A stretch of DNA of 64,000 bases, taken from assembly GCF_001746835.1 (NCBI RefSeq), contig NZ_CP016094.1, positions 1,364,001-1,428,000 on the forward strand, given 5' to 3'. Below, in pieces: positions 1 through 64,000 of this stretch (the stretch's first letter is position 1; every line of letters starts with the position of its first letter). The notes under the pieces are model-generated. The model made no database searches and was not told where the DNA came from. It saw only the letters and a program-made list of their open reading frames with translations. Origin of the DNA: Lacunisphaera limnophila (GTDB taxonomy: Bacteria; Verrucomicrobiota; Verrucomicrobiia; Opitutales; Opitutaceae). A program made the translations under genes and the position numbers.

Positions 1-298
1 ACTGCGCGAGGGCGCGGCCCACAAGGTTGACGTGGCGCAGGACGTCGGGATCGCGGTCGAGGCCGCCGTACTTCGCGATGATCTCGAGCGCCACGGCGTC
101 GCCAATGTTGCGCTCCTCCACGGGGCCGATGCCGGTGACGCCCTTTGCCACCTTCGCGGCGTCCTTGCCGGTGTCGAGGCCCTGCTTGAGTTTGTCGAGT
201 CCCTTGGAAAGTTTGCCGAAATCGAGCTGCGCGGAGGCGGGGACGCCGGCCAGCAGCAGGGTGGCGGCGAGGCCGAGGAGAGATAGGCGGGCGTTCAT
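1..298 (-). CDS. M48-family metalloprotease, N-terminal part (cut by window edge)
   Basis: Only the first 99 residues lie in the window; the gene runs off the left edge. Residues 1-23 are a Sec signal peptide ending ASA. A short charged helical linker follows, then the conserved lead-in of M48 (Ste24/HtpX-like) periplasmic zinc peptidases: EERNIG at 61-66, KYGGL at 76-80 and HVNLVG at 89-94. The HExxH zinc site would come later and is not visible, so activity cannot be judged. Its ATG overlaps the stop of the SH3-domain gene by 4 bases (ATGA), so it is the distal gene of a unit with the SH3 protein and the cyclase. The family is known for envelope protein quality control. Confidence 0.75.
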   Translation of the reverse strand, partial: MNARLSLLGLAATLLLAGVPASAQLDFGKLSKGLDKLKQGLDTGKDAAKVAKGVTGIGPVEERNIGDAVALEIIAKYGGLDRDPDVLRHVNLVGRALAQ

Positions 299-789
299 TG
301 GTAGGCCCCCTTGCGGTTCGCCTGCAGGTAGGTCTCGACCTCGTCCAGCGTCAGTTCGGCGCAGGCGGCGAGGAGCCACTCCAGATCCGCCTGGGCGGAC
401 TCCAGGTTGTTGCCGGTGGCATAGGTGGCGGCGGCGGGCGCCAGCGGGCGGGCGGCGGCGGTGGCCGTCGTCTGGCTGGCGAGCTGCGGCACGCCGTCGA
501 GCAGGCCCTTGACCTCGGCGGGCTTGGTGGCCGTGACGTTGCCCCGGAACACCCAGCCGGCGGCGGCGCCCTCACTGACGCGGAGCCACGCGCCGGAGAC
601 CTCCGCGATGGTGAGCTTGCGGCCGTAGGGCAGGGTGGCGGCGGCCTCGGCCAGCGGCTGCGGTGCGGCGAGCAGCACGGTCTCCTGGCGTTTGGTGTAG
701 ACGAAGCCGCCAGCCTCGAAGGCGGCCACGGCGGAGGTGGTGAGCAGGCCGGCCAGCATCAGGCCGGACCAAGGGGTGGGCGTTTTCAT
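295..789 (-). CDS. Secreted SH3-domain protein
   Basis: 164 residues. I start it at the ATG at 789 because that overlaps the stop of the upstream cyclase gene by 4 bases and gives a clean signal peptide (MKTPTPWSGL... ending about residue 23). Residues about 28-90 resemble a bacterial SH3 (SH3b) fold: an LPYGRKL strand, AWLRVSEG and GWVFRGNV. These domains usually bind peptidoglycan or proteins in the periplasm. The rest is an Ala/Pro/Thr-rich linker and an acidic helical tail. Sandwiched between a cyclase and an M48 protease, it may be an adaptor in an envelope-sensing unit; that role is inference. Confidence 0.75.
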   Translation of the reverse strand: MKTPTPWSGLMLAGLLTTSAVAAFEAGGFVYTKRQETVLLAAPQPLAEAAATLPYGRKLTIAEVSGAWLRVSEGAAAGWVFRGNVTATKPAEVKGLLDGVPQLASQTTATAAARPLAPAAATYATGNNLESAQADLEWLLAACAELTLDEVETYLQANRKGAYQ

Positions 790-2828
790 TTTGAATCCAG
801 GGAAATGACGGGTTCCCAATCGGGTGGGGGCGGGGAAGTGAGGAAGGTCGTCGCGGTGTCGTGCCAGCGGGCGGTGCTCAGGTCGTCCGGCCGCAACGCG
901 AGCGCACGAGCGAGCGCGGCGACGGCGGCGGCGAAGTTCCGGTCGACCAAGGCGGCATAACCCGTGCGGTAGGCAACGACAAATTCCTGTTCGTCGGGCG
1001 GGAGCGTTCCGCGGGCCCCGTGCAGGGTGTGCACCTCGACGGCCTGAAGCTTGCCCTTCACGCGCAGGCGCGCCAGCGGCCGGGTTTCCATGGTCGCCTG
1101 GACGCGCCGGGCGGTTTCCTCGCCGAGGAGGATGCCGGTGCCGAAGGCCTTGTTGGCGCCCTCGAGGCGGGAGGCGAGGTTCACGGTGTCACCCATCACG
1201 GTGTATTGCTTTTTGCGGGAGGAGCCGAGGTTGCCGACGATCATCTCGCCGGTGTTGAGGCCGATGCGGACCTCGAGGTGGACGCCCACCTTGGCCGCGT
1301 AGCGGGCGTTGATGCCGACGAGGGCCTGCCGGGCCTCGAGCGCCGCGCGACAAGCCGCGAGCGGGTGGTCGGGCAGGGTCTGCGGGGCGCCGAGCACGGC
1401 CATCACGGCGTCGCCGATGTATTTGTCCACGTAGGCGCCGTGCCGGTGCAGGCATTCGCTCGTTTCGTCGAGGTAGGCGTTGACCACCGTGACCATCTGC
1501 TCGGGCGGCAGTTTCTCGGAGAGATCGGTGAAGCCGGCGAGGTCGGAGAAGAACACCGTAGCCTCGCGCCGCTCCCCGGCGAGCTGCAGCGACGCGGGGT
1601 TGCGCACGAGTTCGGCCACGACGCCGGGGTCCACGTAGGCGCCGAACATGGCCTGGATGGCGCGCTTGCGGCGCTGCTCGCGCCAGAAATTCTCCGCCAC
1701 GACACCGAGGAGCACCAGCCCGATGGCGGCCAGCGGCGTCGCGGGGGGCAGGAACCAGCCCGCGGCCAACGCCGCGTAGGAGCCGCCGAGCAGCGTGGCG
1801 GCGACCAGGGCGGCTGCGGAGGCCGGGGCCACGAGCGAGTGGAGCTTGCGACCCGCGACCAGCACCACACTGCCGGCCAGCAGTGCGGCGCCCAGGATCG
1901 CCGGCCAGCCCAGGGCGGTGATGAAGCCGCCGGTGGCCAGGTTGGTCCAAGCCGTCCAATGCAGGAGGACGCCCGGCTCCACGCGGCCGATCGGCAGCGG
2001 TTTCACGTCGAAAGTGCCGCTCGCGTTGGCGCCGACAAACACCACCTTGCCCCGCACGGACGCGGCGAGGGCGCCAGTCATGTGCGGCTCCGCGCGCAGG
2101 GCCGCGGCGAGGCCGGTCGCATCCAAATCGGGCGCGGCGGCGAGCAGACGCTCAAGGAGGGGCCGGCCCGCGGCGATGAACGGGGCGGCGGACAACACCC
2201 GCACGCCCCGGGCCGAGATTTCCGCCAGACCCCCGTGCCAGCGCACCAGGCCGCCGGGCGGCAGCGCGGGCCGGTCGAGCGCAGCGGCGGCCAGCGATCC
2301 GGGCGGCAGATAACGCCGGGCCACCCCGTCGGGGTCGGCGGGAAACTCGACCAAGCCCGTGCGCGGGATGCGGAACAGATCCGGTTGGGCGGCCACAAAT
2401 TCCTCCGGCCAGAAGATGGGTGGTCGGTCGGCGGTGCGCGCCAGCACGACCGAGGGGGCGGCGGCGGCCACGCCGGCCAGCACCTGGTCCTGCATGGCGT
2501 CGGACTCCTCAAAGAAGGTGAAGTCGACGACGACCTTCTCCGCGCCGGCGAGTTGCAGGGTTGCGATCAGCTGCGCGAAGATCAGGCGTGGGAACGGCCA
2601 GCGCACGCCGAGGTCGCTCATGGCCGCCATCGTGGCCTCGTCCACCAGCACGAGCGCGGAGTTGTCCGGCAGCGGTGGCGGGCGCAGCGGATGCCGGGCG
2701 GCGCCGTCGAAAAAGGCCCGGTCCAGCGCGGGCCCGAACGGCGAGAGATGAAACGCCGCGACCAGCACGGCGACCGGCAGCAGCCAGCGCCAGCGGAGGG
2801 AAGCGTCAGTGTGTGCGGGGTCGCTCAA
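786..2828 (-). CDS. CHASE2-domain adenylate/guanylate cyclase
   Basis: Predicted class III nucleotide cyclase making cAMP or cGMP, anchored in the inner membrane. An N-terminal membrane segment (about 13-30) is followed by a periplasmic CHASE2 sensor (about 40-290), a bundle of hydrophobic helices (about 300-375) and a cytosolic cyclase domain (about 420-590). Both metal aspartates are present (FFSDLAGF and YIGDAVMA), as is the NLASRLEG transition-state Asn/Arg motif. The signal for CHASE2 is unknown. The best start is a TTG at 2828; no ATG or GTG lies in frame between it and the upstream cupin gene, so the true start is uncertain. First gene of the cyclase-SH3-M48 unit. Confidence 0.9.
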   Translation of the reverse strand: MSDPAHTDASLRWRWLLPVAVLVAAFHLSPFGPALDRAFFDGAARHPLRPPPLPDNSALVLVDEATMAAMSDLGVRWPFPRLIFAQLIATLQLAGAEKVVVDFTFFEESDAMQDQVLAGVAAAAPSVVLARTADRPPIFWPEEFVAAQPDLFRIPRTGLVEFPADPDGVARRYLPPGSLAAAALDRPALPPGGLVRWHGGLAEISARGVRVLSAAPFIAAGRPLLERLLAAAPDLDATGLAAALRAEPHMTGALAASVRGKVVFVGANASGTFDVKPLPIGRVEPGVLLHWTAWTNLATGGFITALGWPAILGAALLAGSVVLVAGRKLHSLVAPASAAALVAATLLGGSYAALAAGWFLPPATPLAAIGLVLLGVVAENFWREQRRKRAIQAMFGAYVDPGVVAELVRNPASLQLAGERREATVFFSDLAGFTDLSEKLPPEQMVTVVNAYLDETSECLHRHGAYVDKYIGDAVMAVLGAPQTLPDHPLAACRAALEARQALVGINARYAAKVGVHLEVRIGLNTGEMIVGNLGSSRKKQYTVMGDTVNLASRLEGANKAFGTGILLGEETARRVQATMETRPLARLRVKGKLQAVEVHTLHGARGTLPPDEQEFVVAYRTGYAALVDRNFAAAVAALARALALRPDDLSTARWHDTATTFLTSPPPPDWEPVISLDSK

Positions 2829-2880
2829 CCGCCCGCATACGACCCGGTCGGCGCGGGCGAGGCAAGCCTCGGGCCTGAAA

Positions 2881-3240
2881 TCAGATCCAGTCCGGGCGGG
2901 CGATGGTCTTGTCGCCCCCGGCGCTGCCGGTGTTCAGGGTCGCGGCTGGCTCGAACAGCAGCACGCTTACCTCCGCGTCGGCCACGGGCCGGTGCTCGAC
3001 CCCGCGCGGCACCACGAGCATCTCTCCCTCGCGCAACGGCACGACCCGGTCGCGAAAATGCATGTCGAAGCTCCCGTGCACGACGAGGAACAGCTCGTCC
3101 TCGTGCTCATGGTGGTGCCAGACGAACTCGCCGCGGAACTTCACCAGCTTGACGTGCTGGCCGTTCAGTTCCGCGACGATCTTGGGGTCCCAGTGGGTCG
3201 AGAACAGGGCGAGTTTTTCGGCGAGGTTGATCTTGTGCAT
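2881..3240 (-). CDS. Small cupin-domain protein
   Basis: 119 residues forming one cupin beta-barrel. Metal-binding motif 1 appears as HHHEHEDE at about residues 42-49 and motif 2 as VPRGVEHRP near 80-88. Such stand-alone cupins bind a divalent metal and may act as dioxygenases, isomerases or sensors; nothing here fixes the substrate. It lies 52 bp upstream of the cyclase gene on the same strand. A repeat pair separates it from the DUF4202 gene. Confidence 0.85.
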   Translation of the reverse strand: MHKINLAEKLALFSTHWDPKIVAELNGQHVKLVKFRGEFVWHHHEHEDELFLVVHGSFDMHFRDRVVPLREGEMLVVPRGVEHRPVADAEVSVLLFEPAATLNTGSAGGDKTIARPDWI

Positions 3241-3252
3241 GGGGATTCGGTT

Positions 3253-3331
3253 GTAGGGCGGGGTCTCCGAACCCCGCCGCGAACGTGATGGTGCGATCGA
3301 ACGAAGGAGGGGTTCGGAGACCCCGCCCTAC
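3253..3331. repeat. REPIN-like pair, GTAG family
   Basis: Two facing copies of a GTAG-headed palindrome. The first (3253-3278) reads GTAG then GGCGGGGT-loop-ACCCCGCC. The second (3307-3331) is the reverse complement, ending CCCGCCCTAC. The layout matches REP doublets mobilised by RAYT (TnpA-REP) transposases, which recognise a 5' GTRG tetranucleotide next to a hairpin. Confidence 0.85.
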
Positions 3332-3344
3332 ATCCAGTCAAGCG

Positions 3345-3941
3345 TCAGCCGGCCGTCACCGCCTCGGTGACCAGGGCGCCGATCTCCGGGGACAGCGTGA
3401 TCGTGCCGGCGAGCGCCTGGGCGCGCGGGCTCATTTTTTTCCAAGTCTTGCGGATGATCTCCACGAATTTCTCGCGCGGGTAGTCGCCGTGCTGCGCGGC
3501 GAAGGCCTCGATCTCGTTTTCCAGGAACACGAGACAGGCGGCGTCCTCGAGGGCCTGGGTGCCGGGATTGGTTTTCAGGCCGGTTTTGGAAACCCAGGTG
3601 GCCACCTCATCGGCCTCGGGTGCGGGCACGCCCGCCTGCAGGAGGAGGGTGCGGGCCCGGTCGGCCTGTTTGGTGTAGAGGGATCTCCGCCAGGTCAGGT
3701 AGCCGGCCTTGCCCTCGGGAAACGTGGTGCGCGGCACGGTCCAGCGCTCGAGGTGCTGGCAGCGCGCGGCGAGCAACAGCAGCGGTGTGGGCTCCGCGGC
3801 GGCGCGCGCGGCCCAGGCTTCCACCCGGTCGGCGTAGACGAGTTCGGCGGGACGGCCGTCGGCGGTGCGTTTCGGATCACCGGCGTGGGCGGTGTCGATC
3901 AGCTCACGGGCGCGGGCCAGGCTCTGGGAAGGAGAGGTCAC
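3345..3941 (-). CDS. DUF4202 family protein
   Basis: 198 residues, soluble, starting at a GTG. It opens with the family-typical LARARELIDTAHAGDP and keeps the polar conserved patches LLAARCQHLERW, LTWRR and EDAACLVFLE. The many buried His/Asp/Glu residues suggest an HD-like all-helical fold, but no function is established for DUF4202. It is flanked by repeats on both sides and looks like a single-gene unit. Confidence 0.85.
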   Translation of the reverse strand: MTSPSQSLARARELIDTAHAGDPKRTADGRPAELVYADRVEAWAARAAAEPTPLLLLAARCQHLERWTVPRTTFPEGKAGYLTWRRSLYTKQADRARTLLLQAGVPAPEADEVATWVSKTGLKTNPGTQALEDAACLVFLENEIEAFAAQHGDYPREKFVEIIRKTWKKMSPRAQALAGTITLSPEIGALVTEAVTAG

Positions 3942-4002
3942 GGGCCCAGAGTCTCAGAAGGATGGGCCACAAAAAGCACAAAACACACAAAAAGGCGGGG
4001 AG

Positions 4003-4058
4003 AAGGGAGCGCGGTCAGCGACCGCGCCCGAGCCTGGCGCGACCAAGGTCGCTCCCAC
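4003..4058. repeat. Two palindromes, GTGG family
   Basis: GCGCGGTC-AG-CGACCGCGC (about 4008-4026) is followed by GCGACC-AA-GGTCGC (4038-4052), closed by CCCAC, i.e. GTGGG on the minus strand. It resembles the GTGGGAGCGACC-type REP seen in many bacteria. It lies between the DUF4202 and lipoprotein genes. Confidence 0.65.
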
Positions 4059-4071
4059 TAGGGAGCCGGGC

Positions 4072-4611
4072 TTACTTGACGCCGTCGCCGTGGGTTACGC
4101 GGCCGTTGCGGAAGATGATCTGGTCCTCGAGGACGGGTTCTTCGTAGCCGCCGCTGCTGCCGCCGCCGAGGACGATGGGCGGAATATAAACCCCGCTGCC
4201 GCCCGTGGGGTAGGTGCCCGGGTAGCCGCTCCCGGGATAACCCCCGCCGGGATAAATACCGCCGGGGTAACCCGAGCCGCCGGTGCCGACGCTCACGGTG
4301 CTGCCGCGCGGCAGGATGCTGCCGCCCGAACTGCCGCCGCTGATGCGGTAAACCCAGACCTCGTCGCCGTTGCCGCGGTCCACCTTCTCGGTGGGTTTGC
4401 CCCGGGCCACGTAGACCATGTCGGGGGTCATGCCCTTTTGCACGATACCCGAGAGGACGGCGTCCTTGGTCTCGATTGACCAGGATTCATATACGTCACG
4501 GTTGGCGTCCACGCGATCCATGATGGCGTTGGGCGAGGTGGGCGAGGAGCAGGCGGCCAGCAGAAATAGCCACCCGGCGAGCAGCACGATGGGGGAGCGT
4601 GGGGGGTGCAT
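4072..4611 (-). CDS. Glycine/tyrosine/proline-rich lipoprotein
   Basis: 179 residues from the ATG at 4611, chosen because it gives a lipoprotein signal with lipobox LLAAC (Cys about 20). The mature N-terminal half (about 35-90) contains ETKDAVLSG, KGMTPDMVYVARGKP and DEVWVYR, the layout of small SmpA/BamE-like outer-membrane lipoproteins in which a stretch of DNA-level 'KGMT..MV....GKP' recurs. The second half is a low-complexity run of GYPG/YPGG repeats (about 105-150), then a short polar tail. The function is unknown; a surface or assembly role is possible. Confidence 0.75.
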   Translation of the reverse strand: MHPPRSPIVLLAGWLFLLAACSSPTSPNAIMDRVDANRDVYESWSIETKDAVLSGIVQKGMTPDMVYVARGKPTEKVDRGNGDEVWVYRISGGSSGGSILPRGSTVSVGTGGSGYPGGIYPGGGYPGSGYPGTYPTGGSGVYIPPIVLGGGSSGGYEEPVLEDQIIFRNGRVTHGDGVK

Positions 4612-4754
4612 GGGGGAAAAGATGACACAAAATCGGCCGGATGCCAGCCGAGGATGAACCCGTGACATAAGATCGGTCGATGGATTGCGCAGGAATGCAC
4701 AAAAATTGAGCTGCCCAACCTGGGGGCGGCTGGTAGGCTCGGCCCCTGTTGACC

Positions 4755-6434
4755 ATGAACTGGCTGTCCCATCTCCTCACTGAAGAATCCGTGGCGCGCA
4801 CCGTCATCCTGCTGGGCGTGGCCGGGGCCGCCGGGTCGGCCCTGGGTAAAATCCGCGTGGGCGGCGTGGGCCTTGGGGTGGCCGGGGTGCTCTTTGCCGG
4901 CCTCTTCCTCGGTTACCTGAAGCTGTCAGTGGACGCCCATGTGCTGGAATTCGTGCGCGAATTCGGCCTCATCATCTTTGTGTACACGCTCGGTCTGCAG
5001 ATCGGGCCCGGGTTCTTCGGCTCGTTGCGCTCCCGCGGCCTGATGCTCAACGGTTTTGCCACCGCCATCGTGCTGCTGGGAGCCGCGATCGCGACCGCGA
5101 TCATCCTCGGGGGCTGGGTCGGGTTGCCGGCCGGCGTCGGCCTGCTCTCCGGCGCGACCACCAACACCCCGAGCCTGGCGGCCGCGCAGCAGGCGCTCAA
5201 GCAGATCGGCACGGCCGACAATGTCGCCGTGGTACAGGGGCTGGCCTACGCCGTGGCCTATCCCTTCGGCATCATCGGCATCATCCTGACCATGGTGATC
5301 GTGCGCCGGGTCTTCCGGGTGGACGTGAAGGCTGAGGTCGCCGCCGCCGAGGCGGCGCACGCGCCGAGCCGGCCGAAGCCGGCCACGCGCAATTTCGAGG
5401 TGCGCAACCCCAACCTGGTTGGCCGCGCGCTCGGCAAGGTGCCGGGCCTCGCCGGCTCGGGGGTGATCGTCTCGCGCTTTTCCCGCGGCGGCCTCGTCGA
5501 GGTGGCGCGGCCCGACACCCTGCTGCGGCTGGGTGACATCCTGCATGCGGTCGGCCCCGAGGAAGGGCTCGATGAATTGCGCGTGGTCGTTGGTGCGGAC
5601 GCCGGGGTGGACCTGAAGGCGGTGCCCGGCTCAATCACCAACCGCCGGCTGATCGTGACGCGCAGCGATGTGTTCGGTCGCGAATTGGGCGAGGTCGAGG
5701 CCTTCACCGAGCACGGGGTCGTCGTCACGCGGGTGACGCGCGGCGGCATCGAGTTCACCGCCACGCCGGGTTTCCGGCTGCAGTTCGGCGACGTGCTGAT
5801 GGCCGTCGGCGAGGAGCCGCACATCGACGCGGTGGCCGCGGTGGTGGGCAACTCCAACCACGCACTCAATTCGCCGCAGCCGATTCCCTTTTTCCTCGGC
5901 ATCGCGCTGGGCGTCATCGTGGGCTCGATCCCCTTCGCCGTGCCCGGCCTGCCGGCGGCGGTGAAGCTCGGGCTCGCGGGCGGCCCGCTGGTCGTGGCGA
6001 TTCTGCTGTCGCGCGTGGCGAACACCGGACCGCTCGTCTGGTACCTGCCGACGAACGCCAACCACATGCTGCGCGAGGTCGGCATCACGTTGTTTCTGGC
6101 GGCGGTCGGGTTGAAGTCCGGCGAGAAATTCATGGAGGTGCTCATGGGCGGCGACGGCGTGCGCTGGCTGCTCTTTGGCGCGCTCATCACGGCGGCGCCG
6201 CTGCTCCTCGTGGGCCTGGTGGCGCGCGCCTGGAAGAAACTCAACTACGCCGAACTCTGCGGCCTGCTGGCCGGCAGCATGACCGACCCGCCGGCGCTGG
6301 CCTTCGCGCAACAGACCACGGCGAGCGACGCCCCGGCGGTCGCCTACGCCACGGTCTACCCGCTCGTCATGCTGCTCCGCGTCTTCACCGCGCAGCTGAT
6401 CGTGTTTCTGCTCTATCAGGTGGCGGGCGGGTGA
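4755..6434 (+). CDS. AspT/YidE/YbjL-type transporter
   Basis: 559 residues from the ATG at 4755; an in-frame TTG six bases upstream is the alternative. Two AspT-YidE-YbjL membrane duplication domains (about 15-180 and 380-555) flank two cytosolic RCK-C/TrkA-C regulatory domains (about 215-365). GATTNTPSLAAAQ in the first half and GSMTDPPALAFAQ in the second are the paired re-entrant motifs of this antiporter family. AspT exchanges aspartate for alanine; the substrate of YidE-like members is unknown. It stands alone on the plus strand, divergent from the lipoprotein gene. Confidence 0.9.
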   Translation: MNWLSHLLTEESVARTVILLGVAGAAGSALGKIRVGGVGLGVAGVLFAGLFLGYLKLSVDAHVLEFVREFGLIIFVYTLGLQIGPGFFGSLRSRGLMLNGFATAIVLLGAAIATAIILGGWVGLPAGVGLLSGATTNTPSLAAAQQALKQIGTADNVAVVQGLAYAVAYPFGIIGIILTMVIVRRVFRVDVKAEVAAAEAAHAPSRPKPATRNFEVRNPNLVGRALGKVPGLAGSGVIVSRFSRGGLVEVARPDTLLRLGDILHAVGPEEGLDELRVVVGADAGVDLKAVPGSITNRRLIVTRSDVFGRELGEVEAFTEHGVVVTRVTRGGIEFTATPGFRLQFGDVLMAVGEEPHIDAVAAVVGNSNHALNSPQPIPFFLGIALGVIVGSIPFAVPGLPAAVKLGLAGGPLVVAILLSRVANTGPLVWYLPTNANHMLREVGITLFLAAVGLKSGEKFMEVLMGGDGVRWLLFGALITAAPLLLVGLVARAWKKLNYAELCGLLAGSMTDPPALAFAQQTTASDAPAVAYATVYPLVMLLRVFTAQLIVFLLYQVAGG

Positions 6435-6458
6435 GGCGGCGGTTGGCTTAAGCCGCAG

Positions 6459-6485
6459 CGCGCGGTCTCCTGAACCCCGCCCCAC
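6459..6485 (-). repeat. Single REP-like palindrome, GTGG head
   Basis: Read on the minus strand: GTGG, then GGCGGGGTTC-AGGAGACCGCGC. It is an imperfect relative of the GTAG family and sits just after the transporter stop codon. Confidence 0.55.
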
Positions 6486-6502
6486 AATACCCTCGTCGCA
6501 AC

Positions 6503-6865
6503 TCAGAACGGATAGCCGATGGAGAACAGCAGCGTGCCGGAGGGATCGAGCGGGCGCGGGTTGAGGTTGCGGCCATATTCGAGGCGCACGGGGCCGATGA
6601 TGGTCTGGTAACGCAGGCCCAGGCCCGCGGCGTAGAGCGTGTCCGTCGACGGATAGTCGCGCAGACTGGCCGCGGTGCCCAGGGCGTCACCGAACAACAC
6701 GACCGACCATTTTCCACTCAGGGCCTGCTCGAGCTCGAGGTTGAACTGCAGGTAGGATTTGGCCCCGACGAACAGGCCGGCGGCGTCGCGCGGTGCCGCC
6801 TCGCCCTTGCGGTAGCCACGGATCGAGCCGTCGCCGCCCGGGTAAACCCAGATTTGGGGTGCAGG
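6503..6865 (-). pseudogene. BamA/TamA (Omp85) C-terminal remnant
   Basis: An open frame with no start codon; a TAA at 6866-6868 blocks it upstream. It encodes about 120 residues that match the end of an Omp85 barrel: GGDGSIRGYRKGE is the (V/I)RGY loop-6 signature, followed by QFNLELEQ, VVLFGDALG, GLGLRYQT and a terminal SIGYPF ending in Phe, as needed for Bam recognition. The POTRA repeats and most of the barrel are absent and only 57 bp separate it from the next gene, so it cannot make a functional barrel. An internal ATG at 6700 gives only 65 residues. Confidence 0.7.
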
Positions 6866-6925
6866 TTACAGTCAAATCGGCGGGCCCGGGCCAAGGGCGT
6901 GGGCCGGGGCAGGCTGGTAGCGGCG

Positions 6926-7807
6926 TCAGAGCCGTGCGCCCGACAGCACCAGCTCGAAGCGAGCGGGACTCCCCGGGGCGAACAGGGGCGACAGCTCCTC
7001 GAGCTCCACGAAGGCTTCATGTTCCTCGCTGAGGTAAACCTGGGTGTGAAAACCTTCGTCGGGCTCGCCGACCACGGCACCCGTCTGGGTGCCGCGGGCC
7101 ACGCGCAGACTGAAGCCACCGAGGGTACCGATCAGGGGCTGCGGACGAAAACCGAATTTTCCGACCGCGCCCGTGTGGCGCAGGGTCAGCGTGGAGCCGG
7201 CCAGCGTGGCGTGGGGCGGGGGAGCAAAGCGGGTGGCAAAGGGTCCCGCGGTGGAGGTCAGGCGCACATAACCGGCGGGAAAATCGGATTCCGGGTGCAC
7301 CTCAGTCTTCACCTCCATGGATGCGGGCACCTGCAGGATGTGGATGAACTGAGCCGGCCGCGTGCCGCCGGAGGCTTCCGCGCCGCAGATGAGTTCGGCG
7401 CCCGCCCAATGGTAGGTCCGGGTCAGACGCGGCCAGCCGTCGGGGCTCTCCGGCATCACGAAGCGGAGCAGGCCGCCCTCGCTCGTGACCTTGGCGGGCT
7501 CCTCGTATTCCCAGGCCGAGGCCGGCGGCCAGAAGCCTTTCCAGGAAGTCTGCGGTCCGAGCCAGAGGCGGTGGCCGCCGAGGCGGTTGCGGTTCGCGCG
7601 TGTGGCCGGGGCAAGCAACAGGTTGGTGTCCTGGCCGTCGGGTCCGAAGTGCATGAGCCGGCCGCGGGTGACCGAGACGACGGCGCGCCAACCCGCCGAG
7701 GCCGACGCAAACGCCGGTTCACCGTGCCAGGTGACCGGCTGCCACTCCGTCGCGCCGGCGGAGACCCAGCCGGCGCACATCACGGCAAGCGGGGCCAGGA
7801 ATTTCAT
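6926..7807 (-). CDS. Secreted DUF4380 protein
   Basis: 293 residues from the ATG at 7807, which overlaps the stop of the GH9 gene by 4 bases and gives the signal peptide MKFLAPLAVMCAGWVSAGA. The family hallmark is NRLGGHRLWLGPQ followed by a W/P-rich GFWPPASAWEY, then beta-strand-rich sequence to the end, consistent with a mutarotase-like or carbohydrate-associated beta-sandwich. No catalytic function is established. Its tight coupling to a GH9 enzyme supports a role in oligosaccharide recognition or processing in the periplasm. Confidence 0.8.
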   Translation of the reverse strand: MKFLAPLAVMCAGWVSAGATEWQPVTWHGEPAFASASAGWRAVVSVTRGRLMHFGPDGQDTNLLLAPATRANRNRLGGHRLWLGPQTSWKGFWPPASAWEYEEPAKVTSEGGLLRFVMPESPDGWPRLTRTYHWAGAELICGAEASGGTRPAQFIHILQVPASMEVKTEVHPESDFPAGYVRLTSTAGPFATRFAPPPHATLAGSTLTLRHTGAVGKFGFRPQPLIGTLGGFSLRVARGTQTGAVVGEPDEGFHTQVYLSEEHEAFVELEELSPLFAPGSPARFELVLSGARL

Positions 7808-10383
7808 GGCTTGAGCAGATGATCGGCGGCGAGCACGAGGAAGACGTAATCGCTGGTCGGGCGGCCAAGGCAATATTCGGTTTGCTGCCAGAGGAAGGGC
7901 CAGGTGAGCAGCTCGGGAAAGTCGGGCCGGATCAGGGCGGTGCCGGAAGCCACGCCGCCGGGAATGTGGGACCAGTCACCGCGGTTGACGCCATAGGCCG
8001 TGGTCAGCGAGCGGGCGCCCACGCCCGAAACATAGGAGGCGGTGTTGGATCCCGGGTGGCAGCCCAGGATGAAGGCGAGGGCCTGGTGCATGGCGGTGGC
8101 GGGGAAGATGTCGGGCGCGCCAGTGTGCAGGAAATACTGCTCCACGCCAAAGCGCTGGATCGCCCAGCCCGCGCCCCAGATGTCGGGCTGGTAGGTCACG
8201 CCGTAGGGTGTGGCCTGCTCGAGCGCGGCGAGCCGGGTGCGGTAGCTCCGCAGGGCGCCGCGGATTTTTTCCTGATAGGCGGGATCCGGCACGAGGGCCA
8301 GCGAGCGGGCGACGAGCCAGCCGGCGTGGACGCGACGCTCGTCCGTGCCGGCATCGGGCACGAGGTTCCGGGTCGCGAGGTCAGCGAGTCCGACGATGGC
8401 GTCGGCGTATTTCTGGTCACCCGTCGTCTGCAGCAGGTCGATGGCGGGCGCGAGCCGGGCGAGCGGCGAACGCGGGGTGCCGGCCTGGGTCCACAGTTCC
8501 TCCGCGATGCGCCGGCAGTCGGCGGCCAGCGGATCGTTGTAACCCCGGAGCGCGCGGGACGCAGCGGCGAGACCGGCGGCGACGATGAGCTCGCGATCGG
8601 GATTGTCCTCCGTGAACACCCAGCGGTCATCCGGAGAACCGGCGGTGCCGAGCGGCGGCAGGCCAGGGACGGGCTCGGCCTGAGAACCGTGCACGGCGGC
8701 GGCGGCCAGCGCCTGCTGGGCGGTGCGCGCGGCGTCATCCACGAAGACCTGCTGGTCGTTCATCGTGGCGGCGTCGCCGAGATGGGCATACGGCCGGAGC
8801 GAAGGTTCGATGATGCCGCGGTAAAGCCGGCCGAGCGCCTGGTAACCGCCGACGATGCTGAGCGCACCATGTTCGATCTGCTGGAGCAGGTCGGGCTTGC
8901 CGTCGGGGCGGTGGATGTCGACGAGGCGGCGAGCCTGGTCGATCGTGGTGTTGTCGTGCTCGGGGCGGAAGAGTTCCCAGGCGAGCGCGAGGCCGTGGAT
9001 GGTGTCGGCCTGCGACTCAACGCGCAGGTCGTAGTCCCCGGCGTCGTGCCAGCCGCCGTGGTTGAGGCCCGGGACGTGGTCGCCCGGTTGGAAACGGGTG
9101 AGGGTCGAGGGACCCTGCGCGTAGCCGTCGAAGTGGTTGTGCGGCGCCGGGGCCATGAGGGCGTCGTCATCGTGACAGAGCCCGTGCCAGACGCGGTAGT
9201 TGTCGTTCACGCGCATGTGGCACATCTGCACGGGCAGGAAGTAGTCGACGGTGGGCTGCCAGACGTGCCGGGCAAAGATCTGCGGGTCGATGGGGAAGGC
9301 GGCGGAGCGGCGCTCGCCATACCGGACCTCGTAGAGACCGGGTTGCTCGATGGCGGTGAAATCAAACTGCACGTACCGGGAGCGGAGGAAATTGCCCCAG
9401 TCCTGGGCGGGTTGTTCCCGGACGAGTTCCGCGCCAGTCGCGCCGATCCGGTAGAGGGCGACGGAGGGACGGGCCGCGTCGTTCGGGTCAAGTTCGATGA
9501 CGGCGACCTTGGGTTGGCGCGGGTGGTAACCGACCTGCGAGACCTGGATGACGGGCTCGGCGGTCCAGCCGGGAATGGCGTGCGGGGTGACGAGCCACTC
9601 GATGGCTCCGGTGGTGGCGCCCGCCGCGACGAGGGAGCGGACCACAAACCAGCCGTTGTTATGACGCGCGCGTCCGTCCAGCAGCAGGAGCTCGCCGCCG
9701 CGCACGGCCTCGATGCTCAGGCGCTGGGCCTCGGATTCCGGCGCGATGGTCAGCACCGGACCGCGACCGAGCGGCACGACCTGGTGGTCGTCACCCAAGG
9801 CGGGGGCGGCCGGGCTGTTGGCCTGGAGGGGAAACAGTCCGGCTTGTCCGCCAAGGAGGAAGGATTTGCCGAAGAGGTAGCCGGGGAAAAGCTCGAGGTT
9901 GAAACCGACCTGGCCGACCCAGTCGGCGGGCAACGGCGCGGCCAGATCCACGATGATGCGGAAGGCATCACCACCCGCCGGCGTGACCCGAACGGTGTAG
10001 TCGAGCTTGAGATCGGGGTAGTCGATCGGATTGAAACCGGTGCGGTTCTTTTTCTCGTCGGGGAAATGCATGCGCACGCTGATCTGCTGGGTGGCGGCGT
10101 CCACGGTGCGTTCGCCGGTGACGGGCGTGGGTTGCCACTGGCCGGGCGTCGGGCTGAGGCGCAGGTCGCCGTTGGTGGCGGTGCGCAGGCCGTTCTGGAT
10201 GATGCCGACCCCGCCTTGGTGGCTTTCAGGGTAGTAGTCGCTGGCGAGCATCACGTTCAGGCCGCGCTTGGCGAAATACCCACGGTCATTGAGCGCGAGC
10301 GGGGCGGAGGGTTCGCCCGGGGCCGCGCCAGCCAGGGTGGCCAGCGCGAGGGTGCCGAGCAGCAGGAAGCGGCGGAGGGTCAT
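7804..10383 (-). CDS. Glycoside hydrolase family 9 enzyme
   Basis: 859 residues with a Sec signal peptide (1-20). An N-terminal beta-rich region of about 290 residues precedes an Ig-like CelD_N domain (starting QVSQVGYHP, about 300-380) and an (alpha/alpha)6 GH9 catalytic domain. The catalytic Asp pair is in GGWHDAGDYD (about 440-450). The acid Glu is at about 836 in QQTEYCLG, in the usual C-terminal WQQ-E-CLG context. GH9 enzymes are inverting endo- or exo-beta-glucanases; some cleave glucosamine or xyloglucan chains. The substrate here is unproven. First gene of the GH9-DUF4380 pair. Confidence 0.9.
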   Translation of the reverse strand: MTLRRFLLLGTLALATLAGAAPGEPSAPLALNDRGYFAKRGLNVMLASDYYPESHQGGVGIIQNGLRTATNGDLRLSPTPGQWQPTPVTGERTVDAATQQISVRMHFPDEKKNRTGFNPIDYPDLKLDYTVRVTPAGGDAFRIIVDLAAPLPADWVGQVGFNLELFPGYLFGKSFLLGGQAGLFPLQANSPAAPALGDDHQVVPLGRGPVLTIAPESEAQRLSIEAVRGGELLLLDGRARHNNGWFVVRSLVAAGATTGAIEWLVTPHAIPGWTAEPVIQVSQVGYHPRQPKVAVIELDPNDAARPSVALYRIGATGAELVREQPAQDWGNFLRSRYVQFDFTAIEQPGLYEVRYGERRSAAFPIDPQIFARHVWQPTVDYFLPVQMCHMRVNDNYRVWHGLCHDDDALMAPAPHNHFDGYAQGPSTLTRFQPGDHVPGLNHGGWHDAGDYDLRVESQADTIHGLALAWELFRPEHDNTTIDQARRLVDIHRPDGKPDLLQQIEHGALSIVGGYQALGRLYRGIIEPSLRPYAHLGDAATMNDQQVFVDDAARTAQQALAAAAVHGSQAEPVPGLPPLGTAGSPDDRWVFTEDNPDRELIVAAGLAAASRALRGYNDPLAADCRRIAEELWTQAGTPRSPLARLAPAIDLLQTTGDQKYADAIVGLADLATRNLVPDAGTDERRVHAGWLVARSLALVPDPAYQEKIRGALRSYRTRLAALEQATPYGVTYQPDIWGAGWAIQRFGVEQYFLHTGAPDIFPATAMHQALAFILGCHPGSNTASYVSGVGARSLTTAYGVNRGDWSHIPGGVASGTALIRPDFPELLTWPFLWQQTEYCLGRPTSDYVFLVLAADHLLKP

Positions 10384-10484
10384 GACGGGGAGGGGTTGGG
10401 TCCGGACGCACCGTCCGGACCTGATTAAGGTACTTTCTCCGGCGGCCCTGTCACCGCCCGATGCTGCGCGCGGATTGTCCGCGA

Positions 10485-11795
10485 TCAGGCACCGGTGGCC
10501 GGTCGGTCGTGGCCGAACTTGCGCGGGAACGGCGCATAGCAGGCGGCGAGGATCGACGGGACGGCGGCGAACATGACGATGATGAAGTAGGTCTTGTAGC
10601 CGAAGTGGTCGGCCAGCGGTCCGCTGACCATCTGCGTGGGCACAAGCATGAGGTTCATCAGGGCGGTGCAGAACGCGTAATGCGTCATGTGGTACCGGCC
10701 CGGGGAGATCTGCTGCATCATATAGAGCATGTTGGCCACGAAGCCGAAGCTATAGCCGAACTTCTCGATGGTGACGAGGGAGCCGATGGTCCAGAGGGAC
10801 AGCGTGTGGCCGGGGCCGGCGAGCTGGGAGAGGATGACGAAGGTGATGTGCGGAATGTTCAGGCACAGCGCCATGAAGATGAGCGTGTTCCGCTTCAGGC
10901 CGTATTTGGCCATGAACGCGCCGCCCAGCAGGCCGGCGAAGAGGCTGACGAAGGTGCTGATCGTGCCGTCGATGATGCCCTTTTCCTTCAGGCTCAGGCC
11001 GACGCCGCCCAGCTCGGGCGAGGCCTGCAGGAAGAGCGGCCCCTCGATGAGCAGCAGGCCCTCGGAGCTGCGGTAGAGGAACACGAAGAGCAGCATGCCC
11101 CAGATGTGTTCCTTGCGGAAGAAGTCCGCGATGGAGTCGTAGAACGTGCGGCCGATCTCGCCGACGCTCTTGGGCCGCTCGGTGATCGAGCCGGTCGGGA
11201 GGATGAACCAGTGGTAGGCGGCGAGGCCGGCGAGGGTGACGGCGGCGAGGCCGAGCGCCCAACCCCAGGCGGCGGTGGTGGACATGCCGTGGTCTTCCTT
11301 GAGGGAGCCGGCCAGCCAGACGACGACCGCGGTGCCGAAGAGGCGGCCGACGTTCCAGAACACGCCCTGCACGCCGATGAACGCGGCCTGTTTTTTCTCG
11401 TCGAGCGAGGTGATGTAGATGCCGTCGACGCAGATGTCCTGGGTGGCCGAGGCGAAGGCGAGGACCCAGAGCACCGCGATGGTGATCTGGAAATAGTTGG
11501 GCAGCGGCAGGCAGACGGCGATGGCGCAGAGCAGGCCGGCCATGAGCAGCTCCATCAGGAGGACGAAGAATTTCTTCGTCCGATACATGTCGAGGAAGGC
11601 GGCCCAGAGCGGCTTGAGGGACCACGCGATGCCGATGCTCGCGGTGGCCAGCGTGATCTGGCCGTCGCTGTGGCCGAGATCCTTGAACATCGTGCCGGCG
11701 ACCCAGATGACCATCGCGAAGGGGATGCCCTCGGACAGGTAGGAGGAGGGAACCCAATACCAGGGATTGCGGACGGCCGGAGCGGGGGAACTCAT
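10485..11795 (-). CDS. MFS transporter, AmpG/PAT-like
   Basis: 436 residues, starting at the ATG at 11795 (MSSPAPAVRNPW); longer upstream frames are non-coding by composition. It has about 12 hydrophobic segments. LSEGIPFAMV in the first loop and ATQDICVDGIYI near residue 130 match the AmpG/PAT branch of the major facilitator superfamily, known for anhydromuropeptide or acyl-CoA uptake. Beside a GH9 enzyme, DUF4380 protein and deacetylase, an oligosaccharide or muropeptide substrate is plausible. Confidence 0.85.
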   Translation of the reverse strand: MSSPAPAVRNPWYWVPSSYLSEGIPFAMVIWVAGTMFKDLGHSDGQITLATASIGIAWSLKPLWAAFLDMYRTKKFFVLLMELLMAGLLCAIAVCLPLPNYFQITIAVLWVLAFASATQDICVDGIYITSLDEKKQAAFIGVQGVFWNVGRLFGTAVVVWLAGSLKEDHGMSTTAAWGWALGLAAVTLAGLAAYHWFILPTGSITERPKSVGEIGRTFYDSIADFFRKEHIWGMLLFVFLYRSSEGLLLIEGPLFLQASPELGGVGLSLKEKGIIDGTISTFVSLFAGLLGGAFMAKYGLKRNTLIFMALCLNIPHITFVILSQLAGPGHTLSLWTIGSLVTIEKFGYSFGFVANMLYMMQQISPGRYHMTHYAFCTALMNLMLVPTQMVSGPLADHFGYKTYFIIVMFAAVPSILAACYAPFPRKFGHDRPATGA

Positions 11796-11966
11796 GGGAA
11801 GGTCAGGCGGAGGGGGTGGGGAGGGACGGGGCGCGGCGATCAGACCAGACGCCAGTGGAAACGCAAGGCCCCGGCGGCAGGAACAGTTGAGAACCTTGGC
11901 CCCGGCCTTGAGAACGGCATGCACATCGGGTTTGCGCTGGGGACGCGGCCGGATACCTCTGGTTGG

Positions 11967-13049
11967 GTGAACCCCCGCCTCCTGCCCCTGTTGCTTCTGC
12001 CCATGCTCTCTCCCCTTGCCGCCGCCGACCTTCGTCCCGCCTCCGCCCAGCCCCCCGGCGGACTCGCCGCGGCCGCGGCGCCGCAGTTCGTGCTGCTGGG
12101 GTTCGACGACAACCCGCAGACGGAGCCGATGACGTGGTTCGTGGATCACGTGCAGGCGCTGCGCAACCCGGCCGGCCGGGGCACGGCGGCCACCTTCGAC
12201 GGCGCGCCGGTGCGCGCGATCTTTTTCAGCAACGGCAAATACTGGAACGACCGCACGCTCATCTCCATTCATCACCAAGCCCTGTCCGCGGGTCACGAGA
12301 TCGCGAACCACACGCAAAACCACGAGCAGGGTGGCGAATTCACGGTGGCGAAATGGCGCGCCGAAATGGCCGCCTGCGAGGCGACGTTTGCGGAGACGGG
12401 CATTCCCGCCCACGGCGTGGTGGGTTTCCGCACACCGTTTCTCGCCTACAACGCCGCGACCTTCGAGGCGCTGGCGGCTGAGGCGCAGCTCTACGACAGC
12501 TCGATCGAGGAGGGCGACCAGCCCGGGCAGGACGGCACGAACTTCTTCTGGCCCTACACCCTCGACGCAGGCAGCCCGGGCAACGCGCACTCCTTCCCGG
12601 CCGACTCGCCCAAACATGTCGGCTCACACCCCGGCCTGTGGGAGATCCCGCTGCATGTCTTCATGATCCCGGCCGACGACGAATGTGCTGCGCACGGCAT
12701 CAAGCCCGGCCTGCGGGCCCGGATCGGTGCCGCCCTGAAGGAGTCCTATGGCAGCGGCTCGGGTGAGCCGACCGACAAGATTTCCGGCCTCGATTGGAAC
12801 GTGCTAGAGGCGGCGAAATGCGACGGCCCGGAATTCCTGGCCATCCTGAAGCACACGCTCGACCTGCGCCTGGCGGGCAACCGTGCGCCCTTCATGGTCG
12901 GCGGGCACACCGCGCTCTACCCGGCGGACAAGCCCGACCGCCGGAAGGCGATCGAGGATTTTATCGCCTACGCGCTCACGAAACCCGAGGTGCGGTTCGT
13001 CACCGGCGTGAAGCTGCTGGAGTGGCTCCGCGCCCCGCAGGGGCTATAA
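11967..13049 (+). CDS. Secreted polysaccharide deacetylase (NodB fold)
   Basis: About 360 residues. I prefer the GTG at 11967, which starts a compact signal peptide (MNPRLLPLLLLPM...AAA); the in-frame ATG at 11919 would add 16 residues. The carbohydrate esterase family 4 motifs are present: GFDDN for the catalytic Asp pair, NHTQNH for the two metal His, and GFRTPF for the substrate groove Arg. It probably removes N- or O-acetyl groups from a glycan outside the cytoplasm. Transcribed away from the MFS gene, so the two share an intergenic control region. Confidence 0.88.
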   Translation: MNPRLLPLLLLPMLSPLAAADLRPASAQPPGGLAAAAAPQFVLLGFDDNPQTEPMTWFVDHVQALRNPAGRGTAATFDGAPVRAIFFSNGKYWNDRTLISIHHQALSAGHEIANHTQNHEQGGEFTVAKWRAEMAACEATFAETGIPAHGVVGFRTPFLAYNAATFEALAAEAQLYDSSIEEGDQPGQDGTNFFWPYTLDAGSPGNAHSFPADSPKHVGSHPGLWEIPLHVFMIPADDECAAHGIKPGLRARIGAALKESYGSGSGEPTDKISGLDWNVLEAAKCDGPEFLAILKHTLDLRLAGNRAPFMVGGHTALYPADKPDRRKAIEDFIAYALTKPEVRFVTGVKLLEWLRAPQGL

Positions 13050-13068
13050 ACCGGCGAAGCAGACAGGC

Positions 13069-14016
13069 TCACCGCTCCAGGCGGGCGGTGAAGTACTCGA
13101 GGAAGGCCGGGATGTCGGTCGTGAGGACGACCTGGGCGTTGGCCGGCCGGTCGGCGTGCTCGCGGGTCAGGCCGTCGGCTTCGACGGTGAGGTGCAGCGG
13201 GGTGAGCGGGGCCACGCCGGGCGTTGCCACGAGGGCCACGGCGAGGTTGTCGAACAGCGTTGGGTCCGTGCCGCCCCAGTGGTTAGTGTGACGCCAGACA
13301 TAGTCGAGGGACGCGAGGGCGTCGTTCAGCGGCGTGCCCTGCGAGAAAAGACGCACCTTCCACGCGGACGTCAGCTTGAGATCCGCGGTGGAGTCGAGCG
13401 GGGCGACGAGCAGCGGGACGCCGGAGGCGAACACGATCTGGGCGGCCCGGATGTTGGATTTTAAATTCCACTCCGGTTCGGGCGCAGAGGCGGGGGCGTA
13501 GCCGCGGCGGACCGAGCCGCCCATCAGGGCGATGGCCTTGATCTTCCGGCCGATGCCGGGCTCCGATTCGAGCAGGGCGGCAACGTTGGTCATCTCGCCC
13601 ACGGCGATGAGCGTGAGTTCGCCCGGGCGGGCGTTGATCTGCTGGCGCAGGAATTCCACGCCGCCGGACTCGTGCAGGGCGGGCGAGGTGAAGCCGGCGG
13701 CCCACTCGGCGTGCTTCATGTTTTGGGCGGCGGTGGAGGTGCCTGCATAAACAGGAATCCCGGGCTGGCCGGCCACCGCGAGCAGCTTGGCCGCCAGTCG
13801 GGCGCGCGCCACGGCGTCGCCTGAGACCGTGGTCACGCCCACCAGCTGCAGTTCCGGGCTGTGGAGGATCTGCGCGAGCGCATAGGCGTCGTCGATGTCG
13901 GTGCCGATGTCGGTGTCGAAAAGGACGGGGATGGGGGCTTGGGGTGCGGCGGCAAAGGCGGACACGGTCAACACGAGAAGGATCGCCAGACGGCGAAGCC
14001 AAGGGGTGGGGTTCAT
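13069..14016 (-). CDS. Secreted inosine-uridine-type nucleoside hydrolase
   Basis: 315 residues starting at the ATG at 14016 with a signal peptide (MNPTPWLRRLAILLV...AAA). The calcium-binding DTDIGTDIDD motif near residues 34-43 is the signature of IUNH enzymes, which hydrolyse the N-glycosidic bond of ribonucleosides. GEMTNVAALL and GGSVRRG are also conserved. The export signal implies periplasmic scavenging of nucleosides. It converges on the deacetylase gene with a 19-bp gap. Confidence 0.9.
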   Translation of the reverse strand: MNPTPWLRRLAILLVLTVSAFAAAPQAPIPVLFDTDIGTDIDDAYALAQILHSPELQLVGVTTVSGDAVARARLAAKLLAVAGQPGIPVYAGTSTAAQNMKHAEWAAGFTSPALHESGGVEFLRQQINARPGELTLIAVGEMTNVAALLESEPGIGRKIKAIALMGGSVRRGYAPASAPEPEWNLKSNIRAAQIVFASGVPLLVAPLDSTADLKLTSAWKVRLFSQGTPLNDALASLDYVWRHTNHWGGTDPTLFDNLAVALVATPGVAPLTPLHLTVEADGLTREHADRPANAQVVLTTDIPAFLEYFTARLER

Positions 14017-14125
14017 GCACCTAGCGTGTTCACGCGGGCGCGAAGCGAAAGAGCAAACCACGGTGGCTGGAACAACGAAGGATGAAGGTCAGGTACCACC
14101 GCGATCCGGCGCAACGGCCAAGAAA

Positions 14126-14611
14126 TCAGGCCGGTGGTTTCCACCGCACCAAGGGTGCTTTGCCGGCCACGTAGAGCGGATGACGCGGCTGGCCGTCCTG
14201 GGTGGTGCCGAGGCACCAGAGTTTGTGGCCCTTGAGCAAGCGCGCCACCGCCAGGCCACGTTCTTGGAAATTTCCGCCGGCGCCCCAGGCGGCGACGATC
14301 TTGGTGCAGCGGGCGGCGGCCTCGAGGAGGGCCGCGTCGTTGCCGGGGCCGACCGGATCCGGGTCGGCCATCATCTCCTTGGGATACGGCGTACGGAGGC
14401 CGAAGAGGTTGGCCATCCAGAAACCGTCGAAGCCCTCGCGCTGGGAAAACGAGCGGATGCGCGTGAGCGTCGGATCGAGCTGCTGTTCGTCGGCGGTCGA
14501 GGGATTGAGCCCGATCCAGAGGATGAGCCGGTCGCTGAAGAGCGGATTCCAACGGTGCACGAGCGAGTAGCGGTGGCGGCGGTCAGGGGAGAAGGTGCAG
14601 GGATTTTCCAC
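14126..14611 (-). CDS. DUF1643 family protein
   Basis: 161 residues from a GTG at 14611, 26 bp after the helicase stop, so probably cotranscribed. It contains the family-defining ILWIGLNPSTAD, DPTLTRIRSF, GFWMANLFGLRTP and VAAWGAGG. DUF1643 proteins are small and soluble with an unknown role. The much longer open frame extending over the helicase is a composition artefact. Confidence 0.85.
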   Translation of the reverse strand: MENPCTFSPDRRHRYSLVHRWNPLFSDRLILWIGLNPSTADEQQLDPTLTRIRSFSQREGFDGFWMANLFGLRTPYPKEMMADPDPVGPGNDAALLEAAARCTKIVAAWGAGGNFQERGLAVARLLKGHKLWCLGTTQDGQPRHPLYVAGKAPLVRWKPPA

Positions 14612-14637
14612 GGTGGAATCTAGGATCCGGGGCCGGG

Positions 14638-17600
14638 CTAGCTGAGGATCTCCCGCAGGCTGTCGAGGTCCATCACGGTGGCGACGGACTCTTCCTGGAT
14701 GACGGCGGAGGCGAGGGCGGATTTCTCGCGCTGGAGAGCGCGGATCTTCTGCTCGACCGTGTTGTCGGCGATCAGGCGGTAGGCCATCACGGGGCGGGTC
14801 TGGCCGATGCGGTGGATGCGGTCGATGGCCTGGGCCTCGGCGGCGGGGTTCCACCACGGGTCGTAGAGGAATGCGTAGCTCGCGGCGGTGAGATTGAGGC
14901 CGAAGCCGGCGGCTTTCAGCGAGAGCAGGAAAACCGTCTTGGTGCGGTCCGTCTGGAACTGGTCGACGAGCTCGGCGCGGTTCTCCGTGGCGCCGGTGAG
15001 GATGAGGTGGCCGATGTTCGCGGCGGTGAGGCGGGTGCGGATGATCTCCAGCATCCCCACGAACTGGCTGAAAACGAGGACCTGGTGCCCCTCGTCGGCG
15101 AGTTCCTCGACGCGCTCGAGCAGGGCGTCGAGCTTGGCGCTGGGCAGGATGGCGTGGGCCGGGTCGACGAGTGCGGGGTGGCAGCAGATCTGGCGCAGGC
15201 GGAGCAGGCTGGCGAGCACGTGGAAGCGCACGGCGCCCAATTCGCCGGGGGTCTTCACGCCCATGAGGTGGGCGCGGGCGCGCTTGAGTTCGGCGTCGTA
15301 GAGCCGGCGCTGCTCGCCCTCGAGGTCCACGATGATGTCGTCCTCGGTGCGGGTGGGCAGGTCGGGCGCGGCCTGGGCCTTGGTGCGGCGCAGGAGGAAA
15401 TGCTGCACGCGGCGATGGAGGCGGGCGAGGGCTTCGGGCTCGACCTCCGGGTATTGGCGGCGGAAAGCGGGCTGGTCGCCGAGCAGGCCGGGCTGGGCGA
15501 AGGCGAAGAGGCTCCAGAGGTCGGTGAGCCGGTTCTCGATCGGCGTGCCGGTGAGGACGACGCGGTGGCGGGCGCGCAGGGCGCGGGCGACGACGGCGAC
15601 CTGGCTGCCGGGATTCTTGATGAACTGGCCCTCGTCGAGCACGACCGCATCCCAGGGGGCGGCGCGGAAGGCCGTGGCGTGGAGCCTGAGCTGGGTGTAG
15701 TTGGCGACGAGGATGCGGGGCGCGGTCTGGTGCGGCGCATTGATCGCATCGGTGATGGCGCGCGGGCTGACCGGGTCGAAGGCGGCGATCGCGAGGCCGG
15801 GCGCAAACCGCGCGGCCTCGGTCAGCCAGCCATGCGTCACGCTCTTCGGACAAACCACGAGGCAGCGGAACGGCGGGGCGCCGGCGGGGCGGGTCTCGGC
15901 GAGGTGCAGGAGCCACGCGAGGGTCTGCACGGTTTTGCCCAGGCCCATGTCGTCGGCGAGGACGCCGCCGAGGCCGTGGGCGGAGAGGTGGGCAAGAAAG
16001 AGAAAACCCTCGCGCTGGTAGGGCCGCAATTCGGCGCGGAGGCCGGCGGGCAGGGTTGGGGCCGGCAGGGCGGCGAGGCGGGCTGCGCGGTCGCGGAGAT
16101 GGTGCACCAGCAGGGAGTCGGTCCCGACCAAGGGCGCGGCTTCGGCGGCGAGTTGCAGCGCGTGCAACCGGTGCGAGGTGGCGCGGCCGGTGGCCATCAC
16201 GTCGTCCACGCTGAGGCCGAGACGTTCGAGGGCCGAAGCCGAGTCCGGATCCAGCGCGATAGCCGGATCGAGACGGCGCCAGCCATGTTTGGGCAGCGTG
16301 ACCCATTTGCCGCGGGCCTTGAGCAACAGGGCGATTTCCTCGGGCGTGAGCGTGGTGTCCTGCACCCCGATACCGACCGAAAGATCGAACCAGTCCTGCT
16401 CGCTGTCGCCGGCGGTGGCGACGGACACGCTGAGGTGGCCCCGCACCGGCGCCCCAAGCAGGTCGGCAAGTTCCGGGGAGACATCGAGCTCCACGTGGTC
16501 CGGCAAGGCGTCATGCCAGCTGATGAACTCGTCGGGGAAGGAATCGGAGACGGGGCGGGTCCAGGCCTCGGCCCAGCCGTCCCAAACGAGCCGGAACGAG
16601 GCGAAGCTTCCGCTCACGGCCGAGGCGGCGGTGAGGTCAAACTCGAGCAGCGGTTCCTCCGGCCCGCGGGGCGGTGGCAGGCCCTGGGGGCTCCATTGCC
16701 AGCCGGCGTTCTCGGTCCAGCGTTGCTCGCAGGGCGGATTTTCGGCGCGCGCGACGAGCTGGGCGTGGAAGTCGCGCTCATTCTCCTCGAAGGCCGGCGT
16801 GAGCCAGCACCGCAGGCGGGGGCGCAGCACCACGGTGCGGATTTCGGCCGACAGTCCGGCGGGCAGACGGATGCCCGCGGCGCGCAGGCGCGGGAGGAGG
16901 CGGACATCGTTGAGCGCCGCGGTCGGCAGGTGGGAGGCTGGCACGGGGGGCGGGCCGCGCCAGACGCGGCCGTCGAAGAGGTAGAGCGGCTCCGGTCGCG
17001 GGGTGATCAGGCGGGCGCCCGTGGCCACGCGACCGTCGGGGGTGACGAGGTGCAGATCCAGCCGGTCGGCCTGGCCGGGCGACGCGCTGGCCTGGAACGC
17101 CAGCGGGTCGGTTTGCACGGTGAACGGCGTGCCGTCGGGCAGTACCAGCGCGGCGCGGGCGGCGGTGGTGCGGAGGAGGCCGATGACGGTTTCCTCGGAC
17201 AGCGACAGCCGCGGCGTGAGGGTGCGCGCGTCGAGGCGGCATTCGGCGGCAAAGGCGGCGCCGAGGGCGGCCTCGGCGGCGGGTAGGTGTTCGAAATCAG
17301 CAGGACGGGAGGCCGCGAGATCGGCGAGCAGGCGTTTGGCCGGCGGTTTCCAGCGGGGCTCGTCGCTCACGCGGATCTCAAGGTGCCACTTGCCGTGGGC
17401 GTCGAGGCGCACGCGCAGGCCGGCGACCGCGTGCAGCGCACCGGCGGAGGCGGCAGCGGCTTGCTCGCCGGGCGCGGGGAGCGCCCGCAGCCAAGCCGAG
17501 AGGCCGGGGGACAGGACGGTTTCACCGAGCGGCGCGGCGGGGACGGCCGGTTTCGCGTCGGCGGAGCGTTCAGCGGGCAGCAGCGGGATGGAAGGGCGGC

Positions 17601-17937
17601 GGCCGTCGAGCTGGCCGGATTCGACAGCGGCGAGCCAGGCGAGGCTGGCGGCGTAGACGTGTTCGCACTGGTGCAGCACCGGGCACGAGCAGCGCGAGGT
17701 CCAGGCGCCGCGGGTGAGGAAGAGGGTGATGGCGAGGACCTCGCCGCCGAGGTCGAGCTCGGCCTTCACGAGATGGTCGGCCTCGGACCAGACCTCCTTC
17801 ACGGCCTTGCGGCGGTAATACTCGCCGCCTTCCTCGCGTTTTTCCGCGGGGAAGGTGCCCAGCCACGCGCGCAGCGCGGTGAGTGCCGGGGGCGTGCGGA
17901 CACTGCGCACGCTGGGTTGGCGGGGATGGGGGGGCAT
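14638..17937 (-). CDS. SWIM-domain SNF2-family helicase/ATPase
   Basis: 1099 residues. A SWIM zinc finger (CSC at 83-85 and CEH at 91-93) is followed by about 530 residues of lineage-specific beta-rich sequence, then a full Swi2/Snf2 motor: Walker A DDMGLGKT near 660, LVVCPKSV, motif II DEGQFIKN near 768, motif III LTGTPIENRL, motif V LKAAGFGLNLT and motif VI DRIHRIGQ. Bacterial relatives usually carry DEAQ, so the Ala-to-Gly change is a mild variant. The family translocates on duplex DNA and remodels protein-DNA complexes. No toxin or restriction genes are adjacent, so a housekeeping role is as likely as defence. Confidence 0.92.
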   Translation of the reverse strand: MPPHPRQPSVRSVRTPPALTALRAWLGTFPAEKREEGGEYYRRKAVKEVWSEADHLVKAELDLGGEVLAITLFLTRGAWTSRCSCPVLHQCEHVYAASLAWLAAVESGQLDGRRPSIPLLPAERSADAKPAVPAAPLGETVLSPGLSAWLRALPAPGEQAAAASAGALHAVAGLRVRLDAHGKWHLEIRVSDEPRWKPPAKRLLADLAASRPADFEHLPAAEAALGAAFAAECRLDARTLTPRLSLSEETVIGLLRTTAARAALVLPDGTPFTVQTDPLAFQASASPGQADRLDLHLVTPDGRVATGARLITPRPEPLYLFDGRVWRGPPPVPASHLPTAALNDVRLLPRLRAAGIRLPAGLSAEIRTVVLRPRLRCWLTPAFEENERDFHAQLVARAENPPCEQRWTENAGWQWSPQGLPPPRGPEEPLLEFDLTAASAVSGSFASFRLVWDGWAEAWTRPVSDSFPDEFISWHDALPDHVELDVSPELADLLGAPVRGHLSVSVATAGDSEQDWFDLSVGIGVQDTTLTPEEIALLLKARGKWVTLPKHGWRRLDPAIALDPDSASALERLGLSVDDVMATGRATSHRLHALQLAAEAAPLVGTDSLLVHHLRDRAARLAALPAPTLPAGLRAELRPYQREGFLFLAHLSAHGLGGVLADDMGLGKTVQTLAWLLHLAETRPAGAPPFRCLVVCPKSVTHGWLTEAARFAPGLAIAAFDPVSPRAITDAINAPHQTAPRILVANYTQLRLHATAFRAAPWDAVVLDEGQFIKNPGSQVAVVARALRARHRVVLTGTPIENRLTDLWSLFAFAQPGLLGDQPAFRRQYPEVEPEALARLHRRVQHFLLRRTKAQAAPDLPTRTEDDIIVDLEGEQRRLYDAELKRARAHLMGVKTPGELGAVRFHVLASLLRLRQICCHPALVDPAHAILPSAKLDALLERVEELADEGHQVLVFSQFVGMLEIIRTRLTAANIGHLILTGATENRAELVDQFQTDRTKTVFLLSLKAAGFGLNLTAASYAFLYDPWWNPAAEAQAIDRIHRIGQTRPVMAYRLIADNTVEQKIRALQREKSALASAVIQEESVATVMDLDSLREILS

Positions 17938-17949
17938 CGGAGGGAGAGA

Positions 17950-17975
17950 AGCGCGTTGCGGGCAACGCGCTCCAC
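17950..17975 (-). repeat. REP-like palindrome, GTGG head
   Basis: On the minus strand it reads GTGG, then AGCGCGTTG-CCCG-CAACGCGCT, a perfect 9-bp stem. It lies between glyQS and the helicase gene. Confidence 0.75.
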
Positions 17976-17984
17976 CACCCGGAC

Positions 17985-19511
17985 TCAGTACACGTGCTCC
18001 GCGAGGAGAGCAAACAGCTCGGCCTCGGTAATACGGGTCTGTTTCATCGAGTCGCGCTCGCGGAGGGTGAAGGTATCGCCGGGCTTCTCAATGGTGTCGA
18101 AGTCGATGGTCACGCACCAGGGCGTGCCGGCCTCGTCCTGGCGGCGGTAGCGTTTGCCGATGGCGCCGCCGTCGTCGTATTGCACGGCGTAGTTGCGCTT
18201 GAGTTTCGCGTAGAGCGCCTTGGCGCGGTTCGTGAGTTGCTCCTTGTTCTTGAGCAGCGGGAGCACGGCGACCTTGACCGGGGCGATGCGGGGCGAGAGG
18301 CGAAGGACGGTGCGTTTCTCGGTGTTGCCCTTCTCGTCGGTGACATCCTCCTCCGCGTAGGCGGCGGTGAGGACGGCGAGGAAGATGCGGTCGGTGCCGA
18401 CGGCGGGCTCGATGACGTGAGGGACGAACTTCTTCTTCGTGGTCTCGTCGAAGATCTCCTGCGGCTTGCCGCTGGCGTTGGCGTGCTGCGTGAGGTCGTA
18501 GTTGCCGCGGGCGGCAATGCCCCAGAGCTCCTGCACGCCGAAGGGATACTTGAACATGATGTCCACCGTGCCGCGGGAGTAGAACGCGAGTTTCTCCTTC
18601 GGGTGGGTGTAGCGGGAGAGGTGGCTGTCGGGCAGGCCGATGCTCTTGAGCCAGGACTCGCACCAGACGATCCACTCCTCGTGGGCCTTGGCCCAGTCGG
18701 CGTCCTCGTGGATGAAGTATTCCATTTCCATCTGCTCGAACTCGCGGGAGCGGAAGATGAAGTTGCGCGGCGTGATCTCGTTGCGGAAGGACTTGCCGAC
18801 CTGGGCGATGCCGAAGGGCAGCTTCACGCGCGTGGTGTCGACGACGTTCTTGAAATCCACGAACATGCCCTGGGCCGTCTCGGGACGGAGGTAGGCGACG
18901 GACGAGGCGTCGCTCATGGCGCCGACGTTGGTCTGGAACATCATGTTGAACGCGCGCGGGGCGGTCAGGGAGCCGGGCTCGCCGGTGGCGGGCGAGGGGA
19001 TGAGCGGGATCTCGGCCTCGGCGGCCTCGGTGAAGTCCTTCACGACCACGGGCGCGAGTGCGCCCTGGAGGGCCTTCTTGCGCTTGAACGACTCGGCGGC
19101 TTCCTGGAGCTCGGCGCCGGTGCGCTCGCTCTCAAGGGCGGAGACGTACCCGGCGACCTTGCCGTCGACGACGACGGGCGACCAGAACAGCTGGTCGGCG
19201 CGGTAGCGCTGCTTGCTCACCTTGCAGTCGACGAGCGGGTCGGAGAAGCCGGCGACGTGGCCGGAGGCCTCCCAGACCTTGGGGTGCATGATGATGGAGG
19301 TCTCGATGCCGACGATGTCGTCACGGCGGTGCACCATGTCGCGCCACCAGCAATCGCGGATGTTGCGCTTCAACTCGACGCCGAGCGGGCCGTAGTCGAA
19401 GAAGCCGTTAAGCCCGCCGTAGATCTCGGATGACTGGTAGATGAAGCCGCGGCGTTTCGCGAGCGAGACGAGGGCTTCCATGAGGTTGGGGGATTCGGCG
19501 GAGTCGGGCAT
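17985..19511 (-). CDS. glyQS: Glycyl-tRNA synthetase (alpha2 type)
   Basis: 508 residues; charges tRNA-Gly with glycine in the cytosol. It is the homodimeric class II form. [13 protein letters not shown] near the N-terminus, motif 2 [10 protein letters not shown], and [13 protein letters not shown] are diagnostic. [10 protein letters not shown] marks motif 3, and the C-terminal anticodon-binding domain (about 400-508) includes [15 protein letters not shown]. The start MPDSAESPN is the only good candidate. It is followed by the helicase on the same strand, with a repeat in between. Confidence 0.97.
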
Positions 19512-19718
19512 GGCGGAAAAGGACGAGTGCGATGGAAAAGGAAGGGACCCGGATGTAAAATGCGGGTTGGAGAGTCAAAGGTGCCCCGGGGGCCCGGTCA
19601 ATGCCGGGCTTGGTGGACGCGGGCGGAGTTTGTCCGGCGCGCGGGGGGCCAGCTGGACGAGTGAAGAACCCCAGCCCGCGCGCCGAATGGGTCGCCCTCG
19701 TGAAGGGGCCCGGTCCGA

Positions 19719-20273
19719 TCAAGAGCGCGGGGCGACCGCCTTCGGGCGCACCGGCACATGGATCTCGTACTCGCGCAGAAACCAGGGGGTGAGCGGACCG
19801 TTCCAGTAGACCGCGTAGGCGGGACCAGCGGGCTCGACCGCCCCCTGGCCGGCCAACCAAGCGAGCAGGCGAGCCTGCGCCGCTTCAAAATTGGCTCGAT
19901 TATATCCACCCCGCCCGCCCAAGGAGGCCACTTTCCGCTCGGGGATGGGCACCACCTCCACGCCGTTGGCCGAGCCCCGCAGCTTGGCCACTTCATCCGG
20001 GGCCACCCAGAAATACATCGCGGCCCCGTCCACCACCGCCTCCACCGGGACAGTCATCCGGATGTCATGGCTCGAGATGTAGCGGAACAGCGGACCGAAC
20101 AGGGGGCCGGATTGAGCGAAGTAGTCTCCTTGGGCGGCGGATTTCAGCAGGGTGCCGGCGGGCAGGGTCTTGAGCTCGAAGATCCCGGGGGCGGTGGGGG
20201 GAAAAGCGGAAACATTGGCCATGAGAATGGGGCAGAGGAGGAAAAAGGCCGTCAGACCTAGGAAAACACGCAC
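19719..20273 (-). CDS. SOUL family heme-binding protein
   Basis: 184 residues with an N-terminal signal peptide (about 1-22). HDIRMTVPVEA and AMYFWVAPDE are typical of the SOUL/HBP fold, and LTPWFLREYEIHVPV closes it. Eukaryotic members bind tetrapyrroles; bacterial secreted ones are largely uncharacterised. It appears to be a single-gene unit upstream of glyQS, separated by about 200 bp in which I see no gene. Confidence 0.82.
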   Translation of the reverse strand: MRVFLGLTAFFLLCPILMANVSAFPPTAPGIFELKTLPAGTLLKSAAQGDYFAQSGPLFGPLFRYISSHDIRMTVPVEAVVDGAAMYFWVAPDEVAKLRGSANGVEVVPIPERKVASLGGRGGYNRANFEAAQARLLAWLAGQGAVEPAGPAYAVYWNGPLTPWFLREYEIHVPVRPKAVAPRS

Positions 20274-20381
20274 GTCTGGACTACGGGTTGATGGGGCCGG
20301 CAGATGCTCTGCCCCGCTGGTTCAGCGGCACGGCCGGGTGGAAGGAGCGGGTCGGGGGGGTGACGGCGGAGCCTTCGGACC

Positions 20382-20407
20382 AGCGCCTTGGGGGCAAGGC
20401 GCTCCAC
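20382..20407 (-). repeat. REP-like palindrome, GTGG head
   Basis: On the minus strand it reads GTGG, then AGCGCCTTG-CCCC-CAAGGCGCT with a 9-bp stem. Same family as the copies at 17950 and 27788; it lies just downstream of the next gene's stop. Confidence 0.75.
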
Positions 20408-20422
20408 CGTGCCGATGCGGGG

Positions 20423-21292
20423 TTACTTCTTTTCGATGACCGCGTCGGAGACATCCGCCACGGGCAGCGGGTTGTCCTGGAGGTATTCGACCAGGCGCAG
20501 CTCGCCGAGCGTCACGCTCGGCGTGAATTTGTCGTTGGCGTTGATCCAGACGGGGCGCGGGGTTTCGCGGCCGAACTGGGCCCCGCCGATGGCGAGCATG
20601 GCCGGGAACACGTCGCCCATGGCAAACCCGAGCGACGGGGCGGCGATGCGGGTGGTCCAGAGAGGGGGGAGCCGTTTTTTCTGCAAGGCGGACTCGAGGT
20701 CGTAGGCGGAGACGACGATCACGTAGAAGCTTTCACGGGCGACATCGAGGATCCGCTCGGCTTCAAAATTATAGACGGTCAGCCCGCGAACGGGGGCGGT
20801 GAGCGGGTTGAAGAAGTTGTCATCCATGCCGACCTTCTGTCCGCCCAGGAAACGGACGATCTGGCCCCGGTTCAGCTGGGTGGGCGGGGCACTGGGATCA
20901 CCGCCGTAGAGATTCTCGGCATTGAGGGTGCCCCAGGTGTAGACCAGCATCAGGGTGGGGGCCGGCGAGTGGGCGGTGCTGGGCACGTAGCCCTGTTTGG
21001 CCAGTTCCGCCGAGATCAGGTGGAGCACGACCTCGGACGGCGGGGCCTCGATCCCGGCCATGTAGCCGCCCAGATCACGGTAGCCGAGGCTGGCCGCGAC
21101 GTAGTATTGGGGCTGGTCCGGCGTTGCGGCGGGGACGAAGTTGCCGGTGGAGGAGAGGTCGGTGACCGTGATGACCTCGAGATCGCGTTTGCCCAGGATC
21201 AGATCAACCAAACCGGCGTGACCCAAGGCCGGGGCCGCGATCAACGCGGGGATGAGAAACGCGGGGGAAAAGCGACGCATCGGAAACGACAT
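20423..21292 (-). CDS. Secreted protein of unknown function
   Basis: 289 residues, starting MSFPMRRFSPAF, with a signal peptide ending about residue 25. I recognise no family. Visible features are an aromatic-rich middle (LVYTWGTLNAENLYGG), strands resembling a periplasmic or outer-membrane-facing domain, and a Lys-rich end. It is transcribed divergently from the TonB-domain genes with 123 bp between the starts, so shared regulation is possible. An alternative start is the Met at 21280. Confidence 0.65.
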   Translation of the reverse strand: MSFPMRRFSPAFLIPALIAAPALGHAGLVDLILGKRDLEVITVTDLSSTGNFVPAATPDQPQYYVAASLGYRDLGGYMAGIEAPPSEVVLHLISAELAKQGYVPSTAHSPAPTLMLVYTWGTLNAENLYGGDPSAPPTQLNRGQIVRFLGGQKVGMDDNFFNPLTAPVRGLTVYNFEAERILDVARESFYVIVVSAYDLESALQKKRLPPLWTTRIAAPSLGFAMGDVFPAMLAIGGAQFGRETPRPVWINANDKFTPSVTLGELRLVEYLQDNPLPVADVSDAVIEKK

Positions 21293-21415
21293 ACCGATTT
21301 TTTGGGACCGGGTGACAGGAGCGGGGTTCCGCGGCAGATTGTAAAGGCAAAGCCGGAGCCGCAGTATCCGTTTGCCAGTGGCGGGCCGGCCGGTCACCAC
21401 TCTTGTTTCATCCCC

Positions 21416-22123
21416 ATGAAACACCCGCTTCGTTTTCTGTCCCTGTCCCTCCTGATGATCAGCCTGGTCGGCGTGGCCGCCCCGGCCGCCACCGGCCACA
21501 AGGTCCTCGTGGAAATCACCTTTGATGAAAAGGGCGAGGCCGAGGAGGCAAAGGTCGTGGAAACGGATGATCCGACGGGCGCCCAGATCCTCAGCCAGAT
21601 TGCGCTCCGCCTCGCGGAGGAGGTCAAGCAGCCCGCCCGGACGGACAAGGACGGCAAGCCGATGAAGTTCAAGGCGCGTGCGCCCTTCAATTTTCCCGTC
21701 GAGGGTGACGAGGGTCCCGAGGCCAACAACGCGCCCAAGCCGGCGCTGCGCCAGACGGTCCAGCCGGTCTACCCCGAGGCGCTGGCGGCCGCGAGCGAGG
21801 TGGGCGGTGCGATCCTGGAGCTGATCATCGCGGCCGACGGCAGCGTGAGCAAGGCGACCGTGCTGCGTTCGTCGCATCCCGAGTTTGCCAACGCGGCGTA
21901 CGCGGCGGTGGTGCAGTGGCAGTTCGCTCCGGCGCAGAAGGACGGCGTGGCGGTTGAGTCCCGCTGGCGCATCGCGGTCAATTTCTCGGTGGATAACAAG
22001 GAGGCCGACTGGCTGTGGCGCGTGGCGCCGCGCCCGAGCCTCGGGAGCTTCACGGCCGTGCGGGCCAAGGTGCCCGCGCCGGCGGAGGCCCCCGCCCCGG
22101 CGGCGCCGGCGGAGACGAAGTAA
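21416..22123 (+). CDS. Secreted TonB C-terminal-domain protein
   Basis: 235 residues: signal peptide (1-24), a degenerate TonB-like repeat (about 28-95: VLVEITFDEKGEAEEAKVV) and a clear TonB C-terminal domain (about 110-190: QPVYPEALAAASEVGG, LIIAADGSVSKATVLRS, WQFAPA). The tail is Ala/Pro-rich. Genuine TonB has an inner-membrane anchor and a long Pro-rich spacer; neither is present, so energising of outer-membrane receptors is doubtful. It sits first in a plus-strand series with another TonB-domain gene. Confidence 0.8.
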   Translation: MKHPLRFLSLSLLMISLVGVAAPAATGHKVLVEITFDEKGEAEEAKVVETDDPTGAQILSQIALRLAEEVKQPARTDKDGKPMKFKARAPFNFPVEGDEGPEANNAPKPALRQTVQPVYPEALAAASEVGGAILELIIAADGSVSKATVLRSSHPEFANAAYAAVVQWQFAPAQKDGVAVESRWRIAVNFSVDNKEADWLWRVAPRPSLGSFTAVRAKVPAPAEAPAPAAPAETK

Positions 22124-22134
22124 GCTGAACCCTG

Positions 22135-22158
22135 CCGGCGCATGGGCCAATGCGCCGG
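22135..22158 (+). terminator. Possible hairpin terminator without U-tract
   Basis: A perfect 9-bp stem CCGGCGCAT/ATGCGCCGG with loop GGGCCA starts 12 bp after the stop at 22123. No T-run follows, so it may instead be an mRNA 3'-end stabiliser. Confidence 0.35.
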
Positions 22159-22369
22159 GAGACTGGGTAGAACGCATGAGCCGGCCGCTTTCCCTTCCAA
22201 TTCCCCCGACCGTTCCGTCCGGTGCGGACGTGGACGCCCGGAATCGGTCTGTCCCGCCAGCACTCGCAGGACCAGGCCGGCCGCTGACGAACCGGCGTTT
22301 CCGATCCGGAAACCGAGGCCATGGGCGCCCTGGGTGTGATTCGGCGCGATGCCATTCCCCGTCAAAACT

Positions 22370-23485
22370 ATGATCCGATACACCCTGTCCCACGGTCGAT
22401 CCGTGCGCCTGGCGCTAGTCGCCGGGCTGATGATCTGCAGCCTGACCTCGTCCGGCGCCGAGCCCGGACCAAACAACGCCTCTGGCGCCGACGTGTTGCC
22501 CAAGTCGGTTCGGCGCGATCCGCCCCTCTATCCCTACAACGCCGCCAAGGCCGGGCTCAACGGGAAGGTGCAGATTGAGTTTATCGTCGATGAAGCCGGA
22601 GACGTGATCAACCCGCACGTGGTCCGGTCGAACAACCCGTGGTTTGAGCGACCCGCCCTGGATGCGGTCCTGAAGTGGAAGTTCGAGCCCGGGCGCAAGG
22701 GAGGCCGGCCGGTCAAAGTCCGGGCCAATCAGTTGCTGGAATTCGATTCGGGGGCGGCCCTGGGAGGGCATGAGCTGTGGCGGGTGCCGGCCCGCAATCC
22801 CGATCCCGAGGCGCCGCCCGAGCTCCGTTGGACCAAGCCCCCGACGCCGATCAACACCGCGTTTCCCGTCTACCCGTGGGGGGATTTCGAGGCCCGGCGC
22901 GATGGCCGGACCGACCTGCGCTTTGTCATCGGCCCCCAGGGTCGCGTGATCGCGGCCAAGGTGGTTTCGGCCACCACCCCGGAAATGGCCGAAGCCGTGC
23001 TGGCCATGATCGACACGTGGGAGTTCACGCCGGCGCAGAAGGCCGACGGCACCCCGTGTTTCTCCGCGTTTTCCATCCAGCATGACTTCCGCCACGCTGG
23101 CATCCGGGGCGATGTGCCGATCACGGAAGGGGCCCACCGGATCCTGCGGCGCATCCAGAAATCGCCGGAGAAGATCGTGTCCGCCGCCCAGCTGGACGAG
23201 CGACCCCGGGCCTTGTCCACCCGCCCGCCCGTCTATCCGACCAAGCTCCTCCAGGCCGGCCAGCCCGGATCGGCCCAAATCGAGTTCATCATCGACGAGG
23301 AGGGCGACGCCCAGCTCCCCCGGATCGTTGCCAGTACCGAACCCGCCTTCGGCTATGCGGCGGTGCAGGCGGTGGCGACCTGGCGGTTCGCCCCGCCCCG
23401 CCAAGGCGGCAAGCCGGTGGCCACGCGGGTGCAGGTCCCCATCGACTTTGCGCCGCCCAAAATCGAAAAACCCGCGACGCCCTGA
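22370..23485 (+). CDS. Secreted protein with three tandem TonB C-terminal domains
   Basis: 371 residues from the ATG at 22370. After a signal peptide (about 1-30) come three TonB-CTD units: about 45-125 (PPLYPYNAAKAGLNG, FIVDEAGDVIN, LKWKFEPG), about 160-240 (FPVYPWGDFEARRDG, FVIGPQGRVIA, WEFTPA) and about 285-365 (PPVYPTKLLQAGQPG, FIIDEEGDAQL, WRFAPP). No transmembrane anchor or Pro-rich spanner is visible, so it is a soluble or surface-attached array rather than a classic energy transducer. The role is unknown. Confidence 0.82.
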   Translation: MIRYTLSHGRSVRLALVAGLMICSLTSSGAEPGPNNASGADVLPKSVRRDPPLYPYNAAKAGLNGKVQIEFIVDEAGDVINPHVVRSNNPWFERPALDAVLKWKFEPGRKGGRPVKVRANQLLEFDSGAALGGHELWRVPARNPDPEAPPELRWTKPPTPINTAFPVYPWGDFEARRDGRTDLRFVIGPQGRVIAAKVVSATTPEMAEAVLAMIDTWEFTPAQKADGTPCFSAFSIQHDFRHAGIRGDVPITEGAHRILRRIQKSPEKIVSAAQLDERPRALSTRPPVYPTKLLQAGQPGSAQIEFIIDEEGDAQLPRIVASTEPAFGYAAVQAVATWRFAPPRQGGKPVATRVQVPIDFAPPKIEKPATP

Positions 23486-23543
23486 CCCCGCCCGCCCCAC
23501 TTCGCGCTTGCGGGAGGGCGGCGCCGGGCAAGGGTGGCGGGTC

Positions 23544-24008
23544 ATGAAAGTCTCGTTCACCGCGAAGGAATACCGCCAGCTCCTCGAGCTGGTGCATCTC
23601 GGCATGTGGACCGTCACCGGTTACCAGGGCGAGGAGACCGCCGCGGCGAAGCGTTACTATGCCCTGGACCAGCGCCTGTTGGCGATGGCCACGGACCTGG
23701 GTTGCGCCGACCTGGTGGAGGAGATCGAAGACGGCTCGCTACAGCCCGCCCCGAAGCTTTCGGAGGACGAGCGCGTGCGCGAGCTGCAGAGCGAATTCCA
23801 GAACGATGTCTTCTGGCACGAGCTGGTGGCGCGGCTGGCCGACCGGGATTTTGCCGGCGACTCGGCCAAGCGCACGATGGACACGCCCGGGGTCGAGGCG
23901 CCGCCCTCGCGGGACGACCAACTCAAGAAGATCGAGGACCGCTACTGGGCCGAGTTCGAGAAGAACGACCTGGCGCATGTGGTCGTCTTGCGCGGCGGGA
24001 GGGGGTAG
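23544..24008 (+). CDS. Hypothetical soluble protein
   Basis: 154 residues, unrecognised. It begins MKVSFTAKEYRQLLELVHLG, has no signal or membrane segment, and is acidic and mostly helical with a charged linker around residues 110-135. It follows the triple TonB-domain gene by 58 bp. Codon use matches its neighbours. No function can be assigned. Confidence 0.7.
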   Translation: MKVSFTAKEYRQLLELVHLGMWTVTGYQGEETAAAKRYYALDQRLLAMATDLGCADLVEEIEDGSLQPAPKLSEDERVRELQSEFQNDVFWHELVARLADRDFAGDSAKRTMDTPGVEAPPSRDDQLKKIEDRYWAEFEKNDLAHVVVLRGGRG

Positions 24009-24104
24009 GGCCGGCCAGCCGGCCCGGACCGGTGAGGGAAAGGCTGCGGGCACCAAAATGCGAATTTGCGGTCTGAACGGAGAACCTGCACATTGTTGCC
24101 CGCC

Positions 24105-24659
24105 ATGAGAAGTCTCCGTCCCCTGGTCCTGCTTTTACTCCTCCCCCTCGCCTTGGCCGCGGCCGAGCGCTCGCTCAAGATTGACCGCACCCGCTCCTAT
24201 GTGGACGTGGATGTGAAGGCCACGATGGACTCGTTCACGGCGCGGCTCGACGCCTATGACCTGAGCGCCACGGTCGATGAAAAGGATCGCATCAAGACGG
24301 CGGCGCTCGCCTTCCGGTTCGCCGACCTCAAGACGGGCAAGGCGGAGCGGGACACCGCCATGATTGACTGGTTGGGCGGCGGCGAACCCACCGGCCGGTT
24401 CGAACTCGGCCTGCTGGCGCTGACCCCGTCCGGCCAGGGCCAGGTGTCCGGCAACCTCACCTTTCACGGGCAGACGGCGCTGGTCGAATTCCCGGTCACC
24501 ATCGAGCGCGCGGCCGACGCCTACGTCGTCACGGGCACGGCGACGATCAACACCCACACGTGGGGGCTGAAGACTTTCCGCAAGCTCGGGGTGCTGAAGG
24601 TGGATCCGGAGGTGAAGATCCGGTTCAAGTTCACGGGTGTGCCGGAAGCGGCGAAGTAA
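24105..24659 (+). CDS. YceI family periplasmic protein
   Basis: 184 residues from the ATG at 24105, with a Leu-rich signal peptide (1-19). The lipocalin-like YceI fold is indicated by SYVDVDVKATMDSFTARLD, DLKTGKAERDTAMIDW and the final KVDPEVKIRFKF. Members bind polyprenoid or amphiphilic ligands. A second YceI gene lies at 35592. This copy has no evident operon partner. Confidence 0.85.
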   Translation: MRSLRPLVLLLLLPLALAAAERSLKIDRTRSYVDVDVKATMDSFTARLDAYDLSATVDEKDRIKTAALAFRFADLKTGKAERDTAMIDWLGGGEPTGRFELGLLALTPSGQGQVSGNLTFHGQTALVEFPVTIERAADAYVVTGTATINTHTWGLKTFRKLGVLKVDPEVKIRFKFTGVPEAAK

Positions 24660-24687
24660 CCTCCCGGGCCCGCGCTGGCCGGAAATT

Positions 24688-24766
24688 GTAGGGCGGGATC
24701 TCCGAATCCCGCCGCGAGGTCGGCGGGGTGTGCGCAAGCCGGCGGCATTCGGCGATGCCGCCCTAC
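24688..24766. repeat. REPIN-like pair, GTAG family
   Basis: GTAG-GGCGGGAT-CTCCGA-ATCCCGCC at 24688-24713 faces the reverse-oriented GTAGGGCGGCAT-CGCCGA-ATGCCGCC at 24741-24766. It lies between the convergent YceI and M16 genes. The arms differ in sequence but keep complementarity, as expected of hairpins under selection. Confidence 0.85.
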
Positions 24767-24784
24767 AACCAAACCACGATCCCC

Positions 24785-27640
24785 TTACTGCCTCGTGCCG
24801 TCGAAGATCCCGACAAAGGGCTTCGGCACGATCATGATCGTGCGGGCGTTGGTGACGGGGAAGATCTTGGCGGCCCACGCGTTGACCTCCTCGAGCGTCA
24901 GCTGGTCCACCAGGCCGGTGTGCAGCGCGAGGATCTCGTCGATGCGCCCGGGGCGCTCCTGGGCGCGCTTGAAGAGGTTTACGAGAAAGCCGTTGTCCTT
25001 GAATCCCTGGCGCAGCTGGCTACGCACGATGCCGCGACCGCCCTCGAACTCCTCGGCGTCGGCGCCGGTCGCGGCGAAGGTCGCGGCGGTGTCCTGGACG
25101 AGTTGCGCGACCTGCTGGGCGTCGGCGGGGGTGCAGTCGATGGTGGCCTGCATCATGCCGAAATCGTCGAAGCCGCCGTACGGATCGAAGGCCGTGCTCG
25201 GCCCGTAGGAGAATCCCCGGGCATCGCGCACCTCGGAGCGGATGCGGAATTCCACCAGCTTGCTGAGGACCTGCAGGGCGGCGTTGGCGCGGGCGTCGAT
25301 GCGGCCGGTCACGGGCCAGTTGCCGCGCACCATGCCGAGATTGAGCTCGCCGATGAATTCAAAGCGGCGGAAGCCGGCGGGGGCGGCCACCTTCACCGGC
25401 AGGGGCGGGAGCGCACGGTCCTTGGTGGCGGCGCGGGGCGCCAGGGTGCCGAGCGTGCGGGTGACCGCCGTCAGGGCGGCCTCGCGCGGGATGTCGCCCA
25501 CGATGGTCACCTCGAGGTAGCCCGCGGTGAGGGCGGGTTCCATCCACTGCCGGACGTCGGCGACGCCCAGCGAGGCGTAATCCTTGGGCGTGCCCGACAT
25601 GAAGCGGGCGTCACCCTGGAACAGGTGGTCCATCATCTGGCGCTGACCCTCGCCGAAGCCCATGGTGGAGCCCGCGCGGCCCATGGCGGCGCGCATCCGT
25701 TGTTCCTGATGGGCGTAGGGATTGAACTTCGGGCTGCGCACGATCTCCGTCGCGATGCCGAGGAAGGTCTCGAGGTTGCGCGCGGCCATCTGGCCGCGGA
25801 AGGCGAAGGCGTCGTTGTCCGCGAGGTCGAAGCTGAACGCCAGCAGGCGCCGGTCGATGATCTGCGCCAGCTCGTCGGGCTGGTAGAAGATGGTGCCGCT
25901 GCCCATGAGGGTGTTCAGGCCGAATTCCTTCAAGGCGGGTCGCTGGCCCGGCATGGTCAGCAGGCCGTCGCCGATGCGGATGATGGCATGGACAAGGCCG
26001 GGCTCGTTCTTGGTGGGGATGAAATTGACGCGGACGTTGTTCGTGAGCCGCAGCAGCTCCGCGCCCAGCTCCGGCACGGCGCGGGTCTCGGCGAGGGTGG
26101 CGGTGGGGCCGGGCTTCTTGAGGACGAAGGGCTCGTCCTTGGGCGGCGGCGGCAGGAAGTAGGAGATCTCGCCGCGCCGATTCTTCTGCACGGTCTTCAC
26201 GAGGTCGTCAGGCTTGAGCTCAAGATCGACGTCACCGGTGACATGGAAGGCCATGGCGTCGGGCTGCCAGAGGTCGCGGAAGGCGCGGTTAAGCTCGTCG
26301 GGCTTGAGGCGGTTCAGCCAGTCGGCGGTCCAGGCCAGCTCGGCGGCGGGGCCGTTGAAGACCGTGTGCTCCGTGATCGAGTCGGCGAGCTGCGTGCACA
26401 GCTCGGCGGGATCCATCACGGGCAGCTGCTCGATCTGGTGGCGGGTGAACTCCAGGTAGCGCGTGCGGAACTCGCCGACCTCCGCGGCGGTGAAGCCGCG
26501 TTTGAGCACCTCGCGCACCGCCTGGTCGAGGCCGAGCACGCCCTGCGTCCAGGCCGAGCCGGGGACGCTGACCGAGGCGACGACGGAGGCGAGGTTCATG
26601 ATCACCTCATAGGAAGCCTGGGGGGCGCCGGCCCCGGGGATGAGGTAGCGGAGACGGTGGGAGAAGAGTTCCATCGCCAGGTTGCTGCGCCAGAGGTGGA
26701 GCTGGACCTCGCGGGGATCGGACCGCGGGGCCAGCGGCACGACGCTGGCGGCCAGGGTCTCGGCCGAGCCGATGCCGGAAACGCGATACACGCCGGCGCG
26801 CATACCGCGGATCTCGGGCCGTCCCGCCGTCCGGGTCGGGACCGGCGTGGTGGGCTTGGGCAACGAGGAAAACTTTTCCCGGACCACCTGTTCCAGCGCC
26901 GCCGCATCAAAGTCACCGGCGGCGACGAGCACCATCAGGTCGGGCCGGTAGTTCCGGCGGTAGAATTCCAGGAATTGCTCGCGGCGGAAAGTGCGCAGCG
27001 TCTCGTCGGTGCCGATGGGTGAATGGTGGGCGAAGCTGGCCCCGCGGAAGATCACGGGGAGCGTGGCCTCGGTCCCGAGATCGGAGATGCCGGTGCGGTT
27101 GCGTTTCTCGGCGAAGATCACGCGGCGCTCGCGGTCGATGACGGCGGATTCGAACTTGATGCTCCCGGCCACGCCCCGGAAGAAACGCAGGCCGTCGGCG
27201 AGGAAGCGCGGGTCGTTCTCGCGGAAATCCAGGCTGTAGGTGGTGGAGTCGAAGGTGGTGTAGGCGTTGACGTCGCTGCCGTACTCGGCGCCCAGGCGGC
27301 GGAAAAAGGCGAGCATCTGCAGCGCGTCCATCTCCGCGCTGCCGTGAAAAGCCATGTGCTCAGTGAAGTGGGCAAGGCCGAGCTCTGCATCGCTCTCGTC
27401 CACCGAGCCGGCGAGCACGATGAGCTTCATGTTGACGCGCTGGGGCGCGCCGGCGTGGGGCAGGAGGGCGTAGCGCAGGCCGTTGTCGAGCCGGCCCCAG
27501 ACGACCCGGGGGTCGGTGGGGTGGGCGGAGCCCTCGTGGGCCCAGCGGCCGGCGCGAGGATCCCCGGCGGCCCCGGCGGCGAACGGAGCAAGGCCGGCCA
27601 GGAGGCAGAGAAGCAGCAGGGGACGGAGCGGCGGCGTCAT
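24785..27640 (-). CDS. M16 family zinc metallopeptidase (double-domain, secreted)
   Basis: About 951 residues from the ATG at 27640 with signal peptide MTPPLRPLLLLCLLAG; an ATG at 27658 would add six residues. Active-site HFTEH (inverted HxxEH) lies near residue 85, with the distal Glu region ERRVIFAEKRNR downstream. A second M16 half (about 500-945) lacks the motif, as usual for pitrilysin/PqqL-type proteins. It probably degrades peptides in the periplasm. It runs convergent to the YceI gene, with a REPIN between. Confidence 0.9.
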   Translation of the reverse strand: MTPPLRPLLLLCLLAGLAPFAAGAAGDPRAGRWAHEGSAHPTDPRVVWGRLDNGLRYALLPHAGAPQRVNMKLIVLAGSVDESDAELGLAHFTEHMAFHGSAEMDALQMLAFFRRLGAEYGSDVNAYTTFDSTTYSLDFRENDPRFLADGLRFFRGVAGSIKFESAVIDRERRVIFAEKRNRTGISDLGTEATLPVIFRGASFAHHSPIGTDETLRTFRREQFLEFYRRNYRPDLMVLVAAGDFDAAALEQVVREKFSSLPKPTTPVPTRTAGRPEIRGMRAGVYRVSGIGSAETLAASVVPLAPRSDPREVQLHLWRSNLAMELFSHRLRYLIPGAGAPQASYEVIMNLASVVASVSVPGSAWTQGVLGLDQAVREVLKRGFTAAEVGEFRTRYLEFTRHQIEQLPVMDPAELCTQLADSITEHTVFNGPAAELAWTADWLNRLKPDELNRAFRDLWQPDAMAFHVTGDVDLELKPDDLVKTVQKNRRGEISYFLPPPPKDEPFVLKKPGPTATLAETRAVPELGAELLRLTNNVRVNFIPTKNEPGLVHAIIRIGDGLLTMPGQRPALKEFGLNTLMGSGTIFYQPDELAQIIDRRLLAFSFDLADNDAFAFRGQMAARNLETFLGIATEIVRSPKFNPYAHQEQRMRAAMGRAGSTMGFGEGQRQMMDHLFQGDARFMSGTPKDYASLGVADVRQWMEPALTAGYLEVTIVGDIPREAALTAVTRTLGTLAPRAATKDRALPPLPVKVAAPAGFRRFEFIGELNLGMVRGNWPVTGRIDARANAALQVLSKLVEFRIRSEVRDARGFSYGPSTAFDPYGGFDDFGMMQATIDCTPADAQQVAQLVQDTAATFAATGADAEEFEGGRGIVRSQLRQGFKDNGFLVNLFKRAQERPGRIDEILALHTGLVDQLTLEEVNAWAAKIFPVTNARTIMIVPKPFVGIFDGTRQ

Positions 27641-27787
27641 GGAGCGGGGAGGCGGCATGAACCTGTGCGAGTCCGCCGTGGGCGCAACTCCGGGTTTTGT
27701 GTCCAAGGTGGTGTCCGACCTCCGGCCTTCGCCATGGCTACGGCCGGCTGGCCGGCGCGGGCGGGCTGGTTTGAAATCGCGCAAGCA

Positions 27788-27812
27788 AACCTGGCCGGAG
27801 GCCAGGTTCCAC
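27788..27812 (-). repeat. REP-like palindrome, GTGG head
   Basis: Minus strand: GTGG, then AACCTGGCC-TCC-GGCCAGGTT, a 9-bp stem. It lies 15 bp past the hisIE stop and may also act as an RNA 3'-end structure for the his operon. Confidence 0.75.
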
Positions 27813-27827
27813 CGTGGCGCGCGGCGG

Positions 27828-28442
27828 CTACTTCTTCGGCGCGTGGCGCTTTTCCAGGACGGCGATGGCGTCGCCCAGGGTGCGCTTCTTGGCGTGGAGG
27901 AGGACGATCAGGTGGTAGAGCAGGTCGGCGGCCTCGCCGGCGAATTCCTTGTTGTCCTTTTGCATCGCGGCGAGGGCGGTCTCGACGCCCTCCTCGCCGA
28001 CCTTCTGGGCGCAGCGGGCCACGCCCTCCTGCACGAGGCGGACGGTGTAGCTGGACTTGTCGCCGCTCTTGATGCGGGCGGCAACCACCTGGTCGAGGTG
28101 CGCGAGGAAGCCCGCGCCGCCGGCCAGGGCGCCGTCGCCGAAGCAGCTCACGGTGCCGCGGTGGCAGGTCGGGCCCGCGGGGTGGGCGAGCACGAGCAGC
28201 GTATCGTTGTCGCAATCCACCTCGACGGAAACCACGCGCAGGAAGTTTTTCGAGGACTCGCCCTTGGTCCACAGGCGCTGTTTGGAGCGGCTGAAGAAGG
28301 TGACCTTTTTGGAAGCGAGGGTCTTCTTGAGCGCGGCCTCGTTCATGTAGCCGAGCATCAGCACCTGGCGGGTGCTGGCGTCCTGCACGATGGCGGGCAC
28401 GAGGCCGTCGATTTTCTTCCAGTCGATTTTCGGGAGTTTCAT
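27828..28442 (-). CDS. hisIE: HisIE: phosphoribosyl-AMP cyclohydrolase / phosphoribosyl-ATP pyrophosphatase
   Basis: 204 residues; catalyses steps 2 and 3 of histidine synthesis. The HisI domain (1-105) carries [29 protein letters not shown] and the zinc ligands in CHRGTVSCF. The HisE domain (about 115-200) has [12 protein letters not shown] and [13 protein letters not shown]. Last gene of the his operon, 83 bp after hisF across a palindromic repeat. Confidence 0.96.
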
Positions 28443-28457
28443 GGGAGGATGGTTTGG

Positions 28458-28517
28458 ACCACGGATGGCACGGATAGAAGGCAGGTTTGATCAGTGAGAA
28501 TCCGTGGGATCCGTGGT
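28458..28517. repeat. Long imperfect inverted repeat (CCACGGAT type)
   Basis: ACCACGGATGGCACGGAT at 28458-28475 pairs with ATCCGTGGGATCCGTGGT at 28500-28517 with two mismatches. It interrupts the his operon between hisF and hisIE and could form a stable RNA hairpin there. Confidence 0.75.
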
Positions 28518-28524
28518 AAAAATT

Positions 28525-29292
28525 TCACGGACGGACGATCACGCCTTCGGCAGCGAGGTATTGTTTCAGTTTCGGAATGGGGATGGCGCCGCTGTGGAAG
28601 ACGGAGGCGGCCAGGGCGGCGTCAACGCCGGCGTCGCGGAAGACGTCGCGGAAGTGCTCGGGGGCGCCCGCGCCGCCGGAGGCGACGAGCGGGATGGTGA
28701 GCACGGCGCGCACGAGCTTGAGCTGCGGCAGGTCGTAGCCCTTGCGCTCGCCGTCCTGGTTCATGCAGTTGAGCACGATCTCGCCGGCGCCGAGTTTCTG
28801 CGCCTCGCGGGCCCAGTCCACCGTGCGCCAACGGGTGCCGCGGGTCTTGGTGGGGTCGCCGGTGAACTGCTTGACGAAGTAGTCGCCGTTCTCATGGCGG
28901 CTGTCGATGCCGACGACCACGCACTGCGAGCCGAACTCTGCGGCGAGCTCGCCGAGCAGGGCGGGATTCTCGATCGCGGGGGAGTTGAGCGAGACCTTGT
29001 CGGCGCCGCTGTGGAGCAGGCGGCGGGCGTCGTCGAGCGAGCGGATGCCCCCGGCCACGCAGAAGGGGATATCGATGACCTTCGCGACCCGCGTCACCCA
29101 GTCGGTGGACACGGTGCGGCCGTCGCTGCTGGCGGTGATGTCATAGAACACCAGCTCGTCGGCGCCGGAATCGCGGTAGCGCTGGGCGAGCTCGATGATG
29201 TCGCCCATGTCGACATGGTTGCGGAACTGCACGCCCTTGACCACGCGACCGTCGCGCACGTCGAGGCAGGGGATGAGGCGGCGGGCTAGCAT
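28525..29292 (-). CDS. hisF: Imidazole glycerol phosphate synthase cyclase subunit
   Basis: 255 residues. Works with HisH to turn PRFAR and ammonia into IGP and AICAR. It is a (beta/alpha)8 barrel with catalytic Asp in [13 protein letters not shown] near the N-terminus and Asp in [10 protein letters not shown] near 130. It overlaps the hisA stop region by 7 bases, implying translational coupling. Confidence 0.97.
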
Positions 29293-30014
29293 GCGAGGGC
29301 CTCCGTGAGGGTGAATTTGTTCTCGTAGAGGGCGCGGCCGACGATGGCGCCGGCGGAGCCGGTGGTCCGGAGGACGCGCAGGTCGTCGAGCGAGGAGACG
29401 CCGCCGGAAGCCTGGATCTGGAGCGTGGGGAATTTTTTGACGAGCTCGGCGTAGAGGGCCGAGTTCGGGCCGGTCAGCTTGCCGTCGCGGCTGATGTCGG
29501 TGCAGAGGATGTGTTTCAGCCCGACCGCGAGGTAGCCGGTGAGGAAATCGTCGAGGGCGACCCCGGTCGTCTCCTGCCAGCCGGCGGCGGCGATGCGCGG
29601 GATGCCGGCCGCGTCGAGGCGCACGTCGGGGGACAGGATGATCCTCTCCGGGCCGAAGGACAGGAGCCAGCTGAGGACAAGGTCGGGTTGCCGCACGGCG
29701 AGGCTGCCGACGATCACGCGTTCGACGCCGGCGGCGAGGAGCGCCGCGACCTGGGCCTCGTCGCGGATGCCGCCGCCCGTCTGGACGCGCAGGCCGCTCT
29801 CGCGGGCGAGTTTTTCCACGAGCGGGGTCTGGCGCTTGGCGGGATCCTTGGCGCCATCGAGGTCGACGACGTGGAGCCAGGTGGCGCCGGCGGCCCGGAA
29901 GCCGCGGGCCACGGCGAGCGGGTCGTCGCCGTAGGATTTCTCCTGGTCAAATTTCCCCTCGGTGAGGCGCACGACGCGGCCCCCGCGGAGGTCGATGGCG
30001 GGATAGATGATCAT
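29286..30014 (-). CDS. hisA: ProFAR isomerase
   Basis: 242 residues. Isomerises ProFAR to PRFAR, step 4 of the pathway. Half-barrel duplication signatures are present: [13 protein letters not shown] (catalytic Asp 8), [18 protein letters not shown] and [12 protein letters not shown] (second catalytic Asp). It follows hisH by 46 bp. Confidence 0.97.
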
Positions 30015-30060
30015 GGGCGGAAAAGGCCCAAGCAGTTTAATGGACTACTTAGGGTCGGGT

Positions 30061-30654
30061 TCATGCGGGCATCGCCAGGAAGTTCTGGAGCAGGCGGGCG
30101 CCGGCGGCGCCGGAGCGCTCGGGGTGGAACTGGACGCCGGAGAAGTTGGCGCGCTGGACGACGGCGGCGAAGGGGGTGCCGTGGTCGCAGCTGGCCACGG
30201 TGAAGGCGTTCACCGGGCCGGCGAAGCTGTGGACAAAATAGAAGCGCGTGGCCGGGGAGAAGCCGGCCAGCAGCGGGGTGTCCGGGCGGATCGTGAGGGT
30301 GTTCCAGCCCATGTGCGGCACCGTGATGCCGGGGGACTCGGGGAGCAGGGCGACGCGGCCGGGGATGAGCCCGAGCGAAGTCGTCTCGCCCTCGGCGGAC
30401 GATTCAAACATCAGCTGCATGCCGAGGCAGATGCCAAGGACGGGTTGGGTGAGGCCGCGCACGACCTCGACGAGGCCCTTGGCGTGGAGGCGCTTCATGC
30501 CCTCCTGCGCCGAGCCGACGCCGGGCAGGATGACGCGGTCGGCCGCGCGGATGACCGCGGGGTCGGCGGTGAGCTCGCTGGGCACGCCGAGGCGCTCGAG
30601 CGCGAAGCGCACCGAGGCAATGTTGGCGCCACCACTGTCGACGATGGCGAGCAT
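30061..30654 (-). CDS. hisH: Imidazole glycerol phosphate synthase glutaminase subunit
   Basis: 197 residues; a class I glutamine amidotransferase that supplies ammonia to HisF. Catalytic triad: Cys in GICLGMQLMFES, His and Glu in FHPERSG. Its start overlaps the hisB stop by one base. Confidence 0.97.
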   Translation of the reverse strand: MLAIVDSGGANIASVRFALERLGVPSELTADPAVIRAADRVILPGVGSAQEGMKRLHAKGLVEVVRGLTQPVLGICLGMQLMFESSAEGETTSLGLIPGRVALLPESPGITVPHMGWNTLTIRPDTPLLAGFSPATRFYFVHSFAGPVNAFTVASCDHGTPFAAVVQRANFSGVQFHPERSGAAGARLLQNFLAMPA

Positions 30655-31718
30655 CAGAGGACTCCCTTCGTGCTGGGGATGTCGCTCCCGGCGCCGCGGG
30701 CGACGGCGGGCCGGAGGGCGCGGCCGAAGCCCTTGAACAGGGCTTCGATCATGTGGTGGGTGTTGTCGCCCTTCACGGCCATGTGGAGGGTGGCGCCCAG
30801 CGTGGTGGCGAGGGACTGGAAGAAGTGTGGCACGAGCTCGCTCGGCAGCTGGCCCACGTTCTCGCGGGGGAACGCACCCTCGAAGACAAAGTAGGGGCGG
30901 CCGCTGAGATCGATCGAGACCTCAGCCTTCGCCTCATCCATGGGCATCGTGAAACCGTAGCGGCCGATGCCGCGCTTGTCGCCGAGGGCCTGCTTGAGGG
31001 CGGCACCGAGGGCGAGGCCGACGTCCTCGACGGTGTGGTGCTCGTCGATGTGCAGGTCGCCGGTGCACTCGATGACGAGGCTGATGCCGGCGTTGCGTGC
31101 GATCTGGTCGAGCATGTGGTCGAAGAAGCCAAGGCCGGTGGCGAACTTCGCCGGGGCGACGGCATCGAGGTCCACCGTCACGGAAATTTTTGTTTCCTTG
31201 GTCTGGCGCGCGATGACGGCGCGACGCGGGGCGTCGGCGATCTGGCGGGTGATTTCCGTCCAACCGAGGGTCTTCGGGTGATAGCGCAGGCCCGAGACGC
31301 CGAGGGCGGTGGCGAGCTGGAGATCGGTCTCGCGGTCGCCGATGACGTAGGAGGCCTCACGGGACCAGGACGTGTCCTTGAGATAATCGAGGAGGAGACC
31401 GAGCTTGGGTTTCCGGCAGTCGCAGCGGTCGGCCAGGGTGTGCGGGCAGACGCGCACGGCCTCGAAGGTGATGCCTTGCGAGGCGAGGATGGCGATGAGC
31501 AGGTTTTGCAGCGGGCGGAATTCCTCCTCGCGGAAGCTGGGGGTGCCGAGGCCGTCCTGGTTGGTCACCATGACGAAGGTGTAGCCGGCGTCGCGCAGGC
31601 GGCGGAGGGCGGGCACGACCTCGGGCTCGAGGGCAAACTTGTCGAGGCGGTCGATCTGGAAATCGGCGGGCTCGGTGATGAGCGTGCCGTCGCGGTCGAG
31701 GAAGAGGATTTTTTTCAT
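30654..31718 (-). CDS. hisB: HisB: bifunctional histidinol-phosphatase / IGP dehydratase
   Basis: 354 residues; performs steps 6 and 8. The N-terminal HAD phosphatase (about 1-165) has nucleophile motif FLDRDGT, VTNQDG, and a Cys-rich zinc loop VCPHTLADRCDCRKPK. The C-terminal dehydratase (about 175-354) has DHMLDQIARN, DEHHTVED and GDNTHHMIEA metal sites. The fusion is typical of enteric-type operons. Confidence 0.97.
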   Translation of the reverse strand: MKKILFLDRDGTLITEPADFQIDRLDKFALEPEVVPALRRLRDAGYTFVMVTNQDGLGTPSFREEEFRPLQNLLIAILASQGITFEAVRVCPHTLADRCDCRKPKLGLLLDYLKDTSWSREASYVIGDRETDLQLATALGVSGLRYHPKTLGWTEITRQIADAPRRAVIARQTKETKISVTVDLDAVAPAKFATGLGFFDHMLDQIARNAGISLVIECTGDLHIDEHHTVEDVGLALGAALKQALGDKRGIGRYGFTMPMDEAKAEVSIDLSGRPYFVFEGAFPRENVGQLPSELVPHFFQSLATTLGATLHMAVKGDNTHHMIEALFKGFGRALRPAVARGAGSDIPSTKGVL

Positions 31719-31731
31719 GGGCGGATCGTTT

Positions 31732-31785
31732 GTAGGGTCGGTCCTTGCACCGACCTACTGGGCGAGGTCGCCGCAAGCGGCGACC
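31732..31785. repeat. REP-like palindromes between hisC and hisB
   Basis: GTAG-GGTCGGT-CCTTGC-ACCGACC-TAC at 31732-31758, then a second hairpin GGTCGCCGC-AA-GCGGCGACC at 31766-31785. They fill the 90-bp gap between two his genes. Confidence 0.75.
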
Positions 31786-31809
31786 CGAGAAGAAAAGCGA
31801 AGAGAGGCT

Positions 31810-32874
31810 TTAACCACGGGACAATACCTCCAGGGTCTGGTTGTTTTCCTCGGCGGTGCCGACGGTGAGGCGGATGGTGTTCGGGACGTCCTTGCTGCGG
31901 TCGCGCCAGATGATGCCGGCGGCGCGGCCGGCGGCCATCAGGCGCGCGCCATCGGTGACCTCGATGAGGATGTAGTTGGCGTCGGAGGGCCAGACGCGCT
32001 TGACGACGGCAAGCTGCGGCAAGGCGGCCATCAGGCGCTGGCGCTCGGCCACGAGCTGGCGGACGGATTCGCGGGCGGCGGCCAGGCCATCGGGCGTGAG
32101 GGCGGCCAGCGCGGCCTGCAGCACGGGGGCGGGCACGGGGTAGGGGGCGATGACCTTTTGCAGGATGGCAATGACCGCCGGGTCAGCGATCGTGGTGCCG
32201 ACGCGGGCGCCGGCGAGACCGTAGGCCTTGGAGAGGGTGCGGAGGACGACGAGATTGGGGTGCGAGGGGATTTCCGCCGCGAGGCTGGGCTGGCCGGAGA
32301 AGTCCACGTAGGCCTCGTCGACCACAACCATGGCGCGGCCGGCGAAGGAGCGAACGACCTTCATCACGGCGGTGCGGTCGAGCAGGCCACCGGTGGGGTT
32401 GTTGGGCGAGCAGAGGAAGATGAGCTTCACGTCGGGCGTGACGGCGCGGAGCACGGCGTCGGCATCGAGGGCGAAGTTTTGGTCGCGGAGGAGAGGGACG
32501 CGCACGGTCCGCGCGCCCTGGATATCGGCGGCGACGACGTACATGCCGTAGGTCGGCGGCGTGATGAGGATGGCGTCCTGCCCGGCGCGGCAGAAGGTGC
32601 GCAGGAGGAGATCGATCCCCTCGTCGGAGCCGCGGGTGACGAGCGTCTGGGCGGGGGTGACGCCGTACAGGGTGGCGAGGGTGGCGATCAGGTCGGCGGG
32701 CTGCGGCTCGGGGTAGCGGTTGAGCAGGGGCTGGTGGACCGCGGGGGTCTCGGGATTCTCGTTGGCGTCGAGCCAGACGCGGCCGCCCTTGGATTCCTTG
32801 CGCGCGGAGCTGTAGGGCGCGAGCGCGATGATCTCGGGACGCACGAGGGCGAGGACTTGTTCGACGGCGGTCAT
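31810..32874 (-). CDS. hisC: Histidinol-phosphate aminotransferase
   Basis: 354 residues; a PLP-dependent fold-type I aminotransferase (step 7). LDANENPETP near the N-terminus, TRGSDEGID, CSPNNPTGG and the PLP lysine in TLSKAYGLAGARVG define the family. It lies 67 bp after hisD. Confidence 0.96.
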   Translation of the reverse strand: MTAVEQVLALVRPEIIALAPYSSARKESKGGRVWLDANENPETPAVHQPLLNRYPEPQPADLIATLATLYGVTPAQTLVTRGSDEGIDLLLRTFCRAGQDAILITPPTYGMYVVAADIQGARTVRVPLLRDQNFALDADAVLRAVTPDVKLIFLCSPNNPTGGLLDRTAVMKVVRSFAGRAMVVVDEAYVDFSGQPSLAAEIPSHPNLVVLRTLSKAYGLAGARVGTTIADPAVIAILQKVIAPYPVPAPVLQAALAALTPDGLAAARESVRQLVAERQRLMAALPQLAVVKRVWPSDANYILIEVTDGARLMAAGRAAGIIWRDRSKDVPNTIRLTVGTAEENNQTLEVLSRG

Positions 32875-32941
32875 GGGGAATTGATGGAGCCGGGGCCGTT
32901 GACCCCGGCGACAGAAGAAAGGGGAAGTGAGCGGGAAACGG

Positions 32942-34237
32942 TCATGACGACAGTTTATCCAGCCGCACGCGGACGGCGCGCTGGTGGGCGGCGAGGTTTT
33001 CGGCGAGGGCGAGACGCTCGACGACGGGGCCGAGTTTTTTCAGGCCGCGCGGGGTGGCGGTCTGCACGGTCATGGTGCGGAGGAAATCGCCCAGGCCCAG
33101 GCCGGAGCAGGCGCGGGCCCAGCCATAGGTGGGGAGAACGTGGTTGGTTCCGCTGGCGTAGTCGCCGAGCGACTCGGGGGTCCAGGCGCCGAGGAAGACG
33201 GAACCGGCGGTGGTGAGGCGCGGCAGCAGGGCGCGCGGGTCGGCGACCTGGAGGATGAGGTGCTCGGGGGCGTAGCGGTTGGCGATCGCGACGGCCTCCG
33301 CAGCGGAGGCGGCGAGGATCACGCGGCTCTTTTGCAGGGCCGCGGTGGCGATGGCGCCGCGCGGGAGCAGGGCGAGCTGGCGGTCGAGCTCGGCTTGGAC
33401 GCGGGCGGCGAATTTCGCGGCGAACGCCACGAGGATGACCTGGGAGTCCGGGCCGTGCTCGGCTTGGGAGAGAAGGTCGGCGGCGACGAAGGCGGGCTCG
33501 GCGGCGTGGTCGGCGATGACCATCACCTCGGAGGGGCCGGCGGGCAGGTCGATGGCGGCCGCATCGCGGGAGACCTGAAGTTTGGCCTCGGTGACGAAGC
33601 TGTTACCCGGGCCGAAGAGCTTGTCGCACTTGGGCACGCTGGCGGTGCCATAGGCCATCGCGGCGATGGCCTGGGCGCCGCCGAGCTTGAAGACCTCGGT
33701 GATGCCGCAGAGGCGGGCGGCGAAGAGGATCCACGGGCTGACACGGCCGTCGCGGCCCGGCGGGGTGCAGAGGACGCGCACGGGATTGCCGGCAATCTGC
33801 GACGGCACGCCGAGCATGAGGGCGGTGGAGAAGAGCGGCGCGCTGCCACCGGGGACGTAGAGGCCGACGCATTCGATCGGGCGCGACACCTTTTCGCAGA
33901 CGATGCCGGTCATGGTCTCGACGCGGAGGGGAACCGGGCGCTGGGCGAGGTGAAATTTCCGCAGGTTGCGGTAGGCGCGGCGGAGGGCGGCCTGGTCGGA
34001 GGGTTGCAGGGCCTGCGCGGCGGCGGCGAACTCGGCGTCGCTGACGCGGAGGGAGGTGAGTTTGGCGCCGTCGAATTTCGCGGTGAGCCGCCGCAGGGCG
34101 GCGTCGCCCCCCCGCCGGACCTGGGCGATGATCCCGGCCACGATGGCGGCCGTCTGCGGACCTGCCTTTTGCGCCGGGCGTTGGAGCGCGGCGCGGCGGG
34201 CGGGGGCGGAGAGGGATTTCCAGACGAGGGGTTTCAT
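32942..34237 (-). CDS. hisD: Histidinol dehydrogenase
   Basis: 431 residues; oxidises histidinol to histidine in two NAD-dependent steps. LYVPGGSAPLFSTALM, GGAQAIAAMAYGT, LPAGPSEVMVIAD and SVFLGAWTPESLGDYASGTNH are conserved, the last containing active-site and zinc residues. A REP lies in the 47-bp gap to hisG. Confidence 0.97.
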   Translation of the reverse strand: MKPLVWKSLSAPARRAALQRPAQKAGPQTAAIVAGIIAQVRRGGDAALRRLTAKFDGAKLTSLRVSDAEFAAAAQALQPSDQAALRRAYRNLRKFHLAQRPVPLRVETMTGIVCEKVSRPIECVGLYVPGGSAPLFSTALMLGVPSQIAGNPVRVLCTPPGRDGRVSPWILFAARLCGITEVFKLGGAQAIAAMAYGTASVPKCDKLFGPGNSFVTEAKLQVSRDAAAIDLPAGPSEVMVIADHAAEPAFVAADLLSQAEHGPDSQVILVAFAAKFAARVQAELDRQLALLPRGAIATAALQKSRVILAASAAEAVAIANRYAPEHLILQVADPRALLPRLTTAGSVFLGAWTPESLGDYASGTNHVLPTYGWARACSGLGLGDFLRTMTVQTATPRGLKKLGPVVERLALAENLAAHQRAVRVRLDKLSS

Positions 34238-34248
34238 GCGGTTAGGAA

Positions 34249-34274
34249 GGCGGGGTTCGGCGACCCCGCCCTAC
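34249..34274 (-). repeat. REP-like palindrome, GTAG family
   Basis: Minus strand: GTAG-GGCGGGGTC-GCC-GAACCCCGCC, within the hisG-hisD gap. It could modulate relative expression or mRNA stability. Confidence 0.8.
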
Positions 34275-34284
34275 AGTTGAAGCA

Positions 34285-35187
34285 TCAGAGCATCATCTTC
34301 TCAATCGGGAGGACGAGGATGCTGCTGGCGCCGGCCTGCTTGAGGGCGTCCATGGTTTCCCAGAAGACATCCTCGGCGCAGACGGCGTGGAGGGCGACCT
34401 TGGAGTCGTCGCCGGCGAGCGGGAGGATGGTCGGGTTTTCCGAGCCGGGGAGGAGTTTCCGGATCTCGGTCAGGTTGGCCCGGGGGGCGTGGAGCATGAT
34501 GTATTTCGTGCCGGCGGCCTTCTGCACGCCGTCGAGGCGGCGGAGGACGATGTCGAAGGCGTGGGCCTTCTCGGGATTGAGCGGACGGGCGTTGCGTATG
34601 AGGGCGGCGGTGCTCTTGAAGATCGTCTCGACCGCGCGGAGCTTGTTGGCCTCGAGAGTGGAGCCGCTGGAAACGAGGTCGCAGATCACGTCGGCGAGGC
34701 CGAGGCGCGGGGCGATCTCGACGGAGCCGCTGAGGGTGACGATTTCGGCGGGCACGCCCTGCTGGGCGAAGTAGCGCTTGGTGAGCTGCGGGTAGGAGGT
34801 GGCGATGCGCAGGCCGGCGAGATCCTTGAGGCCGGTGTAGGGGCGTTCCTCGGGGAGGGCGATGGCGAGGCGGCAGCCGCCGAAGTCCAGGGTGCGCTCG
34901 ACCACGTAGGCGCTGGTCGTGCCGCGCTCGAGGGCGGATTCCTCGAGGACGTTCTGACCGACGATGCCGAGGTCGCACACGCCGTCCATGACGAGCTGCG
35001 GGATGTCGTCGTCCCGGACAAAGAGGAGATCGAGGGGGAAGTTGTCGGCGTGGAGGAGGAGTTTCTCCTTGGGGGACTTGACCTTGATGCCGCAGGCCTT
35101 GAGCAGGTCGAGGGAGTCAGTGGAGAGGCGGCCGCTCTTCTGGATGGCCAGGCGGAGGCGGTCTTTGGGGAGGTTGGCGGGAGGCAT
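34285..35187 (-). CDS. hisG: ATP phosphoribosyltransferase, long form
   Basis: 300 residues; first and committed step, joining ATP and PRPP. RLAIQKSGRLS at the N-terminus and the PRPP loop region SSGSTLEANKLR are conserved. At 300 residues it is the hexameric long form with a C-terminal ACT-like domain (about 225-300) that binds histidine for feedback inhibition, so no HisZ partner is needed. First structural gene after the attenuator. Confidence 0.97.
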   Translation of the reverse strand: MPPANLPKDRLRLAIQKSGRLSTDSLDLLKACGIKVKSPKEKLLLHADNFPLDLLFVRDDDIPQLVMDGVCDLGIVGQNVLEESALERGTTSAYVVERTLDFGGCRLAIALPEERPYTGLKDLAGLRIATSYPQLTKRYFAQQGVPAEIVTLSGSVEIAPRLGLADVICDLVSSGSTLEANKLRAVETIFKSTAALIRNARPLNPEKAHAFDIVLRRLDGVQKAAGTKYIMLHAPRANLTEIRKLLPGSENPTILPLAGDDSKVALHAVCAEDVFWETMDALKQAGASSILVLPIEKMML

Positions 35188-35267
35188 GGGAGGAAAGGTA
35201 AAAAAGGGAAAGGGAGAGTGAAGCGGGTGGACAAGCGGGTGCCAAGAACGCGGAGGGCCTTATGCCG

Positions 35268-35306
35268 GGAAAATAAAAACCCCGGCGGGACAGGCCTGCC
35301 GGGGTT
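35268..35306 (-). terminator. Attenuator terminator upstream of hisG
   Basis: Minus strand: 9-bp stem AACCCCGGC/GCCGGGGTT (35306-35298 with 35286-35278) followed by TTTTTATTTT. It sits between the leader peptide and hisG with no other gene to terminate, so it is an attenuator. Confidence 0.88.
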
Positions 35307-35328
35307 AGGAAAATCGTCTCATCACCCA

Positions 35329-35365
35329 GGGAAGGCACATCCAGGCCTTCCCCGCGAGGGAAGGC
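35329..35365 (-). promoter_or_regulatory. Alternative-pairing segments of the his leader
   Basis: On the RNA, GCCTTCCC occurs at 35365-35358 and again at 35336-35329, with the complement GGGAAGGC between them (35352-35345). The middle copy can pair with only one of the outer two. The first copy overlaps the leader stop codon, where a ribosome stalled on the His codons would mask it. This is classic attenuator logic; how the choice feeds into the terminator is inferred. Confidence 0.7.
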
Positions 35366-35400
35366 TAGGCTTCGTGGTGATGGTGGTGGTTGAGGATCAT
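35365..35400 (-). CDS. hisL: his operon leader peptide (five consecutive His)
   Basis: An 11-residue frame, MILNHHHHHEA, ends at TAG. It lies 178 bp upstream of hisG on the same strand and is followed by the alternative-pairing segments and the terminator. Stalling at the His codons when charged tRNA-His is scarce would favour readthrough into hisG. It resembles the enteric hisL (seven His) in design but not in flanking sequence. Confidence 0.88.
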   Translation of the reverse strand: MILNHHHHHEA

Positions 35401-35540
35401 GGGATGATCGTGAATTGAAAAAGTCCGGGAATGGGTCGCGGGGCAAGGATTTTTTCTCGGCGGGGGCGGCGGGAGACCAGCCCGGAGCCGTGTAAATTGG
35501 TCCGCGCCAAGTATCCGGTGGCGGCCCGTCTGAATAAAAA

Positions 35541-35573
35541 TTCATCCGGGGTTCATGCCGGGTTCATGTCGGG
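35541..35573 (+). promoter_or_regulatory. Triple 11-bp direct repeat, probable response-regulator box
   Basis: TTCATCCGGGG, TTCATGCCGGG and TTCATGTCGGG lie head to tail with exact 11-bp period, ending 18 bp before the ATG at 35592. OmpR/PhoB-family regulators bind such repeats on one DNA face. A -10-like GATACT follows at 35578-35583. A matching array lies at 38380. Confidence 0.8.
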
Positions 35574-35591
35574 CGCAGATACTGCCGGGAC

Positions 35592-36197
35592 ATGCGCATG
35601 GGTCTGCGGGTCTTCCTTCTCGTCCTGGCCGCCCTGGTACCCCTGTGGGTCCGGGGCGAGGCGGGGGCGTCCCCGTTGCAGCTCGACCTCGCCCACTCGG
35701 CGCTGGAAGTGGAGGTCCATGCGACGTTTGAGACCTTTGTCGTCCGGCTGGACCGGTTTCGCGCGGACATCGCGATCAACCCGGGGACGCGGGTGGTGGA
35801 GCAGGTGGGGATCAATTTCCTGATGGCGGACCTGCGGACGGGGCGATCGCAGCGCGACCAGCACATGCTGGAGTGGGAGGAGCACGAGCGTTTTCCGGAA
35901 GTGGGTTTCCGCATGGTCGGGCAGGTGGCCTCGGCGGCTGGGCCCCGATCGGTGCGGGGCGTGGTTTCGCTGCATGGCGTGGAGCACGAGGTGGCGTTCA
36001 ACGTGACCTTCCTGATGCAGGACACCGTGTGCTCGATCGATGGCGAGGCGGAGATCGATTACCGGGACCATGGGCTGCCGCTGATCCGGAAATACTGGGT
36101 GTTGCGGGTGGATCCGGTCCTGCACGTGCGGTTTCACCTGCAGGGGCGGCTCGCCGGTCCCGCCGGCGGCCCGCGGATGGCGGAGGCGGGGAAATAG
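35592..36197 (+). CDS. YceI family periplasmic protein (two-component operon)
   Basis: 201 residues with a signal peptide (about 1-26; an alternative start is the Met two codons in). Family features are LDLAHSALEVEVHATF, FLMADLRTGRSQRDQHML, VVSLHGVEHEVAF and LRVDPVLHVRFHL. It probably binds a lipidic or isoprenoid ligand. It is 57 bp upstream of the response regulator and preceded by the direct-repeat box, so it may be an effector or sensor accessory of the two-component system. Confidence 0.85.
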   Translation: MRMGLRVFLLVLAALVPLWVRGEAGASPLQLDLAHSALEVEVHATFETFVVRLDRFRADIAINPGTRVVEQVGINFLMADLRTGRSQRDQHMLEWEEHERFPEVGFRMVGQVASAAGPRSVRGVVSLHGVEHEVAFNVTFLMQDTVCSIDGEAEIDYRDHGLPLIRKYWVLRVDPVLHVRFHLQGRLAGPAGGPRMAEAGK

Positions 36198-36254
36198 ATT
36201 TGCGCCGGTCCGCCGGCGCCCGGAGATTCGCCCGCAGATGAGCCCCCGCGTCCC

Positions 36255-36920
36255 ATGAAAGTCCTGATTGTCGAGGATGAGCGCAAAGTCGGCCGCTTCA
36301 TCGAGCAAGCCCTGACCGAACAGAGCCACACGGCCCAGTTGGTGGGCTCGTGCGCAGCGGCGCGGGACGCGCTGGCGGAATCGGGCCATGATCTGGTGAT
36401 CCTGGATCTGGGACTCCCGGACGGAGACGGCTTCGACCTTTTGAGGGAGTGGCGGTCGGCCGGCTTCAACGAGCCGGTGCTGATCCTCAGCGCGCGGGAG
36501 GCGGTGGAAGATCGCATTCGCGGCCTCAACCTGGGGGCGGACGACTACCTGGCGAAGCCCTTCAGCTTGGAGGAACTGTTGGCGCGGGTGCGCGCGCTGC
36601 TGCGCCGGCAGACCGGCGCCAAGGCGACCGTGCTGGAGCACGCGGGGGTGCGGATGGACCTGCTGACGCGCAGCGTCAGCACGGCCGCGGGCCCGGTGGC
36701 GCTGACCAGCCGCGAGTTCGCGCTGCTGGAGCTGTTTTTGCAAAACAAGGGCCGGGTGCTGACGCGCTCGCTGATCGCCGAGCGGATCTGGGAGGCCCAT
36801 TACGACATGGAGACCAACCTCATTGACGTCTACGTGCGCCGGCTGCGGCAGAAACTGGGGGCCACCGAGGAACAGCCTTTCATCCGCACGTTGCGCGGCA
36901 CCGGTTACCAGCTCTCATGA
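36255..36920 (+). CDS. OmpR/PhoB-family response regulator
   Basis: 221 residues. The receiver domain (1-115) has acidic residues in VEDE, phospho-acceptor Asp 51 in ILDLGLPDGDG, and Lys near 101 in DDYLAKPFS. The C-terminal winged helix (about 125-221) has LTSREFALLELFL and VYVRRLRQKLG. Its stop overlaps the kinase start by 4 bases (ATGA). It likely binds the 11-bp repeats at 35541 and 38380 (inference). Confidence 0.94.
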   Translation: MKVLIVEDERKVGRFIEQALTEQSHTAQLVGSCAAARDALAESGHDLVILDLGLPDGDGFDLLREWRSAGFNEPVLILSAREAVEDRIRGLNLGADDYLAKPFSLEELLARVRALLRRQTGAKATVLEHAGVRMDLLTRSVSTAAGPVALTSREFALLELFLQNKGRVLTRSLIAERIWEAHYDMETNLIDVYVRRLRQKLGATEEQPFIRTLRGTGYQLS

Positions 36921-38275
36921 GATCGATCACTTGGCGGATGACGGTCTGGTATGCGTTGGCAGTGACCGGCGCGGTGGTGGCCGCGTTGGCGACCGGGCGC
37001 TGGTTGCTGCAACAGGAGATGGTCGGCAGCCTGGGCCAGTTGCACGAGGCCGAGTTCCGGGAAGTGATCCAACAGCTCGATGGCGTCCTGGGGGTGCGGC
37101 CGGAGGCGGAGGTGGTGCGCCAATTGCGGGAGCATGCCGAGGCCGACGAGCACCTGTTCCTGTTTCAGGTGCTGGACGAGGACGGCCGGGTGATGTTCCG
37201 TTCGGCCAGCCTGGGTGAGGTGGTGTTGCCGGGCCTGGCGCCGACGGAGCCGCACCGGATGGTGGAGTTGCCGGGCAAGGGTCGGCTTTTTTTGTCCGAG
37301 TTCAGCGAGGGGAAGCTGAGTTTCATGATCGGCAGCCGGCTGGAGCCGATGGAGCAGACCCTGCGGCAATACACGCAAACCGGCCTGGCGCTGACGGCGT
37401 TGGTGGCGCTGGGCAGCCTGGGGCTGGGTTACGCCATCAGCCGGCTGGCGCTGCGGCCGATCCGCGACATCGAGCGCACGGCCCGCCGCATCGGGGCCGA
37501 CAACCTGGCCGAGCGCATTACCGTGCCGCCCGGGCGCGACGAGGTGGCCGAGCTGGTGCAGCTGTTGAACGCGATGTTCGACCGGATCGAGGCCTCGTTC
37601 CGTCAGATCCGGCAGTTTTCGGCCAATGCCTCGCACGAGCTGAAGACCCCGCTGACCCTGATCCGGCTCAATGCCGAGCACCTACGCCAAAAGCTGGCGG
37701 CGGACCCGGCCATCACCAACGACGTGGATTCGTTGCTGGAGGAGATCGCGCACATGCAACGCGTGATCGAGAGCCTGCTTTTCCTCGCCAAGGCAGAGAG
37801 CGGAGCGCTGGCGCTGACCCGGCACGAGCATCCCACGCAGCCGTTTATCGCGGCGGTCGGGGAGGATGCGGCGGTGCTGGCCGAGGACCGCGGGCTGCAC
37901 TTTGAGATCGGGGCGAGCGATGCCGGGGTCGCGGGTTTTGACCGGGATCTGCTGCGCCAGCTGTTGCTCAACCTGGTCAGCAACGCCGTCGCGGCCACGC
38001 CCACGGGCGGACGGATCTGCCTCAGCTCCCGGATTGGCGCCGGGCGCTGGCGGATCGAGTTGCGGGACGAAGGACCGGGGCTGCCGGCGGAGCAGCTGGA
38101 GAACATCTTTGAGCGTTTCGTGCAGGTGCGGCGGGTGGATGGCCCGCCGGCGACCGGGCACGGGCTGGGGCTGGCGATCTGCCGGAGCATCGCCCGGCTG
38201 CATGGCGGGGAAGTGACGGCCGCGAACCGTCTGGACCGCAAGGGATTGTGCCTGACGGTGGATTTGCCGGCCTGA
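36917..38275 (+). CDS. Membrane sensor histidine kinase
   Basis: 452 residues. Two membrane helices (about 7-28 and 155-178) flank a periplasmic sensor of about 125 residues. A HAMP domain (about 180-232) precedes the H-box SHELKTPLTL (His near 238), then the N-box LLNLVSNAVAA, G1 DEGPGLP and G2 GHGLGLAICRS. The signal is unknown. Partner of the overlapping response regulator. Confidence 0.94.
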   Translation: MRSITWRMTVWYALAVTGAVVAALATGRWLLQQEMVGSLGQLHEAEFREVIQQLDGVLGVRPEAEVVRQLREHAEADEHLFLFQVLDEDGRVMFRSASLGEVVLPGLAPTEPHRMVELPGKGRLFLSEFSEGKLSFMIGSRLEPMEQTLRQYTQTGLALTALVALGSLGLGYAISRLALRPIRDIERTARRIGADNLAERITVPPGRDEVAELVQLLNAMFDRIEASFRQIRQFSANASHELKTPLTLIRLNAEHLRQKLAADPAITNDVDSLLEEIAHMQRVIESLLFLAKAESGALALTRHEHPTQPFIAAVGEDAAVLAEDRGLHFEIGASDAGVAGFDRDLLRQLLLNLVSNAVAATPTGGRICLSSRIGAGRWRIELRDEGPGLPAEQLENIFERFVQVRRVDGPPATGHGLGLAICRSIARLHGGEVTAANRLDRKGLCLTVDLPA

Positions 38276-38379
38276 AGGGGAAGCGTACTGGGCAGGAGTC
38301 GAATGGAGCGCGCCGCCGATCCGCGCTCGCGAGCGAGCTGCCCACCGGAAGAGATCGCTGGCGGGGGGATGAATGAAAT

Positions 38380-38412
38380 TTAATCATCGGTTAACCTTCG
38401 GTTCATGTCGGC
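38380..38412 (+). promoter_or_regulatory. Second triple 11-bp direct repeat, probable response-regulator box
   Basis: TTAATCATCGG, TTAACCTTCGG and TTCATGTCGGC lie head to tail with exact 11-bp period, ending 15 bp before the ATG at 38428. Spacing to the start is close to that of the 35541 box (18 bp), and the third repeat is nearly identical in both. Confidence 0.78.
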
Positions 38413-38427
38413 GTGAGAGCATGGGGG

Positions 38428-40494
38428 ATGATATTTGCCCCTGTTTTGATTCCCCCGGTTCAGCAAGGCTCCGCCCGGGATTCGCGCGGCACGCGCCTGC
38501 TGGCGCATCGTTTTGGCGGGGTGCTGCTTTTTGGATTGGTCTTCGCGGGGATCGCGCTCGCGACCCGGGTGGCCTTGCTGGTCAAGGCCGCGCCGGAGGT
38601 CACGTGGGATGCCAGTCTTCTGGCGGCCTTTGCCTGGGGTGCGCTGTTTGACGTGGCGGCGGCGGGGTTGGTGGCTGCGCCGATGATGGTGTTGCTCGCG
38701 GTGTTGCCGGCGCGCTGGTTCGAGCGGCGCTGGGCGCGCGGGCTGGCGTGGGTGGCCGGTTTTGCCGCGGTGTACCTGCTGCTGTTTACCGCCGTGGCGG
38801 AGTGGACCTTCTGGGATGAATTCGGGGTGCGGTTCAATTTCATTGCGGTCGATTATCTCGTCTACACGACGGAGGTCATCGGCAACATCCGCGAGTCCTA
38901 CAACCTGCCGGTCCTACTGGGCGCGGTGGCGGCGGGCACGGTGCTGGTGCTCGGGCTCGCGGCGCGGTCGGGCGGGCCGCAGGCCTGGCTGGGGGCCGCA
39001 CCCGTGGGCGCCGGTCGCCGCTGGGGCCTCGCCGCCGCGGGCCTCGCCGTCGTGATCACCCTGGGCGCCGCGCTGCAGGAGGACCGGCTCCCGGCGTTCC
39101 GCAACAACTACAACCGCGAGTTGGCCAAGAACGGCGTGTGGTCGCTCTTCGCCGCGTTTCGCAACAACGTGCTGGATTACGAGCAGTTCTACCGGACGCG
39201 GCCGGAGCGGGTCGCCTTCGACCGCCTGCGCCGCGAGCTGGTGGAGGACGGTTCGATCCTCCTGTCGCCCGACGAGTCCGACACGCTGCGTTATGTGCGC
39301 AACCCCGGTCCCGCGCAGCGGCCCAACGTGATCCAGATCACGGTCGAGAGCCTCAGTGCGGATTTTCTCGGGATCTTCAACCCGGCGTCCGCCCTCACGC
39401 CCGAGTTGGATGCCCTGGCCGCGCGCAGCCTGGTGTTCGAGAATTTCTACGCCACCGGCACACGCACGGACCGGGGCATGGAGGCGCTGACGCTCTCGCT
39501 GCCGCCCACGCCCGGGCGCTCGATGGTGAAGCGGCCCCGCAACGAGGACATGTTCACCCTCGGCTCGGTTTTTCGGTCGCAGGGTTACGACACCGCCTTC
39601 ATTTACGGGGGCTTCGGCTACTTCGACAACATGAACCATTATTTCGGCCAGAACGGCTACCGGGTGATCGACCGGAACAGCGTGGCGCCAGCCGATGTGA
39701 CCTTTGCCAATGTCTGGGGCGCCTGCGACGGGGATCTCTTCCGTTGGACGCTGCGGGAGGCGGACACCAGCGCCGCGAGCGGCCGGCCCTTCCATCACTT
39801 TGTCATGACCACGTCGAACCACCGGCCGTACACGTATCCGGCGGGGAAAATCGACCTGCCGTCCAAGGTCTCCGGCCGGGCGGGGGCGGTGAAATACACG
39901 GACCAGGCGATTGGGGAGTTTCTGCGGGAGGCGGCGACGAAACCGTGGTACAAGGACACGGTGTTCGTGATTGTGGCGGACCATTGTGCGTCGAGTGCGG
40001 GCAAGACGGAGCTGCCGGTGGAGAACTACCACATTCCGCTCATCATCTTCGCGCCCGGCGGCCAGATCGCGCCCGGCCGGATCAAGACGCTGACGAGCCA
40101 GATGGACTATGCGCCGACGTTGCTTGGTTTGCTCAATTGGAGCTATCCCTCGCGTTTCTTCGGCCATGACGTGCGGAAGATCGATCCGGCGGATGCGCAC
40201 GCGCTGATCGGCAATTACCAGAAACTGGGCCACCTCGAGCGGGGCGAACTGATCGTGCTGGGCCCGCAGCATGATGCCAAAACCTACCGGTACGACAGCC
40301 ACGGCGGCGCGCAGGTGCCGACCGCCCCGAGCGCGTATGCGGAGGACGAGGCGATCAGTTATTACCAATCCGCCAGCATCCTTTACCGTCGCGGCCAGTA
40401 CCGGTCGGTGAAGCCGGATGAGCAATTGCGCCTGGCCGCGCGCCTGGTGCCCGCGGCCCGGGTCGCGGTGCAGTCCCCCCTTTCCAACCCATGA
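38428..40494 (+). CDS. LTA-synthase/OpgB-type sulfatase-fold membrane enzyme 1
   Basis: 688 residues from the ATG at 38428; a GTG at 38413 would fall directly on the end of the regulatory box. About five membrane helices occupy residues 25-215. The alkaline-phosphatase-like catalytic domain (about 300-600) has metal Glu in ITVESLSADF, nucleophile Thr in ATGTRTDRG (near 347), and Asp/His in VADHCASS. Family members transfer glycerol-phosphate or phosphoethanolamine head groups onto envelope glycans or lipid A. The exact substrate is unknown. Confidence 0.88.
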   Translation: MIFAPVLIPPVQQGSARDSRGTRLLAHRFGGVLLFGLVFAGIALATRVALLVKAAPEVTWDASLLAAFAWGALFDVAAAGLVAAPMMVLLAVLPARWFERRWARGLAWVAGFAAVYLLLFTAVAEWTFWDEFGVRFNFIAVDYLVYTTEVIGNIRESYNLPVLLGAVAAGTVLVLGLAARSGGPQAWLGAAPVGAGRRWGLAAAGLAVVITLGAALQEDRLPAFRNNYNRELAKNGVWSLFAAFRNNVLDYEQFYRTRPERVAFDRLRRELVEDGSILLSPDESDTLRYVRNPGPAQRPNVIQITVESLSADFLGIFNPASALTPELDALAARSLVFENFYATGTRTDRGMEALTLSLPPTPGRSMVKRPRNEDMFTLGSVFRSQGYDTAFIYGGFGYFDNMNHYFGQNGYRVIDRNSVAPADVTFANVWGACDGDLFRWTLREADTSAASGRPFHHFVMTTSNHRPYTYPAGKIDLPSKVSGRAGAVKYTDQAIGEFLREAATKPWYKDTVFVIVADHCASSAGKTELPVENYHIPLIIFAPGGQIAPGRIKTLTSQMDYAPTLLGLLNWSYPSRFFGHDVRKIDPADAHALIGNYQKLGHLERGELIVLGPQHDAKTYRYDSHGGAQVPTAPSAYAEDEAISYYQSASILYRRGQYRSVKPDEQLRLAARLVPAARVAVQSPLSNP

Positions 40495-42512
40495 GCCATA
40501 CCCAACCTGTAGCCGAACCAGCAGCCCCGGCGGAACGTCCCGGACCTTACGGCCTGGTCGCGCCGTTTGTGACCACGCTGGCGCTCGGGCTGGCGCTCAC
40601 CACGGCCGGACGCCTCGCGTTGCTGGCGTTGTTCCGGGACCGGCTGGGGTCGCCCGCGGAGTGGCCCACGCTCTTCGCGATGGGGCTGCGTTTCGACGTG
40701 TTGCTCCTGAGCTACCTGCTGCTACCGGCCTGGTTGCTGGCCTGCCTGGCGCCGGGCCGCTGGGAATCCGGACTGAAAGCGGCGTTACGGGGGTACCTGC
40801 TGGTGCTCCTCGGCGTCATGACCCTCCTCGAGTGCGCGACGTGGCCCTCGCTGACCGAGTATGGCAGCCGGCCCGAGGCCCTTTTCCTCGAGTACCTCAA
40901 GCATGGCGGGCAGGTGGCGGCGCTGATCTTCTCGGGTTTTTGGCGCGAGACACTGGTGGCCACGGTGGCGATCTTCGCCGTGCTGTGGTTCGCCCACCGG
41001 CAACTCCGCCGGGCGACGGCCCGGCCCTGGCCGCACTGGCGGACGAAACTGGTGCTCTTCCCGGTGGGGCTGGCGCTGCTGCTGCTCGGCGCGCGTTCCA
41101 GCTTCAGCCACCGGCCGGCCAATCTCAGCACGGCGGCTTTTTCGCAGAATCATTTTCACAACGAGCTCGCGCTCAATTCCACCTACACGCTGCTGTATGC
41201 GGTCTACCGGCGCACGCACGAGACGGACACGGCGCACGACTACGGAAAGCTGCCGCTGGCCCGGATCATGGAACTTACCCGGCGGGGCACGACGGTCCCG
41301 GCGGCCGCGTACCGGCCCCTGCCGGACGGCAAGGAGGCGACCCTGCACCGTCAGGAACCGCGCGCGGTGCGCGCGGGCCCGCCGCCGAACGTCGTCGTCA
41401 TCCTCCTCGAGAGCCTCGGGGCCGAATACACGGGCTGGCTGGGGGGCACCCGCCTGACGCCGAATTTCGACCGGCTCGCCGGAGAGAGCCTGGCCTTTGA
41501 GCGCCTTTTCTCGACCGGCACGCGGACGGCGCGCGGCATCGAGGCGGTGGTGGCCGGATTCTTCCCCACGCCCGCGCGCGCGGTGCTGAAGCTGGGCAAG
41601 GCCCAGCGCAATTTCTTCACGGCGGCGGACCTGTTCCGCCGGGAGGGCTACAGCACGCATTTCGTGTATGGCGGCGAGGCCAACTTCGATGAGATGAAAG
41701 CCTTCTTTGTCGGCAACGGCGTGGAGCGGGTGTGGGACCAGCCGGTGTTGCAGAAACCCGGCCAGGCGGTCGGCGTGTGGGGCATCCACGATGAGGAACT
41801 CTTCCTCGAGGCCGACGCCCTGTTTCGGCGGCAGGGCGACAAGCCGTTCTTCGCGGTGATGCTTTCGACCTCCAACCACTCGCCGTACGACTATCCGGAC
41901 GGGAAGATCACGCCGGACCCGGCGTTTCCGGCGGCGTCGCCGGAAAACGCGATCAAGTTCACGGATTATGCGCTCGGCCGTTTTTTTGAAAAGGCCCGGA
42001 CGGCGCCGTACTTCCAGAACACTATTTTCGTGGTGGTGGCGGACCACGGCACGCGGGTGAGTGGCGACCAGCTGATCCCGTTGTACAAGTTTCATATCCC
42101 GGCGTTGATCTACGGCCCGCCGGACCTGGTGCCGCGCCAAAAGGTCCGCGCACTGGCCTCGCAGGTGGACCTGATGCCGACGGTGCTCGGGCTGACCGGG
42201 CGGGCGTGGACGCACCCGATGATGGGCCGCGACCTGCTCGATCCGGCGGCGGGTGATCCGGCCGATCCGCGGCGCGGCCGGGCGCTGCTGCAGTATGAGA
42301 CGCACTTTGGCTACTGGAAGGATGAGGACATCGTGATCCTCCGCCCGGGGCTGGCCCCGGCGCAGTTCCGGGTCGAGACGACGGAGCAGACCGGGCGCGA
42401 CCGGTTCCAACTCAAGGCCGAGACGGCCGATCCCGCTTTGGTCGAGGAGGCGCTGGCGCACAGTCTCCTGCCCGGCCACCTCTACGGTGAGCGCCTTTAC
42501 CGGCTCGAGTGA
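40491..42512 (+). CDS. LTA-synthase/OpgB-type sulfatase-fold membrane enzyme 2
   Basis: 673 residues, paralogous to the preceding gene and joined by an ATGA overlap. It has about five N-terminal helices, then the catalytic domain with LLESLGAEY, nucleophile Thr in STGTRTARG (near 344) and VADHGTR (near 518). Two tandem paralogues suggest two acceptors or successive transfers. Diderms lack lipoteichoic acid, so an OpgB-like (glucan) or EptA-like (lipid A) activity is more likely. Confidence 0.88.
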   Translation: MSHTQPVAEPAAPAERPGPYGLVAPFVTTLALGLALTTAGRLALLALFRDRLGSPAEWPTLFAMGLRFDVLLLSYLLLPAWLLACLAPGRWESGLKAALRGYLLVLLGVMTLLECATWPSLTEYGSRPEALFLEYLKHGGQVAALIFSGFWRETLVATVAIFAVLWFAHRQLRRATARPWPHWRTKLVLFPVGLALLLLGARSSFSHRPANLSTAAFSQNHFHNELALNSTYTLLYAVYRRTHETDTAHDYGKLPLARIMELTRRGTTVPAAAYRPLPDGKEATLHRQEPRAVRAGPPPNVVVILLESLGAEYTGWLGGTRLTPNFDRLAGESLAFERLFSTGTRTARGIEAVVAGFFPTPARAVLKLGKAQRNFFTAADLFRREGYSTHFVYGGEANFDEMKAFFVGNGVERVWDQPVLQKPGQAVGVWGIHDEELFLEADALFRRQGDKPFFAVMLSTSNHSPYDYPDGKITPDPAFPAASPENAIKFTDYALGRFFEKARTAPYFQNTIFVVVADHGTRVSGDQLIPLYKFHIPALIYGPPDLVPRQKVRALASQVDLMPTVLGLTGRAWTHPMMGRDLLDPAAGDPADPRRGRALLQYETHFGYWKDEDIVILRPGLAPAQFRVETTEQTGRDRFQLKAETADPALVEEALAHSLLPGHLYGERLYRLE

Positions 42513-43417
42513 GCCACTCCCCTATGTCGGCTCCACGCCCCTTAACCTGTTTGGTGATCCTCAGCGCGGCCCTCTGGCTGCAAGCCGCACCCGCTTTCGC
42601 GCAGTCGGGCATCGAGGACGACGAAATGAAGATCCGCGGCGTGTTCAATTCCAGCCTGCCCGGCACGCAGCGGAAAAACAGCCTCCGGCTTTCCTTTCAT
42701 CCGCGGGTGGGCGACGTGTTGAAGCGCGACCATGTGCGCGTGCCGCTGGGCCTGCGTTACGGCCTGGCCGAGGACTGGGAGATCACGGGCTCGATCGAGG
42801 GTTATTTTTCCCACGGGTTGCGGGATGCGGCCTGGTTCGACCGGAGCGGCCTGTCGAAGGTGGGGCTGGGCACCAAGTACCGCCTCGGCCAACTCGGGAA
42901 CAGTGCCTGGGACACGGCGGTGGGCCTGGATTTCAGCACGCCGATCGGGACGCCTCCGATGGAGATCACCGACGGCTTGAGGCACTACAGTCCCTACGTC
43001 GCGTTTTCCCGGCGCCTCGAGGGGGACCGGCGCTGGCGGATTTTTGGCAACGTGGGGGCCGACCTCGTCTCGACGACGGACATCCCGGGCCAGTTGGATA
43101 AAAATGAGCTCGGAGCGGACTCGCTGTCGCTGACGGCGGGCGCGGTGTTTGACCGCGGCCCGTGGCATTACACGCTGGAGGCGGAGCTGACCAGCACGCG
43201 GCCCTTTGGCGGGCCGGCGGAGGAAGTGTTTGCGGTGCGACCGGGCGTGTTGTGGGAAGTGCCCGAGCGTTTCACCGGCCGGGTGGGCGGGAAGTGGGTG
43301 GTGGGCGTGGGCCTGCGCACGAGCTTCGGGCCGGACGGCACCGACGTGGGGGGCAGCGCGAAGGTGCGGGTGAATTTTGATTTCAAGCGCTGGTGGAAGG
43401 GGAAGTTCGGCCGATGA
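42509..43417 (+). CDS. Outer-membrane beta-barrel-like protein
   Basis: 302 residues, starting at a GTG that overlaps the previous stop (GTGA); the ATG at 42524 is an alternative. A signal peptide ending AFAQ is followed by alternating amphipathic strands (RVPLGLRYGLAEDWEITGSI, GLGTKYRLG, WDTAVGLDFS, WHYTLEAELT), typical of a small barrel. It has no known family. Its place in the operon suggests an export or assembly role linked to the sulfatase-fold enzymes. Confidence 0.7.
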   Translation: MSHSPMSAPRPLTCLVILSAALWLQAAPAFAQSGIEDDEMKIRGVFNSSLPGTQRKNSLRLSFHPRVGDVLKRDHVRVPLGLRYGLAEDWEITGSIEGYFSHGLRDAAWFDRSGLSKVGLGTKYRLGQLGNSAWDTAVGLDFSTPIGTPPMEITDGLRHYSPYVAFSRRLEGDRRWRIFGNVGADLVSTTDIPGQLDKNELGADSLSLTAGAVFDRGPWHYTLEAELTSTRPFGGPAEEVFAVRPGVLWEVPERFTGRVGGKWVVGVGLRTSFGPDGTDVGGSAKVRVNFDFKRWWKGKFGR

Positions 43418-43460
43418 ACCGGGCCCGCCCTGAATTCCGGGGGGCCGCGCCTCGCCTTGG

Positions 43461-44138
43461 TTGGCCGGGCTGCTCCTGGCGGTTTTTCTGGTGGTGGCGG
43501 AGGCGACCGCGCTCGACCTCTGGGTGCAGGACCGGTGCTATGACTTTGCGCAGGGCCGCTGGATGGTGGATGCAACGGAGCCGTTGGGCCGGTTGTTTTT
43601 CTATGATGGGCCGAAGGTTATCATTATACTGACGGCGGTCGTCCTACTGGGCCTGCTGCTGGGCCCAGTCCGCTGGCGGGACCGGTGGGGCTTCGGTCGG
43701 CGCGAACTCGGCGTCGCGGTGCTGACGCTGGTCACCCTCCCGGTGCTGGCCAGTGTGGGCAAGGGCACGACGAATACCTTCACCCCCGCCGAGATCCGGC
43801 GCTACGGGGGCGACGTACCTTACGTGAAAGTGTTTGAGGCCTATCCGGCGGACGACCGGCCAGCGAAGCGGGGCCGGGCTTTTCCCGCCGGGCACGCCAG
43901 CGGGGGGTTTGCGCTGATCGGCCTGGCGGTGCTGGGCCGCACGCGGGCGTGGTGGTGGGGCGGGATCGCGCTGAGTTGGGCCGCCGGTTGGTGGATGGGT
44001 GGATATCAGATACTGAAAGGCGCGCATTACCTCAGCCACACGGTCACGACGATGCTGCTCGCGTGGATGGTGGTGGGGTTCTGGGGCTGGGTGCTGCGAG
44101 AGCGAACAGCGAAGGCCAGGACCAGTCAGGGATTCTGA
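43461..44138 (+). CDS. PAP2-family membrane phosphatase (start disturbed)
   Basis: 225 residues from a TTG at 43461. The frame is open back to 43434 (ATT) but has no ATG. Six membrane helices are likely. Phosphatase motifs: GKGTTN with RRYGGD nearby (motif 1 region), FPAGHASGG (motif 2) and GAHYLSHTV (motif 3). Relatives remove phosphates from lipid A or polyprenyl diphosphate. An ATG at 43414 overlaps the previous stop in ATGA style, but in the wrong frame; one extra base in the six-G run at 43439-43444 would join them, suggesting a frameshift or sequencing error. Confidence 0.8.
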   Translation: MAGLLLAVFLVVAEATALDLWVQDRCYDFAQGRWMVDATEPLGRLFFYDGPKVIIILTAVVLLGLLLGPVRWRDRWGFGRRELGVAVLTLVTLPVLASVGKGTTNTFTPAEIRRYGGDVPYVKVFEAYPADDRPAKRGRAFPAGHASGGFALIGLAVLGRTRAWWWGGIALSWAAGWWMGGYQILKGAHYLSHTVTTMLLAWMVVGFWGWVLRERTAKARTSQGF

Positions 44139-44152
44139 AGGGTGCCGCGCGA

Positions 44153-44178
44153 GGCGGGACTTGGGAATCCCGCCTTAC
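44153..44178 (-). repeat. REP-like palindrome, GTAA head
   Basis: Minus strand: GTAA-GGCGGGATT-CCCA-AGTCCCGCC. It overlaps the last bases of the radical SAM gene's stop region and separates two convergent genes. Confidence 0.7.
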
Positions 44179-45260
44179 AGCAGATCGAGCTGGGTGCCGC
44201 CGGGGCGGCGGAAGGCGGCGGTGGAGAGGTTGAAATCGGCGCGGTTGAGGCCGGCGCGGCGGGCGGAGACGGTGAAGAGCTGTTCGGTTTGTTCGGCGAA
44301 GATTCCCGTCCCGCGCAGGCGGGTGCCGAAGGTGGCGTCGTAGAGCTGGCCGCCGTGCAGATCGCGGAGGCGGGCGAGGACGCGGTCTTTCTTGGCCGGG
44401 GCGTGCGTGTCGAGCCACGCGAGGAAGACATCCTTCACCGTGTGGGGCAGGCGCAGCAGGATGTAGGCGGCGCGCCGAGCGCCGGCGGCGGCGACGGCGT
44501 CGAGGATGGCCGGGATCTCGTGTTCCGTGAGGCCGGGGATGACGGGGGCGACCATGACGCCGACGGGAATGCCGGCGTCGGTCAGCAGCCGGATGGCGCG
44601 CAGGCGGTGGTCGGGTCGGGCCGCGCGCGGCTCGAGCCGGCCGGACAGGTCGGCGTCGAGGGTGGTCAGGGTGACATAGACGGCGGCGCCGTCGTGGGCG
44701 GCCAACCCGGCGAGCAGGTCGATGTCACGCGTGACGAGGAAGTTCTTGGTGATGATGCCGACGGGTTGGCGAAATTCGGTCATTACCTCGAGGCAGCGGC
44801 GGGTGAGCTGGAATTTCCGTTCGGCGGGCTGGTAGCAGTCGGTGATCCCGCTGAGGGAGATGGGCTCCGGGTGCCAGGAGCGGGCGCTGAGCGCGGCGCG
44901 GAGCAGGTCGGGGGCGCGGGGTTTGACGAGGATCTTGGTTTCGAAGTCCACGCCGCTGTTCCACCCGAGGTAGTCGTGGAAGGGGCGGGCGAAGCAGTAG
45001 GCGCAGCCGTGTTCGCAGCCGCGGTAGGGGTTGAGGCCCCAGCCGGGGCCGAGGTCGGGGCTGTCGTGGCGCACGAGGATGGACTCGGAGGCGTCGACGT
45101 AGAACTGGGTGCGCGGGTGCGGGCGCTCGACGGGCACACCGTGTTCATCGTACTCGGCGTAGTCGGGATCCGGCTCGACGGTGAGGCGTTCGAAGCGGTT
45201 GGCCGGGTTGAGGGTGGTGCCGCGGCCGGGGGTGGGGCGGGGGACGGCGGGCGGCGGCAT
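44175..45260 (-). CDS. PA0069-family radical SAM protein
   Basis: 361 residues from the Met at 45260; a Met at 45308 is the longer option. The 4Fe-4S cysteines lie in CEHGCAYCFAR (CxxxCxxC). Family features include YDEHGVPVERP, LNPYRGCEHG, SGITDCYQPAE, ITKNFLVTRD and VMVAPVIPGL. It is a SplB-like protein whose reaction is unknown; DNA-photoproduct repair has been suggested for relatives only by similarity. Confidence 0.9.
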   Translation of the reverse strand: MPPPAVPRPTPGRGTTLNPANRFERLTVEPDPDYAEYDEHGVPVERPHPRTQFYVDASESILVRHDSPDLGPGWGLNPYRGCEHGCAYCFARPFHDYLGWNSGVDFETKILVKPRAPDLLRAALSARSWHPEPISLSGITDCYQPAERKFQLTRRCLEVMTEFRQPVGIITKNFLVTRDIDLLAGLAAHDGAAVYVTLTTLDADLSGRLEPRAARPDHRLRAIRLLTDAGIPVGVMVAPVIPGLTEHEIPAILDAVAAAGARRAAYILLRLPHTVKDVFLAWLDTHAPAKKDRVLARLRDLHGGQLYDATFGTRLRGTGIFAEQTEQLFTVSARRAGLNRADFNLSTAAFRRPGGTQLDLL

Positions 45261-45305
45261 GGGGGGCACATTATGTGGAATAGCGCGGGCGCCAGTGCGA
45301 TTCCG

Positions 45306-45350
45306 CAAAAAATACAGGGCCGCCCCCCGCGTGAGCGGAGAGCGGCCCTG
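45306..45350 (-). terminator. Rho-independent terminator of the TonB-domain gene
   Basis: Minus strand: 9-bp stem CAGGGCCGC/GCGGCCCTG (45350-45342 with 45323-45315) with an inner CCGC/GCGG helix, then TATTTTTTG. It begins 22 bp past the stop at 45372. Confidence 0.88.
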
Positions 45351-45371
45351 GTTGTTTGCTTTAGGACTGCT

Positions 45372-45770
45372 TTAGTTGAGCGCGAAACGGGTGGCAGTGT
45401 CGTAGTTGGCGACAATGTTCACCGGCAGCGCGACCTTACGGGCCACGGGCTTGCCGTCGACGATCGCGGGGGAGAATTTCCACTGCGAAACGGCTTCGGA
45501 GACCGTGGATACGAGTTCGGCGTTGGCGCCGGGCGTGACCGACTTGATGTCGGTCGGCTTACCCGTCGCATCGACGACGAATTCGAGGACCACCTTCTTG
45601 CCGGCGAAACGGGAGCTCACCTCGGGTTTGATAACCGTGGTGGGCACCGGACCGTCGGCGCGATTGCGGTAGGACTCGACATAAGCCTTCTCGGTGGATT
45701 CCGCCGCCACGAGGGCGAGGGGTGCAACGAGCAGGCTGAGGCTGAGGGCTAGTTTGGATTTCGTGTTCAT
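45372..45770 (-). CDS. Secreted single-domain TonB C-terminal protein
   Basis: 132 residues from the ATG at 45770. The signal peptide (MNTKSKLALSLSLLVAPLALVAA) is followed by one TonB-CTD-like domain (about 40-120) with VVLEFVVDATGKPTDIKSVTP and SQWKFSPAIVDGKPV. No membrane anchor or Pro-rich spacer. A long leader of about 300 bases may precede it, ending in a hairpin that hides its Shine-Dalgarno sequence, so regulation at translation is plausible. A clear terminator follows, so it is monocistronic. Confidence 0.82.
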   Translation of the reverse strand: MNTKSKLALSLSLLVAPLALVAAESTEKAYVESYRNRADGPVPTTVIKPEVSSRFAGKKVVLEFVVDATGKPTDIKSVTPGANAELVSTVSEAVSQWKFSPAIVDGKPVARKVALPVNIVANYDTATRFALN

Positions 45771-45780
45771 GGCTTGATAT

Positions 45781-45796
45781 CTCCGCCGAGGCGGAG
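45781..45796 (-). promoter_or_regulatory. Hairpin covering the ribosome-binding site
   Basis: Minus strand: CTCCGC-CTCG-GCGGAG, whose 3' arm contains the GGAG Shine-Dalgarno 10 bases before the ATG at 45770. The RNA upstream is AAAAAAGC. Read on the plus strand, the same element looks like a terminator (stem, then TTTTTT), but no plus-strand gene precedes it. Confidence 0.55.
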
Positions 45797-46085
45797 GCTT
45801 TTTTCTGTTTAGGCAGGACACGGCCACCGGCCGGAATGGCCGCAGGCTGGGTATCCCGTTCCACCCCCTCCGGCCCGTTAAACGGCCGCAGGTGGCGAAA
45901 GTGTGCTTTGGGGCAACCCGGGTGCGAGGGCGCGATTTCACAGCCTTCCCGCAACCCGACAGAATGATGAACACTGGATCCGACTGACTCCGGAGGCCTC
46001 ACGCCGGAACCAGCCAAGTCAAAGAACTCCGTCGCGGTGGGCTGGCCACCCGTGAAGACAACCGGCTTGCGACTGGACCCACTAT

Positions 46086-46101
46086 AGCACGTTCGGTGCC
46101 A
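46086..46101 (-). promoter_or_regulatory. Sigma-54-like promoter
   Basis: Minus strand TGGCACCGAACGTGCT keeps the invariant GG (-24) and GC (-12) with correct spacing and most consensus bases of TGGCAC-N5-TTGCW. Transcription would start about 300 bases before the TonB-domain gene. TATAGT directly downstream could instead be a sigma-70 -10 hexamer. Confidence 0.45.
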
Positions 46102-46222
46102 CCCGTCGTGTGCCAGTTGGGTGAAGTTTTACAATTAAACGGGGTATCATGGTTGCTGACGGCCAGGATTAGAAAAACAGGAAAGCCTTGAACGAGATGG
46201 ATTCAGGCATGTCCTAGGGCGG

Positions 46223-47065
46223 ATGCGCCTCCGTATCTCCCTGTTGGTCCTACTTGCCCTGCTGTCTTCCGGGGGGGCGTTTGCCTCCGAAACCTTGGCC
46301 GAAAAGACCCTGAAGGACATCGCGGCAAGGCAGCGGCACATCTTTGAGCGGGCGGAGGCGGAGGGGGAGCACCTGGACGAAGCCTGGTTGCGCGGGGAGA
46401 TCCAGAGCGTGATCAACAGCTACGATGTGCTGATCCAGAAGAGCCCGGATTTTGCGGCCGCGCATGCGGCGTATGGCATGTTGCTGGGGCAGGTGGGCAT
46501 GACCCGCGAGGCGGTGGGGATGCTGCTCAAGGCCAACCAGCTCGACGGGGAGATTCCGGTGGTGAAAAATGAGATCGCCCGTTTTCTCGCCGAGGATGGC
46601 AAGTTGGCCGAGGCCTTGCCGTGGCTGACCGCCGCGATCAAACTCGCGCCCGACGAGCCGCTATACCACTACCACCTCGGCAAGATGCTGACGGAGGGCA
46701 GGGACGAGCTGATCGCCACCGGCGAGTTCACGCGGGCCACGCTGGACCAGGCGATGTTGGACGCCTTCCGACGCGGCGCCGAACTCGCGCCGGACAACAT
46801 GGCCTATGGCTACCGGGCGGCCGAGGCGTACTACGATCTGGCCACCCCGCAGTGGGAGGAGGCGCTGAAGGCCTGGGGAAAACTGGAGGAAAAGGCGCAG
46901 CCCGGGTTGGAGCAGCAGACCATCCGCCTGCACGCCGCGAACGTGCTGGGGAAGCTGGGCCGGGCCGAGCACGCCCGCGCGTTGCTGGTCACCGTGACCG
47001 AGCCGCCGCTCCAGAAACAGAAGCAGACTTTGCTGGACGAACTGGCCCCGGCCGACGCAAAGTAA
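46223..47065 (+). CDS. Secreted TPR-repeat protein
   Basis: 280 residues with signal peptide MRLRISLLVLLALLSSGGAFA. TPR-like helix pairs occupy about 60-260: VLIQKSPDFAAAHAAYGMLL, LAEALPWLTAAIKLAPDEPLYHYHLGK, AFRRGAELAPDNMAYGYRA and others. TPRs mediate protein contacts; the partner is unknown. Six bases separate it from the rhomboid-like gene, so the TPR, rhomboid-like and prmB genes form a likely operon. Confidence 0.82.
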   Translation: MRLRISLLVLLALLSSGGAFASETLAEKTLKDIAARQRHIFERAEAEGEHLDEAWLRGEIQSVINSYDVLIQKSPDFAAAHAAYGMLLGQVGMTREAVGMLLKANQLDGEIPVVKNEIARFLAEDGKLAEALPWLTAAIKLAPDEPLYHYHLGKMLTEGRDELIATGEFTRATLDQAMLDAFRRGAELAPDNMAYGYRAAEAYYDLATPQWEEALKAWGKLEEKAQPGLEQQTIRLHAANVLGKLGRAEHARALLVTVTEPPLQKQKQTLLDELAPADAK

Positions 47066-47071
47066 CCCGTC

Positions 47072-47851
47072 ATGGGTTTCCTCAACCGGCTCGAACGGGC
47101 CCTCGGCCGCTACGCCATCCCGAATATCTCGCTCTACCTGGTGATCGGGCAGGTGTTTTTCTGGTCGGTTTCATTCCTCGGCTTTTTCGATCTGGAGCGC
47201 ATCGCCCTCCTGCCCTGGGCGGTGGCGCAGGGCGAGGTGTGGCGGGTGTTTTCGTTCCTGCTGCTGCCCCCGGCCGCGCACCCGGTGTTCATCGCCTTTG
47301 CCTGGTACATGTTCTACATGATGGGCTCGGCGCTGGAGGGACACTGGGGGGTGTTTCGTTACAACCTCTTCCTGTTCATCGGGTGGATCATGACGCTGGG
47401 CGTGGCGTTTCTTTTTCCCGGGAATTACGCGACCAACGTGTTTCTGGCCGGCAGCGTGTTCCTGGCCTTCGCTTTTCTGAATCCCGACTTTGAGATCCTG
47501 ATCTTTTTCATCCTGCCGGTGAAGATCAAGTGGCTGGCCCTGATTGCGTGGATCGGCTATGGTTTCGCCCTGGTGACGGGCACGTGGCCGGTGCGATTGG
47601 GGGTGCTCGCCTCGATCAGCAACTTCCTGCTCTTTTTCAGCGGGGAGATCCTGCAGCGGGGCAAGACCGGCCGGCGGCGCATGGAGTACCAGGCGAAGCA
47701 GGCGGCGGCGCGGGAGAACGACGAGCCCCGCCACACCTGCGTGGTCTGCGGGAAGACGGACCGCACGCACCCGCAGGAGGATTTCCGTTACAGTGACGAC
47801 GACAAATGCTACTGCGCGGAACACCGGCCCGGGGCGGGCAAACCGGCCTGA
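47072..47851 (+). CDS. Rhomboid-like membrane protein, probably non-catalytic, with Cys-rich tail
   Basis: 259 residues. Six hydrophobic helices (about 18-195) follow the rhomboid layout, with a loop-1-like WRVFSFLLLPP. The GxSG serine motif and the partner His are not evident: the expected region reads NVFLAGSVFLAF and ASISNFLLFF. It may therefore be an inactive, derlin/iRhom-like member. The cytosolic tail has CVVC near 220 and CYCAEH near 250, a possible zinc-binding module. Cotranscribed with prmB, 3 bases apart. Confidence 0.75.
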   Translation: MGFLNRLERALGRYAIPNISLYLVIGQVFFWSVSFLGFFDLERIALLPWAVAQGEVWRVFSFLLLPPAAHPVFIAFAWYMFYMMGSALEGHWGVFRYNLFLFIGWIMTLGVAFLFPGNYATNVFLAGSVFLAFAFLNPDFEILIFFILPVKIKWLALIAWIGYGFALVTGTWPVRLGVLASISNFLLFFSGEILQRGKTGRRRMEYQAKQAAARENDEPRHTCVVCGKTDRTHPQEDFRYSDDDKCYCAEHRPGAGKPA

Positions 47852-47854
47852 ACC

Positions 47855-48778
47855 ATGGCGACCAAACCCCAGACTCTCGGTGAGTGGCTCAAGTGGGCGG
47901 AGCGCGCCTACGCCAGGCACGAGGTCGCCCTCGGGCAGGTCGCGGTCAGCGCGCACGACGAGGCGCTGTACCTGCTGCTGCGCGCGCTGGAGTTGCCGCT
48001 GGAGAGCCCGCCCACCGTGTTGAAGCGCAAGCTCACCGCGGAGCAGGCGGAGCGGGTGACCGAGGTCTTCCGTCGCCGGCTGGAGGAGCGCGTGCCGGCC
48101 GCCTACCTGACGCGCGAGGCGTTCCTCGGCGAGCATCGGTTCTATGTCGACGAGCGCGTGATCATCCCGCGGTCGTATTTTCTGGAGCTGTTGCCGGCCA
48201 TTGCGGAGATGGTGGAAGGGGGCATGGCGCGAAAGGGCGCGCGGGCGGGTGTGGGGCACCCGGTCAAACGCGTCGTCGACGTCTGCACCGGCTCGGGCTG
48301 CCTGGCGGTGTTGCTGGCCCATCAGTTTCCGGAGGCCAAGGTGGATGCGATCGACCTGTCGCCCGAGGCGCTGGCTGTGGCGAAGTTCAACGTGGCCACC
48401 CATCACCTGGCGAAGCGGGTGCGGCTGCACCACTCCGACGTATTTGATGCGGTGCCGACGGCGAAATACGACCTGATCCTCTCGAATCCGCCGTATGTGC
48501 CCACGCGCGAGCTACGCGGTCTGCCCGAGGAATTCACGAAGGAGCCGCGTCTGGCGCTGGATGGCGGCCGCGACGGATTGGACATCATCCGCAAGCTGCT
48601 GTGGCAGGCGCGGGAGCGGTTGCAGCCATCCGGGCTGGTCGTGCTGGAGGTCGGCGGGTTGCGCGCGGCGATGGACAAGAATTTTCCTGAACTCGGCCTG
48701 CACTGGCTGCACACGGAGGACGGCGAGGACTGCGTGTGCGTGATCCAAGCCGGCCGGTTGCTGAATTGGCCGGGTTAA
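47855..48778 (+). CDS. prmB: Ribosomal protein uL3 glutamine methyltransferase
   Basis: 307 residues. N5-glutamine methyltransferase of the HemK/PrmB family. SAM-binding VCTGSGCLAVLLA near 143, the catalytic NPPY near 211, and the PrmB-type FLGEHRFYVDERVIIPRSYF region are present. An N-terminal helical domain (1-100) recognises substrate. PrmB is preferred over PrmC because of the VDERVIIPRSYF sequence. It converges on the Cys-rich miniprotein gene with overlapping stops. Confidence 0.9.
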   Translation: MATKPQTLGEWLKWAERAYARHEVALGQVAVSAHDEALYLLLRALELPLESPPTVLKRKLTAEQAERVTEVFRRRLEERVPAAYLTREAFLGEHRFYVDERVIIPRSYFLELLPAIAEMVEGGMARKGARAGVGHPVKRVVDVCTGSGCLAVLLAHQFPEAKVDAIDLSPEALAVAKFNVATHHLAKRVRLHHSDVFDAVPTAKYDLILSNPPYVPTRELRGLPEEFTKEPRLALDGGRDGLDIIRKLLWQARERLQPSGLVVLEVGGLRAAMDKNFPELGLHWLHTEDGEDCVCVIQAGRLLNWPG

Positions 48779-48984
48779 GCCGGGTCGGGCCTGGGTTGAA
48801 AGTACCGGCAGTTCCGGCCGAGCCGCACCGGGTAACCGCGGCGCGGGGAGTGCGGGTGGGTGCAGAGCCCGTAATCCGACCAGCGATCTGGATGGAGCGG
48901 GCGAAAATAGAGGCACGATTCGGCGCAGGGGAGGAGAACGGTCGGAGGCCGCGGGGCGGCGGGGGCGGCATCCGGTGGCGTCAT
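48775..48984 (-). CDS. Cys-rich miniprotein
   Basis: 69 residues; its ATG overlaps the stop of the DUF3365 gene (ATGA), which fixes the start. Four of its Cys residues are in LLPCAESCLYF, GLCTHP and NCRYFQP, arranged so they could bind a metal or form disulfides. No signal peptide is visible. The family is unrecognised. It is the last gene of the ArsR-adjacent unit and its stop overlaps that of prmB on the other strand. Confidence 0.65.
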   Translation of the reverse strand: MTPPDAAPAAPRPPTVLLPCAESCLYFRPLHPDRWSDYGLCTHPHSPRRGYPVRLGRNCRYFQPRPDPA

Positions 48985-49625
48985 GGTTTCTTCTTGGGCT
49001 CGAGGATCGAGACCCGCAGCACGCCGCGCCATTGCCCCGTCTTGTAATTCACGGCCTGGTCGGCGGGGAACATCACGCGCAGGGCGTCGGCGACGCCGGG
49101 GGCGAGTTCGTCCTTCGGGCCATGGCAGTCGAGGCACTGTTTCATCACGCCGAGCGGACGGTAGACACGCCATTCCAGGGGCAAGCCGGGGAGGGCCACG
49201 CGCTGGATCAGGAGCTTGGGCACGCCGTCGCCGTTCTCGAGCTGGCGCTCGATGCGTTCCAGGGCGGCGAGTTCGGGGGAATCGGGCGAGTTGGCGGGGC
49301 TGCGCAACCGCAGGCTGGTGCGTTTGATGGCGATCAAGACGGGCTGACCGGGAGCGGCGACGGGCAGTTTGTAATCCTTCAGGTGGAGCAGGCCGACCGC
49401 CATCGCGGGGGCTTGGGTGGCCAGCACCCGCTGCACCTCTCGGACGAGGGTGCTACCCGCGTGGTCGATGGTCCGTTCGCCGAGCAGGCGGATTTCCGCG
49501 AGGGCGGGATCGTCGGGGTTGAGGAAGGTGTGGGTGGAATCCGCCGCATCAGCGGCCCGGAGCGAGATCGGAGCCAGCAAAACCAAAGCCAGCGAAAGAA
49601 CGACGGGGTAGGATCGTGCCTTCAT
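48981..49625 (-). CDS. DUF3365 (Tll0287-like) c-type heme protein
   Basis: 214 residues with a signal peptide (about 1-24). A CLDCH c-type heme site lies near residue 168, inside the PAS-like DUF3365 fold (QPVLIAIKRTSLRLRSPANSP is characteristic). The fold suggests a periplasmic redox or ligand sensor. In this unit it could sense or reduce the toxic species handled by the efflux and rhodanese proteins (inference). Confidence 0.85.
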   Translation of the reverse strand: MKARSYPVVLSLALVLLAPISLRAADAADSTHTFLNPDDPALAEIRLLGERTIDHAGSTLVREVQRVLATQAPAMAVGLLHLKDYKLPVAAPGQPVLIAIKRTSLRLRSPANSPDSPELAALERIERQLENGDGVPKLLIQRVALPGLPLEWRVYRPLGVMKQCLDCHGPKDELAPGVADALRVMFPADQAVNYKTGQWRGVLRVSILEPKKKP

Positions 49626-49718
49626 GGCACGATGGTACTCTTTATTCCCGCGGCGGGCTTCGCAGATCTTGCGAAAGCGTCGGCATCCCGGGGGACGCCG
49701 CCGTCCCGGTCCTGCCCC

Positions 49719-50126
49719 TTACTTGGCCGGTTCGGTGACCTTGCGCACGGGGAGGCCGGCTTCCTGCCAGCCCTTGAAGCCGCCGGCGTTGGCGACCTTG
49801 TGCCCTTGGGCGGCGAGGGCCTGCGCCACCACCCCGGAGCGTTTGCCGGAGCGGCAGTAGGTGATGATCTGTTTGTCACCCACCTGGGCGAGGAAAGCCT
49901 TCCAGTCGCCGATCTGGCCCTCGTCAAATTCGCTTTTCGGAAGCAACACGGCCGGGGCGGCGACCCCGGTGTCGGCCCATTCCGACGGTTCGCGGACATC
50001 GATGAGGACGGCCTTGCCCTCGGCCACGAGTCGGGCGGCCTCGGCCGGGGTCAGGGTGGAAACTTCGGCGCCGAAGATGGAGGAAAACAAGCTGAGCATG
50101 GCAATGAGCGGGAGGAGCTTCTTCAT
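49719..50126 (-). CDS. Periplasmic rhodanese-domain protein
   Basis: 135 residues from the ATG at 50126 with signal peptide MKKLLPLIAMLSLFSSIFGA. The rhodanese domain has VLIDVREPSEW and active-site Cys in ITYCRSGKRSG, which would carry a persulfide. It transfers sulfane sulfur in the periplasm. A second, membrane-anchored rhodanese occurs upstream in the same unit at 52065. Confidence 0.9.
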   Translation of the reverse strand: MKKLLPLIAMLSLFSSIFGAEVSTLTPAEAARLVAEGKAVLIDVREPSEWADTGVAAPAVLLPKSEFDEGQIGDWKAFLAQVGDKQIITYCRSGKRSGVVAQALAAQGHKVANAGGFKGWQEAGLPVRKVTEPAK

Positions 50127-50187
50127 GGGAGGCAAGATGCCCGGTCCGCGCGCCGGCGCAAGTCCGGGCCCGGAGCGCGGGAAGGGG

Positions 50188-50805
50188 TCAGGCCGGGCGG
50201 CGCGCGAGGACCTGGACCACGGCACCGCGGCCGGTGTGGCCGTCGCCTTCGATGATATCGCGCTCAAGCTCGTCCCCGTGGAGGAACTCCAGGCCAGGCA
50301 GTTCCCCGCGCAGGGTGGCGAGGGTCGGCAGCAGCGTTACCTCGCGCGGGCCGCCGGTGTGGAAGGCGAGTTGGGCGGGGCTGTAGCACTCGAGGACGAA
50401 CATCCCGCCGGGGAGCAGGCCGACGACCGCCCGCGCGAGCACCGTGGCGCGAAGGGCGGGCGGGAGGTGCATGAAGATCGCGACGATGCCAGCCCAGGTG
50501 CCAGGGGAGAGCGGGAAGTCGGCGAGGTCCGCTACGATCGTCGTCAGGGGCACGGCGTTTTTCTCCGCCAGCGCGGCGGCCTTGGCGAGACCGGTGGCGG
50601 ATTGGTCCACGGCGGTGACGGCGTGGCCGCGGCGGGCGAGGTGGACGGCGTTGCGGCCCTCGCCTTCGGCGAGGCAGAGGACCGGCCCGGGCGGGATCCG
50701 GTCGGCGACGGCGGCGAGGAACTCATTGGGGGACGTGCCGTAGAGGTAGCCGGTGGCGGCGCCATAGCGCTGATCCCAGAAGGAGGCGTCGTAGTTCGGT
50801 TTCAT
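50188..50805 (-). CDS. Class I SAM-dependent methyltransferase (TehB-like)
   Basis: 205 residues; its ATG overlaps the permease stop (ATGA). SAM-binding motif I is in VLCLAEGEGRNAVHLA and motif II in VTAVDQS; FWDQRYG at the start and IFMHLPP are typical of TehB-like small-molecule methyltransferases. Known relatives methylate tellurite, selenium or thiol compounds. The substrate here is inferred only from its neighbours. Confidence 0.85.
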   Translation of the reverse strand: MKPNYDASFWDQRYGAATGYLYGTSPNEFLAAVADRIPPGPVLCLAEGEGRNAVHLARRGHAVTAVDQSATGLAKAAALAEKNAVPLTTIVADLADFPLSPGTWAGIVAIFMHLPPALRATVLARAVVGLLPGGMFVLECYSPAQLAFHTGGPREVTLLPTLATLRGELPGLEFLHGDELERDIIEGDGHTGRGAVVQVLARRPA

Positions 50806-51761
50806 GACAGGGCGTTGAAGATCCAGCCGACGAGGGTCGTGCCGACCAGCACGATGGCGGAGAAGACGAGCAGCAGGCGAACGCTCATGACGCTGCGGAG
50901 CATGATCAGCTCGGGCAGGGAGACGCCGACGGCCGAGAGCAGGAAGGCCAGCGCGGTGCCGAGCGGCACACCCTTGGCCACGAAGGCGTCGAGCAGCGGC
51001 ACGGTGGCGTTGGCGCTGAGGTAGAGGGGCAGTCCGGCGAGGGAGGCGAGCGGCACGGTCCACGCACCGGTGCCGGCGAACAGGCGTTCGAAGAATCCGG
51101 CGGGCACGAAACCGTGCAGGCCGGCGCCGAGCGCGAGCGAAGCCAGGAGCCAAGGCAGGATCCGGCGGAGAATGCGGAGGCTGGTGGCCGCGGCGTCGCG
51201 CAGGCGGGCGCGCCAGCCGGAGGGTGGAAGATCGTCCTCGTCCGTCGCGACCGGGGCCAGGGCCGCGGGCGTGAGCCAGCGCTCGGCGCGCATGAACGTG
51301 AGGGCCAGGCCGCCGAAGATGCCGAGGGCGATGCCGACCCCGGCGTAGGTGAAGGCGAATTTCCAGCCGAAGGTGGCGCCGAGCAGGGCCACCGCGATCT
51401 CGTTGACGATGGGCGAGGTGATGAGGAAGGCGAAGGCCACGCCGATCGGGAAGCGGGCCTGGATAAAGCCGAGAAAGACCGGGACCGAGGAGCAGGAGCA
51501 GAACGGGGTGAGGGCGCCAAAGGCCGCGGCGGCCGGATACCCGAGGAACCGCCCGCCGGGCCGCTCCAGCCAGGCACGGATTCTCTCCAGGGGCAGGGCG
51601 CCGCGCACGAGAGCCATGATGAAAGCCACGACCAGAATCAGGGCCACGATCTTCTGGAGATCGTAGACGAAGAAGTGCAGGGCCGCGCCGGCGCCGCGCG
51701 CGGCGTCGAGCCCCGTGAGCGCCACGGCGCGGTCGGCGGTCCATTCAGCCCAGGTCCACAT
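50802..51761 (-). CDS. ArsP/DUF318-type permease
   Basis: 319 residues, about eight membrane helices in two halves. The first half has AFGALTPFCSCSSVPVFLGF, with the paired Cys of the ArsP/YraQ family; the second half repeats the layout (PLYLSANATVPLLD). ArsP exports trivalent organoarsenicals; other family members are uncharacterised. Coupled by overlap to the methyltransferase gene, so methylated product export is a reasonable model. Confidence 0.86.
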   Translation of the reverse strand: MWTWAEWTADRAVALTGLDAARGAGAALHFFVYDLQKIVALILVVAFIMALVRGALPLERIRAWLERPGGRFLGYPAAAAFGALTPFCSCSSVPVFLGFIQARFPIGVAFAFLITSPIVNEIAVALLGATFGWKFAFTYAGVGIALGIFGGLALTFMRAERWLTPAALAPVATDEDDLPPSGWRARLRDAAATSLRILRRILPWLLASLALGAGLHGFVPAGFFERLFAGTGAWTVPLASLAGLPLYLSANATVPLLDAFVAKGVPLGTALAFLLSAVGVSLPELIMLRSVMSVRLLLVFSAIVLVGTTLVGWIFNALS

Positions 51762-51836
51762 GATCAGCAGAGTTTAGCCAATCCCGGACGGGCGGCCACG
51801 CGGATCTTGCGGGAAACCGGCGGGCGGAGGCCGGCC

Positions 51837-52028
51837 TCACTCGTCCTTCAGCTTGCAGGAGCTGAGGCCGAAAGGCAGGTAGGCCGGGCAGAAACGGAAG
51901 ATGCCCGTCAGAATCGGCACGATGCCGATCAGGCCGAGCCAGCTCTTGAAGTAGAAGCCGGCGCCGAGAATGGCGATACCGGCGAGGATACGGAGGATGC
52001 GGTCAATGCCGCCAACGTTGGGTTTCAT
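51837..52028 (-). CDS. DUF2892 small membrane protein (copy 1)
   Basis: 63 residues with two membrane helices. MKPNVGGIDRILRILAG and IFRFCPAYLPFGL are typical of DUF2892, the membrane part of YgaP. It lies beside a rhodanese gene, the same pairing that is fused in YgaP. A second DUF2892 gene opens the unit at 57030. Confidence 0.88.
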   Translation of the reverse strand: MKPNVGGIDRILRILAGIAILGAGFYFKSWLGLIGIVPILTGIFRFCPAYLPFGLSSCKLKDE

Positions 52029-52064
52029 GGGTGGGGGGATGGGGGTTGGATGGACGGGACAGGG

Positions 52065-52460
52065 TCAGGTGCGCGGGCGGCAGACGGGCCAGCCGGCACG
52101 GTCAAGGGAGGCGAGGGAGCCGGCGTTGCGGGCGGTGAAGCCCTCGCGCCGCAGGAGGGCGGAGGCCACGGCGGAGCGGGCGCCGGACTGGCAGTAGAGG
52201 AGCAACTCCTTGTCGCGGTTTTTTTCGAGGAAGGTGCGCCATTGGCTGCGCGGACCGCGCAGGTCGCTCAGGGGCAGGAGGGCGGCCTGCTTGGCCGTGC
52301 CGGCGGTCCACTCGGCGGGTTCGCGCACGTCCACGAGCACGGCGGTGCCGGCTTTGAGGGCGGCGTGCAGGGCCTCGGGCAGGATCTCGGGGCGGGCGCG
52401 CCAGAAGGTCCAGGCGACGAAGGCGCCGGCGAGAATGAGGAACAGGACAGGCAGGTTCAT
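52065..52460 (-). CDS. Membrane-anchored rhodanese-domain protein
   Basis: 131 residues; its ATG overlaps the RND pump stop (ATGA). An N-terminal membrane helix (about 3-20) is followed by a rhodanese domain with [11 protein letters not shown] and active-site Cys in [12 protein letters not shown]. With the downstream DUF2892 gene it recreates, as two proteins, the YgaP membrane rhodanese. It handles persulfide sulfur. Confidence 0.9.
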
Positions 52461-55400
52461 GGCGAAGGCACGGGGCACTCGGCCGGGGCGGCGCCGGCAG
52501 GCGGGTCATGGCGGATGTTCATCATGTAGTAGAGCACCGGCACGGCGAAGCGGCTGATGAGGAGGGAGGCGACCTCGCCGGCCATGAGGGAGAGGGCCAG
52601 GCCCTGGAAGATCGGGTCGGCGAGAATGACCGAGGCGCCGACGATGACGGCCAGCGCGGTGAGGAGCATCGGGCGGAAGCGCACGGCGCCGGCCTCGACC
52701 ACGGCCTCGGCCAGCGGCAGGCCCTGGGCGCGGCGGAGCTCGATGAAATCAACGAGGATGATCGAGTTGCGCACCACGATGCCCGCGCCGGCCATGAAGC
52801 CGATCATTGAGGTGGCGGTGAAGAAGGCGCCCATCGCGGCGTGGGCCGGCAGGATGCCGATCAACGACAGCGGAATCACGATCATGATGAGGAAGGGCGT
52901 GAGGTAGCTTTTGAACCAGCTCACGAGCAGCATGTAGATCAGGATGCAGACGGCGGCGAAGGCCAGGCCGAGGTCGCGGAAGACCTCGAGGGTCACGTGC
53001 CACTCGCCGTCCCACTTGATCGAGGGCTCGAGTTCGCTGTCGGGCTGGGTGAGGTGGTGGAGCGCGACCTCCGGGCGGGTGCCGCCGAATTCGCGGCCGT
53101 CAAGCTGCGCGATGGCGCGGTTCATGGCGAACAGCGCGTAGGCGGGGCTGGCGACGGCGCCGGCGACATCGCCGGTGACGTAGACCACGGGCCGCAGGTT
53201 TTTGCGGTAGAGGTTTCGTTCGCCGGGGGTGCGCTCGAGGGTGACCAGTTCGCCGAGGGGGATCAGCGGACGTTCGCCGGCACGGATGATCTCGTCGTGG
53301 TCCGAGCGGAGCTGGAGCGAGAGCAGGTCTTCGGGCCGGCTGCGTAGAGCGCGGGGTAGTTCGAGCACGAGATCGACATCCTCGCGGTCGAGGGGTTGGT
53401 GGAGCAGGTCGACCTTGGCGCCGGTCACGGCGGTCTGGATGGTGCGGGAGATGGTGGCGACGCTGATGCCGTGGAGGGCGGCCTTGGTGCGGTCCACGCG
53501 GAGGTGGATGGTGGGCTGCTGCTCCTCGACGTACCAGTCGATGTCCACGACGCCCTCGGTCTGCGCGAAGATGTCCTTCACGCGGCCGGCGAGGGCGAGG
53601 CGGGACGCCTCGGAAGGACCGTAGATCTCGGCGACGAGGGTCTGGAGCACGGGCGGTCCAGGGGGCACTTCGGCCACGGCAAGGGTGGCGCCGTGCTGGG
53701 CGGCGATGGCGGCGAGACGCGGGCGGATGCGCTCGGCGACGGCGTGGCTCTGGGCGGAACGCTCGTGCTTGGGGAGGAGGTTGACCTGGATGTCTGCGAC
53801 GTTGGCGCCGCGGCGCATGAAGTAGTGGCGGACCAGGCCGTTGAAATTGAACGGGGAGGCGGTGCCGGCGTAGATCTGGTAGTCCCGGACCTCGGGCTCG
53901 GTGCGGAGGGCGGCGGCCAGCTCGCGGGCGACGCGGGTGGTTTCCTCGAGGGTGGAGCCCTCGGGCAGGTCGAGGATGACCTGAAACTCCGACTTGTTGT
54001 CGAAGGGCAGCATCTTGATCTTCACGAGGCCGGCGGGGACGAAGGCCATGGCGCCGAGCAGCAGGACCGCGACGAAGCCGAGGAAGGACCAGCGCCACCG
54101 GCTGCGGGCGATCATCGGGTCCATGATGCGGTGGTACAGCCGGGTGAAGAACGTGTCCGGCGCCTGATCGTGCAAGACAGCGGCGTGGTCGGGCGTGACC
54201 GGCGGGGCGTGCCGGCCGAGCACCCGGAGGGCGGCCCAGGGGGTGACAGTGAATGCCACCACGAGGGAAAAGAGCATGGCGGCGCTGGCGCCGATCGGGA
54301 TCGGGCGCATGTAGGGGCCCATGAGACCGCCGACGAAGGCCATGGGGAGAACGGCGGCGATGACGGCCCAGGTGGCGAGCACGGTCGGGTTGCCGACCTC
54401 GCTGACGGCCTCGACGGCGATCTGGTGGAGGGACTTGCCGCAGGCGGAGGGCAGGCGCTGGTGGCGGACGATGTTCTCGACCACGACGATCGCGTCGTCC
54501 ACAAGGATGCCGATGGAGAAGATCAGCGCGAAGAGCGTGATGCGGTTCAGGGTGTAGCCGTAGAGGTAGAAGACCAGGAGCGTGAGCCCGAGGGTCACGG
54601 GGATGGCGAGCAGCACGACGAGCGACTCGCGCCAGCCAAGGAAGAAGAGGATGAGCAGGGCGACGCCGAACACGGCGATGCCCATGTGGAGCAGGAGCTC
54701 GTTGGACTTCTCGCTGGCGGTCTCGCCGTAGTTGCGCGTGAAGGTGACGGCGACGTCGGCGGGCAGGAGCACGCCCTGCAATCGGGCGACCGTGGCCTCG
54801 ACGGCGCGGACGACGGTGACGGCGTTGGCGCCGGGGCGCTTGGCGATGCTGAGGGTGACGGCGGCTTCCTCGGAAGCTTCGATCGCGGATCCCTGATTTT
54901 CGATGGCCGACGCATGCGTGCCGCGGCCGAAGAGGACGTAATCGGCGGGCTCGGAGGGGCCGTCGACGATCGTCGCGACGTCGCGGAGAAAGATCGGGCG
55001 GGACTGCCAGGTGCCAAGCACGAGGTTGGCCACGTCGGCGGCGTCGTGGAAGTATGCGCCGGTCTCAATGAGGAGGGCGCGATTGGCGGAGGGGAGGGCG
55101 CCGTCCTGACTGCGGGCGTTCGCGGCGCGGAGGGCGGCGGCGAGGTCGTCGAGGGTGAGCTGGCGCGAGGCGAGCTTCACCGGGTCGACCTGCACGCGGA
55201 GCTGGCGGCGCACGCCGCCGATGAGGGTGGTCTCGGCGACCTCGGGCAGGGCCTTGATGGCGTCGTCCAGCTGGGCGGCGAGCCGGCGCAGGGTGAGGTG
55301 GTCGTGGGTGGTGCTGTGCAGCGTGACGGCGGCGACGGGAACGTCATCGATCGTGCGGGGCTTGATCAACGGGGCGCTGACCCCGGGCGGGATGCGGTCG

Positions 55401-55783
55401 GTGTTGGCCTGCAGTTTCTGGTTCAGCCGGACGAGGCTTTGCTCCAGGTCGGAGCCGACCTGGAAGCGAACGATGACGAGGGAGCGACCGGGACTGGAGG
55501 TGGAGTAGAGGTACTCGACGCCGGGAATCTCCCAGAGGAGCTTTTCCATGGGGCGGGTAACGCGGTTCTCGACCTCGTGAGCGGTGGCACCGGGCATGGC
55601 GACGATGACGTCCACCATCGGCACCTTGATCTGCGGTTCCTCCTCGCGCGGCAGCATGAACACGGCGAACACGCCGAGGAGCAGCGAGGCGATGACGGCG
55701 AGCGGGGTGAGGCGCGAATCGGTGAACGCCTCGGCCAGCCGGCCGGCGAAGCCGTGGGGTGGCGGGGAAACGGGCGCGCTCAT
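52457..55783 (-). CDS. RND efflux transporter
   Basis: 1108 residues; an inner-membrane proton-driven pump of the AcrB/HAE superfamily. [13 protein letters not shown], the TM4 acidic pair in [14 protein letters not shown], and [14 protein letters not shown] near the end are conserved. Duplicated halves with large periplasmic loops (about 45-330 and 570-880). The substrate class cannot be read from sequence; CusA-type Met metal ligands are not obvious. Encoded between its adaptor and a rhodanese with ATGA overlaps on both sides. Confidence 0.93.
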
Positions 55784-56796
55784 GACTGCGGGGTGACGCG
55801 TTGGCCGTCGCGCAGGGCGGCGGGCGGGGTCAGTACGATCTGCTCGCCGGCGTTGAGGCCGGAGAGGATCTCGAGACGGTCGCCGATGGTGCGGCCGCTC
55901 TTAACGAGCCGCAGGACGGCGCGGCCCTCGGTGACCACGAAGACCCGCTCCATCTGGCCGAAGCGGGTGAGGGCGGTCGCGGGGATGAACAGGGAGTCGC
56001 TGGCGCCGGCGGTCACCTGCAGGCGGGCGAACTGCCCGGAGCGGGCGGAGCCAGCGGGCAGGGCGACCTTTACCAGTACAGAGCGGCTGAGGGCGTCGGC
56101 AGCGGTGGAGAGTTCCTCGATGCGCCCCGCGACGGGGGCGGCCCCATCCTGGACCACGACGGGGAGGGAGTCGCCAATGCGGAGAGTGGCGGCGGCCTGT
56201 TCGGGCACGGCGCCCTCGGCGCGGAGACGGGCGGTGGATTCCAGGGTGAGCAGGGGTAGGCCCGGGGTGGCGAGATCGCCCGGGAGGACGGTTTTCTCGG
56301 TGACAACTCCGGCGAAAGGCGCGCGGATGCTGGCGTGGGCGAGCATGGCCTCGGCCTCGGCGAGGCCGGCCTGGGCGAAGCGGAGGCGGTCCTCGGCGTC
56401 GCGGAGCGAGTCGGGGGCATTGACGCCCTTGGCCACGAGGGTGCGTTCACGCTCGGTGGCGCGGGCGGCCTCGGCGAGGGAGGCCTGGGCCTGGCGGACG
56501 CGGGCCTCGGTCTCGGGCACGGCAAGGGTGACGAGGACGTCGCCGGCCGGGACGGCCTGGCCAAGGCCCCAGGGCAGGGTGGCGATGGTGCCGGTGAGCT
56601 TGGCGGAGATCACGGCGCGCTCCACCGGGCGGATGGTCGCGGGCATCTCGATGAGGGCCGGCCGGTTCTCGCGGACGACGACGGCGGTGGTGACCGCCAG
56701 GGATCCGGCCTCCGGCGGGGCGGAAACCTGGGTTTGGCGAGTGCAGGCGGTGACCAAAACAGCCGCCAAAGACAGAAGGAAGGGGGAGGGGCGCAT
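55780..56796 (-). CDS. RND periplasmic adaptor (membrane fusion protein)
   Basis: 338 residues with a probable lipoprotein signal (VLVTACTRQ). It has a barrel-sandwich half motif ([21 protein letters not shown]), a coiled-coil hairpin (about 105-160), then [19 protein letters not shown] and a beta-barrel. It connects the RND pump to an outer-membrane channel, which is not encoded nearby. Its stop overlaps the pump start (ATGA). Confidence 0.92.
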
Positions 56797-56805
56797 GGGC
56801 GGGGA

Positions 56806-57030
56806 TCAGGAGCGGCGGCCGCCCCAGTGGATGACATCCTGGTCGTCGACCCAGCCGAGCTTACGCAGAAGCAGGGTGGGCGGGCAGAAGCCGGTGAAGA
56901 CGGACTGGATGAGGTTGAGGCCGACGAAAGCCGGGAGGAGCAGCCACACCGGGCTGACCCAGTGGGTGAGGGCGACGCCGAGGAGGGTGGCGGCGCCCGC
57001 GAGGAGGCGGATGAGGTTATGGGTGGTCAT
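56806..57030 (-). CDS. DUF2892 small membrane protein (copy 2)
   Basis: 74 residues with two membrane helices. The sequence QSVFTGFCPPTLLLRKLG is the strong DUF2892/YgaP signature. First gene of the unit, 9 bp before the RND adaptor gene and next to the ArsR operator. Confidence 0.88.
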   Translation of the reverse strand: MTTHNLIRLLAGAATLLGVALTHWVSPVWLLLPAFVGLNLIQSVFTGFCPPTLLLRKLGWVDDQDVIHWGGRRS

Positions 57031-57042
57031 GACCGATTCAGA

Positions 57043-57073
57043 TTGACTTTATATGAGCATATACGCATATACT
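57043..57073 (+). promoter_or_regulatory. Divergent promoter with ArsR-type operator
   Basis: TTGACT (57043-57048) and TATACT (57068-57073) resemble -35/-10 hexamers for the ArsR gene. Between them lies the AT-rich dyad ATATGAGCATATACGCATAT (57051-57070), containing ATATG/CATAT arms. This is the usual placement for an ArsR-family operator; it also lies upstream of the minus-strand unit. Confidence 0.72.
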
Positions 57074-57107
57074 TGCCATCATGTCAAGGGTTTGTTCTTT
57101 CGGCCGC

Positions 57108-57446
57108 ATGGCCAAACACCGCCCGCTTTCCGAGGATGCGCTGCTGCTCGTGGCGCAGCGTTTTGCCGTGCTGGCGGAGCCCATGCGGCTGCGGCTGATC
57201 CAGGCGCTGTTCGACGGGGAGAAGAATGTGACGGAGCTGGTGGCGGCGACGGAAGGCACGCAGGCGAACGTGTCGCGGCATCTCCAGACGCTCACGGCCG
57301 CGCACGTACTGGCGCGGCGGAAGGAGGGGCTCCAGGTGTTTTACCGGATCGCCGATCCGACGATCCCGAAGCTGTGCGAGCTGGTGTGCGGGAGCCTGGA
57401 GAAGACGCTCACGCGGCAGGCCGGGCACTTCGAGGCGGCGGGCTGA
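57108..57446 (+). CDS. ArsR-family transcriptional repressor
   Basis: About 112 residues from the ATG at 57108 (MAKHRPLSED); a start at 57081 would add nine residues and give a leaderless mRNA. Winged-helix features: FAVLAEPMRLRLIQAL, NVTELVAATEGTQANVSRHLQTL, RRKEGLQVFYRI. The classic ELCVCDL arsenite site is absent. A Cys pair occurs as LCELVCG near the C-terminus and may sense metal or persulfide. It diverges from the DUF2892-RND unit and precedes mgsA by 9 bp. Confidence 0.88.
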   Translation: MAKHRPLSEDALLLVAQRFAVLAEPMRLRLIQALFDGEKNVTELVAATEGTQANVSRHLQTLTAAHVLARRKEGLQVFYRIADPTIPKLCELVCGSLEKTLTRQAGHFEAAG

Positions 57447-57455
57447 TTCCTTTCC

Positions 57456-57950
57456 ATGACCTACAAGAAAATCAAGATGGCGAACCGCAAGCGGATCGCG
57501 CTCGTCGCGCACGACGGCCAGAAGCAAAGCATCGTGGACTGGGCGCGGTACAACAAGGGCATCCTCGTGGAGCACGAGATCCTGGCGACGGGCACGACTG
57601 GCGGCCTGGTGGAGAAGGTGCTGGGCGTGCCGGTGCGCAAGCTGCAGAGCGGCCCGCTCGGCGGGGACCAGCAGATCGGCGCGCTCATCGTCGAGGGGAA
57701 GGTGGATTTCCTGATGTTCTTCTGGGACCCGCTGCAGCCGCAGCCGCATGATCCGGACGTGAAGGCGCTGCTGCGCATGGCGGTGGTGTGGAACGTGCCG
57801 GTGGCCTGCGACCGGTCGACGGCGGATTTCATCATCTCATCGCCGCTGATGCACGGCGAGTACGAGCGGCTGGTGCCGGACTACGAGGCCTACGCCAAGC
57901 GCAGTTTGCCGGTGGAGGTGAAGGCGGGCGGGCGGAAGGGGAAGGAATGA
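57456..57950 (+). CDS. mgsA: Methylglyoxal synthase
   Basis: 164 residues (an internal Met at 57477 is possible). Converts dihydroxyacetone phosphate to methylglyoxal and phosphate, relieving sugar-phosphate stress. [22 protein letters not shown] and the catalytic Asp in [12 protein letters not shown] are conserved; the length is about ten longer than E. coli MgsA at the C-terminus. It may be cotranscribed with the ArsR gene, an odd pairing with no clear functional link. Confidence 0.95.
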
Positions 57951-57952
57951 CG

Positions 57953-58057
57953 GTAGGGCGGGATCTCCGAATCCCGCTTCGCACGTGATATCCTATTTGG
58001 ACGAAGGAGGGTTGTTTCGCTTTCTCCGCCAAGGCTCCGTCGGAAATCCCACCTTAC
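57953..58057. repeat. REPIN-like pair, GTAG family
   Basis: GTAG-GGCGGGAT-CTCCGA-ATCCCGC at 57953-57977 faces a diverged reverse copy ending CCCACCTTAC (58033-58057). It lies between mgsA and the PEP-CTERM gene. Confidence 0.75.
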
Positions 58058-58077
58058 AGCCCATCCAAGGAGGGGCG

Positions 58078-58126
58078 CCCATACGCAACTACACGTATGG
58101 GTAATTCGGCCCTATTGCGGTAGAAT
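58078..58126 (+). promoter_or_regulatory. Dyad operator and promoter of the PEP-CTERM gene
   Basis: CCCATACG (58078-58085) and CGTATGGG (58094-58101) form a perfect 8-bp inverted repeat. TAGAAT at 58121-58126 is a good -10 with no recognisable -35, and the dyad overlaps or abuts the -35 position, suggesting an activator. The ATG is only 8 bases past the -10, implying a leaderless or nearly leaderless mRNA. Confidence 0.6.
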
Positions 58127-58134
58127 AGAGTGAC

Positions 58135-59052
58135 ATGCCCGACGCTTCCACTTCTGCCCAAGAAAGCCCCTCCACGTCATCCGCCGCTTCGGCCAGCCTG
58201 CTGGATCGCGCGCGTCAGCTGATCCAGCGCGGGTGTCTGGCGGCCGCACCCTTGGCGGCGGCGGTGGTAGTGGTGGCCGCGACGCCCGCCGCGCAGGCCC
58301 AGGTGACGGTTGATTACTCGGGGGTCACGACCTACTCCAATTCCGGCTGGTTCACCGGCCTGTTCATCGACGAGGCCGCGGCCGGTGGAACGGTCACCGG
58401 CAACACGGCCAATCTCACGGGCGATCGGACGATCACGGACAGCCTGTTCTGGCGCTATGATAGCTATTACGATAAAACTGTGCCCCGGGCGGACACCACC
58501 GGGCTGGGTTTCTTCTGGGGAGGTGCGCTGACGAATCAGCCCGCGGTGAGCGGCGACAAGATGAGCGCAACCCTCGCCTTCAGCATCGACTTTGAGCACA
58601 CGGTGGCGGGCGAATACGATGACCCGCAAATCAGCTATGAGTTGATCATCGGCTACGGTTCGTCGCCCTACGCCATCGACTATGGCTACATCCAGTCGCC
58701 CCGCAACACGAGCGACAGCTATAACAACACCACGGGCGGTTTTTATGGCGAGGAGGCGGTCTCGCCGCTGTACCTGACCGCGACCTTGGATTTGAATCTC
58801 AGCGAGGGGAGCACGGCCAACTACTGGTTCGCGCAGCTGAACGTGAACTGGAACCACGAATATGCCCACAGCTGGTATTGGGATGACAACTATTCGAAGC
58901 TGAATGGCGACGAGTTCCGTGCCTTTGGCACGGTGGACGTGACCTTGCAGCAGGCGGCGGCGATTCCGGAGCCGGCCCATGTGGCGCTCGGGCTGGGCGC
59001 CGCAGCGATTCTTGCCTTGGCGGCGCGCCGGCGCTGGACTGCGCGGGCTTGA
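58135..59052 (+). CDS. PEP-CTERM sorted surface protein
   Basis: 305 residues. A long N-terminal region (1-33) precedes a hydrophobic stretch (about 36-58) ending AAQAQ. The mature part is rich in Tyr, Asn, Ser and Thr (YDSYYDK, NTSDSYNNTTGG, WYWDDNYSK), like many exported glycoproteins. The C-terminus carries the tripartite exosortase signal: IPEPAH, a membrane helix, then RRRW. No enzymatic domain is recognised. Confidence 0.8.
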   Translation: MPDASTSAQESPSTSSAASASLLDRARQLIQRGCLAAAPLAAAVVVVAATPAAQAQVTVDYSGVTTYSNSGWFTGLFIDEAAAGGTVTGNTANLTGDRTITDSLFWRYDSYYDKTVPRADTTGLGFFWGGALTNQPAVSGDKMSATLAFSIDFEHTVAGEYDDPQISYELIIGYGSSPYAIDYGYIQSPRNTSDSYNNTTGGFYGEEAVSPLYLTATLDLNLSEGSTANYWFAQLNVNWNHEYAHSWYWDDNYSKLNGDEFRAFGTVDVTLQQAAAIPEPAHVALGLGAAAILALAARRRWTARA

Positions 59053-60275
59053 ACCCCGCGCCGTCCCTGACTGTTACCGAGCCGTTGCGGCTGCTGCTCC
59101 TGTTGGGGCAGTCGCCGTTCGATCCCACGAGCGGGGCGGCGCAATCCATGCGCCAGATTGCCCTCGCGTTGGCGGTTGGTGGAGCCCAGGTACGCGGACT
59201 CTCGACCACGGCGTGCGAAGGGGATCCCGGGATCGAGCCGGCGGAGCTGATGCGGGCCGCCGGGGCCGATGTGATCGCGCGGTCCGGGGGCTGGCGGGCG
59301 CGGTTGGGCGGGGTGGAATTTGATCTGGTGCCCGTGGCGCAGGGCCGGGCGCGGCAATGGGAGAAAGATGTCGGCCGGCTGTATGCGGCGCGGCTGGAGG
59401 AGTTGACGAAGGCGTTTCGCCCGCAGGTGGTGCTGACCTTTGGCGGCGACCCGACGGATGCGGCGCGGCGGCGCCGGTTGCGCGTGGCGGGGGCCCGGGT
59501 GGTGTTCGCCTTGCACAATCTGGCCTATCTGAAGTGCCGGCCGGAGGCGGTGGATGCCTTCCTCGCGCCGACGCGCTTTCTAGCGGCGCGGTATGAGGCG
59601 GCGTGGGGCGAGCCCATCGCGGTTTTGCCGCCGCCGCTTGATCCGGGCCATGTGGTTGCGGCCAAGACGGAGCCGGTGTGTCTCGGTTTTTGCAATCCGG
59701 AGCCGGCCAAGGGGGTGGCGTTGGTGGCCCATCTCGCCCACCGGTTGGGGCGCGAGCGACCGGAGGTGCCGTTGCTGGTCATCGGCGGCCGGGCGCCGGC
59801 CTCGGCGTTGGTGGATGCGGGCCGGCGGTTGGGGTTCGATCTGACGGGTTTTCCGAACCTGCTGCAGGCCGTACCGGTGGCCCGGCCGGCGGATTTGTGG
59901 GGGGCCTGCCGGGGGGTCTTGATGCCCTCGGTCGTGGAGGAAGCGGCAGGCCGGGTGCCGCTGGAGGCGATGGCCAACGGGGCGGTGCCGCTGGTGGCGG
60001 AACGCGGCGGCTTGCCGGAACTCGTCGGTGCGGCCGGGGTGGTGCTGCCGTTGCCGGCGAGCCTGACGCTGCAGGATCCGTGGACGGTGCCGCCGGAAAC
60101 GGTGGAGATGTGGTGGTCGGCGCTGACGCGATTGGTGGACGACGAGGTGTGGTGGCGAGAACGCAGCGCGGTGGCGCGCGCGGCGGCGGCGCGTTTCCTG
60201 GTGCCGGCGGTGGTGGCGGAATACACCGCGTGGTTCACGGTGGTGGCGAGGCGGGTGGGAAAAGAGATACGGTAG
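59049..60275 (+). CDS. Glycosyltransferase, GT4-like (GT-B fold)
   Basis: 408 residues, starting at a TTG that overlaps the PEP-CTERM gene stop (TTGA). GAAQSMRQIALALA at the N-terminus, LGFCNPEPAKGV, and the C-terminal MPSVVEEAAGRVPLEAMANGAVPLVAERGGLPEL (donor-binding E-x7-E region) indicate GT family 4. It probably transfers a sugar from a nucleotide donor. Coupling to a PEP-CTERM gene raises the possibility that it glycosylates exopolysaccharide or that protein. Confidence 0.82.
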   Translation: MNPAPSLTVTEPLRLLLLLGQSPFDPTSGAAQSMRQIALALAVGGAQVRGLSTTACEGDPGIEPAELMRAAGADVIARSGGWRARLGGVEFDLVPVAQGRARQWEKDVGRLYAARLEELTKAFRPQVVLTFGGDPTDAARRRRLRVAGARVVFALHNLAYLKCRPEAVDAFLAPTRFLAARYEAAWGEPIAVLPPPLDPGHVVAAKTEPVCLGFCNPEPAKGVALVAHLAHRLGRERPEVPLLVIGGRAPASALVDAGRRLGFDLTGFPNLLQAVPVARPADLWGACRGVLMPSVVEEAAGRVPLEAMANGAVPLVAERGGLPELVGAAGVVLPLPASLTLQDPWTVPPETVEMWWSALTRLVDDEVWWRERSAVARAAAARFLVPAVVAEYTAWFTVVARRVGKEIR

Positions 60276-60301
60276 GGCGGGATCTCCGTATCCCGCCCTA
60301 C
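60272..60301 (+). repeat. REP-like palindrome, GTAG family
   Basis: GTAG-GGCGGGAT-CTCCGT-ATCCCGCC-CTAC begins 3 bases before the end of the glycosyltransferase gene, overlapping its stop codon, and abuts the yidC terminator. Confidence 0.85.
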
Positions 60302-60333
60302 AAATAAAAACGCCCGCCGAATTGGGCGGGCGT
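60302..60333 (-). terminator. Rho-independent terminator of the rpmH-yidC unit
   Basis: Minus strand: stem CGCCCGCC/GGCGGGCG (60332-60325 with 60318-60311), loop AATTC-like, then TTTTTATTT. It lies 34 bp after the yidC stop. Confidence 0.9.
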
Positions 60334-60366
60334 CGCGGAGAGCGGAAGAGGGCAAACGCCCCTGCC

Positions 60367-62169
60367 TTACTTTTTCTTCTTCGGCGTGACGTTCTTCAGG
60401 CCGCTGGCCCCGGGCTTGGTGACGCCGCCGTTGTTGATCGGCAGGTCGGGCTCGGGCATGCGGTTGATGATCATCTGCTGGCCGATGGTGAAGAGGCCGT
60501 TGATGGTCGAGTAGAGGGCGATGCCGGCCGCGAAGGTGTAGCAGAAGAGCGTGAACATCCAGGGCATGATCTTGAACATCATCTGCTGGGCGGGATCCAC
60601 GCTCGGCGTGGGCGTGAGCTTCATCTGGAAGATCATGGTGGCGCCCATGAGGATCGGCATGATGTTGATCGGGAGGCCGAGGACCCGCGCGACGGTGTCG
60701 GGCGAGGAGAGGTCATGCACCCAGAGGAACTCGGCGAAGCGCAGTTCCGAGGTGCTTTGGAGCATGGCAAAGATGCCGACAAAGAACGGGATCGTGATGA
60801 GGATCGGGATGCAGCCGCCGACGGGGTTGACCTTGTTCTCCTTGAAGATCTTGAGGGTCTCGGCCTGCATCTTCTGGGGGTTGTCCTTGAATTTCTCGCG
60901 GAGGGCGGCCATGTGCGGCTGGAGCTTGGCCATGCGCTTGGCGGACTTGGAGGCGGCCAGGGTGAGGGGAAGGAAAACGATCTTGAGGGCGAGGGTGGTG
61001 ATGACGATGGCCCAGCCCCAGTTCGGCACGATCGAGTGGACCCAGCTCATGATGGTGAAGAGCAGCGGGGCGAAGAAGCCGGAGAGGAAGATCTTGTTGA
61101 AGAAGAAGGCGTCGAACTGCATGACCTTCTCCTCGCCGAGCTTGAAGACGTCGACGTTGCTGAGGCGCTTGTATTCCTTGGGGCCGGCGTAGAAGTTGGC
61201 GCCGAAGGTGGAGGACGCGCCCGCCGCCAGGGGCTTGAGATCGAACTGCGCGTAGCCGGTGACGCCGTAGAGGCGTTTGTCCTCGGCCGGAGCGTTGGGG
61301 TCGAGCTTCACGCGCTCGGTGCGGACGCCGGTGCCGGGTTGGTCGGGCGTGAGGATCATGCAAAAGAACTGGTTCTTCACGGAGGCCCAGGCGATGGAGG
61401 CGGGGCGGTCGAGGAAGGCGGGCGGGGTGCCGTCCTTCATGCCAATCCAGCTGAGGAAGCCGCCACCCTCGAGGTCGCTGCGGGCGACGAAGTGGGCCTC
61501 CTCGCCGTCGTTGTAGGCGGTGTTGAGGTAGAGGCCGTAGTCGTTGGCGTTGAGCGGGACGGCGGTGCCAAGGTTGAAGACCGCCTTCGGGAGCACCTGC
61601 GGCTGCTCGGTGAGGTTGCGGAAGGTGGTCTCGTGGCGGATCTGGTAGTCATCGCGGCCGGGAGCCGGCTCGAGGAGGTAGCGGCGGGTGACCTCGAGGG
61701 TCGCGCTGGTGGCGCGGTAGACGGCCTCGGTGGAGGTCTTGGAAACGAGGGTGTAGGTGGTGAGGCGGTCGGCACCGGGGAAGTCGGTCAGGCTGAGGGC
61801 GGGCGCAGCCTGGGCGGCGTTGAGCGTGTAGAGGCCGGGTTCGCCCTGAACGGCGAGGTGGTTCTTGAGGGCGACGCTGTCGATGGCCCCGCCGTGGTTG
61901 GTGAGCGTCACGATCATGACCTCGTTCGCGAGCGTGACCTTCTCGGCCTCGCCCCGGGCGGGCGCGGAGATGGCGCCGGGGGTGGCGGGGGCGGCGGCGG
62001 AGCCGGCGCTGCCGGTGAAGGTCGAGGCCGGGGTGGCGGACGTCTCGGCCGGGGTGGCCGTGTAAGGCAGGGGCGCGGGCGGCTTCGGGCCGTAGCGCGC
62101 GGTGAAGATCATGCTGGCCACGGCGGCGACGAGGAGCAGCACACCGATGATCGTATTCTTTTTATCCAT
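60367..62169 (-). CDS. yidC: Membrane protein insertase YidC
   Basis: 600 residues; inserts and folds inner-membrane proteins alone or with SecYEG. N-terminal helix (MDKKNTIIGVLLLVAAVAS), a Pro/Ala linker, a large periplasmic P1 domain (about 70-340), then the conserved five-helix core (about 355-580). Features include GWAIVITTLALKIVFLPL, KRMAKLQPHM and NPVGGCIPILITIPFF. The long P1 domain is the Gram-negative form. The Lys-rich tail ends KNVTPKKKK. Confidence 0.97.
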   Translation of the reverse strand: MDKKNTIIGVLLLVAAVASMIFTARYGPKPPAPLPYTATPAETSATPASTFTGSAGSAAAPATPGAISAPARGEAEKVTLANEVMIVTLTNHGGAIDSVALKNHLAVQGEPGLYTLNAAQAAPALSLTDFPGADRLTTYTLVSKTSTEAVYRATSATLEVTRRYLLEPAPGRDDYQIRHETTFRNLTEQPQVLPKAVFNLGTAVPLNANDYGLYLNTAYNDGEEAHFVARSDLEGGGFLSWIGMKDGTPPAFLDRPASIAWASVKNQFFCMILTPDQPGTGVRTERVKLDPNAPAEDKRLYGVTGYAQFDLKPLAAGASSTFGANFYAGPKEYKRLSNVDVFKLGEEKVMQFDAFFFNKIFLSGFFAPLLFTIMSWVHSIVPNWGWAIVITTLALKIVFLPLTLAASKSAKRMAKLQPHMAALREKFKDNPQKMQAETLKIFKENKVNPVGGCIPILITIPFFVGIFAMLQSTSELRFAEFLWVHDLSSPDTVARVLGLPINIMPILMGATMIFQMKLTPTPSVDPAQQMMFKIMPWMFTLFCYTFAAGIALYSTINGLFTIGQQMIINRMPEPDLPINNGGVTKPGASGLKNVTPKKKK

Positions 62170-62212
62170 GAATGAGGAAGTGGAAGTGAAGGGGAGGGTG
62201 AAAGGGGGGGGC

Positions 62213-62557
62213 TTAGGCTTGGCGGCGGACGGCGGTGCAGACGGGGCGGGACCGGGGGGGCACGGGGTCTTCGCCGCCGGGGTGCCAGGGGCCGCACTTG
62301 GCGAGGCGCACGACGGTCAGGCCGAGGCCGGTGAAGAGGCCATGTTCGCGCAGGGCCCCACGGGCGTAGTGCGAGCAGGTGGGGGCAAAGCGGCAACCCA
62401 TCGAGGGGTTGAGCGCGCTGAGGGCGGGCGAGACGGTGTGCTGGTAGACCCAGAGCAGGGCGTCGAGGAGACGGACGGGGACGGCGGCAACCCATGCGAA
62501 CACGGACGGCGCCGGGGTCGGCGCCGCGCCATGGACGGTGGGAGCGGACTCAGGCAT
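62213..62557 (-). CDS. yidD: Membrane protein insertion efficiency factor YidD
   Basis: 114 residues from the ATG at 62557. The core YQHTVSPALSALNPSMGCRFAPTCSHYARGAL is diagnostic, with three conserved Cys including GPWHPGGEDP downstream. An extra N-terminal extension of about 28 residues is present. It overlaps the rnpA end by 8 bases. Confidence 0.95.
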   Translation of the reverse strand: MPESAPTVHGAAPTPAPSVFAWVAAVPVRLLDALLWVYQHTVSPALSALNPSMGCRFAPTCSHYARGALREHGLFTGLGLTVVRLAKCGPWHPGGEDPVPPRSRPVCTAVRRQA

Positions 62558-62918
62558 GGGTCGGGGACGGCGGCGGGAGTTTGCCGCAGGCGTGGATGAA
62601 GCGCTGGGCGGCTTCGGCGAAATCGATGCGCAGGAGGGATCCGCGGGCGGTGAGGACGAGGTCGACCGTGGGCGGCACCAGGTGCTGGTGTTTGCGGTAG
62701 AGCTCGCGGAGGCGGCGTTTGGCGCGGGCGCGCATGACCGCGTTGCCGACGGAGGCCCGGGAGGCGACGACGCCCACGCGGGCAGGGGTGGCGGATTCGC
62801 CGGGGGGACGGACGCGCCACGTGAACTGGAACACCCCGCAGTCGAGGCGGCGGCCCTGTTCACGGACGGCGCGGAAGTCACCATTGCGCCGCAGGCGCTG
62901 CCCGGCGCGGAGACGCAT
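62550..62918 (-). CDS. rnpA: Ribonuclease P protein component
   Basis: 122 residues; the protein cofactor of RNase P in tRNA 5' maturation. MRLRAGQRLRRNGDFRAVREQG and the RNR-like RARAKRRLRELYR signature are present. It follows rpmH by 2 bases. Confidence 0.95.
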   Translation of the reverse strand: MRLRAGQRLRRNGDFRAVREQGRRLDCGVFQFTWRVRPPGESATPARVGVVASRASVGNAVMRARAKRRLRELYRKHQHLVPPTVDLVLTARGSLLRIDFAEAAQRFIHACGKLPPPSPTHA

Positions 62919-62920
62919 GA

Positions 62921-63058
62921 TCAGACGACGGTGAGCCGCTTGCGACCCTTGCGGCGGCGGGCGACGAGGACCTTGCGGCCGCCGCGGGTGGCCTTGCGGG
63001 CGCGATAACCGATCTTGCGGGCGCGTTTCTTACGGTGCGGGCGGAATGTAGGCTTCAT
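62921..63058 (-). CDS. rpmH: 50S ribosomal protein bL34
   Basis: 45 residues: [23 protein letters not shown]..., highly basic and ending RLTVV. Canonical bL34 with the usual order rpmH-rnpA-yidD-yidC. In many bacteria this block lies near dnaA and oriC, but dnaA is not in the window. Confidence 0.97.
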
Positions 63059-63080
63059 AGTTTTATGGCAAAAGAGGGTC

Positions 63081-63110
63081 AGGTTCGCCCGGGGGCGGGG
63101 GGGGTGTCAA
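63081..63110 (-). promoter_or_regulatory. Possible rpmH promoter
   Basis: Minus strand TTGACA (63110-63105) is a perfect -35. At 17-18 bp spacing only a weak -10 (GAACCT) is seen, separated by a C-rich tract. Position fits a leader of about 20 bases to rpmH. Confidence 0.4.
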
Positions 63111-63253
63111 GCGAGAGGTTTTGTCCGTAAAAGGGCCCGGCGCAAGCCCCGGGGGGTTACTTTATCGTCCGGGCTTTCCTTTGTGAACAGCCTGCGCACA
63201 AATAGTTTTTGCGTTCAGGCGCGGTCCCGCGACCTTGGGCGCATGGCCGAGCC

Positions 63254-64000
63254 ATGCCCGCAACCGACCCCTTCACCGGACACCCCTCCCACCTCCAAGG
63301 CCCCCGCCTCCCCGGCGCGGAAGGATGGTCCGCTGTTCTGGACGGTCACAGGCAACGACTTCGGGCGCTCGATCAGCTGGGCGAAAAGGCAGCCCAATGC
63401 GGTATCCGAACAGATCCGGACCGTGCTCTCGTCATCGCCGAAGCCGACGAAGTAGGCCTGTTGGAGTTTGCGGAGGAGCGTTGGCGGGACTTGGGCGAGG
63501 CCATCCGGGCGTTCCGGGCCACCCTGCCGCTGGTGCGGTTGGAGGATTTCGGATTCAGTTCGGAGGCGGAGGATCCCTTTGAGGCCAACACCACGCAGTT
63601 GCGGCGGATCGGCGGCGGCGTGGAGGCGCTGGCCTTTGCGGACCCGGGGCTCTCCGTCTACAAGTTCTTCCTGTTTCGCGAGGGTGGGGCCGTCGGGGCG
63701 ACCTTTGCGTTCGCCCGGGGGGAGGGCGAACTGCTGCAGGCGCGGGCGGTGCCCGGGAGTTACCGGCGGTTGTTCGAGAAGCTGCGGCTGACGCACCTTT
63801 TGGGCATGCCGACCGAGATCGCGGGGATCACGCGCGAGGGCATCCTGGTGGTCAAACAGACCCACGGCCGCCTGTTGCCCGAGAAAACCGACATGTCGCA
63901 GCTCGATCCCACGCGACTCATGCCGATTCCCTCGCGTTTTTTGCGCTCCGATCGTGATCACCCGCGGCTGCATTTTCTTGATGGCGAGCCGTGGCTGGTG
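63254..64000 (+). CDS. Uncharacterised protein, 5' part (cut by window edge)
   Basis: 249 residues, open to the right edge, starting at the ATG at 63254 (MPATDPFTGHPSHL). No signal peptide. An N-terminal helical, acidic region (about 40-90) is followed by a possible kinase-like N-lobe pattern: RIGGGVEALAFADPG, VYKFFLF, LLGMPTEIAGITREGILVVKQTHG. This resembles the glycine strand, Lys strand and hinge of polyvalent-protein-type kinases, but the catalytic loop would lie outside. The assignment is weak. It diverges from rpmH. Confidence 0.6.
   Translation, partial: MPATDPFTGHPSHLQGPRLPGAEGWSAVLDGHRQRLRALDQLGEKAAQCGIRTDPDRALVIAEADEVGLLEFAEERWRDLGEAIRAFRATLPLVRLEDFGFSSEAEDPFEANTTQLRRIGGGVEALAFADPGLSVYKFFLFREGGAVGATFAFARGEGELLQARAVPGSYRRLFEKLRLTHLLGMPTEIAGITREGILVVKQTHGRLLPEKTDMSQLDPTRLMPIPSRFLRSDRDHPRLHFLDGEPWLV

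Follow-up and report, generated by a model that had tools for sequence, protein, structure and literature searches.

Attenuation of the his operon by the ribosome is textbook knowledge in enteric bacteria. In the 64,000-nt stretch of the Lacunisphaera limnophila genome that was analyzed here (referred to below as the window), a first-pass annotation described a histidine attenuator upstream of hisG and proposed that it had either evolved independently or was a wider ancestral device. The locus therefore raises the question of whether an attenuator of the enteric kind is present in this member of the Opitutaceae and, if so, how it came to be there. The results described below argue for a ribosome-dependent His attenuator of the enteric His_leader type that was acquired, together with its operon and as a package, by an ancestor of a small number of Opitutaceae genera, a reading based on sequence comparisons to which we assign a probability of roughly 0.85.

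The leader and the operon behind it

The five-His leader peptide MILNHHHHHEA, the three complementary octamers, and the terminator of the first description were all present on the minus strand (Table 1). The strong terminator, with a GC-rich E:F stem (CCCCGGC/GCCGGGG; 35304..35280, minus strand), is there but not immediately before hisG, as had been stated; the hisG start at 35187 is ∼80 nt past its end. The octamers had been presented as mutually exclusive pairings. They are, but octamers alone do not make a switch; an antiterminator is needed, and the D:E pairing, in which D plus the bases just 5′ of D pair with the terminator arm and loop E, is predicted to provide it. This antiterminator and a segment, G, with predicted complementarity to the His codons are additions to the earlier description.

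Table 1. Coordinates of the leader segments, putative promoter, and his genes within the window
Feature	Position	Strand	Sequence, model match, or remark
Putative −35 box	35441..35446	minus	TTGCCC; weak −10 CTTTTT at 35423..35418, 17 nt downstream
Leader peptide ORF	35400..35365	minus	MILNHHHHHEA, ATG..TAG, 11 codons; ATG ATC CTC AAC CAC CAC CAT CAC CAC GAA GCC TAG
Segment A	35374..35388	minus	control codons, five tandem His codons (CAC CAC CAT CAC CAC)
Segment B	35358..35365	minus	GCCUUCCC; starts at final base of stop codon
Segment C	35345..35352	minus	GGGAAGGC; partner, B or D
Segment D	35329..35336	minus	GCCUUCCC; partner, C or E
Segment G	35320..35327	minus	GGGUGAUG; complementary to His codons
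Segment E	35298..35304	minus	terminator 5′ arm; loop, 35297..35287
Segment F	35280..35286	minus	terminator 3′ arm
U-tract of intrinsic terminator	35270..35279	minus	TTTTTATTTT
hisG	34285..35187	minus	TIGR00070 and TIGR03455 above cut-off
hisD	32942..34237	minus	TIGR00069
hisC	31810..32874	minus	TIGR01141
hisB, bifunctional (hisNB fusion)	30654..31718	minus	NF003937, 525 bits; TIGR01261, 210 bits
hisH	30061..30654	minus	TIGR01855
hisA	29286..30014	minus	TIGR00007
hisF	28525..29292	minus	TIGR00735
hisIE, bifunctional	27828..28442	minus	NF002747

Runs of five CAY codons are rare. One was found in the window compared to 0.01 expected, and a run with TAG close behind it occurs a single time in the 4.2-Mb genome. 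The 161-nt stretch that includes the leader folds with a z score of −3.06, better than 199 of 200 shuffled versions.

Eight codirectional his genes follow on the 3′ side of the leader. They make up a complete his operon with the order hisGDC[NB]HAF[IE] and both the hisNB and hisIE fusions, which is the order and the pair of fusions given for E. coli in the available portions of two papers (PMC8305728 and PMC1963479). Thus, as far as sequence goes, the evidence favors the proposal that a probable Verrucomicrobium carries a his operon attenuator. The flanking sequence had been described as unrelated, which is not fully accurate, since a homologous his operon forms the downstream flank.

The leader was compared with those of relatives in a set of 30 distinct Opitutaceae leaders that precede the window's type of hisG, the window's own leader included. 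Leaders that repeated genomes already used (L032-L034, L036-L041, L043, L045, and L052) were not recounted, and five pairs were compared for distinctness (L125-L128 and L131 were identical to L046, L042, L050, L048, and L051). The same architecture was found in all 30 leaders. Each has a His-rich ORF, with five His codons in 23 leaders, four in 3, three in 3, and six in 1. Within the genus, 20 genomes were searched in addition to the window's own, and 18 of them yielded a readable leader; the remaining two were a genome with a 33-residue piece of HisG (G004) and one without a HisG match (G013).

MAFFT placed segments wrongly in several rows, and a model-fitted alignment (30 rows, 29 of them distinct over the aligned stretch) was therefore used. 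The first model fit drew in 14 antisense terminator pieces, which were removed by refitting at an E value of 1e-10. In this alignment, which was fitted to C:D and E:F and so biases pair counts in favor of those two, 100% of the C:D cells were paired, with a compensatory change at one pair, and 98.8% of the E:F cells were paired, with compensatory changes at three pairs. Taken together, the two pairings had 99.3% of cells paired and four pairs, eight cells in all, that had changed on both sides. Not one of 500 shuffles had as many changed pairs or changed cells, as large a share of paired cells, or as high a covariation score. The count of pair types was unexceptional (72 of the 500 shuffles reached it).

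Pairing B:C was almost invariant (98.7% of cells paired) and thus carries no covariation information, and D:E had 82.8% of cells paired and three pairs changed on both sides. For these two pairings together, 91.0% of cells were paired, a value as high in 5 of 500 shuffles, and the covariation score exceeded all but 6 of the 500; pairs with changes on both sides were no more numerous than in shuffles (201 of 500 as high). The pairing of the His codons with G (90.4% of cells paired) was without covariation, and a version shifted by three columns gave a higher covariation score. The alignment of relatives' leaders that had been suggested as a check has yielded compensatory changes in C:D and E:F and, more weakly, in D:E. 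The mutually exclusive terminator and antiterminator pairings are supported by covariation, strongly for C:D and E:F and moderately for D:E.

The start of the leader transcript can be proposed from conserved boxes. The sequence CTTGC is located 41 to 51 nt 5′ of the start codon in 29 of the 30 leaders, compared to a background of 0.034 per 60 nt further upstream, and a 17-nt spacing to a weak −10 was read by eye in many leader rows. A general promoter scan returned no promoter. If these boxes are used, the transcript would start only ∼10 nt before the ATG; both the promoter and the start site are putative. Shine-Dalgarno-like sequences (AGGAG, GGAGG, GAGG, or AGGA) were found 5′ of the ORF in none of the 30 leaders, and translation of the ORF is therefore an assumption.

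Predicted folding and proposed ribosome-dependent switching

In the proposed mechanism, a shortage of His-tRNA would stall the ribosome on the His codons, where it would cover A and leave B exposed. Segment B would then pair with C, leaving D free to pair with the 5′ arm and loop of the terminator (D:E), and RNA polymerase would continue into hisG. With ample His-tRNA, the ribosome would get to the stop codon, which abuts B, and cover B, so that C:D would form before E is made, E:F would fold, and transcription would end. In a leader that is not translated, the His codons would pair with G, the presumed role of this segment, and the terminator would form.

In order to evaluate this mechanism, the 30 leaders were folded with the bases under the ribosome kept open and with RNA lengths varied. 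For a ribosome stalled on the first His codon and RNA that reached the loop of E, B:C was predicted in 29 leaders and D:E in all 30. When the ribosome was placed on the stop codon, C:D was predicted in 30 of 30 leaders for RNA that ended before E, and E:F in 29 of 30 for full-length RNA. Without a ribosome, the full-length RNA gave E:F in every leader, and the RNA that ended before E paired the ORF with the D-to-G stretch in 27 of 30.

Geometry and constrained folding agreed in part with selection of the fold by ribosome position, and some of the predictions were contrary to the mechanism. For RNA reaching the loop of E, D:E was still predicted in 20 of 30 leaders when the ribosome occupied the stop codon and in 26 when no ribosome was present. 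For RNA ending before E, C:D competed with B:C at the first-His stall (15 versus 14 of 30 leaders) and prevailed at the last-His stall (27 versus 3). In full-length RNA, a stalled ribosome did not keep the terminator from prevailing (27 to 30 of 30 leaders). Because the full-length RNA favors the terminator in all states, antitermination would have to depend on how fast, and in what order, the RNA is made.

The E. coli leader behaved in the same manner. With a stalled ribosome and RNA ending before F, B:C and D:E formed; with the ribosome on the stop codon, C:D formed before E was made and D:E before F was made; and the full-length leader gave the terminator in all ribosome states. Since the E. 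coli leader has equal weak points, these do not separate the Opitutaceae leader from a working one.

Controls in which the D and E stretches were shuffled indicated which pairings depend on the actual sequences. D:E pairings of at least 8 bp formed in 115 of 300 shuffled controls versus 30 of 30 real leaders, and C:D pairings of at least 7 bp formed in 28 of 300 versus 28 of 30. The contrast was weaker for the pairing of the ORF with D/G, which had 7 bp or more in 173 of the 300 controls versus 27 of 30 real leaders. B:C was hardly lowered by this shuffling, which left B and C themselves intact.

The leader might instead be a relic that came with the operon and whose response to histidine is gone, the hairpin now serving as a fixed partial terminator or as a stabilizer of the mRNA 5′ end. 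Three of the 30 leaders are down to three His codons, and the missing Shine-Dalgarno-like sequences are also in accord with such a loss. However, the His codons, the spacing from the stop codon to B, and the alternative pairings have been kept across leaders whose HisG identity is as low as ∼72%, and C:D and E:F are maintained by compensatory changes, so that a relic seems very unlikely. From the leader sequences, we infer that the attenuator would respond to histidine.

Relatives of the leader and origin of the operon

The Rfam His_leader model, RF00514, aligned with the window leader over its full length (model positions 1 to 126 of 126 at 35383..35271 on the minus strand, before hisG) with a score of 45.6 bits (E value, 3.7e-6 in a 501-base search), which is 3.4 bits short of the gathering score of 49 bits. 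It also aligned with the leaders of two other genomes, G211 (45 bits) and G199 (38.3 bits). At the gathering score, RF00514 had no match in the 64-kb window or at L002-L020, L048, L129, or L131, and it passed this score at 8 of 8 and 4 of 5 gammaproteobacterial loci in two sets. Judged by its alignment to the model, the window leader is a divergent relative of the Rfam His_leader and, by the strict threshold, just outside the family, which suggests that the Rfam gathering line misses divergent members.

The relationship was also apparent in the reverse direction. A model built solely from 11 Opitutaceae leaders (R1) found the leaders of E. coli (E value, 9.8e-10), Erwinia (3.3e-9), and Aeromonas (2.8e-6) in a search of nine loci, in which it missed those of Pasteurella, Pseudoalteromonas, Deinococcus, Bacteroides, and Parabacteroides. 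It found the leader at 11 of 12 further gammaproteobacterial loci, the twelfth (L084) having only 75 nt upstream, and thus at 14 of the 17 gammaproteobacterial leaders tested, that of E. coli included. R1 matched a Spirochaetales leader with an E value of 0.0025, found none of seven Bacteroidota leaders, and found no leader before hisG at 26 native verrucomicrobial loci. An 8-bit R1 match (E value, 3.4) at one of these native loci, L143, was a terminator piece far from the hisG start.

These comparisons bear on the possibility that the attenuator evolved independently in the Opitutaceae before an operon of other origin, its enteric likeness being due to convergence. His-codon attenuators probably arose more than once: the leaders of Bacteroidota differ in layout, and in the portions of PMC9413887 available, candidates from Firmicutes are unmatched by RF00514. 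A leader that scores below the Rfam gathering line would also be in keeping with convergence. Against this, the operon behind the leader is the enteric one, the order of stop codon, B, C, D, GUGG element, and terminator equals that of E. coli segment by segment, and the Opitutaceae model detects the E. coli leader. Convergence is thus highly improbable, and acquisition of the leader along with the operon is the preferred reading.

The his genes themselves point to transfer. The family sample consisted of 150 Opitutaceae genomes from 48 genera, 142 of which had a HisG match. The window HisG is 53 to 62% identical to gammaproteobacterial and Deinococcus-plasmid HisG. In the family, HisG of 13 other genomes is 74 to 84% identical to that of the window, whereas HisG of 128 of the 142 genomes is 26 to 33% identical, and none of the full-length matches in the sample fell between 33% and 74%. 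The 14 genomes with the window type of HisG represent 3 of the 48 genera; inside the genus, HisG identity is 78 to 92%.

Other genes of the operon follow the same division. Among 12 genomes with the acquired operon, HisD is 75 to 100% identical, versus 37 to 45% to that of 26 native genomes, and HisF is 79 to 100% identical, versus 45 to 50%. Fused hisB scored above the cut-off in 15 of 16 genomes with window-type HisG, the sixteenth being broken by a contig end, and in none of 26 genomes with native HisG. In the 12 acquired genomes, hisG, hisD, and hisF are on one contig within ∼7 kb. Second copies of related genes were also seen: G012 has a second HisD-like gene (G012:C1:3446095-3447309) that is 40% identical to the window hisD, and the window's own genome has a second HisF-like gene (G000:C1:2468322-2469065; 35% identical); either may perhaps be left over from the native pathway.

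In HisG trees of 111 and 49 rows, the Opitutaceae set formed one clade, far from native Verrucomicrobiota and beside Gammaproteobacteria and, when they were added, two Deinococcus plasmids (support for the joint clade, 100/96), with long branches flagged in both runs. HisG of the Opitutaceae is thus grouped with the enteric type as sister to Gammaproteobacteria plus Deinococcus plasmids and is not nested in Gammaproteobacteria.

In a sample of 288 genomes from the phylum, R1 matched 24, of which six, all from genera g1 and g28, had an E value of 7e-22 or better. Among the other 18 genomes, E values began at 3e-6, and the loci of nine of them (L153-L161) were checked. Those at L153, L155, and L156 were plain terminators; L159 alone of the nine has a three-CAY run near the match, and this run lies within the apparent terminal part of a longer ORF read in a different frame. 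RF00514, at E values up to 0.001, matched 12 of the 288 genomes. In the window's own genome, G199, and G211, the match precedes hisG and is accompanied by a His ORF. The nine other genomes contributed ten loci, whose 1.7 to 3.1 kb contained no hisG and, at the match and on its strand, no His-rich ORF. Three alphaproteobacterial loci with a related hisG (L087, L089, and L110) had no His leader.

Related hisG genes of several phyla do have His-rich leaders in front of them, as would be expected if the attenuator were ancestral to the phylum, or to bacteria in general, inherited vertically in these genera and lost elsewhere. Such a history would demand loss and replacement in almost all other genera. 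Furthermore, the great majority of HisG-bearing family genomes (128 of 142) have a HisG of only 26 to 33% identity, hisG, hisD, and hisF are at least 40 kb apart in ten single-contig native genomes, and the strong R1 matches are restricted to the six genomes of genera g1 and g28. Vertical descent is therefore extremely unlikely. The suggestion that the device is either independently evolved or ancestral found no support: the enteric leader and operon are present in 3 of the 48 genera sampled and were not seen at the 26 native hisG loci, and from these sequence comparisons the attenuator is probably neither independently evolved nor ancestral in the phylum.

Wider meaning and comparison with known systems

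Attenuators of the His_leader class need a ribosome close behind RNA polymerase. Conservation of such an attenuator in the Opitutaceae would accordingly be indirect evidence for coupling of transcription and translation in Verrucomicrobiota, of which we know of no test. In this host lineage, which is new for the operon, the cis-acting control is present as well, and it requires no regulator protein. We consider it evenly balanced whether the textbook attenuator crosses from phylum to phylum along with its operon and remains functional in the Opitutaceae, where translation of its ORF would begin close to the 5′ end of the RNA and with no Shine-Dalgarno sequence. If so, ribosomes and RNA polymerase would be tightly coupled in Verrucomicrobiota, the attenuator would be a portable, host-independent regulator for which no regulatory protein needs to be transferred, and a second instance, in transit, would be provided by the Deinococcus plasmids.

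Very few horizontal transfers of amino acid attenuators are reported in the available portion of PMC3766115. The Opitutaceae add a well-supported case, in three genera of one family, and the Deinococcus plasmids are probably another. His leaders are named in gammaproteobacteria and Firmicutes only in the accessible part of PMC4833913, in which the terms "Verrucomicrobia" and "Opitut" do not occur. The word stem "Verrucomicrobi" is likewise absent from the accessible text of a review of his operon evolution (PMC10138114). Among the matches listed in searches of the open-license literature, with subscription papers mostly outside this scope, there was no report of a his attenuator for Verrucomicrobia/Verrucomicrobiota or Deinococcus.

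In the part of PMC9413887 available, His-leader attenuators are proposed for the Bacillus cereus group, Eubacteriales, and Erysipelotrichales. Like the Opitutaceae leaders, these candidates have a His-rich leader peptide and a terminator and antiterminator before his operons, and joint transfer of the his operon and attenuator is suspected in Lutispora. Unlike the Opitutaceae leaders, which are of the enteric type, they had no RF00514 match in that source and are hence distinct attenuators. The transfer proposed here also resembles the hisNB operon transfers in the available text of PMC1963479, in which Campylobacter and the CFB group received whole enteric-type operons from Gammaproteobacteria; the stem "Verrucomicrobi" is absent from the main text of that paper as available.

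Leaders of other layouts were seen before related hisG genes. In Chitinophagaceae and relatives (L090-L109, Bacteroidota among them), a compact His-rich leader ORF, for example, MNSNNHTHHHFLTNR, is located 110 to 171 nt before hisG and is followed by a segment seemingly complementary to the His codons and then by a terminator, by eye a different attenuator layout; none of six such loci scanned had an RF00514 match at gathering. A Spirochaetales metagenome-assembled genome (L111) has the leader ORF MNRNHYSIHHHLMINRP and a terminator-like hairpin 115 nt before a related hisG. In a Pasteurella multocida record labeled as a plasmid (L165:2090-2992), two genes, annotated as hypothetical and as a Vat family streptogramin A acetyltransferase, lie between hisG and hisD.

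The his operons on Deinococcus plasmids pDEIPR01 (L162) and pRadio1 (L163) resemble those of the Opitutaceae in their fused hisB and hisIE and in their leader ORFs, MYVFSHHHVS and MFVDVHHHCR, behind which come segments like B, C, and D and then a hairpin. They differ in that the clusters have no annotated hisC and the leaders have only three His codons and a weak U-tract. The Deinococcus leaders gave no RF00514 match at E values up to 0.1 and no R1 match. In their leader regions (L162:1200-1350 and L163:1218-1370), the hairpin located near hisG is strong and its U-tract poor; these regions possibly represent a variant of the attenuator that acts on translation. On the Deinococcus radiophilus plasmid, a gene annotated as an IS630 family transposase (L163:3722-4694) lies between hisD and hisB, and a TPP riboswitch is located 5′ of thiC on the Deinococcus proteolyticus plasmid (L162:8098-8217).

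The closest comparison is with hisL of E. coli and Salmonella. The Opitutaceae peptide is shorter, with 11 amino acids and mostly five His residues, whereas that of E. coli (L164) has seven; its leader has GC-rich segments, no Shine-Dalgarno-like sequence was seen, and the start codon is close behind the putative promoter, also unlike in E. coli. In other respects the leaders correspond. As in E. coli and Salmonella, a poly-His ORF ends at UAG with B directly past the stop codon, B:C and C:D are mutually exclusive, D:E is the predicted antiterminator, and a GC-rich E:F stem is followed by a U-tract. As in E. coli, a GUGG element (GUGGUG in E. coli itself) is opposite the His codons, equal folds are predicted at equal ribosome positions, and the leader precedes eight his genes in the same order with hisNB and hisIE fused (E. 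coli order from the available portion of PMC1963479).
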